Shown here: positions 1-64,000 of the stretch, in pieces
Layout of the letters: each line of letters starts with the position of its first letter
Position numbering within the stretch: position 1 is the first letter of the stretch
Origin: Archangium violaceum
GTDB lineage: Bacteria; Myxococcota; Myxococcia; Myxococcales; Myxococcaceae
Length of the DNA stretch: 64,000 nt
Direction: 5' to 3'
Assembly (NCBI RefSeq): GCF_016887565.1
Contig: NZ_CP069396.1
Coordinates: 9,964,001-10,028,000 of the forward strand
The notes under the pieces: model-generated
Told to the model about the DNA's origin: nothing
The model's database searches: none
The model's input: only the letters and a program-made list of their open reading frames with translations
Made by a program: the position numbers and the translations under genes

Positions 1-1688
1 CGTACGCACCACGCCTCGACATGGGAGAGGGGCGCCTCGCACCTGCGGTCATCGAAGAAGAACGCGGGGACGCCGGGGGTGCGCTCGACCTTGAGCATGG
101 TGGCCGCTCGCACCTGGGCTCGGGCCGTCTCTCGCGCCGCCTCCAGGGCGCCCCTGTCCAGGCCGGTGAGGGCGGCCAGCTCCGCCAGCGGCTCGGGGGC
201 CTTCATCAGCTCGCGGACCGCCTGCTTCGCCGCGCGGAACGCCTGGAGGAACACGCCGCCGCCGAACGCCACGCCCACGCAGGCCAGCGCCTCGCAGAGG
301 GCGACCTCCCTCGGGTTGCCCGGCTCGATCGGGGGTACGCCCACGTGGACGCGCAGCACGTCACCGTGACGGGCCACCACACCCTCCAGCTGCTCCAGCA
401 GGGGGCCACACTGCTTGCATCCAGGGCTCGCCAGCATCACCAGCGTGTGCGGTGCCCCCTCCCCTCCTCCCAGGCGCACACCCACCGCGCCCGCGTCCAC
501 CGGCAGCGCCTTCTCGCCCGTGAGGCGCGCCAGGGACGTGAGGGGTGAACGCTCGAGCCGTGCCCGGTCGCGCTCGCGCGAGTCGTCCTCCTCCTTCCGG
601 GAGAGGTGGGGCACGGTGGAGGACAGGAGCAACCCGAAGAGGAACACCAGCAGCAGCGCCGCGGGCAACAGTCCCTCGGGAGGCAGCGACACGCGCGGAG
701 CGAGCCCCAGGAGGAACACCGCCGCGCCCGCCGCGTCCACGGCGTGCACCGCCATGCAGAGGGTGCAGAAGCGCCGCATGCGGAGCTGCACCACCACCAG
801 CAGAGCGGAGACGGGCAGCGTGGGAAGGAAGGCCGCGCCCGCCAGCCACGCGGGCGCCACGCTCCCGGAGAGGGCCGAGGTGCACTGCACCAGCAGGGAG
901 GCACCGAAGAAGGCCGCGCCCAGGCCGGACAGCGGCACTCCGGCGATGCGCGCCCAGTCCGAGAGGAGCACGCTCTCGCAGTCCACCGGCCCGCCACCGC
1001 CGCACAACACAGAGGCCTTCTGGCCTCGCGTCCACGCCAGCGCGGTGAGGGACGCGGCCAGCCCCAGCGCGGTGAGGCCCGCGAGCAGCGCGCCCGGCCC
1101 CCGCACCCCGGCGGGGAGCGCCGACGTGGCGAGTCCCAACAGGAGCACCGCCATCACGCCCAGTCCCCAGCGCACGACGGGGGAGGACGAGGAGCCAACG
1201 AGCCCGGTGCGCGGCCGCCACTCCTCCAGCAGCAGCTCACGAGCGCGGCGCGGAAGGTAACCGCGCTCCGGCGCACCCTCCCCCTGGGGCTCCAGGAAGA
1301 CGATGACGCCGCTCCACAGCGAGACCAGCTCGTCCCGGGTCAGCTCCTGACTGCCATTGCGACTGTCCCAGACGCGGACGCCCGCGGCCCCGGGCAGCAC
1401 CGCCTCCAGCAGACCGAAGCCCTCCTCCCCGTCCACGACGAAGTGGAGGATGGCGGGCAGCTCCGAGGCCTCCGTCTCCTCCAGCGTCTCCAGGTCCCCC
1501 TGCCCCGCCGTGGGCTCCAGCCCCACCGAGCGCGCCACCTCCACCGCGGCCAGCAGCGAGGTGGGCTGCGGGTGGCTCCTGAAAGCCTCGCGCACGTGGG
1601 CCCGGGAGTAGCGCAGGCCCCGGCGCCGGACGACCTCGGCGAGCGCCAGGGCCGGGGTGTCATGGGGGAGGGAGGAGTCGCGGAGCAT
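1..1688 (-). CDS. C39-like / VKOR / thioredoxin-fold fusion membrane protein, 3' end off the left edge
   Basis: Read by translating the minus strand from ATG 1688; the frame stays open to the window edge (about 560 residues). Residues 1-145 resemble a C39 peptidase fold (LPAILHF, VWDSRNGSQELT, LVSLWSGVIVFLEP) but lack the QxxxxxCG catalytic cysteine, so that part is probably non-catalytic. Next come several hydrophobic helices of a vitamin K epoxide reductase domain, with the paired cysteine VDCESVLLSDWARI and the redox CxxC in RRFCTLCMAVHA. After a charged linker there is a thioredoxin/DsbA-like domain with CKQC and a cis-Pro stretch ERTPGVPAF. Family knowledge: VKOR-thioredoxin fusions form disulfides in the envelope. 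It lies 69 bp downstream of the MBL hydrolase, last in the graspetide operon. The precursor contains no cysteine, so the substrate is unknown. No strong ribosome site is visible, so the start is tentative. Confidence 0.8.
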   Translation of the reverse strand, partial: MLRDSSLPHDTPALALAEVVRRRGLRYSRAHVREAFRSHPQPTSLLAAVEVARSVGLEPTAGQGDLETLEETEASELPAILHFVVDGEEGFGLLEAVLPGAAGVRVWDSRNGSQELTRDELVSLWSGVIVFLEPQGEGAPERGYLPRRARELLLEEWRPRTGLVGSSSSPVVRWGLGVMAVLLLGLATSALPAGVRGPGALLAGLTALGLAASLTALAWTRGQKASVLCGGGGPVDCESVLLSDWARIAGVPLSGLGAAFFGASLLVQCTSALSGSVAPAWLAGAAFLPTLPVSALLVVVQLRMRRFCTLCMAVHAVDAAGAAVFLLGLAPRVSLPPEGLLPAALLLVFLFGLLLSSTVPHLSRKEEDDSRERDRARLERSPLTSLARLTGEKALPVDAGAVGVRLGGGEGAPHTLVMLASPGCKQCGPLLEQLEGVVARHGDVLRVHVGVPPIEPGNPREVALCEALACVGVAFGGGVFLQAFRAAKQAVRELMKAPEPLAELAALTGLDRGALEAARETARAQVRAATMLKVERTPGVPAFFFDDRRCEAPLSHVEAWCV

Positions 1689-1757
1689 CGGGCGCGGAAG
1701 AGAAACCACAAAAGGCGCACGGGGGCGAGCCCCGCCACGCCCGATGCCGCGAGAGGC

Positions 1758-2573
1758 CTACAGCGCCGTGGCCTTGCCGGCCTCCAGCCGCAGCACCTTG
1801 GCCGGAGCCGCGACCTTCTTGAGCTGGCCCTCGAGCTCCTCGGGGTTGCCCTTGAGGAGTGGGAAGGTGCCGTAGTGCATGGGCACCAGGGACTTGACCT
1901 TCAGCAGGCGGGCGGCCCGGGCGGCCTCCGCGGGGCCCATGGTGAAGTGACCGCCGATGGGCAGCATCGCCACGGTGGGCTTGAACTGCTCGGCGATGGT
2001 GGCCATGGAGGCGAACACGCCGGTGTCACCCGCGTGGTACAGCGTGGGGCCGTTGGCGATCTCCAGCACGTAGCCCACCGGCGCGCCGGCGTACTGGGCG
2101 GGGGACTTGTCGTCGGCGGCGTAGCTGCTGGAGTGCACCGCCTCCACGAAGTGGATGGTGACGTCCTTCACCTGGAAGGTGCCGCCCGCGTTGGCGCCCA
2201 CGCCCTTGTCCTGGGGCAGGCCCAGCAGGTTGATGAGCTCGTAGGAGCCGAACACCTGCGCGCCCGTCTTCGTCGCCAGCTCCTTGGCGCTGCCCGCGTG
2301 GTCGAAGTGACCGTGGGTGACGAGGATGGCATCCACCGTCTCCGGCGGCTGCACGCCCTGGGGCGCCTTGGGGTTGCCCAGCCACGGATCGATGGCGATG
2401 ACCGCGCCGCCCGGGGTGCGCACGAAGAAGCCGGCGTGGCCCCACCACGTCACCTCCGTCTTGCCCTGCGCCGCGGCCGGCTTCGCGCCCTGCCCCTTGC
2501 CCTGGGCCGCCGCCGTCCCGCCCACCCCCATCAGTGCCGCCGCCACCACCACTGCCATCAGATTGGTCCGCAT
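1758..2573 (-). CDS. Exported metal-dependent hydrolase, metallo-beta-lactamase fold (UPF0173/UlaG-like)
   Basis: 271 aa. Residues 1-24 form a signal peptide ending in an Ala-rich stretch (GGTAAAQG), so the enzyme should be periplasmic or outer-membrane exposed. The metal site is visible as VTHGHFDHAGS, with further ligand candidates in LYHAGDTGVF, MLPIGGHFTMGP and VPMHYGTFP. This is the pattern of the UPF0173 / L-ascorbate-6-phosphate lactonase branch of the beta-lactamase fold. The ATG has an AGGGGA-like site about 10 nt upstream. It sits between the small barrel protein gene (112 bp upstream) and the VKOR fusion, in the same direction as the graspetide ligases. A role in graspetide processing or immunity is possible only by context; the natural substrate cannot be told from sequence. 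Confidence 0.85.
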   Translation of the reverse strand: MRTNLMAVVVAAALMGVGGTAAAQGKGQGAKPAAAQGKTEVTWWGHAGFFVRTPGGAVIAIDPWLGNPKAPQGVQPPETVDAILVTHGHFDHAGSAKELATKTGAQVFGSYELINLLGLPQDKGVGANAGGTFQVKDVTIHFVEAVHSSSYAADDKSPAQYAGAPVGYVLEIANGPTLYHAGDTGVFASMATIAEQFKPTVAMLPIGGHFTMGPAEAARAARLLKVKSLVPMHYGTFPLLKGNPEELEGQLKKVAAPAKVLRLEAGKATAL

Positions 2574-2685
2574 GTACGTCCCCTGTCGAAACGAGAATGA
2601 CCGTCGCGGAGCCCTGGGCCCTCGCGAACGCGCGATCGACTAGCGCGCCCTCACGGCTTGCTCAATCCCGATTCGACCGTCGACG

Positions 2686-3282
2686 TCAGAACGCGACACC
2701 AAAGGCCAGCCGGGGCGTGGGGACGAGCTCCACCCGGATGGCCTCCTCCTCCTCGGACGACTCGAGGTCCGGGATGGCCCGGTACTGGGCCGAGAACCCC
2801 GCCGCGAGCGTGAAGCGGTTGAAGAACACCAGCGTCCAGCCGACGCTCCCGCCGACTCCCAGTCCGAAGGCCTTGCGCAGCCCCTGCTCCCGGCGCTCGC
2901 GCTGATAGTCCACGGCGACCTCGGGCCCGAAGTAGATGCCGCTCGGGGCCTTTCCAATCACGAAGATCCTCGCCCCCAGCGTGCCGCCCAGCGTCAGGTG
3001 CCAGGAGCGCTCGGCGCGGCCATAGGCGAACTCGGGCGCCAGGTAGAGCGAAAAGCCCCGGCTGAGCGCCCGTTCATACTCGACCCCGAGCCGCCGCTCC
3101 TTGAGCACCAGCGGGTTGAGGGTGAAGGTGTTCCAGGGGCCCTTGTCCTCGGGAGGAGGCGCCGGCTTGCCGATCTTCGACAACCACTCCTGGAAGCGAG
3201 TCAGCGCGTCGTCCTCCGCCAGCGCCACGCGCGGGCCGAGGACACACAGGGCGGAGAGCAGGATCAGCGTGGCTCTGGACAT
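2686..3282 (-). CDS. Outer-membrane beta-barrel protein, small, unknown function
   Basis: 198 aa from ATG 3282; an upstream in-frame extension exists but is the shadow of mvdD, so I reject it. Residues 1-22 are a signal peptide (LILLSALCVLGPRVALA). After a short helical stretch the rest alternates polar and hydrophobic residues (NPLVLKERRLGVEYERAL, FSLYLAPEFAYG, LTLGGTLGARIFV, YFGPEVAVDY) and the protein ends in phenylalanine, the usual C-terminal signal for barrel assembly. The start lies 14 bp after the mvdD stop, so the two are probably translated together. It could be an immunity or efflux factor for the graspetide, but it resembles generic DUF3575-like barrels and no function can be assigned. 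Confidence 0.72.
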   Translation of the reverse strand: MSRATLILLSALCVLGPRVALAEDDALTRFQEWLSKIGKPAPPPEDKGPWNTFTLNPLVLKERRLGVEYERALSRGFSLYLAPEFAYGRAERSWHLTLGGTLGARIFVIGKAPSGIYFGPEVAVDYQRERREQGLRKAFGLGVGGSVGWTLVFFNRFTLAAGFSAQYRAIPDLESSEEEEAIRVELVPTPRLAFGVAF

Positions 3283-3296
3283 GGAAACCGCGTGCC

Positions 3297-4295
3297 TCAC
3301 GGCACCGTCAGCGGCCTGGGGGCGAGTCGGCGCATCGCACGCCCGGAGAGCACGTCCGCCAGCGCCTCGTCGACGGGCAGTCCGGGGTGCTTCATCAGCC
3401 ACATGAACTCGCCCGACGGGTTCACCTCGAGGAAGACGTGCCGCCCTTCGGGGGTGACGATGAAGTCGAACGCACCATAGTTGAGCCCCAGCGCGTCCAT
3501 CAGCTTCAGCACCTGCGCGTGGAGGGGCTCGGGCAGCGTGTAGTGCTTCCACGCGCTGACGAGCGCCGCGCCCTCGCGACGCCAGTCCTCACGGGCCCTC
3601 GGCAGCGCCTGCGAGTCGATGGAGGCCGCCATCACCCGGTCGCCCACCACCGTCACCCGCAGCTCCATCGCCTTGACCACGCGCTCCTGGAACGTCATCG
3701 GGCACAGCTCCAGGCCGTCCAGGTCCTCCAACTGCTTCGCCTCCAGGGGCGTGGTGAAGACCACCTGCTCCTGGCCCTTCTCGTAGACGGCGAACGACGC
3801 CATCATCTTCGTGACCACGCCGCCGGGGCAGCTCGCGGCGAAGGCGCGCACCGCCTCTGGATCATTGGTCATCAGCGTGCGCGGAACGTCCATCCCCAGC
3901 TCGCGCGCCAGCTTGAGTTGCAGCGGCTTGTGCTCCGAGCGACGCACCACCTCGAGCGCGTCCAGCTGGAAGACACCGAGCGCCGCCATCATCCCGAACA
4001 CCACCCGCCGGCTCTCCTCCACCGAGGGGGCGCGCAACTGGGGATCCATGTCCTGGGGAATGCGCGAGCCCGTCGCGTTGCGGCGGTACCAGACGGCGGT
4101 GACATCCGCCAGCTCGAGCACGCCCTCGGGACCGGAGAGCCGCCCGCCGCCCGCCTCGTCGAGCGAGAGCTGGAGGTCGGTGGGGAACAAATCCGTATTG
4201 AACCGGTAGACCCGCGTACCGCGGGACTCGAGGGCTCGCGCCACGGCACGGGGCGCCTCGTTGTCCTGGGAGTGGGTCACGATGAGGATCGTCAT
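3297..4295 (-). CDS. mvdD: MvdD/MdnC-type ATP-grasp ligase (graspetide omega-ester formation)
   Basis: 332 aa, the usual size for the family. It opens with the N-terminal signature MTILIVTHSQDNE and carries VWYRRNATGSRIP, HKPLQLKLARELG, TKMMASFAVYEKG, CPMTFQERV, the ELRVTVVGD strand, and the metal/ATP-binding end FLEVNPSGEFMWL. These match the MvdD/MdnC branch, which in microviridin biosynthesis phosphorylates Asp/Glu side chains of the precursor core and esterifies them with Thr and Ser hydroxyls. It acts in the cytosol on the leader-bearing peptide. It follows mvdC after 24 bp and precedes a barrel protein gene by 14 bp, so it belongs to the precursor-led operon. Both ligase families are present, so both ester and amide cross-links are expected. 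Confidence 0.92.
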   Translation of the reverse strand: MTILIVTHSQDNEAPRAVARALESRGTRVYRFNTDLFPTDLQLSLDEAGGGRLSGPEGVLELADVTAVWYRRNATGSRIPQDMDPQLRAPSVEESRRVVFGMMAALGVFQLDALEVVRRSEHKPLQLKLARELGMDVPRTLMTNDPEAVRAFAASCPGGVVTKMMASFAVYEKGQEQVVFTTPLEAKQLEDLDGLELCPMTFQERVVKAMELRVTVVGDRVMAASIDSQALPRAREDWRREGAALVSAWKHYTLPEPLHAQVLKLMDALGLNYGAFDFIVTPEGRHVFLEVNPSGEFMWLMKHPGLPVDEALADVLSGRAMRRLAPRPLTVP

Positions 4296-4319
4296 GTGTA
4301 GGGAATCCGTGTGTGCCCG

Positions 4320-5321
4320 TCAGAGGGAGCTGCCCTCGGAGGCGAGCGCCTCGGCCAGGGCCGCCGCGATGGGCAGGCCGAGCTCCTTCTCGAGCATGCC
4401 CCACTCCCCGCCGGGGTTGACCTCGAGGAAGACGTGCCGTCCCTCGGGTGTGACGATGAAATCCGCGGCGCCGTACACGAGCCCCAGCTCGGCGACCAGG
4501 CGCACCAGGCGCGCCGACACTTCCGCTGGCAGCGAGCCCGTCTCCCAGCGCACCTCCTCCGGCCGGGAACGACGCCAGTCCACCTGGCCGGCCACCGAGC
4601 GAGAGGCGTCGATGGCGCCCACGAAACAGTGCTCGCCCACCACCACCACCCGCAGCTCGCGCAGCTTGTCGATGCGCTCCTGGAAGACCATGGGGCTGTA
4701 GCGCAACCCCTCGAGCTCCTCGAGGTGCTCGGGGCCGATCGCGCTCGTGTACACGAAGGCCCCTCCCCCGGACATGGACTGCGTCAGGGGCGTCAGCATC
4801 TTGGCCACCATCCGGCCATTCACCTGCTCGAAGAGGGCACGCACCCGGGCCGCGTCGTTGGTCACCAGCGTGCGCGGCACTTCCAGTCCGAGCGCATGGG
4901 CCAGCCGGAGCTGACGCGGCTTGTTCTGCGCCGGCAGGTCGGCGTCCAGCGGGTTGACGAAGCGGCAGCCCGCCGCCTCCAGTCCGTCCAGGAAGCCCTC
5001 GAGCGCCGCCCTCGACTCGCGCACACAGCCCTCGCGGAAGGCGGGGTCCAGCGACTCATCGAGCCGGGGCATCACCAACCGGCGCAACCACACCGACCGG
5101 ACATCCTGCCCGCGCAGCTCGCCGGACGCGGTCCGCAGCGTCACCTCGGCGCCCTCGTGCCCCAACGCGGACGTCAGCTCCAGCTCGGCCGGAAAGCCAT
5201 CCGTGTTGATGCGCAGCGGGCGGACCCCCCGCCGCGACAGCTCCTCCGCCACACGATCGACGGTGTAGTGGTCACCGCTGTGGGTGAGGAGGAGGACGAT
5301 GTCGCGGTCAGGGGGCGTCAT
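4320..5321 (-). CDS. mvdC: MvdC/MdnB-type ATP-grasp ligase (graspetide omega-amide formation)
   Basis: 333 aa. N-terminal IVLLLTHSGDHYTVDRVAEEL, then VWLRRLVMPRLDESLDP, a central NKPRQLRLAHALGLEVPRTL, MVAKMLTPLTQSM, SPMVFQERIDKLRELRVVVV, and the terminal FLEVNPGGEWGMLE. This set distinguishes the MvdC/MdnB family from MvdD. Family knowledge: MvdC-type enzymes close the lactam between the core Lys and a Glu/Asp after the esters are set. It starts 37 bp after the precursor stop codon and is the first enzyme of the operon. No clear ribosome site precedes the ATG, so translation may rely on coupling to the upstream reading frame. Assignment of the amide role rests on similarity to the microviridin enzymes. 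Confidence 0.92.
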   Translation of the reverse strand: MTPPDRDIVLLLTHSGDHYTVDRVAEELSRRGVRPLRINTDGFPAELELTSALGHEGAEVTLRTASGELRGQDVRSVWLRRLVMPRLDESLDPAFREGCVRESRAALEGFLDGLEAAGCRFVNPLDADLPAQNKPRQLRLAHALGLEVPRTLVTNDAARVRALFEQVNGRMVAKMLTPLTQSMSGGGAFVYTSAIGPEHLEELEGLRYSPMVFQERIDKLRELRVVVVGEHCFVGAIDASRSVAGQVDWRRSRPEEVRWETGSLPAEVSARLVRLVAELGLVYGAADFIVTPEGRHVFLEVNPGGEWGMLEKELGLPIAAALAEALASEGSSL

Positions 5322-5358
5322 GGGTCACGAGGCGCGAAACCGAGCGCCAGCAGGTGGT

Positions 5359-5574
5359 TTAGATGCCACCCTCGTCGCCGTCCGAGGGGTACTTCATGGT
5401 CTGGTTGGCCAGCGAGGCGGACTCCTCGTCACCGTCCGAGGGGTACTTCATGGTCTGGTCCTCGTCGCTGTCCGAGGGGTACTTCGTGGTCGCACCACCC
5501 GCCACCTGCTCCAGCTCCTGCTCCTCGAGCAGTCGCGCGAAGAACGGCTTCTTGTTCTCAAGGGTCTTCTTCAT
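5359..5574 (-). CDS. Three-core microviridin-type graspetide precursor peptide
   Basis: 71 aa. The leader has KPFFARLLEEQEL (residues 9-21), the PFFARxL motif bound by microviridin ligases, and ends LEQVAGG (21-27), a Gly-Gly type cleavage site. Three core copies follow: TTKYPSDSDE (29-38), TMKYPSDGDE (41-50) and TMKYPSDGDE (59-68), separated by 2 and 8 residues. Each copy keeps the Thr, Lys and Ser donors and the downstream Asp/Glu acceptors needed for two esters and one amide. The usual aromatic residue after PSD is replaced by Ser or Gly. An AAGGAGG site lies 7 nt before the ATG, much stronger than those of the downstream genes, which suits a highly made substrate. There are no cysteines. 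Confidence 0.93.
   Translation of the reverse strand: MKKTLENKKPFFARLLEEQELEQVAGGATTKYPSDSDEDQTMKYPSDGDEESASLANQTMKYPSDGDEGGI
5371..5490 (-). repeat. Three direct repeats encoding the graspetide core
   Basis: Copies at 5461-5490, 5425-5454 and 5371-5400 each encode T-x-K-Y-P-S-D-x-D-E. Copies 2 and 3 encode identical decapeptides and share the same tail-side wording at DNA level, which suggests internal duplication of the core. Confidence 0.9.
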
Positions 5575-5581
5575 GGTCCAG

Positions 5582-5588
5582 CCTCCTT
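5582..5588 (-). promoter_or_regulatory. Strong ribosome binding site of the graspetide precursor
   Basis: AAGGAGG on the minus strand with a 7-nt spacer to the ATG at 5574. It fixes the precursor start and is the best Shine-Dalgarno match in this operon. Confidence 0.85.
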
Positions 5589-5613
5589 GGTGCTGATCTG
5601 TCCTGTCTTCCAG

Positions 5614-5633
5614 GCGGTTGTACGAGCAACCGC
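5614..5633. promoter_or_regulatory. Perfect inverted repeat upstream of the precursor (candidate operator)
   Basis: GCGGTTG - TACGAG - CAACCGC, 7-bp arms around 6 bp, centred about 50 bp upstream of the precursor ATG in the 5' leader/promoter zone. It could bind a dimeric regulator or fold as a leader hairpin. No regulator gene is adjacent. Confidence 0.45.
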
Positions 5634-5773
5634 AACCACTATGGATTTCCGACTTATCCAGATCAAGGCAAACCCGTTGTATCGCGCCCCCCTGACGCTC
5701 TGACGTGGCAGCGGGGCTTACATCACGTGTGAGCGACTACACTCGAAGACAACCCGGCTCCACGCATTCTCAT

Positions 5774-5798
5774 TCGAGGGGAAAAATCGAGGGGAAAA
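5774..5798. repeat. Tandem 12-bp direct repeat in the divergent promoter region
   Basis: TCGAGGGGAAAA occurs at 5774-5785 and again at 5787-5798, one base apart (13-bp period). It lies about 60 bp upstream of the plus-strand small ORF and the tRNA array and about 200 bp upstream of the divergent graspetide precursor. It is one of the few A-rich stretches in the window and may be a tandem activator site. Confidence 0.4.
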
Positions 5799-5855
5799 TA
5801 CCGTGTCAGGGTTCATGAGGCCCGGCGTCTCTTCCCCATGAAAGGAGCGGTGACG

Positions 5856-6041
5856 ATGCGAACGATGACGCAGCCGGGCACGATGAATCCGAAGCAGCAC
5901 GACAACCATGCCGGTCTCGCCAACGTGCGCGTCAGCGCCTTGCCGGCCCCCTCCTCGCAGTGGCGGTATCAGCGCTATCCCGTCGTGAAGCGCGGTTTCC
6001 GCGGGTGCTTCGACTGGAGCCCCCACCCAGGCCTCTTCTGA
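5856..6041 (+). CDS. Small protein of unknown function upstream of the tRNA array
   Basis: 61 aa from ATG 5856, chosen because AAAGGAG lies 8 nt upstream; a second in-frame ATG at 5838 lacks such a site. The sequence is Gln/Asn/His-rich at the start (TQPGTMNPKQHDNHAG) and aromatic/basic at the end (WRYQRYPVVKRGFRGCFDWSPHPGLF), with a single Cys. No signal peptide or family match is recognised. It is divergent from the graspetide precursor and two hairpins follow its stop. It could be a leader peptide, a small RiPP-like peptide or a chance frame; the ribosome site is the main support. Confidence 0.4.
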   Translation: MRTMTQPGTMNPKQHDNHAGLANVRVSALPAPSSQWRYQRYPVVKRGFRGCFDWSPHPGLF

Positions 6042-6045
6042 TGCT

Positions 6046-6069
6046 CCGCCTCCCGAGTGTGTGAGGCGG
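6046..6069 (+). terminator. Hairpin 5 nt after the small ORF
   Basis: CCGCCTC - 10-nt loop - GAGGCGG, a perfect 7-bp stem. No T-tract follows, so termination is only suggested by position. Confidence 0.35.
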
Positions 6070-6077
6070 TGGCGAAG

Positions 6078-6108
6078 GAGGCCGGGTGCCCGAAAGGGTC
6101 CCGGCCTC
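6078..6108 (+). terminator. Strong GC hairpin ahead of the tRNA array
   Basis: GAGGCCGGG pairs with CCCGGCCTC (9 bp), and the loop itself can pair CCC-GAAA-GGG. It is followed by a short pyrimidine-rich stretch. It could terminate the small-ORF transcript or be a processing element in the tRNA precursor. Confidence 0.4.
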
Positions 6109-6132
6109 TCGCATTTCCAGCCTCATCCATCC

Positions 6133-6219
6133 GGGGACGTAGAGCGTTACGCGAAGACGCACCGGCCTGTAGAGCCGGAGCCTTCAATGGCCCGCTGGGT
6201 TCGACTCCCAGCGTCCCCA
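6133..6219 (+). tRNA. tRNA-Tyr (GUA)
   Basis: Acceptor GGGGACG/CGTCCCC, anticodon stem CCGGC/GCCGG with loop CTGTAGA (anticodon GUA), long variable arm with a small GCC/GGC stem, and T-arm CTGGG-TTCGACT-CCCAG. The class II shape fits Tyr. The D-arm is odd: its loop lacks the usual GG pair. Confidence 0.75.
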
Positions 6220-6299
6220 CTCGGCGGTGGAAGCACCGGTTCGCTGACAATTGAATCGCAGTGGTGAAGCGCCGCCTGCCTTCGAGAGAGGCGGCACAC

Positions 6300-6370
6300 G
6301 CCTCCGTAGCTCACGGGTAGAGCATCCGCCTCTTAAGCGGACGGTGAGGGTTCGAGTCCCTCCGGGGGTA
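6300..6370 (+). tRNA. tRNA-Lys (CUU)
   Basis: Acceptor GCCTCCG/CGGGGGT with a terminal G-U pair, D-arm GCTC-ACGGGTA-GAGC, anticodon loop CTCTTAA (CUU) on a TCCGC/GCGGA stem, and T-arm GAGGG-TTCGAGT-CCCTC. Canonical shape, no encoded CCA. Confidence 0.88.
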
Positions 6371-6375
6371 CACAT

Positions 6376-6447
6376 TCCGGGATCGTCCAATGGGTAGGAT
6401 GGCGGGCTCTGACCCCGCAGATGCAGGTTCGAGTCCTGCTCCCGGAG
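6376..6447 (+). tRNA. tRNA-Gln (CUG)
   Basis: Acceptor TCCGGGA/TCCCGGA, anticodon loop CTCTGAC (CUG) on GCGGG/CCCGC, T-arm GCAGG-TTCGAGT-CCTGC, discriminator G. Begins 5 nt after tRNA-Lys. Confidence 0.88.
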
Positions 6448-6469
6448 CTGTAGCGGCAATGCAATACAT

Positions 6470-6541
6470 TTCACGGTAGCTCAATGGCAGAGCGGGCGGT
6501 TGTTAACCGCCGTGTTGGGGGTTCGAGTCCCTCCCGTGAAG
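6470..6541 (+). tRNA. tRNA-Asn (GUU)
   Basis: Acceptor TTCACGG/CCGTGAA, D-arm GCTC-AATGGCA-GAGC, anticodon loop TTGTTAA (GUU) on GGCGG/CCGCC, T-arm with one G-U pair, discriminator G. Confidence 0.88.
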
Positions 6542-6547
6542 CTTCAT

Positions 6548-6623
6548 CGGGATGTAGCTCAGCCTGGACGAGAGCGCGTGCTTGGGGTGCACGAGGCCGT
6601 CGGTTCGAATCCGGCCATCCCGA
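6548..6623 (+). tRNA. tRNA-Pro (GGG)
   Basis: Acceptor CGGGATG/CATCCCG, D-arm GCTC...GAGC, anticodon loop TTGGGGT (GGG) on CGTGC/GCACG, T-arm GTCGG-TTCGAAT-CCGGC, discriminator A. Confidence 0.88.
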
Positions 6624-6644
6624 CTCTGTTTGAAGTTGTCTTTC

Positions 6645-6718
6645 CTGGGTGTAGCTCAACTTGGTGGAGCGCGCGGTTCGGGTCCGCGAGGCCGCAGGTT
6701 CAAATCCTGTCACCCAGA
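6645..6718 (+). tRNA. tRNA-Pro (CGG)
   Basis: Acceptor CTGGGTG/CACCCAG, D-arm GCTC...GAGC, anticodon loop TTCGGGT (CGG) on CGCGG/CCGCG, T-arm GCAGG-TTCAAAT-CCTGT. It is the second Pro isoacceptor in a row. Confidence 0.88.
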
Positions 6719-6737
6719 TTTTTGATGTTGGTTTCGA

Positions 6738-6809
6738 TGCGGAGTGGGACCGGACGTCCCACCGGGCCTCATAAGCCTGGGCCGCAGGGTTCGACTCCCT
6801 GCTCCGCGA
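6738..6809 (+). tRNA. tRNA-Met-like (CAU), atypical D-arm
   Basis: Acceptor TGCGGAG/CTCCGCG with a 1-72 U-G pair, anticodon loop CTCATAA (CAU) on CGGGC/GCCTG, T-arm CAGGG-TTCGACT-CCCTG. The D-arm GGGAC...GTCCC has a very small loop instead of the 7-11 nt norm. CAU could read Met or, with lysidine, Ile. Confidence 0.7.
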
Positions 6810-6818
6810 CTTCATCAT

Positions 6819-6891
6819 GCCGTCCTGGCGTAGGTGGTCCGCGCGCCCGTCTGAAGAGCGGGAGGACCGGGTTCGATTCCTGGGGACGGCA
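6819..6891 (+). tRNA. tRNA-Phe (GAA)
   Basis: Acceptor GCCGTCC/GGACGGC, anticodon loop CTGAAGA (GAA) on CCCGT/GCGGG, T-arm CCGGG-TTCGATT-CCTGG. The D-stem is short (about 3 bp). Confidence 0.8.
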
Positions 6892-6914
6892 CTCGCAGTA
6901 CACGCAACACTTGT

Positions 6915-6982
6915 AGGCCGCGCTCCGGGAGCAGCCTGGACTCCAAATCCGGGCGTGCGGGGTTCGACTCCTCGGCGGCCTG
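6915..6982 (+). tRNA. tRNA-Trp (CCA) with collapsed D-arm
   Basis: Acceptor AGGCCGC/GCGGCCT, anticodon loop CTCCAAA (CCA) on CTGGA/TCCGG, T-arm CGGGG-TTCGACT-CCTCG. The D-arm is only GCTC-CGG-GAGC, a 3-nt loop with no 8-9 linker, giving 68 nt in all. Possibly a divergent array tRNA rather than the housekeeping Trp tRNA. Confidence 0.7.
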
Positions 6983-7015
6983 TCGTCATCTGCACTGCAA
7001 CAGGCTCCCCAACCC

Positions 7016-7090
7016 GTCCGCGTGGCCCAATCGGGAGAGGCGGCTGGCTCAAACCCAGCTCACGTGCGAGTTCGACTCTCGCCGCGGACA
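7016..7090 (+). tRNA. tRNA with Leu anticodon (CAA) but short variable loop
   Basis: Acceptor GTCCGCG/CGCGGAC, anticodon loop CTCAAAC (CAA) on GCTGG/CCAGC, T-arm GCGAG-TTCGACT-CTCGC. Bacterial Leu tRNAs are class II with a long variable arm; this one has only about 5 nt, so charging identity is doubtful. Confidence 0.72.
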
Positions 7091-7116
7091 TCTCACCCCG
7101 AAGGAAACCCCGAGTC

Positions 7117-7659
7117 ATGGAGACGCTGGTCCTCAGCCCATCCTACGAACCCGTGGCACGGATCTCCTGGCAGCGCGCGATGATGCTGCTGTGGCAGGGC
7201 AAGGTCGAGGTGGTCGAGGAGTACGACGACCGCATCGTCCGCTCCGTCACCCTGGAGATCCGCATGCCCTCCGTCATCCGCTTCCTGCGCGGCGAGCGGC
7301 GCAAGGGCCGCGGCATCAAGTTCAGCCGCGACAACGTCTACATGCGAGACAGCTGCCGGTGCCAGTACTGCGGCCGGAAGGTGTCCCGCCCCGAGGCCAC
7401 GTACGATCACGTCGTGCCCCGGGCCCAGGGCGGCCGCACCACCTGGGAGAACATCGTGATCGCCTGCGTGCCCTGCAACCAGAAGAAGGGCGGGCGCACG
7501 CCGGTGCAGGCGGGGATGAAGCTGCTCTCATCTCCCGAGAAGCCTCGCAAGCTCCCGGGCTCGGTGCAGCTCACCTTCGCCTACGAGAAGGGCATGCCCA
7601 TCTCGTGGAGGAAGTTCCTCCGTGACGTCGCGTACTGGCACACGGAGCTGCAGGAGTGA
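7117..7659 (+). CDS. HNH endonuclease
   Basis: 180 aa. ATG 7117 is chosen over a longer frame that runs back through tRNA genes; AAGGA lies about 11 nt upstream. The zinc-finger HNH core is plain: CQYCGRK, then TYDHVVPRAQGGRTTWENIV with the catalytic DH and the Asn, then ACVPCNQKKGGRTP, giving two CxxC pairs. The N-terminal half (ETLVLSPSYEPVARISWQRAMMLLWQGKVEVVEEY) matches the common stand-alone bacterial HNH proteins of about 180 aa, whose role is not settled. It starts 26 nt after the last tRNA with no visible terminator between, so it may share the array transcript. Confidence 0.88.
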   Translation: METLVLSPSYEPVARISWQRAMMLLWQGKVEVVEEYDDRIVRSVTLEIRMPSVIRFLRGERRKGRGIKFSRDNVYMRDSCRCQYCGRKVSRPEATYDHVVPRAQGGRTTWENIVIACVPCNQKKGGRTPVQAGMKLLSSPEKPRKLPGSVQLTFAYEKGMPISWRKFLRDVAYWHTELQE

Positions 7660-7850
7660 GCGGCGGGTGTGGGGGGCCACCAGAGGTGGCTCCCTCCGGA
7701 CCTGCTCCGTGACAGGAGCGGATTCCGACCGGGGAAGCCAGAGGCGACCCCGGGCCCGTACGCCCCGCACGCCGGCAGGCGGATCCTGCTGCCGGCACCC
7801 CTCCACCTTTCGCCATCCACTCCCCCGCGTCCGTGTATACCATGCGCCAC

Positions 7851-9170
7851 ATGGCCAGAATCGCCTTCCTCCCCATACCGACTCCGGGGCACATCAACCC
7901 CACCTTCAAGCTCGCCAAGGTGCTGCGCGCCCGGGGTCACGAGGTGATCTACTCCAGCCTGCGCGACGTCGAGGATCCGATCCTCGCCGAGGGCTTCGCC
8001 TTCGAGCCCGCCTTCGAGGAGCAGTGCCCCAAGGGGATGATGCCGCAGGTCGCCGCGAAGCTGGCGGAGTTGCGCGGGCCGCGACTCTTCTTCTACGCCC
8101 GCGAGGTCATCCGGTGGAACAACCTCCTGATGCATGAGATGACCCACGGCGGCATCGAGCGGCAGCTCTCCCGGCTGCGCCCGGATCTGATCCTCGTGGA
8201 CGAGATGCTCCTCCACGCCCGCATCATCGCCTACGGCAGCCGCATCCCCACCCTCGTGCTCAACACGACGATTCCGGAGATGGAGCCCGGCCCTCGGCCC
8301 TCAGGCATCCTCAACACCCTCCGCCACGGGTTGCGCAAGAGCTACAGGGAGGCCATCAACCACCTGCTGCATCTCCTCGGCCTGGACTCTCCCATTCCCA
8401 CCGGCCGGGCCATCGACGAGCTGAGCCGCAAGTACGACTACCCGCTCCCCCCCGACCCCGACGGCATCATCCGCCTCAGCAACCCGCGGATCCCCGAGCT
8501 GGTGCTCAGCCCCCGGGAGTTCATCGAGACAGGCACCACCCGCACCGCCGGCCAGTGCCACTACCTCGGCCCCTGCCTCGACCTGGAGCGACAGGAGCCG
8601 GACTTTCCCTGGGAGCGGCTCGCCGAGGGCAAGCCCCTCGTCTTCCTCTCGCTGGGCACCCTGTCCTTCGGCGCTCCGGAGAGCCGCGCATTCTTCGAGC
8701 TCTGCCTGCGAACCGCGGCCCTGCGGCCAGACTGGCAGTTCGTCCTGGCCACCGGCTCGGTGATCCCCACCTCGCTGGGCACTCCTCCGCCCAACCTCCT
8801 CGCTGTCCAGCAAGCCCCCCAGTTGCGGCTGCTGCAGCGCGCGGCGGCCATGGTCACCCACTGCGGATTCAACAGCGCCAAGGAGTGCATCTACTTCGGC
8901 GTCCCCATGGTGGCCATTCCCCAGCGGGCGGATCAGCCCCAGGTGGCCCACCTGGTGGCCCACCACGGCCTGGGCGTGCGCAGCTCGCTCCCCGAGCTCA
9001 CTCCCCAGAAGCTGCTGGCCCTGCTGGACGAGGTCACCACCCGCCCCGCCCTGCGTGGCACGCTGGAGGCCATGCGCGCCCGCTTCCGCGAGACGAACTC
9101 GGACGACCACATCGCCTCCACCCTCGAGCGCTTCCTGCCGACCACCCCGGCCAGGGCCCTGGCCGACTGA
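7851..9170 (+). CDS. GT1 family glycosyltransferase (MGT/UGT type)
   Basis: 439 aa from ATG 7851 (MARIAFLPIPTPGHINPTFKLAKVLRARGHEV); nearby GTG 7833 and ATG 7842 are alternatives and no clear ribosome site separates them. The N-terminal acceptor domain starts with the classic GHxxP motif. The C-terminal donor domain shows PLVFLSLGTLSFG and the signature THCGFNSAKECIYFGVPMVAIPQRADQ, typical of UDP- or dTDP-sugar transferases acting on macrolides, aglycones or lipids. It is convergent with the last NRPS gene, with a 72-bp gap. It may tailor the lipopeptide, but shared regulation cannot be seen because the strands oppose. Confidence 0.87.
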   Translation: MARIAFLPIPTPGHINPTFKLAKVLRARGHEVIYSSLRDVEDPILAEGFAFEPAFEEQCPKGMMPQVAAKLAELRGPRLFFYAREVIRWNNLLMHEMTHGGIERQLSRLRPDLILVDEMLLHARIIAYGSRIPTLVLNTTIPEMEPGPRPSGILNTLRHGLRKSYREAINHLLHLLGLDSPIPTGRAIDELSRKYDYPLPPDPDGIIRLSNPRIPELVLSPREFIETGTTRTAGQCHYLGPCLDLERQEPDFPWERLAEGKPLVFLSLGTLSFGAPESRAFFELCLRTAALRPDWQFVLATGSVIPTSLGTPPPNLLAVQQAPQLRLLQRAAAMVTHCGFNSAKECIYFGVPMVAIPQRADQPQVAHLVAHHGLGVRSSLPELTPQKLLALLDEVTTRPALRGTLEAMRARFRETNSDDHIASTLERFLPTTPARALAD

Positions 9171-9242
9171 CCCACCCCTGCATGAGACGGGAGCTCCGCG
9201 CCGGCCACCGTGAGGCGGCCCGGCGCGCGCCGCTCTCCCGCG

Positions 9243-24704
<15,462 letters not shown>

Positions 24705-24710
24705 GGGATG

Positions 24711-45464
<20,754 letters not shown>

Positions 45465-45731
45465 GATGTCCGAGCCATGTCGACGCGGCCGGGCCATCCA
45501 CCTGGCCCGCCCACGGGAGGGGTGTCGCATTCTGCACAGAAGACACATCGCCAACAATGGCGCCGCCAGGAGCCCACACAACCCGTTGGGTCATGCGGTC
45601 AGCGGCGCTCACGAGACCCGTCACGACGGAGAAGAAAGGTTGACGGTGGTTCGAGGACGAGTCTCGTTTTCTTGTTGGCTTGGAGCTTCGCGGGGCTGCG
45701 AGCGGTCGTGCCGCTCACGCGCATCGGCTCG
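45465..45731 (-). promoter_or_regulatory. Intergenic leader of the NRPS operon
   Basis: Non-coding stretch between the envelope cassette and the NRPS start. I see no convincing -35/-10 pair and no strong ribosome site before ATG 45464; in-frame alternative starts lie inside it up to 45581. Confidence 0.3.
45700..45716 (-). terminator. Hairpin after the envelope cassette
   Basis: GAGCGG - TCGTG - CCGCTC, 6-bp stem, 15 nt past the stop codon at 45732 in the direction of transcription. No T-run, so it is only a candidate. Confidence 0.3.
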
Positions 45732-46286
45732 CTAGAACGAGGCGCCCACCTCGAACAGCCCCAGGCGCACGGCGGTGGCCTGACCGGGCCACTCCGAGCC
45801 CAAGCCCACGCCCAGCTCGACGAGGGAGATCTGCAGGCCGTCGACGTTGAAGCGCAACGGCGCCAGGGCGACCCCCACGGACAGGCCGGGGCCCACAGCG
45901 GGAGTGGGGTGCTCGGGCGTGATGAAGGTGAGCTGGCCGCCGAGGAAGCCCGAGAGCACCACCAGGGCGGCCGGCGAGTACAGGCCCCGGCGTTGGATGC
46001 CCGCGCCCACCCGCAGCAGCAGCGAGTTGCCCACCATGGTCAGGTAGTTGAGGTCCGCCTGGAGCAGGAAGCGATCCCTCACGGTGTCGCGCACTCCGCA
46101 GCCGCCCCCGACGCCTCCCGCCGTCCTCGCATCGGAGAGGTGAATCCCACCGCTCACGCCACAGTAGACGGAGAAGCGGTGCGCGGGCACCGCCTCGTCC
46201 TGCGCGCGGGCCGCTCCGGCCCCCAGCAAGGCCAGACCCAGCACTCCCGCGCACGCCGCGCGGCACGGCTTCGAGAAGCGGCTCAT
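45732..46286 (-). CDS. Exported beta-barrel-like protein, unknown function
   Basis: 184 aa. Signal peptide residues 1-28 (CAGVLGLALLGAGAARA). The mature part is Gly-rich with alternating hydrophobic strands (FSVYCGVSGGIHL, FLLQADLNYLTMVG, LLLRVGAGIQR, LGLFEVGASF) and ends in Phe, so an outer-membrane barrel is likely. The ATG overlaps the stop of the M28 peptidase by 4 bp (ATGA), so the two are translationally coupled. It has no recognised family. It resembles in size and layout the third member of this cassette (47284-47853), suggesting they work as a pair around the peptidase. Confidence 0.72.
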   Translation of the reverse strand: MSRFSKPCRAACAGVLGLALLGAGAARAQDEAVPAHRFSVYCGVSGGIHLSDARTAGGVGGGCGVRDTVRDRFLLQADLNYLTMVGNSLLLRVGAGIQRRGLYSPAALVVLSGFLGGQLTFITPEHPTPAVGPGLSVGVALAPLRFNVDGLQISLVELGVGLGSEWPGQATAVRLGLFEVGASF

Positions 46287-47287
46287 CGCGGACCTCCGGC
46301 CCAGTAGGCCAACGCCGCCGCCGACACCTGCACCGCCTTGCGGAAGGACACGGGATCCAACGTGGGAGGCAGATCCGACTCCCAGTGGTAGTTGGGGTTG
46401 CGGAAGTTGGCGGTGTCAGTGAGGAAGAGGGCGTTGCGGCCGGTGAACCAGAAGGGGGCGTGATCGCTGCGCAGCAGGTTGCCCGTCAGCGGGTAGGCCC
46501 CCCTCCCCGGAGACACGACGGGGACGACATTGATGAGGTGCAACGCCTGGCTGAGCGCGTAGAGGTCCGTGGCCTGCTGACGGGAGTCCTCATTGGCGAA
46601 GGCCGCCAGGAAGTCCCCCGTGTTGGGGGCGGGGAGGCCGGGCAGCGAGCCCTGGGAGCCCGGGCGGGAATCGTAGTAGCCGATGCAGTCGAAGACGACC
46701 GAGGCCACGAGGCGCTCACCGCCGAGCGTATCGACGTAGCGGTTGCTGCCCACCAGCCCCACCTCCTCGAGGTCGAAGCCGACGAAACGCACGGTGCGAT
46801 CGAACCGGTATTGCGACAGCACCCGGGCCAGCTCCAGCACCGCCGCCACTCCGGAGCTGTTGTCATCCGCACCGCCGAAGTAGGCGTCGAAGTGGGCTCC
46901 CACCAGGACGACCTCTTCCGGCTTGGAGACACCGGGCAGCTCGGCGATGACATTGGAAGAGGACCAGCCACCGCCCTCGGCGATCTGACGGGAGACCTTC
47001 AGCCCATGCGAGCCCAGGGAGTCCACCATCATCTGCCCGGCGCGATCCCGCGTCAGGCTGCACAAGGCGGGGAAGTGCTCGTCATCCCAGACGGAACAGG
47101 GAAGGGGCGTGTCCTCCAGGTGGGCCTTCACCAGCTCGTCCACATGCCGCATGAGCCGCTCCTGATCCACCTGGGCGACCAGCTCCTCCAGGCGGGCCAG
47201 ATCGGCCCCTTCCAGCGTCCGGGGAGTGCAGGTGACACCGAGCAGGGCCAGCGAGACCGCCAGGAGCTTGCAGGCCAGCCGCTTCAT
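46283..47287 (-). CDS. M28-family zinc aminopeptidase lipoprotein
   Basis: 334 aa. Lipobox LLGVTC with Cys20 places it in the envelope. The M28 zinc site is clear: GAHFDAYFGGADDNSSGVAAVLE gives the first His and the bridging Asp, FDLEEVGLVGS gives the catalytic Glu pair, and RSDHAPFW gives the last His. M28 enzymes release N-terminal residues from peptides using two zinc ions. A GGGAGGG ribosome site precedes ATG 47287. It overlaps both neighbours by 4 bp, forming a tight three-gene unit with two barrel-like proteins. It is upstream of and co-directional with the NRPS genes but 819 bp away, so a role in lipopeptide maturation or self-protection is speculative. Confidence 0.88.
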   Translation of the reverse strand: MKRLACKLLAVSLALLGVTCTPRTLEGADLARLEELVAQVDQERLMRHVDELVKAHLEDTPLPCSVWDDEHFPALCSLTRDRAGQMMVDSLGSHGLKVSRQIAEGGGWSSSNVIAELPGVSKPEEVVLVGAHFDAYFGGADDNSSGVAAVLELARVLSQYRFDRTVRFVGFDLEEVGLVGSNRYVDTLGGERLVASVVFDCIGYYDSRPGSQGSLPGLPAPNTGDFLAAFANEDSRQQATDLYALSQALHLINVVPVVSPGRGAYPLTGNLLRSDHAPFWFTGRNALFLTDTANFRNPNYHWESDLPPTLDPVSFRKAVQVSAAALAYWAGGPR

Positions 47288-47853
47288 AGCATCCCTCCCA
47301 GGCGGACCAGCCCGAGCTGCCAGCGGGTGGTGGCACCGGCCGGCAACAGGCTCGAGCCCAGCTGCACCTCCGCCAGGCTCACCACGAAGCGGCCCAGCCG
47401 CAGCCGCAGGGGCGCCGCACCGAAGGCCAGGTAGAGCGAGCTGGAGAGCGCCTCATCCCGCCGTGACAGATCCCCCCCGCGCCAGAGCGGGAAGTCCTCC
47501 AGCCGGGTGAAGCCCGTCAACCCCAGCTCGGGGCCAGCCGCCACCTCCCAGAAACCCAGCCGGGCCGTGAGCCGGGCTCGCACGAACGCCTCCAGCGGGA
47601 GGCTGGCGCGCTCGAAGGGGAAGCCGGTGCGCAGCCCTCCGCCCCATTGCACCGCGCGTCCCAACCCCGCCTCGGCCACGGGCCGCTGGTAGGCCGCCTC
47701 GAAGGCGGTGACGGATCCACCCCTCAGTGGAGATTGGATGATCATCGTGGACACGGCCACGGAGATCTCCTGAACCGGCTCGGCGCCGGCCGCGGATGAC
47801 AGCAGCAGGCCGGCCAAACCCAGCATGCCCCCTCTACCCAGATGCAAGCCCAT
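47284..47853 (-). CDS. Exported beta-barrel-like protein, unknown function
   Basis: 189 aa from ATG 47853, chosen because GAGGAG lies 4-9 nt upstream; a longer frame from a TTG at 47877 lacks such a site. Signal peptide MGLHLGRGGMLGLAGLLLSSAAGA. The mature part has alternating strands (EISVAVSTMIIQSP, LPLEAFVRARLTARLGFWEVAAGPELGLTGF, SSSLYLAFGAAPLRLRLGRFVVSLAEVQLGSS), in keeping with an outer-membrane barrel. It is first in the three-gene cassette and overlaps the M28 gene by 4 bp. No family is recognised. Confidence 0.7.
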   Translation of the reverse strand: MGLHLGRGGMLGLAGLLLSSAAGAEPVQEISVAVSTMIIQSPLRGGSVTAFEAAYQRPVAEAGLGRAVQWGGGLRTGFPFERASLPLEAFVRARLTARLGFWEVAAGPELGLTGFTRLEDFPLWRGGDLSRRDEALSSSLYLAFGAAPLRLRLGRFVVSLAEVQLGSSLLPAGATTRWQLGLVRLGGML

Positions 47854-48045
47854 GGAACTCCTCACGAGACGAGGCAACCGGCGGATGTTCCCGTTCCCGC
47901 TGGGGCAGTGTCAAACCCGCCGGATGTCTTTCCCCGCTGCCCGGTTTCCAACGCCGCCATGTGACCGCCGGACGGGTGAGCCCCCGTTGGCACGCGCCTA
48001 CTGTCCCCGCTCCCGGCATCCCCCGCCGGAAGAGGGACGACACCT

Positions 48046-48588
48046 ATGCGTGATGTGAAACCTGGACGCTGGATGCTGCTCGGCCTCGCGCTCGCCACCC
48101 CCTTGTGGGCCTGCGGCAATGACGACGACGAGGGCACGGACTTCGAGCGCGAGCGGATCGAAAGAGGGCTGGCCCTCTCGCCCGTGGCTCTCAACCTCCA
48201 GGGGAAGGACCGCGATCTGGTGGGCCTGGGCAGCTACATCGTCAACGCGCAGAGCGCCTGCAACGACTGCCACACCAACCCTCCCTTCCCCGAGGGGAAT
48301 GATCCCTTCAAGGGTCAACCGGAGAAGGTCAACGCCGCGCACTTCCTGGCGGGTGGCGTGCCCTTCGGCCCGACCCTCGTCTCGCCCAACATCACCCCGG
48401 ACGCCTCCGGCAATCCGGCCGGGCTGAGCTACGAGGACTTCGAGCGCCTCATGCGCACCGGCAAGGAGGAGGACGGCGACATCCTCCAGGTGATGCCCTG
48501 GCCCATCTACGGGAAGATGAGCGACCGCGAGCTGCGCGCCATCTACGAGTACCTGCGCGCCATCCCCCACGCCGAACCCGGGCCCTGA
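48046..48588 (+). CDS. c-type cytochrome lipoprotein
   Basis: 180 aa. Lipobox LWAC with Cys23 followed by an acidic tether (GNDDDEGTDFE). One heme-binding motif CNDCH at residues 72-76; the distal Met is probably in ILQVMPWPIYG. The fold C-terminal helix reads MSDRELRAIYEYLRAIP, typical of single-heme class I cytochromes. It should sit in the periplasm or on a membrane surface and carry electrons. It starts 192 bp from the divergent envelope cassette and has an AGAGG site before ATG 48046. No oxidase or dehydrogenase partner gene is adjacent, although a PQQ-type dehydrogenase lies 8 kb downstream. Confidence 0.86.
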   Translation: MRDVKPGRWMLLGLALATPLWACGNDDDEGTDFERERIERGLALSPVALNLQGKDRDLVGLGSYIVNAQSACNDCHTNPPFPEGNDPFKGQPEKVNAAHFLAGGVPFGPTLVSPNITPDASGNPAGLSYEDFERLMRTGKEEDGDILQVMPWPIYGKMSDRELRAIYEYLRAIPHAEPGP

Positions 48589-48736
48589 GCCGAAACGTCG
48601 GGCACCAGGACATAAGACCCGGAAAAGTTCGGAATTCGTCAAAGTCCCCCCACCCTGACGCGCGGCGTAGTGAACGCCCCCGTGCGTCGGGAGCATGGAT
48701 GCACGCTGGACACAAACCCCGAAAGGGAGGACGCAC

Positions 48737-48940
48737 ATGGAGTGGCTCGAGTTCAGCCGTTGGTCTCCGGAGGTGGAGCAGCTCCTCGCGCGCCAGGCGG
48801 CTCGCCTGAGCGCCACGGCGCGGCCCTACCTCCCTACCCTGAAGCCCGAGAACGCCAGCACCCGGGCCCGGAAGCTGGAGGCGCTGCTGCGGCAGACGCC
48901 GGCCTCCAACCCCTGGGGGCACCCGGCCGCGGAGTGCTGA
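48737..48940 (+). CDS. Small hypothetical protein
   Basis: 67 aa from ATG 48737, supported by GGGAGG 7 nt upstream; the longer in-frame start at 48695 has none. Sequence begins MEWLEFSRWSPEVEQLLARQAARLSATARPYLP and is helical and charged, without signal peptide or membrane helix. It ends in Cys. It lies between the cytochrome and the AAA+ fusion. No family recognised. Confidence 0.5.
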   Translation: MEWLEFSRWSPEVEQLLARQAARLSATARPYLPTLKPENASTRARKLEALLRQTPASNPWGHPAAEC

Positions 48941-49076
48941 GCCTCGCGGCGGTGCCATGGCGGGCTCGCGCCCGCGCGATAGGGGCGGAAATGGCTCCGG
49001 CTCGGGAGTGCCGGGGCCCACCACTGCGTTTCAGCACGCTAGAGTGCCCCCCGCGCCCACCGAGGCGTTCCCGACC

Positions 49077-51905
49077 ATGGCCACGAGGAAGAGCGAGGAC
49101 AATGAGAGGCTCATCGACCGAGACCTGACCGCGCTGGCGCGGGACGGGAAGCTCACGGCCGCGTACGGCGTGGACGGTCCGGTGATGGAAGTGCTGGGCC
49201 TGCTGGCGCGAGGGGGCAAGCATCCACTGCTCTCGGGGGAGCCCGGGGTGGGCAAGTCCGCCCTGGTGCAGGAGGTGGCGCGCCGCATCACCGAGGGCCG
49301 CGTGGACGCGGAGCTGGCCCAGGCGCGGATGGTGGAGGTGTCCGTCGCCAACATCCTGGCGCGCAGCACCCAGCGCCAGGCGGCGGAGTCGTTCGAGGAG
49401 CTGCTGGCCTGGCTGAGCCGGCACCCCTGCCCCATCGTCTACATCCGGGATCTGCCCGCGGTCATCGGCGGCCCCCTGGCCCCCGTGGCCTTCCGGGCGC
49501 TGCGCACCGGGGGCATCCGCTTCATCTTCGAGACCGAGCCCAAGCGCGTGCAGGAGCTGCTGCGCGCGGACGAGTCGTTCTCCGAGCGGCTGCACCTCGT
49601 CCCCCTCCAGGAGCCGCCCGCAGAGCGGGCCCGGTGGATATTGGGCCGCGTGGCCGAGGAGCTGGAGCGTCAGCTGCACCTGCCCATCGACCCGGCGGCG
49701 TGCGACCTGACCCTGCGGCTGGCCTCCAAGTTCCTGCTGGCCCAGAGGCTGCCGCGCAAGGCCATCGAGCTGCTCAAGGAGACGGCCGCGGAGGCCGCCG
49801 GCGGGGCCAAGGACCGCGTGGGCCCCGAGGACGTCCTCACCCGCTTCTGCGCCACCACCCGGCTGCCGCGCTTCGTCGTGGACGACGCGATGGCGCTGGA
49901 TCTGGAGGAGACCGAGCGCTTCTTCGGAGAGAGGCTGCTGGGGCAGACGGACGCGGTGCAGGCCGTGCTGCGCTCGGTGGCACTGCTCAAGGCGGGGCTC
50001 AATGATCCGCGCCGGCCGCTCGGCGTGTTCCTCTTCGCCGGCCCCACCGGCGTGGGCAAGACGCAGCTCGCCAAGCTGCTGGCCGAGTACCTCTTCGGCT
50101 CTCCGGACAGGCTCGTCCGCCTCAACATGGCGGACTTCCCCAACGACGGGGACGAGAGCGTCCCCTTCGGGGCCTCGTGGGCGCCCGCGCTCGAGACGAA
50201 GCGCGGCGAGCTGACGGCGCTGCTGGAGGGCAAGGTGTTCACCGTGCTGCTGCTCGACGAGTTCGAGAAGGCGGCGCGCAGTGTGCACGACCGCTTCCTG
50301 CAGCTCTTCGACGAGGGCACGTTCGTCAACGGCGCGGGAGAGACGATCTCCTGCAACAACACCGTCATCGTGGCCACGTCCAACGTGGGCGCGGAGGTGT
50401 ACCGCGAGCCGGCCATCGGCTTCATGGGCTCGCGCCGTCCCGAGGAGCTCATCACCGAGGTGGACCGGCGCATCGCCGAGGCCTTCCGTCCCGAGTTCCT
50501 CAACCGCTTCGACGCCATCTGCCACTTCCAGCCGCTGACGAAGGTGGAGATCCGCAAGATCGCCCAGCGCGAGGTGGGCCGGGTGTTGGAGCGCGAGGGC
50601 ATCCGGGCCCGAGGCCTGGACGTGGAGGTGACGCCCGCGGTGGTGGACCTGCTGGTGGAGCGGGGCTACTCGCCGCAGTTCGGCGCGCGCTACCTGCAGC
50701 GGGAGATCGAGAAGACGCTGACCGCGGCGCTGGCGGTGGAGATCGCCCGCCGGCCGCTGCCTCCGGGAGCACCGGTGCGGGTGGAGACGCGGCCGGGCAA
50801 CAAGGTGGTGGCGGTGGCCGAGCACACGCCGCGCCCGCGTGAGGAGACGGCCCAGCTCGCGCTGCCCACGGAGAAGTCGGTGTCCGCGGTGAAGCGGCGG
50901 CTGGACAAGAAGTCGCTGCTCAACGAGATGGACCGGCTGGTGGGCCGGGCGCGGGCGCTGTCGGTGTCGGCGAACCGGCCGAGGCTGGAGGAGCGGCGCG
51001 CGGAGCTGCTGGCGGCGACCCAGGCGCCCAACCTGTGGGACGAGCCGCAGCGCGCGGCGTCGACGCTGCGGGCCTTCCGGACGGTGGAGGCACAGCTCAA
51101 CGAGCTGGACCGGCTGGAGGAGCGGACCACCTTCGCGAGGCGGCTGGTGCGCGAGGCGAAGGGCGAGGCGCAGCTCGCGTCGGCGGCGAAGCAGGTGGAG
51201 GACGTGGCGCGCGAGGTGCAGATGGCCGAGGTGCTGGGAGCCGCGGGGGCGACGGACCACGGCGACGAGGCGCTGGTGGACATCTGCGCGAGCGAGACGG
51301 GCGAGGGACAGGACGCCTGGGTGCAGGAGCTGGCGACCATGTACCTGGGCTGGGCGGAGCGGCGCGGGTACGAGGCCACTGCGGTGGCGGAGGCGGAGGA
51401 GCCCTTCCGGGTGGTGGTGCGGATCGCCGGGCCTGGGGCCTACGGCTACCTGGCGGGCGAGGCGGGTCTGCACCGGCGCCTGGAGGAGGAGAAGCGCCAG
51501 CGCGCCTACGTGCGGGTGCACCGAGGCGGGCCGGTGGAGGAGTCGGTGAGCCTGGACGTGGAGGGCCGCGAGGTGAAGCGGCACGAGGGCACGTACCTGG
51601 CGCGGGTGAAGACGGAAGTGACGGTGCGGGACGAGACCACGGGCCGGATGATGACGCTGGCCGGCGCGGGCGAGCTGGACGAGATGAAGGACATCGCCTC
51701 TCGGGTGGTGAAGGGCCAGGGCGGCAGCAGCACGGCGGACGAAGCCCGGCGCTACCACCTGGGCCGAGGGGCTCGGGTGGAGGACCCACGCACCGGAGCT
51801 GGCACTCCGCGCGTGAAGGATGTGCTGCGCGGCGAGCTGGATGTCTTCATCGCCGCGTGGATCTCCCGTCCGCCCACGACGAGTCCCACTCCCACCGCGA
51901 ACTGA
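49077..51905 (+). CDS. Two-AAA+ ClpA/B-like ATPase fused to a release-factor-2-like domain
   Basis: 942 aa from ATG 49077; the frame extends to 48957 but the extra 40 residues are Pro/Gly/Arg-rich and unlike the family. D1 (about 20-290) has GEPGVGKS, but its Walker B reads PIVYIRDLP instead of a DE pair. D2 (about 280-580) is intact: GPTGVGKTQLAK, VLLLDEFEKA, FRPEFLNRFDAI, and a ClpA/B C-terminal subdomain. There is no M-domain coiled coil between them. From about residue 600 to 938 the sequence follows RF2: LWDEPQRAA, DAWVQELATMYLGWAERRGY, GAYGYLAGEAGLHR and RVEDPRTGAGTPRVKDVLRGELDVFIAAWI. The catalytic GGQ loop and the SPF codon-reading motif are absent. So it is likely an unfoldase with a ribosome-linked or repurposed adaptor domain; it is not a working release factor. 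Confidence 0.85.
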   Translation: MATRKSEDNERLIDRDLTALARDGKLTAAYGVDGPVMEVLGLLARGGKHPLLSGEPGVGKSALVQEVARRITEGRVDAELAQARMVEVSVANILARSTQRQAAESFEELLAWLSRHPCPIVYIRDLPAVIGGPLAPVAFRALRTGGIRFIFETEPKRVQELLRADESFSERLHLVPLQEPPAERARWILGRVAEELERQLHLPIDPAACDLTLRLASKFLLAQRLPRKAIELLKETAAEAAGGAKDRVGPEDVLTRFCATTRLPRFVVDDAMALDLEETERFFGERLLGQTDAVQAVLRSVALLKAGLNDPRRPLGVFLFAGPTGVGKTQLAKLLAEYLFGSPDRLVRLNMADFPNDGDESVPFGASWAPALETKRGELTALLEGKVFTVLLLDEFEKAARSVHDRFLQLFDEGTFVNGAGETISCNNTVIVATSNVGAEVYREPAIGFMGSRRPEELITEVDRRIAEAFRPEFLNRFDAICHFQPLTKVEIRKIAQREVGRVLEREGIRARGLDVEVTPAVVDLLVERGYSPQFGARYLQREIEKTLTAALAVEIARRPLPPGAPVRVETRPGNKVVAVAEHTPRPREETAQLALPTEKSVSAVKRRLDKKSLLNEMDRLVGRARALSVSANRPRLEERRAELLAATQAPNLWDEPQRAASTLRAFRTVEAQLNELDRLEERTTFARRLVREAKGEAQLASAAKQVEDVAREVQMAEVLGAAGATDHGDEALVDICASETGEGQDAWVQELATMYLGWAERRGYEATAVAEAEEPFRVVVRIAGPGAYGYLAGEAGLHRRLEEEKRQRAYVRVHRGGPVEESVSLDVEGREVKRHEGTYLARVKTEVTVRDETTGRMMTLAGAGELDEMKDIASRVVKGQGGSSTADEARRYHLGRGARVEDPRTGAGTPRVKDVLRGELDVFIAAWISRPPTTSPTPTAN

Positions 51906-51942
51906 TTCGAGCAGGAGGAGCCCGCCGGGCGCGGTCCGCGCG

Positions 51943-51967
51943 AACTGGTCCGACAGTCAGACCAGTT
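51943..51967 (+). terminator. Inverted repeat after the AAA+/RF2 gene
   Basis: AACTGGTC - 9 nt - GACCAGTT, flanked by further CGCG/CGCG complementarity. It lies 38 bp past the stop. No T-tract follows; it could also be an operator for the downstream esterase gene. Confidence 0.4.
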
Positions 51968-52042
51968 GGCGCGAAGTGCGACCGGGAGGTCCTCTCCTCG
52001 TCGCGTTCAAGCGGCTGCCGTCGGATGGCCTAGGATGGAGGC

Positions 52043-53188
52043 ATGAGCCATCCCCTCGATTCGCGAATGGCGAACACCCCCTGGCGGCTGTTGAGCCTGA
52101 TGGTGGTGGCACTGGCCGTGCTCGGTGGCTGCCGCACCGTTCCCGTGCAGGTGTCTCCCCTGGCCTCGGAGCTGCGTTTCAGCGGCCGGGTGGACCGTGG
52201 GCACCCGGGAGGCCCCCGTCTCGCCTGGGGGGGCACGTCCCTGACCGCGCGCTTCACTGGTACCTCCATCGGCCTGCGCCTGCTCGACCTGCCCAAGAAC
52301 GAGGAGCTCTCCCCCAACCGCTTCCGCTTCAGCGTGGATGGCGCGCCCTTCCGTGACCTCTACGTGGGCGAGGGACGCCTGCTCTACCGCCTCGCCGAGC
52401 ACCTCCCCGAGGGCGAGCACCTGCTGCGCCTGGAGAAGGAGACCGAGTCCGTCGTCGGCGAGACCCAGCTCCTCGGGCTCGAGCTGGCTCCAGGCGCCCG
52501 ATTGCTGCCCGCGCCCCCCGCCCCCTCGCGCCGCATCGAGTTCATCGGCGACTCGGGCCTCACCGGCTACGGCATCGAGGGCAAGAACGAGACGTGCAGC
52601 TTCAACGCGGAGACCCAGCGCAACTCCCTCACCTGGGCCGCCCTCGTCGCCACGGAGCTCCAGGCCGAGGCGGCCTTCATCGCCTTCTCCGGCAAGGGCG
52701 TGGCCGTCAATTACTCGAACGACCCCACCCCCACCCTGCCCCAACTCTACGAACGCACCCTCCCCTATCGCGAGGACAGCCGCTGGGACTTCCACGCGTG
52801 GGTGCCCGACGCCGTGGTCATCCAGCTCGGCGCCAATGACTTCTGGAAGGAGCACCCCGGTGAGGAACGCTTCCGCGGTGCCTACCGCTCCCTCGTGGAG
52901 GGCATCCGCGGCCGCTACCCCAACGCCCACATCCTCTGTGTCCTCGGCTCCAGCCTCATCGACGAGTGGCCCAAGGACGTCCATGCGCGCACCCACGCCC
53001 GCACGCTCATCTCGGGCGTGGTGGAGACCCTGAGTCAGGGCGGAGATGCCCGCGTGCACTTCGTCGAGGTGCCCGCCCGGCGCGAGGAGGAGGGCTTCGG
53101 GTGCACCTGGCACCCCAGCCGCAAGACGCACCAGCGCGTCGCCGAGCAGATGACGCCCCTGCTGCGCGAGCTGCTCGGCTGGCGGTAG
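52043..53188 (+). CDS. SGNH esterase lipoprotein, CE2-like
   Basis: 381 aa. Lipobox LGGC with Cys30 after a hydrophobic run (LLSLMVVALAV). Residues 40-150 form a beta-sandwich-like domain (RFSGRVDRGHPGGPRLAWGGTSLTARFTGTSIGLRL), and then the SGNH core: IEFIGDSGLTGYG with the nucleophile Ser, an FSGKG block, VVIQLGANDFWKE with the Asn, and a late FGCTWHPS with the catalytic His. This two-domain layout is that of carbohydrate esterase family 2, which removes acetyl groups from xylan and related sugars. The start is ATG 52043 (GGATGGAGG directly upstream); ATG 52067 is an alternative. It suits a polysaccharide-degrading secretome. Confidence 0.82.
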   Translation: MSHPLDSRMANTPWRLLSLMVVALAVLGGCRTVPVQVSPLASELRFSGRVDRGHPGGPRLAWGGTSLTARFTGTSIGLRLLDLPKNEELSPNRFRFSVDGAPFRDLYVGEGRLLYRLAEHLPEGEHLLRLEKETESVVGETQLLGLELAPGARLLPAPPAPSRRIEFIGDSGLTGYGIEGKNETCSFNAETQRNSLTWAALVATELQAEAAFIAFSGKGVAVNYSNDPTPTLPQLYERTLPYREDSRWDFHAWVPDAVVIQLGANDFWKEHPGEERFRGAYRSLVEGIRGRYPNAHILCVLGSSLIDEWPKDVHARTHARTLISGVVETLSQGGDARVHFVEVPARREEEGFGCTWHPSRKTHQRVAEQMTPLLRELLGWR

Positions 53189-53200
53189 TCCCGGGAGCCA

Positions 53201-55423
53201 TCACGGCTTCGGCTGCCCGGGAGGCACCGCCGGAGAGGAACCCGGAGACAGCACCGAGTCACACACGCTCCCGTCCATCCACTGGCGCTTGCAGGCCTCG
53301 CGCAGGAGCGGCTCGCGGAACTGCCAGAGCATCGCGAAGAGGATGACGAGCGTGAGGACGATCCACGCCCCCGGAGAGCCCTGCTCCGCCTCATCGTCCT
53401 CCCGTACCCTCACGAGCACGGAGCGCAACACGTCGGTCCGGTCCACGGTGGCGTGCTTCGGCAGCCTCGGCCTGCGGGTGATGAGGGCCGCCAGGTCCCG
53501 TGTCACCATCAACCGGTCGTTGAGCGCCCAGCCCGAGCCCTCCAGCAGCAGCGCCAGGTTGCGCTTGCGCAGCTTGAGCCAGCCCAGCAGGCCCGACGGC
53601 ACCATGACCAGGAGCGCGACGATGATCGCCGCCGAGACGATGTCGAAGAGCGTGAGCGACTTCGCCTGCGTCACGATGAACGCGAGTGACGAGCCCACCG
53701 CCGCGAACGTGATGCCCAGCGCCGCGATGAAGCCCGCCGGCCCCGCCACCGGAACCGCTGGCGCCGGAGCAGCGGGGGCACCCGCGGCGGGCACCGGAGC
53801 CGGCGTGAACCCCTTCTCCAGCTGCGCGTCGAGCGACTTCTCCCCGGCCGTCGCCATCCCCTCGATCTTCGAGGAGATGAAGCGGCCGATCCGCTCGAAC
53901 GGCATCATCATCGCCTCCCACAGCGAGACGGGCTGGTGGAGGACCTGCGTCACCACGGCGTCGAACTCGCGGCCCTCCACGTCGTAGAACACGCCGCGCT
54001 TGCCCACCGAGAGGTAGGCGCTCCGGCCTCGCGTGGCGGGCACGGCCACCTCGTAGCTCGCTCCCCCCTCCTTCGCCACCACCTGGACGTAGAGGGTGCA
54101 CGTGGTGCCCTGGCTCGTCAGCGCCGAGTGCGCCGCGCGGTTCGTCACCAGCACCGCCAGCCTGTACCGGAGCCCTCCCAGGATGAGCGTCCCCTTCTCC
54201 ACCAGCGCCCGCCGCTTCGTCTGGTAGAGGTCCGGCATGCTGATGAAGTTGTTGGCGAACGTCAGCAGCCAGCGCTGATAGAGGATCAGCCGCTCCAGCT
54301 CCTCCACCGCGTCCAGCTTGTCCTTCAGCAACAGGTCCGCCCGGCACGCCACCTCGAGGGCGTCGAGGTCGGACTCGGAGATGTCCGGCAGCACGTCCAC
54401 CAGTCCGCGCAAGGGGCTCGCGTCGAGCCGCGCCCACCACGCCAGGATGGCATCGGCCCTGGCGGACAGCTCCCGCCAGGCGGTATCCCCCAGTGTCGCC
54501 GCGTCCGCGGTGAGGGGCACGGCCACGTCCCGCCGGAAGGCCTCGAGCTTCTCGAACGCCGGGCCCCGGTACAGCCGGGACCAGCGGAGCGCTCCCCCTG
54601 GCTCGGGTGGCGCGATGGGCAACTCCGACACCGCTCGCGCGAGCGCCTGCGTGTCCCCGAGCGAGCCCTGCACCCGGCCCGCCTCCAGCTTGAGGCTCGT
54701 GACGGCCTCCGGCTGCGCCGCGACCAGCCGGCACTGCAGGAAGTACGTGTCCAGCAGAGGCCGGACCTCCTGGATGCGCCGGGCCTGCTCCACGCTCCGC
54801 TCACCCCACACCAGCACCGACTCCCTTCCCGCCAGGTGCGCCAGCAGCGCGCTCCGCTCCTCCCGCGCGCGCTGGAGCATGGGCGGATCCACCCCCGCCT
54901 GCCCCGCCCGGTTCCTCACCTCGGGGAAGCTGGCCATGAGCTTCTCCGCCAGCGGGCGCAGCCGCTCGGGCAGGAACGCCGGGGCGACGATGCCGTCCCC
55001 GTTCTGCCCCGCCTCGAGCAGCGCCTTCTCGCTGGCCCGCACCTGCTCCAGGGAGATGCGCGTCCGATCCCCGGCCCTCAGCGTCTCCAGCAGGATGCCG
55101 GCCACGTCCCGTAGCTTCACCCCCTCCTCGGAGAGCGCGTCCAGCTCGAGCACCTCGCTCGCCGCGTCCGCGCCCTGGTACGACTTCAGCAACTTCGCCG
55201 TGTGCTCGACGGCGGCGCGCACCTCGACGACCCGGATGCGCTCGTTCCGGTCGGTGTCGACAAAAGTGAGAAAGCCCCGGTCGCAGTTGAGACCCTCGAG
55301 TGGACAGGCCGTGGCCAGCCACTGGGTCTCCGGGATGCGGACCGCCTCCACGAGCACCTCGAACGAGGGGATGGAGACCTGGAGCGAGCCGCCATAACGG
55401 CGGTACACGAGCGGTCGTGCCAT
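53201..55423 (-). CDS. Large membrane protein with EF-hand-like loop, unknown function
   Basis: 740 aa from ATG 55423; the upstream extension is Arg-rich shadow sequence. The N-terminal region holds DTDRNERIRVVE (residues 56-67), which fits the 12-residue EF-hand calcium loop, and a second Asn-Gly-Asp-Gly site (GQNGDGIVAPAFLPE). A long helical middle part follows. Near the C-terminus are an Ala/Pro-rich linker and membrane segments (GFIAALGITFAAVGSSLAFIV, DIVSAAIIVALLVMVPSGLLGWL, WIVLTLVILFAMLWQF). A soluble stretch between the last helices contains RDLAALITRRPRLPKHATVDRTD. No family is recognised; myxobacterial genomes are known to carry large lineage-specific membrane proteins of this kind. 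It is convergent with the esterase gene. Confidence 0.68.
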   Translation of the reverse strand: MARPLVYRRYGGSLQVSIPSFEVLVEAVRIPETQWLATACPLEGLNCDRGFLTFVDTDRNERIRVVEVRAAVEHTAKLLKSYQGADAASEVLELDALSEEGVKLRDVAGILLETLRAGDRTRISLEQVRASEKALLEAGQNGDGIVAPAFLPERLRPLAEKLMASFPEVRNRAGQAGVDPPMLQRAREERSALLAHLAGRESVLVWGERSVEQARRIQEVRPLLDTYFLQCRLVAAQPEAVTSLKLEAGRVQGSLGDTQALARAVSELPIAPPEPGGALRWSRLYRGPAFEKLEAFRRDVAVPLTADAATLGDTAWRELSARADAILAWWARLDASPLRGLVDVLPDISESDLDALEVACRADLLLKDKLDAVEELERLILYQRWLLTFANNFISMPDLYQTKRRALVEKGTLILGGLRYRLAVLVTNRAAHSALTSQGTTCTLYVQVVAKEGGASYEVAVPATRGRSAYLSVGKRGVFYDVEGREFDAVVTQVLHQPVSLWEAMMMPFERIGRFISSKIEGMATAGEKSLDAQLEKGFTPAPVPAAGAPAAPAPAVPVAGPAGFIAALGITFAAVGSSLAFIVTQAKSLTLFDIVSAAIIVALLVMVPSGLLGWLKLRKRNLALLLEGSGWALNDRLMVTRDLAALITRRPRLPKHATVDRTDVLRSVLVRVREDDEAEQGSPGAWIVLTLVILFAMLWQFREPLLREACKRQWMDGSVCDSVLSPGSSPAVPPGQPKP

Positions 55424-55574
55424 ATGGCGGCGCAAGAGAGCACACCCGTCCGTCCGATACCCGTCCGACCCGACGCGCACGTGCGCTGGCGAACGCCGGG
55501 CCGGCTGACAGTCCGCCCGCCCGCCTGCTCGCTCCAAGCCTCGACCTGCTTGCATCCAACCCCCTCACCGGGGC

Positions 55575-56114
55575 ATGTCAGATGGCGTGAGCCAGACAGA
55601 GCCGCAGCAGATGGGGTCGATCGACGTGGGGACAGGCCAGCGGGGGCCCATCTTCCGCGCCTACACGGAGCAGCGGCGCCCCCGCTTCCAGCTCCGCTAC
55701 CTGCTGTACCCCGCCGCGCTGTTGCTCATTGGCGGCCTGGGCGTGTGGACCGTGTCGTACCGCCAGGAAGCCGTCCCCTTCCGCCTCGACACCTACCGGG
55801 GCCTGCGCACCGTGCACCGGGGGATGTCGCCCCAGGACGTCAAGGGCATCCTGGGCCAGCCCATCGCCCGGGAGATGCGCGGCAACCTGGAGTGCTTCCA
55901 GTACGGCCGCCCCAGCCTCAAGGTGCCGTACTACACCCTGCACACCCTCTGCTACGAGGGCGGCAAGCTGCGCGAGGTGTCCGCGCGGCGCTACAACTCG
56001 TGGGTCGTGACGAGCGACGGCGCCATCAGCCCGGCCCCCCTCGAGGAAGAGGAAGCCCCCGCCGCCCCCGCCAGCAACAGCTCGCCGGGCCTGGCCACCA
56101 CGCCCCAGCCGTAA
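55575..56114 (+). CDS. Small membrane-anchored protein with BamE/OmlA-like domain
   Basis: 179 aa. One transmembrane helix at about residues 43-60 (LYPAALLLIGGLGVWTV) after a polar N-terminus, so the bulk is outside the cytoplasm. The soluble part carries TYRGLRTVHRGMSPQDVKGILGQPIAREM, the pattern of the SmpA/OmlA (BamE) fold, followed by a Cys pair (LECFQYG, HTLCYEG) and a Pro/Ala-rich tail. It is divergent from the large membrane protein (151 bp between starts) and convergent with the RelE-like toxin. A role in envelope assembly is only suggested by the fold. Confidence 0.68.
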   Translation: MSDGVSQTEPQQMGSIDVGTGQRGPIFRAYTEQRRPRFQLRYLLYPAALLLIGGLGVWTVSYRQEAVPFRLDTYRGLRTVHRGMSPQDVKGILGQPIAREMRGNLECFQYGRPSLKVPYYTLHTLCYEGGKLREVSARRYNSWVVTSDGAISPAPLEEEEAPAAPASNSSPGLATTPQP

Positions 56115-56123
56115 GGGTGCCCC

Positions 56124-56426
56124 TCAGGGCCCACGCGGAAGCCGGCGCGCCACCTCGAGCAGCAGGACGCGCCGCCGCAGATGGTCCACGTCGTAGAGCG
56201 CGATCGCATCATCCACCACCACCGAGGGCAGGGACGCACCGTGTCCCTCCTGCTTCACCGGTCGCGGCGAGCCACGCTCCTGGCCCTGCGACGGCAACGC
56301 GGCCGCCACGGCATCCAGCGCGTCGCGGATGCGGCGATAGGTCTCCACACTCAGGTGGGCGAGCTGGTTCCAGGCGGGTGGGCTGATCTCGACGGTGTAC
56401 ACGGTGGACGAGCTTCGAGGTGTCAC
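56124..56426 (-). CDS. RelE/ParE-fold toxin-like protein, no antitoxin seen
   Basis: 100 aa from GTG 56426, chosen because GGAGG lies just upstream and the RelE-like region starts a few residues in; longer frames through 56702 or 56766 have no family-like sequence. VYTVEISPPAWNQLAHLSVETYRRIRDALDAVAAALP matches the N-terminal strand and helices of the RelE/ParE superfamily, and SVVVDDAIALYDVDHLRRRVLLLEVARR matches the C-terminal sheet. An insertion (QGQERGSPRPVKQEGHGAS) separates them. Such proteins are mRNA interferases or gyrase inhibitors. I find no partner antitoxin on either side, so it may be orphaned or degenerate. A palindromic element overlaps its promoter. Confidence 0.7.
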   Translation of the reverse strand: MTPRSSSTVYTVEISPPAWNQLAHLSVETYRRIRDALDAVAAALPSQGQERGSPRPVKQEGHGASLPSVVVDDAIALYDVDHLRRRVLLLEVARRLPRGP

Positions 56427-56764
56427 GAACCTCCATATACTTTGAGCACAAAGCACGCCAGTTCTCAGTCCTCTTGAAAAAGACTGCCCGCCAGGCGAGT
56501 TCAGTACCGGACAGAGGCTTCCACAAACCGTGGACTGAGACAGGGGCCGGGTCTCCGCGAGGGTTCCGCGGCACCCACCGCCCTCGGGAACAAGGCCGCT
56601 GACGAGTGCCGTCCAATCCCGCGCCGCGCCATCCAGCGCTGGACGTTCGCCGAACACCCGCTCGACGCTCCGCGTGCAACGCCCCCGGTGCACCCGCCAC
56701 ACCCTGCGCGCCGCGCTCCACCCCGGAGCCGGTGGTCTTCCTCATCCAGACCGGAGTGTGCGCC
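56427..56764. other. Non-coding stretch between toxin and sugar dehydrogenase
   Basis: Holds the leader of the toxin gene on the minus strand and of the dehydrogenase on the plus strand. Frames here lack codon bias and family sequence. Apart from the palindrome at 56440-56453 I see nothing in it. Confidence 0.5.
56440..56453. promoter_or_regulatory. Palindrome at the toxin promoter
   Basis: CTTTG - AGCA - CAAAG, next to a TATAT stretch and about 15 bp before the GTG start. A candidate operator for autoregulation, as in toxin-antitoxin loci. Confidence 0.4.
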
Positions 56765-59173
56765 ATGCGTGTCGATTCCCTTCAGGCCCTCGCCTGTCTC
56801 CTCCTGCTGTGGGGCTGCACGGAGGTGGAGCCTCCTGAGACTCCGCCCGTTTCTCGCAAGGAGGTAGCGGTGGTGGCGGTGCCTTCCCGTTTCACGGACA
56901 CGGAGCTCGTCGACGGCCTCGACAGCGCCACCTCCATGGCCATCGCTCCAGACGGACGCATCTTCGTCTGCGAGCAGAAGGGCCGGCTCCGGATCATCCA
57001 GGACGGCAAGCTGCTGACCGAGCCCTTCCTGTCGGTGGGCGTCGACGCCAACGGGGAGCGGGGGCTGCTCGGCGTGGCGTTCGATTCCAACTTCCCCGCC
57101 CAGCCCTACGTGTACGTGTATTACACGGCCACCGGGCCCTCCGTGCACAACCGGCTCAGCCGCTTCACCGCGAGCGGCAACCGGGCCGTGTCCGGCAGCG
57201 AGAAGATCCTCCTCGAGCTCGAGCCGTTGGGAGCCAGCGTCCACAACGGAGGCGCCCTGCACTTCGGGGCCGACGGCAAGCTCTACGTGGCCGTGGGGGA
57301 GAACTCGCGCTCGGAGAACGCACCGAAGCTCGACACGCTGATGGGCAAGCTCCTGCGGCTCGAGAAGGACGGCACCATCCCCTCGAGCAACCCGTTCTAC
57401 ACGCGCACCACGGGCGTCTACCGGGCCATCTGGGCACTCGGCCTGCGCAACCCCTTCAGCTTCGCCGTGCAGCCGGGCACCGGCCGCGTCTTCATCAACG
57501 ACGTCGGAGCCAACGAGTGGGAGGAGCTCAACGAGGGCGTCGCCGGGGCCAACTACGGCTGGCCGGACACGGAGGGCCCCACGAGCGACTCGCGCTTCCG
57601 CGCGCCGCTGTTCGCCTACCGGCACGGCACGGGCACGGACAGGGGTTGCGCCATCGCCGGAGGCGCCTTCTACAACCCGGCCGCGCTCCAGTTCCCCGCG
57701 GAGTACGTGGGGCGCTACTTCTTCGCGGACTACTGCAACGGGTGGATCCGCACGTACGACCCGAAGGATGGCGCCGTGGCCCTCTTCGCCACGGGACTGA
57801 AGGCGCCGGTGGACCTCGACGTCGGGCCGGACGGCAGCCTCTACTACCTGGACCGCCAGGACGACTCCGTGCACCGCATCCGTTACACGACGGACAGCGA
57901 GGCGCCCGTCATCACGCGACAACCCGAGAGCCGGACGGGAGTGCCCGGCCAATCCGTGACGTTCACGGTGAGCGCCTCCGGGACGCCCCCCCTGCGCTAC
58001 CAATGGCAGCGCGATGGCAGGGACCTGGCGGGGAAGACGTCCGCCAGCCTCACCCTGGCGGTGGCCCTCGCGGACTCGGGAGCCCGCTTCCGGGTGCGGG
58101 TGTCCAACGACTTCGGCTCGGTGCTGAGCAACGAGGCCGTCCTCACCGTGAGGAACGACACCCCACCCATCGCCACCATCACCGCCCCCGCGACGGGGAC
58201 GCTCTACACCGCCGGGAGCACCGTCCGCTTCGCGGGCCTCGGCACGGACGCCGAGGACGGCACGCTGCCGGACAGCGCCTTCACCTGGCGCGTGGACTTC
58301 CACCATGACGACCACCTGCACCCCTTCCTGCCCTCCACGAACGGGGTGAGGAGCGGGACGTTCACCGTGCCCACCGAGGGCGAGACCGCCGCGAACGTGT
58401 GGTACCGCATCCACCTGCGGGTGGAGGACTCCAGCGGGGTCACCCACGAGACCTACCGGGACGTGTACCCCCGGAAGGTGAAGCTGCGGGTGGACACCGA
58501 GCCGGCGGGACTCCAGGTGACGCTGGACGGACAGCCCCAGGTCACACCGCTGGAGGTGGAGAGCGTGGTGGGCATCGTGCGCACGCTCGGGATCGTCTCC
58601 CCCCAGGTTCGGGGCGGGACGACGTACCTCTTCGACCGCTGGTCGGACGGAGGCGGCCCGACGCATCCCACCCCCACGCCCTCCGCCGACACGCGCTACA
58701 CGGCGGTGTTCCGCACGGGGGTGGACCCGGGCACCGGCACGGGCCTGCGGGCGGAGTACTTCAACGAGGTCAACCTCTCCCTGAAGGCGCTGGAGCGGGT
58801 GGACACCACCGTGGACTTCCGCTGGGAGAGCGGCGCTCCCAACCCGGCCCTGGAAGTCGACACCTTCTCGGTGCGCTGGACGGGGAGCGTGGTGCCCCAG
58901 TACTCGGAGACGTACACCTTCCATACCCAGACCAACGACGGCGTCCGGCTCTGGGTGGACGGGAAGCTCCTCATCGATGACTGGGCGGCGCACACCACCA
59001 CCGAGAACACCGGCACCCTCACGCTCGAGGCGGGCCGCGCGTACAGCCTGCGGATGGAGTTCTACGAGAAAACGGGTCTGGCCATCGCCCGGCTGCTGTG
59101 GTCGAGCCCCGGCCAGACCCAGGGCAAGAAGCAGGTCATCCCCCAGGAGCGGCTGAGACCGACGCCTCCCTAG
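56765..59173 (+). CDS. PQQ-type soluble aldose/sorbosone dehydrogenase lipoprotein with Ig-like and PA14 domains
   Basis: 802 aa from ATG 56765; the extension to 56606 is shadow sequence. Lipobox LLLLWGC with Cys18. Residues about 35-380 form the six-bladed propeller of soluble glucose/sorbosone dehydrogenases: TSMAIAPDGRIFVCEQKGRLRI, ERGLLGVAFDSNF, HNGGALHFGADGKLYVAVGEN, ALGLRNPFSFAVQP, GANYGWPDTEG. An Ig-like domain (VITRQPESRTGVPGQSVTFTVSASG), further beta-sandwich regions and a C-terminal PA14 domain (GLRAEYFNEVNL, RWTGSVVPQYSETYTFHTQTNDGVRLWVDG) follow. The last two types bind carbohydrate or other surfaces. The enzyme would oxidise sugars outside the cell with PQQ as cofactor; PQQ genes are not in the window. 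Confidence 0.86.
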   Translation: MRVDSLQALACLLLLWGCTEVEPPETPPVSRKEVAVVAVPSRFTDTELVDGLDSATSMAIAPDGRIFVCEQKGRLRIIQDGKLLTEPFLSVGVDANGERGLLGVAFDSNFPAQPYVYVYYTATGPSVHNRLSRFTASGNRAVSGSEKILLELEPLGASVHNGGALHFGADGKLYVAVGENSRSENAPKLDTLMGKLLRLEKDGTIPSSNPFYTRTTGVYRAIWALGLRNPFSFAVQPGTGRVFINDVGANEWEELNEGVAGANYGWPDTEGPTSDSRFRAPLFAYRHGTGTDRGCAIAGGAFYNPAALQFPAEYVGRYFFADYCNGWIRTYDPKDGAVALFATGLKAPVDLDVGPDGSLYYLDRQDDSVHRIRYTTDSEAPVITRQPESRTGVPGQSVTFTVSASGTPPLRYQWQRDGRDLAGKTSASLTLAVALADSGARFRVRVSNDFGSVLSNEAVLTVRNDTPPIATITAPATGTLYTAGSTVRFAGLGTDAEDGTLPDSAFTWRVDFHHDDHLHPFLPSTNGVRSGTFTVPTEGETAANVWYRIHLRVEDSSGVTHETYRDVYPRKVKLRVDTEPAGLQVTLDGQPQVTPLEVESVVGIVRTLGIVSPQVRGGTTYLFDRWSDGGGPTHPTPTPSADTRYTAVFRTGVDPGTGTGLRAEYFNEVNLSLKALERVDTTVDFRWESGAPNPALEVDTFSVRWTGSVVPQYSETYTFHTQTNDGVRLWVDGKLLIDDWAAHTTTENTGTLTLEAGRAYSLRMEFYEKTGLAIARLLWSSPGQTQGKKQVIPQERLRPTPP

Positions 59174-59265
59174 CCTCGAAGCGGGCGGCCGGGCATCTCC
59201 CCCATTGATTCATTCGCGCGTTTGCGGCACCAAGCGCATTCCGCTCGTAGCGACGAGGTACCACC

Positions 59266-60585
59266 ATGCCCAGCACGCACCTGACCTTCTCCTCCGCCGA
59301 GGCCCACCGCGACTGGCTGGAGGGCCAGTCCGCCCTGCCCCGAGGCTTCCGCGTCGGGCGCACGCGCCTGGAGTTCATGCCCGCCGAGGTGGCGAAGCCG
59401 GCGAAGATGAACCTCACCCTCATCGTGCTCGACGAGCCGACCCCGGCGTTCGCGGCGATGTTCACGAAGAACGCCTTCCCGGGAGCGCCGGTGCTCATCG
59501 GTCGCGAGCGGCTGAAGGAGCCCACGCTGGGCGCGGTGGTGGTGAACAACAAGGTGAGCAACGTGTGCGCGCCCGGAGGCGTCGAGGCCTCCGAGCGGCT
59601 GTGCGCGGCGGTGGCCGGGCAGCTGGGGCTGAGCGCCTCGCAGGTGCTGCCGTGCTCGACGGGCGTCATCGGCTGGCGGCTGCCTGTGGACGCGATGGTG
59701 GAGGCGGTGCCCCAGGCGGTGTCCACGCTGGCGGCCGGCTCGGTGATGCCCGCCGCCGAGGGCATCATGACGACCGACCTGTACGCCAAGGTCCGCCGGG
59801 CCCGGGTGGGCAACGGGAGCATCGTGGGCATCGCCAAGGGCGCGGGGATGATCGAACCCAACCTGGCCACCATGCTCGTCTTCCTGATGACGGACGTGGA
59901 CGTGCCGCGCGAGGACCTGCGCACGGCGATGCGCTCGGTGGTCGCGAGGACGTTCGGCTGCATCAGCGTGGACAGCGACACGAGCACCTCGGACACGGTG
60001 GCGCTGCTGTCCTCGAGGCAGGTGCCCTGCCCGAGCCTCCGGGAGTTCGAGGCGGCGCTGGAGCAGGTGTGCGCGGACCTGGCCGAGGACGTGGTGCGCA
60101 ACGGCGAGGGTGTGCACCACGTCATGCGCGTGAGGGTGAGCGGAGCCCCGAGCGAGGAGGTGGCGCGGGGCATCGGCAAGTCGGTGGTGAACTCGCCGCT
60201 GTTCCAGTGCGCGGTGAACGGGAACGACCCGAACGTGGGCCGGCTGGTGGCGGCCATCGGCAAGTACGTGGGGGCGCACCACCCCGAGGTGGACCTGTCG
60301 GGCTGCACGCTGCGCATGGGCGGCCGGGTCATCTTCGAGCGAGGCACCTTCCGCCTGGACAACGAGGCGGAGAAGGCGCTGGTGGCCCACATGAAGGGCG
60401 CGGAGCTGTACGCCAGCGTCCCGCCCGCGGACGGGCTCACCTTCCGCCCGCCGGTGACGTTCCCGCCGCACGAGCGCTCCGTGGAGATCGACGTGGAGCT
60501 GGGCACCGGCCCGGCCAGCGGCACGGTGCTCGGCTCGGACCGCAGCCACGAGTACATCAGCGAGAACGCGGACTACCGCAGCTGA
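59266..60585 (+). CDS. argJ: Glutamate N-acetyltransferase / amino-acid acetyltransferase ArgJ
   Basis: 439 aa, slightly longer than usual. ArgJ moves the acetyl group from N-acetylornithine to glutamate in the cyclic arginine pathway and is made as a proenzyme that cuts itself before a Thr. The cleavage site is visible as GAGMIEPNLATMLVF, with the nucleophile Thr after Ala. The oxyanion residues are in PCSTGVIGWRLP and FTKNAFPGAP is present near the start. The C-terminus ends YISENADYRS, close to the conserved YxxxNAxYRT. Cytosolic. It is flanked by unrelated genes rather than other arg genes, so it is transcribed alone or with the following defence genes (91-bp gap). Confidence 0.92.
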   Translation: MPSTHLTFSSAEAHRDWLEGQSALPRGFRVGRTRLEFMPAEVAKPAKMNLTLIVLDEPTPAFAAMFTKNAFPGAPVLIGRERLKEPTLGAVVVNNKVSNVCAPGGVEASERLCAAVAGQLGLSASQVLPCSTGVIGWRLPVDAMVEAVPQAVSTLAAGSVMPAAEGIMTTDLYAKVRRARVGNGSIVGIAKGAGMIEPNLATMLVFLMTDVDVPREDLRTAMRSVVARTFGCISVDSDTSTSDTVALLSSRQVPCPSLREFEAALEQVCADLAEDVVRNGEGVHHVMRVRVSGAPSEEVARGIGKSVVNSPLFQCAVNGNDPNVGRLVAAIGKYVGAHHPEVDLSGCTLRMGGRVIFERGTFRLDNEAEKALVAHMKGAELYASVPPADGLTFRPPVTFPPHERSVEIDVELGTGPASGTVLGSDRSHEYISENADYRS

Positions 60586-60665
60586 ACAGCGGCTCCAGCC
60601 TCCGCTATCTGGCGGGGAGCAGATCATCTACGCTCCGGGCATGCCTGGAGCGGACGAGCTTCGAG

Positions 60666-60670
60666 AAGGA
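60666..60670 (+). promoter_or_regulatory. Ribosome site deciding a TTG start for the Septu-like ATPase
   Basis: AAGGA with 6 nt to TTG 60677, whereas the upstream ATG 60641 and downstream ATG 60689 have no well-spaced site. Confidence 0.6.
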
Positions 60671-60676
60671 AGAGCG

Positions 60677-61993
60677 TTGAACCAGCCGATGTATTTCGCG
60701 GAGCTCACTGTCGAAAACGTCCGTTGTTTCAGCTCGCGGCAGGTGCTCGATCTGCGTGATGGCAACGGCCGACTCGCCCAGTGGACGGTCATCCTGGGCG
60801 ACAACGGGGTCGGCAAGACGACACTGCTGCAGTGCCTCTATGGCATGAAGCCGACCGTGCTGCCGCCCATGCCCGGTGCGATGGTCGGTACCGTCCCTGA
60901 CTCCACCTACTGGGCCCCCGAGCTGAAACAAGGGCTTCGCCGGAGCTTGAGCGAGGAGGACAGTCAGCTCAAGGCCAGCATCGCCATCGGTACCTCTCTC
61001 GGCGATGCGAGCGATGCCACCGCGCTCCTGTCCCTGGACGAGCAGTGGAACGCGAGGAAGGCGAGCGGCTCCCAGTACAGCTCGATGAATGCCGACATGT
61101 TCTGCTGCGGGTATGGGGCCTCTCGGCGGCCCGGGCGGACCGCGCTCTCGGCGGACTCCCGGCCCTGGGCAGCCGCCACCCTCTTCTCCGACAGCGCCGA
61201 GCTCATCAATGTCGAGGAGTGGTTGCTCCAGGCGGACTACTCCGCTCGCTCGAACGCACCCGGGGCCAGCAAGCGGTTCGAGCACATCCGCGAGACCATC
61301 CTGCGACTCCTGGAGAACGTCTCCGCGGTTCGCATCGAGGGGCTCGACAAGGTGCCACCCCAGCCCATCGTGCAGCTGGAAACCCCGTATGGATGGGTGC
61401 GGCCGCACCAACTCAGCCTCGGCTACAGGGCCATGCTGAGCTGGGTCCTGGATCTCGCCAGCCGGATGTTCGAGCGCTATCCCACGAGTGAAGATCCACT
61501 CTCCGAGCCCGCGGTGGTCCTGGTCGATGAGATCGACCTGCACCTGCACCCCCGATGGCAGCGCGACATCGTGAGATTCCTGAGCGAGCGCTTCCAGAGG
61601 ACCCAGTTCATCGTCACGGCCCACAGCCCCCTCATCGTCCAGGCAGCGGAGAACGCCAACCTGGTCGTCCTCCACCGTGCGCCCGACGATGGGGATCATG
61701 TCTTGATCCAGAACGACCCGGAGATCGTCCGGGGCTGGCGGGTCGACCAGCTCCTCACGAGCGACCTCTTCGGTCTCACGAGCGCACGTCCGCCAGGATT
61801 CACGAAGCTGCTCGAGCGCCGGGGTGAGCTGCTCGAGAAGGCAACACGTACCCCGGAGGAGGAGCAGGAGCTCGCCAACATCGAACGCGAGCTGCAGTCG
61901 ATGCCGACGGGCGAGACGCCAGAGGACATCGATGCGGGCAAGACGATCCGATGGTTCGCCGAGCAGCTCCGAAAGGACACGGCCCACTCGTGA
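60677..61993 (+). CDS. Septu-type (PtuA-like) defence ATPase
   Basis: 438 aa from TTG 60677. SMC/OLD-type ABC ATPase: N-terminal strand YFAELTVENVRCFSSRQVLDL, Walker A GDNGVGKTTLLQ, signature-like LSLGYRAMLSW, Walker B AVVLVDEIDLHLHPRWQ, and the His-switch region TQFIVTAHSPLIVQ. The C-terminal helical tail is Glu-rich (EKATRTPEEEQELANIERELQS). In Septu systems PtuA pairs with an HNH nuclease, PtuB, and blocks phage; similar pairs also serve as retron effectors. Here the partner starts within its last codons (GTGA overlap), so they are made together. No reverse transcriptase is present, so stand-alone Septu is the better reading. Base composition is slightly less GC-biased than in the neighbours. 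Confidence 0.82.
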   Translation: MNQPMYFAELTVENVRCFSSRQVLDLRDGNGRLAQWTVILGDNGVGKTTLLQCLYGMKPTVLPPMPGAMVGTVPDSTYWAPELKQGLRRSLSEEDSQLKASIAIGTSLGDASDATALLSLDEQWNARKASGSQYSSMNADMFCCGYGASRRPGRTALSADSRPWAAATLFSDSAELINVEEWLLQADYSARSNAPGASKRFEHIRETILRLLENVSAVRIEGLDKVPPQPIVQLETPYGWVRPHQLSLGYRAMLSWVLDLASRMFERYPTSEDPLSEPAVVLVDEIDLHLHPRWQRDIVRFLSERFQRTQFIVTAHSPLIVQAAENANLVVLHRAPDDGDHVLIQNDPEIVRGWRVDQLLTSDLFGLTSARPPGFTKLLERRGELLEKATRTPEEEQELANIERELQSMPTGETPEDIDAGKTIRWFAEQLRKDTAHS

Positions 61994-62841
61994 TCCGGAT
62001 CGTCCGTCCCGAGGAGCCACCAGAGGTTCTCGCCAGGAAGGGCTCCACCCTGGTGCGAAACATGCTCGCCGAGTACCACTCGGATCCTCGGAGCTATCAG
62101 GATGGCTCCAAGGCATTCGAATTCGCTCAAGGCGTGTATGGACACCGTGACGTCAAGAAATGCCTCTCGAACGCGCAGCACGAGAAGTGCGCCTACTGCG
62201 AGGTACGAATCGTCAGCGATGCCGGAGACGTCGAACACTTCCGGCCCAAGGCATGTGTGCGTCAGGGCAAGGACCAGCCCAAGCAGAGCCCAGGCTATTT
62301 CTGGCTCGCCTACACGTGGAGCAATCTTCTTTATGCCTGCTCTCGCTGCAACCGCGAGCACAAGCGGGACCTCTTCCCACTCACGGATCCAACGGCCCGT
62401 GCCGATGCCCTACGCGAGGAGGGAAGCACGGCGGGGGAAGCTCCGCTCCTGCTGGACCCCGCCACCGACACGCCAGAGCTCCACATTCGTTTCAACGGGG
62501 AACGCGCCGAGCCCCTGAATGAAGGACGGCGTGGACGCATGACCATCGACGTGCTCGGACTCAATCGCATGAGGCTATTGGAAGCACGCCGGGAGAGGCT
62601 CGAGCACGTCCGAAAGAGGTTCAATACCTTGCGCCTCGTGCGAGCAGGCCTCTTTCCCATGAACCACCCCGAGGCACGGGAACATCTCCACGACCTGTGC
62701 CGGGAGATCCTCGCGGCGACGGATTCCCGTGCGCCCTTCGCGGCGATGATCCGCGGCGCGGTGCGACAGTGGTTCGCACCGGACCTGGAATTCCCCTGCT
62801 CCGAGGAACGACTCGTGGCCTGGGCGCTCACGCTCCAATGA
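61990..62841 (+). CDS. Septu-type (PtuB-like) HNH nuclease
   Basis: 283 aa from GTG 61990, which overlaps the ATPase stop as GTGA; the longer frame to 61951 is shadow. The HNH zinc-finger core is CAYCEVRIVSDAGDVEHFRPKA, with the catalytic His in VEHFRPK, then a second CxxC in YACSRCNREHKRDLFP. The segment PLLLDPATDTPELHIRF is typical of the TIGR02646/PtuB-like HNH family. It probably cuts DNA when the ATPase senses phage infection. Its 3' end overlaps the convergent hydrolase by 14 bp. Together with the ATPase it forms a complete two-gene defence operon downstream of argJ. Confidence 0.85.
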   Translation: MIRIVRPEEPPEVLARKGSTLVRNMLAEYHSDPRSYQDGSKAFEFAQGVYGHRDVKKCLSNAQHEKCAYCEVRIVSDAGDVEHFRPKACVRQGKDQPKQSPGYFWLAYTWSNLLYACSRCNREHKRDLFPLTDPTARADALREEGSTAGEAPLLLDPATDTPELHIRFNGERAEPLNEGRRGRMTIDVLGLNRMRLLEARRERLEHVRKRFNTLRLVRAGLFPMNHPEAREHLHDLCREILAATDSRAPFAAMIRGAVRQWFAPDLEFPCSEERLVAWALTLQ

Positions 62842-63697
62842 AGGTCCGGAGGCGCTCGACCACGAGCTCCGGTTGCCGGATGGGCAGATCGTGGCTCGCG
62901 TCCGGGATGGTCTCGCAGACGATTCCCGGCACGAGCGAGCGCGCGCGGGCCATCACCGTCTCCGCATCGTAGATGCGCTCCTGCTGGCCCACGAGGAGGA
63001 GCGTCGGCACCTGGATGCGCCGCAGCACCTCCTCCTTCACCACCGCCGGCCATGGACCGCGGTACCAGCCGAAGTGCCGGAGCCCCGTCCACATCACGTC
63101 CCCGATTCCGCTCATCACCGCGTCGTACAGGCCCCCCGCCTCCTTCGGCGGAACGGCCGCCCACCGCAGATGGGCGTGAACCCACTCGCGCCGCTTCCAG
63201 AACAGGAAGGGAAAGCCCCGCAGGGCGAACTCGGTATTGAAACGGACGAAGGTGGCTCCCGGGGCGATCATCACCAGCTTCGACACCCGCTCCGGGGCCC
63301 GCGAGGCGTACTGCGCGGTGAGCCAGCCTCCGTACGACATCCCGCCCAGGTTCGTCCGCGACAGCCCTAGCGCGGTGAGCAGCTCGTCCAACCAACCGAG
63401 GAGCTGCTCGACCCGCGTGATGGGACGATGCGGCACGCTGAAGCCGTGATCGCCCGGCAGGTCCACGGCGTAGACCCGGAACGACTTCCCGAGCTCCAGG
63501 GCGTTCGCCGCCCACATGCCGGAAGAGACCTTGAACCCGTGGAGGAGCACGAGCGGCGGTGCCCCTTCCCTCCCCCACACCTGCACCCGGGTGCGCGCGC
63601 TCGGCGTCTCGACGTCCCGGGACTCGGGTGCGGTGGTCCACAACGACAGCAGGTGCTCATACGCCCGCCGGAAATCAACCTCTGTCTGGGAGCTCAT
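62828..63697 (-). CDS. Alpha/beta-fold hydrolase
   Basis: 289 aa. Classic alpha/beta hydrolase: oxyanion region PLVLLHGFKVSS, DLPGDHGFS, nucleophile elbow GGMSYGGW (Ser in GxSxG form MSYGG), acid in LLLVGQQERIYD region and the catalytic His in IPDASHDLP. A cap domain lies between (FPFLFWKRREWVHAHLRWAAVP). No signal peptide, so cytosolic. ATG 63697 overlaps the stop of the short-chain dehydrogenase by 4 bp, making a two-gene operon. The substrate is unknown; with an SDR partner, processing of a small lipid-like or aromatic ester is plausible. It is too far from the NRPS to count as its thioesterase on position alone. Confidence 0.86.
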   Translation of the reverse strand: MSSQTEVDFRRAYEHLLSLWTTAPESRDVETPSARTRVQVWGREGAPPLVLLHGFKVSSGMWAANALELGKSFRVYAVDLPGDHGFSVPHRPITRVEQLLGWLDELLTALGLSRTNLGGMSYGGWLTAQYASRAPERVSKLVMIAPGATFVRFNTEFALRGFPFLFWKRREWVHAHLRWAAVPPKEAGGLYDAVMSGIGDVMWTGLRHFGWYRGPWPAVVKEEVLRRIQVPTLLLVGQQERIYDAETVMARARSLVPGIVCETIPDASHDLPIRQPELVVERLRTFIGA

Positions 63698-64000
63698 GCC
63701 AACCCCACCTCCTTCTCACTCCAGGACCACAGCCGCTCGGCGAGCCCGCGGTCATTCGCCTTCTTCGACACGGAGACGATCTTCTTCTTGTAGAAGTACT
63801 CGCCCGAGACACGGGTGACGTCCTCGCTCGCCGCCAGGTACACGGACGTCTCGGCGCCCTGCGCCGGAGTCAGGAAGAACGGCTTGAGCAGGGCCAGGAT
63901 GGCTCCGCCGAAGCCCGTCTCCCGATCCTTCCCGAGCTGGGTGCCCACCGCTCCGGGGTGCAGGCTGTTGGCGGTGACGGCGGTGCCTCGCAGCCGCTCC
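63694..64000 (-). CDS. Short-chain dehydrogenase, C-terminal part only
   Basis: The frame is open to the right edge, so only the last 101 residues are seen. ERLRGTAVTANSLHPGAVGTQLG is the post-catalytic beta-strand and NAD(P)-binding loop (LHPGxVxT) of retinol-dehydrogenase-like SDRs. The tail GAETSVYLAASEDVTRVSGEYFYKKK is equally typical. The catalytic YxxxK lies outside the window. It ends with an ATGA overlap into the alpha/beta hydrolase. Confidence 0.82.
   Translation of the reverse strand, partial: ERLRGTAVTANSLHPGAVGTQLGKDRETGFGGAILALLKPFFLTPAQGAETSVYLAASEDVTRVSGEYFYKKKIVSVSKKANDRGLAERLWSWSEKEVGLA

Follow-up and report, generated by a model that had tools for sequence, protein, structure and literature searches.

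A gene of Archangium violaceum located in the window (the whole stretch of 64,000 nucleotides analyzed in this work) encodes a single protein in which a Clp-type ATPase is joined to a release factor 2 (RF2)-like fold, and this fusion is real and conserved. Two Clp-type AAA+ domains (D1 and D2, residues ~33-582) are followed by the RF2-like fold (~609-930), in the order D1-D2-pseudoRF2 (Table 1). The initial annotation had described the frame as a Clp-like AAA+ protein joined to an RF2 homologue, and the Pfam and NCBIfam matches, the profile comparison, and the fold comparison all agree with this description. The protein carries two tandem AAA+ domains with a Clp-type D2 and a D2-small domain, as class I Clp/Hsp100 proteins do, together with a PCRF match and a four-domain fold, as class I release factors do. 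The frame is open upstream as far as an ATG at position 48957; the start region at 49077 is common to the fusion and its nearest orthologues. The conservation counts given below refer to two alignments, A1 (19 sequences) and A2 (20 sequences), covering two families of one order; "invariant" means invariant within these, and the positions scored as conserved in the family are partly an effect of their shallow depth.

Table 1. Features of the fusion gene (positions in the window)
Feature	Position	Strand	Basis
Clp-type AAA+/pseudo-RF2 fusion gene	49077..51905	+	942 aa, from ATG to end of stop codon; ORF, Pfam/NCBIfam, alignments
AAA+ D1 (~residues 33-270)	49173..49886	+	Walker A G-x-x-G-V-G-K-[ST] 19/19; Walker B hhhh[RP]D; ClpA profile
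Degenerate D1 Walker B IVYIRD (residues 120-125)	49434..49451	+	First acid lost in 19/19
AAA+ D2 and small domain (~residues 271-582)	49887..50822	+	Pfam AAA_2 8.7e-35, ClpB_D2-small 1.1e-14
D2 pore-1 position FGASWAP (residues 364-370), replacing the GYVG-type loop	50166..50186	+	FGxxW 19/19
IGF tripeptide at ClpP-docking loop position (residues 447-449)	50415..50423	+	[ILMV]GF 19/19
Variable linker (residues 583-608)	50823..50900	+	dN/dS 0.25-1.47 over 8 pairs; low pLDDT in model
RF2 domain-1-like helical bundle (residues 609-728)	50901..51260	+	PCRF; modelled helices; RF2 alignment
RF2 domain-2-like segment (residues 729-815)	51261..51521	+	GPG...GxLxxExGxHR block; SPF loop missing after HRR (799-801)
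RF2 domain-3-like segment (residues 816-885), GGQ loop replaced	51522..51731	+	No GGQ 20/20; dN/dS 0.39-0.90 (8 pairs)
RF2 domain-4-like C-terminal segment (residues 886-930)	51732..51866	+	EARRYxLGRGARVEDPRTG...PRVKDVLRGELDxFIAAW; strongly constrained

Profile matches to RF2/PCRF in the last third, on which the initial annotation had made its reading depend, were found. Pfam PCRF matches residues 638-800 with E=6.9e-18, NCBIfam prfB matches the fusion with E=1.3e-25 (below the curated cut-off of the model), and an RF2 of the PDB does so with 1.7e-18, a weak second stretch (9 bits) pairing both C-terminal ends. When a profile of 20 family members was used, E. coli RF2 was matched in one continuous stretch (E=1.3e-24), in agreement with the earlier observation that this part follows RF2 along most of its length, and 40/40 PDB matches were release factors. 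RF1 reached at best 9.1e-13 with the same profile, and in terms of sequence the nearest relative of the RF-like part is RF2, not RF1. Structure prediction, initially proposed as a check, points in the same direction: the predicted model of the RF part aligns to RF2 (1gqe) with a Z score of 17.1 over 287 residues, and the complete four-part RF2 fold is retained in the model, residues 886-930 being modelled poorly (pLDDT 36-58 in the domain model; in the full model 55-69 up to residue 910 and 35-37 after it).

The fold of RF2 domain 1 is kept in the fusion, though no ribosome-active loop survives. Neither GGQ nor SPF, whose absence had been noted from the beginning, occurs in any of the 20 family members, and five of the six RISPFD columns are gapped in 20/20; both motifs are present in 30/30 myxobacterial RF2s, which were selected for having both. 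In all 20 members, 20-22 of the 27 columns around the switch loop (amino acids 315-323 of E. coli RF2, PMC5378476) are gapped as well; the Trp of this loop was not used as a test because the RF2 of the same genome has a Phe there. The sequence thus rules out both peptide release of the RF type and the reading of stop codons. Moreover, only 23 of 115 RF2-conserved positions are kept, 89 other positions being conserved within the family, and just three of the inherited ones lie in domain 1, the part that contacts the L11 stalk in RF2 (PMC5378476). Having no ribosome-contact loop and so few RF2-conserved positions, the domain offers no direct sequence support for ribosome binding.

Selection on the fusion was estimated by a simple Nei-Gojobori count covering eight of the remaining 18 A1 sequences, according to which D2 and the RF domain-4 segment are both under purifying selection. 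Residues 886-930 had the lowest dN/dS of all segments in 8/8 pairs (0.015-0.195), values that derive from 44-45 codons and are in part due to a raised dS in this segment; compared with D2, dN was lower in only six of the eight pairs and identity higher in only four. In this segment, 28 of 45 positions are conserved in at least 90% of the 20 sequences, and RF domain 3 is the fastest-evolving folded part of the protein. The domain-4 segment is about as constrained as the motor, which argues that the pseudo-RF2 is in use and not decaying.

Concerning the AAA+ part, the NCBIfam ClpA profile covers residues 15-569, with a score below its curated cut-off, and the predicted model has the fold of ClpC/ClpB/ClpA (ClpC 9a66, Z 28.8) in a comparison among the families ranked by Foldseek. 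The initial statement that D1 has lost its Walker B acid pair holds for the first acid, lost throughout A1, but not for the second position, since an Asp remains at the Glu position in 19/19 (the motif being hhhhRD in 18/19 and hhhhPD in 1/19). A functional Walker B was found in D1 of none of the 19 family sequences, and judging from its motifs D1 probably binds ATP without hydrolysing it. The lid of D1 passes directly into D2, with no coiled-coil M-domain in either the alignment or the model, as had been stated previously. In D2, the motifs GPTGVGKT, LLLDEFEKA, TSNVG, EFLNRFD, and GAR occur in all 19 family sequences, Walker A, Walker B, sensors, and Arg finger being present in 19/19; by motif D2 is ATPase competent, and it is likely the motor.

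The aromatic pore-1 motifs (KYR in D1, GYVG in D2; PMC9663308) are absent from both rings, each being found in 0/19 family sequences, and the "unfolding" initially proposed is therefore hypothetical; in a gapless comparison with the ClpB of the same genome, W368 lies two residues before the Tyr position. The [ILMV]GF tripeptide of D2 occupies the same loop as SIGF of the ClpA-type and ALGF of the ClpC-type protein of this genome, and a hydrophobic-G-F was not seen at this position in its ClpB-type protein. We note that neither this loop nor the non-canonical pore loops figured in the initial annotation. On this basis the fusion may be coupled to ClpP, at slightly less than an even chance. A hydrophobic or similar residue followed by G-F or G-I is also found in four relatives (L002, L003, L005, and L008) that are not known to bind ClpP, and the domain of ~340 residues placed behind D2, presumably at the face used for ClpP docking, may hinder ClpP.

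The search for the same fusion across Myxococcota, suggested at the outset, showed it to be widespread in one family. The RF-like domain was detected in 86 of 96 genomes of that family (one copy being a relic and some partial), in one genome of a neighbouring family, and in none of the other 98 genomes searched from the phylum. In 79/87 genomes the frame around the best match stays open for 700 aa or more, which in GC-rich DNA is by itself no proof of fusion; the fusion itself is seen by full-length alignment in 19 sequences, and the alignment runs from residues ~102-104 to ~929-942 in L009-L038, with the exception of L031, situated at the end of a contig. A contig scan with two peptide patterns, which distant forms in other phyla would escape, returned 48 loci, 47 of them under myxobacterial titles. 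One strain of Myxococcus xanthus, a species in common laboratory use, carries the RF-like domain (locus L079); in genome G167 the frame holding it, on a large contig, is open for just 421 aa, and the matches of G104 and G049 contain a stop codon.

No gene neighbour is constant: in 21 regions (20 loci plus the window), whose genes were called by a crude ORF picker that missed the fusion itself in L051, no family stands beside the fusion more than seven times, the commonest being one upstream and one downstream family (7/21 each, in overlapping sets). The 21 neighbourhoods hold no evidence for a link with translation or proteolysis, and an assignment of function by operonic association was dropped. 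The presence of the domain in 86/96 genomes and the lack of a constant neighbour suggest that the function is self-contained and passed on vertically, not mobile. A defence system was also rejected, because the six PADLOC families with matches (best DolB, 1.5e-26) cover AAA+ stretches only, that is, generic ATPase similarity. In the MAG G084 (locus L056), the RF-like stretch adjoins hslVU; of 12 hslV loci this is the only one with such a stretch (xerC lies within the available flank in 8 of the other 11), and the best AAA+ match of this MAG is Clp-like and 32% identical. A stand-alone RF protein working with an AAA+ protease was considered for this locus and discarded: inspection by eye places the apparent fusion N-terminus, the linker, and the RF domain in different frames, with the AAA+ part gone. 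The locus was regarded as either a relic or an error of assembly, and no function was drawn from it.

The same genome possesses true RF1 and RF2, both with GGQ, and a tmRNA match far above the curated cut-off (the control search gave a match in 14/14 control genomes, nine of them above the cut-off). A 129-aa ORF weakly matches residues 202-270 of RF2 (6.8e-6) and may be of the ArfB type. ClpP gave two strong matches (two genes), and ClpA-, ClpB-, and ClpC-type proteins are also present. In addition, three Clp genes form a cluster at ~6.797-6.808 Mb (G000:C1), which by eye adjoins a caspase-like ORF. Two of the three Clp-like cluster proteins share a GPG/GTN...EAGLH segment of only ~35-65 residues with the RF part of the fusion. 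The similarity of their tails to the RF domain is below 1e-3 in 25/30 sequences, against 0/30 reversed and 0/600 shuffled ones, and hhalign on reduced columns aligned the two tails to A2 with 5.2e-6 and 1.8e-4 (probabilities 86% and 48%); aligned to each other, they reached a probability of 6%. PCRF was not found in the rest of their C-terminal part, and GYVG is absent from both. Matches of the L002 type are sporadic (15/193 genomes). When 25 AAA+ sequences were placed in an unrooted tree, the canonical Clps separated from the fusion together with the cluster proteins, with a support of 0.899.

Compared with known systems, the fusion resembles ClpA and ClpC in its two AAA+ domains, its D2 motifs, the hydrophobic-G-F at the ClpP-loop position, and (as in ClpA) the lack of an M-domain, but it has no Clp N-domain ahead of D1, no D1 Walker B, no canonical pore-1 loops, and a C-terminal RF2-like domain of 340 aa. 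Its D2 is ~37% identical to ClpB NBD2 structures; unlike ClpB/Hsp104 it has no M-domain, and it carries the [ILMV]GF that the ClpB-type protein of the genome lacks. With RF2 (PrfB) it shares the complete fold and the GxHR, DxRT, and VLxGxLDxFI blocks, whereas SPF, GGQ, and the switch-loop region are missing and an ATPase is attached. In PrfH, ArfB, and other RF paralogues the fold is likewise used outside normal termination, but PrfH and ArfB keep the catalytic Gln, which the fusion does not (PMC6514570, the main text of which contains no word beginning with Clp). In eukaryotic ribosome quality control, Vms1/ANKZF1 with Cdc48 also brings together a release-factor-type protein and an AAA+ ATPase (PMC6514570); however, the RF fold of Vms1 is unrelated, the proteins are separate, and Vms1 is catalytic. 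The same-genome cluster proteins are likewise Clp-like AAA+ proteins with a long C-terminal part, whose remainder is unrecognisable as RF2. A literature search for the Clp/RF2 architecture or its parts, one query of which was very broad, yielded no paper on it among the matches listed.

The reading we tentatively prefer, at close to an even chance, is that of a Clp-class (Hsp100, class I) ATP-driven remodeller, perhaps ClpP-linked, that is recruited by a re-purposed, dead RF2 fold. The protein would assemble into hexamers, as other Clp ATPases do, with D1 serving as a nucleotide-binding structural ring and D2 doing the work. The pseudo-RF2 is probably a docking module that would guide the motor to a binding partner, for which the factor site/L11 stalk region of the ribosome is the likeliest candidate; D2 would then pull on a protein bound at the dock, and the [ILMV]GF loop might pass substrates on to ClpP. 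Docking is the weakest step of this explanation, and that the dock is the ribosome, in line with the ribosome association initially suggested, is possible but rather doubtful. The absence of canonical substrate-gripping pore loops in both rings also weighs against the preferred reading. Its most specific form, in which the ATPase docks on the factor site through the dead RF2, extracts a factor, a ribosomal protein, or a component of a stalled complex, and hands it to ClpP, is unlikely.

Alternatively, exaptation might have turned the RF2 fold into a general-purpose domain (for adaptor function, regulation, or oligomerisation) with no role at the ribosome, the AAA+ part acting as a scaffold or switch and not as a threading unfoldase. 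This idea, plausible though short of probable, fits the loss of the ribosome-active loops and of both pore-1 motifs, and also the weak piece of RF domain carried by two cluster proteins that lack GYVG and the grouping of the fusion with them in the tree; nevertheless, the whole four-part fold exceeds what an oligomerisation device needs, the D2 ATPase motifs are fully kept, and the piece shared with the cluster is short, its two bearers matching each other poorly. A competitor or regulator of termination, occupying RF2 sites (the L11 stalk, RF3, or RF2 partners) while the ATPase drives out or swaps factors by a non-proteolytic route, is quite unlikely: the greater nearness to RF2 than to RF1 and the presence of the L11-contacting domain would suit it, but that domain is poor in inherited RF2-conserved positions, and expression and binding are hypothetical. 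In spite of RF2 homology along nearly the whole RF part, an enzyme that rescues ribosomes or releases peptides as RF2, ArfB, or PrfH do is very improbable, given the missing GGQ and SPF, the deleted switch-loop region, and a genome already equipped with tmRNA, RF1, and RF2; the catalytic rescue factor, and with it the "rescue" of the initial annotation in this sense, is ruled out. That the fusion is in decay, or arose by accident and serves no function, is hardly conceivable: the frame-broken relic of G084, the stop codons in G104 and G049, and the loosely constrained RF domain 3 point that way, but they are set against the long open frames of most genomes and the low dN/dS of D2 and of the domain-4 segment.

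What emerges is a whole release factor that has been disarmed and attached to a Clp motor, a combination that one bacterial family has retained throughout its history. If the extractor reading were true, the protein would be a one-protein bacterial counterpart of the Cdc48-Vms1 idea, and we know of no earlier AAA+ protease that senses the state of the ribosome via a release-factor mimic. If the dock is the ribosome, bacteria would possess an extractor that acts directly on the factor site at the expense of ATP; if it is not, the fusion would show clearly how a translation factor can be given a new use in recruiting proteins.

The C-terminal part of the Clp-type AAA+ fusion is RF2 along its whole length. 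The family profile (20 sequences) aligned with E. coli RF2 as a single stretch, profile positions 35-326 to RF2 residues 30-360 (1.3e-24), and the PDB sequences that it matched at E <= 0.01 were all release factors (40/40), with RF1 behind RF2. Residues 602-942, modelled with AlphaFold2 (mean pLDDT 75.5), aligned to free RF2 (1gqe) over 287 residues (Z 17.1); given the rmsd of 7.6, the domains may be displaced. The later part of the model matched ribosome-bound release factors over some 95-112 residues, at about 2.0-2.8 A. The family-profile match and the 1gqe alignment agree with the initial annotation, according to which the C-terminal third follows RF2. The NCBIfam profiles for ClpA (a single stretch, residues 15-569, 9.7e-84) and prfB (two stretches, the better at residues 624-834, 1.3e-25) both scored under the curated cut-offs of their models, as expected for a divergent relative. 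The fusion is the sole full-length match in its own 13.2-Mb genome, where the true prfB and prfA, both with GGQ, are sited elsewhere.

Features of the fusion gene and its Pfam domain matches
Feature	Position	Strand	Length or match
Clp-type AAA+/RF2-like fusion ORF	window 49077-51905	+	942 aa
AAA_2	residues 313-481		Pfam 8.7e-35
ClpB_D2-small	residues 487-569		Pfam
PCRF	residues 638-800		Pfam 6.9e-18

In E. coli RF2 (PMC5378476), SPF recognizes the stop codon and GGQ works at the peptidyl-transferase centre; the decoding centre is contacted by the switch loop, and the L11 stalk is the binding site of domain 1. Compared with 30 myxobacterial RF2s, collected by possession of both SPF and GGQ, all 20 family members lack SPF (five of the six RISPFD columns are gapped), GGQ and ERSQ, and all are gapped in 20-22 of the 27 columns surrounding the switch loop; of the 115 positions that at least 90% of the RF2s share, 23 are kept. 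On these sequence grounds, termination and RF-type rescue by the fusion are excluded. The absence of GGQ and SPF noted initially holds in all the family members compared (0/20), and the rescue role proposed with it does not stand in the RF-type sense, GGQ and SPF being gone and the switch-loop region gapped in 20/20. Six of the 30 RF2s were inspected, including the genome's own RF2 locus (L062 / L165); they read DI[ST]FGSQIR, with Phe at the switch-loop Trp of E. coli RF2.

In eight orthologue pairs, constraint is loose on RF domain 3 (dN/dS 0.39-0.90), which was once the catalytic domain, and D2 spans 0.08-0.30; the domain-4 segment 886-930 shows the lowest values of all parts in every pair (0.015-0.195), to be read with care, since they come from 44-45 codons where dS is often higher. 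Relative to D2, dN of this segment is lower in six of the eight pairs and identity higher in four, and it is fair to say that segment and motor are about equally constrained. The family, a shallow one, conserves 89 positions that are not conserved as such in RF2. Taken together, the constrained segment, the loose domain 3 and these family-specific positions show, at the sequence level, the signature of a binding domain put to new use and not that of a relic. The segment is poorly modelled (pLDDT 36-58 in the domain model; 35-37 from residue 911 on in the full model); either the shallow alignment or folding upon contact with a partner may explain this.

As for the motor, GPTGVGKT, LLLDEFEKA, TSN, EFLNRFD and GAR are all present in D2 of the 19 aligned fusions. 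D1 has Walker A, and [RP]D stands in place of the Walker B acid pair; the first acid is lost while an Asp occupies the Glu position, a correction to the initial annotation, which had the whole pair lost. None of the 19 sequences carries a KYR-type or GYVG pore-1 motif (as defined in PMC9663308), and an invariant FGxxW lies near the pore-1 position of D2. Unexpectedly, [ILMV]GF occurs in 19/19 at the position of the IGL loop of ClpA; in the window's genome this loop reads SIGF in the ClpA-type and ALGF in the ClpC-type protein and is missing from the ClpB-type one, these types being assigned from features. A ClpA segment grafted into ClpB brought about ClpP binding (PMC4023160), and the genome holds two good ClpP matches and a weak one. 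One point against a coupling to ClpP is that the RF domain comes after D2 and should lie on the ClpP side.

The search across Myxococcota proposed initially recovered the RF-like domain, at E <= 1e-22, in 87 of 195 genomes: 86 of the 96 in the window's family and one from another family of the same order, with none in the remaining 98. The ten family genomes without it measure less than 3 Mb (G022, G086, G109) or 3.9-6.9 Mb (the other seven). At the best match, the frame stays open for at least 700 aa in 79/87, G104 and G049 among them having a stop codon inside the match, and for less in G078, G084, G111, G167, G185, G188, G191 and G193. In G111 one contig carries the AAA+ part with the beginning of the RF part, and a second contig carries the remainder; in the two-contig genome G167 the domain (G167:C1:3004142-3005146) sits in an open frame of just 421 aa, where the fusion may be interrupted. 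In G084 (locus L056, C77 ~8090-9284, between xerC and hslV-hslU), an N-terminal stub, a linker and the RF domain occupy separate frames and the AAA+ part is missing, an apparent relic of the fusion. A scan of a one-genome-per-species collection gave 48 loci, 47 of them myxobacterial by title; the other (L087, BNCN01000002.1), titled Comamonas sp. KCTC 72670, bears an RF-like domain of the Myxococcaceae type with 75% identity and is probably mislabelled or contaminated.

No gene neighbour is conserved in more than 7 of the 21 compared regions. A 784-aa ORF at window 53204-55555 (-), judged by eye to have hydrophobic segments towards its C-terminus and lacking any Pfam match at 0.01, has relatives in 3/21 regions, window counted. 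The open frame of 2167 aa at window 39804-46307 (+) is probably, at a guess, a spurious shadow of opposite-strand genes in GC-rich DNA. Upstream of hslV in the window's genome (L142), the end of an ORF fragment resembles, by eye, a domain of the Hint/intein type, as found in polymorphic toxins.

Elsewhere in this genome, three Clp-like genes stand in tandem at 6.797-6.808 Mb (locus L059, G000:C1:6791000-6810000, - strand). In two of their products (1115 and ~1150 aa), a long C-terminal part carries AFLALEAGLHRF and FFEGEAGLHVW, which resemble AYGYLAGEAGLHRR of the fusion; Pfam finds no PCRF in either. Agreement by hhalign of these tails with the RF-like domain is weak (5.2e-6, probability 86%; 1.8e-4, 48%), and between the tails themselves the probability is 6%. 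The profile of the 20 RF-like domains scored <1e-3 in 25/30 sequences (misses: L126, L151, L156, L160, L161), 0/30 reversed and 0/600 shuffled ones (best shuffle 0.0037); the similar stretch spans about 35-65 residues. An unrooted tree built from 25 AAA+ sequences sets the canonical Clps apart from the fusion plus the cluster group (support 0.899, long branches). Such a tail (L002-type) occurs in 15/193 genomes, including G133 of another family. Judged from these sequence similarities, there may be a small group of related Clp proteins whose tails derive from release factors. The three genes are followed by a 482-aa ORF (L059:6799-8244) in which caspase-like motifs (SHG and CLAC) can be made out by eye; it has no Pfam match at 0.01.

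Among the matches listed from the open-access literature, we found none that describes a fusion of Clp with a release factor, and the main text of a survey of RF evolution (PMC6514570) contains no word starting with Clp; the combination appears to be new, its parts being known. The architecture, losses and constraint, as observed here, are the basis of the mechanism that we propose: the fusion would be a Clp-class ATPase, possibly hexameric, with D2 as motor, and its re-purposed RF2 fold would act as a docking module for a partner, perhaps with ClpP involved. The single likeliest partner, to be named only tentatively, is the ribosome, because the entire RF2 fold is kept, and with it the domain through which RF2 contacts L11. 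Non-ribosomal partners are, in sum, about as likely, and the possible group of Clp proteins with RF-derived tails would favour a role as adaptor in which the ribosome has no part.
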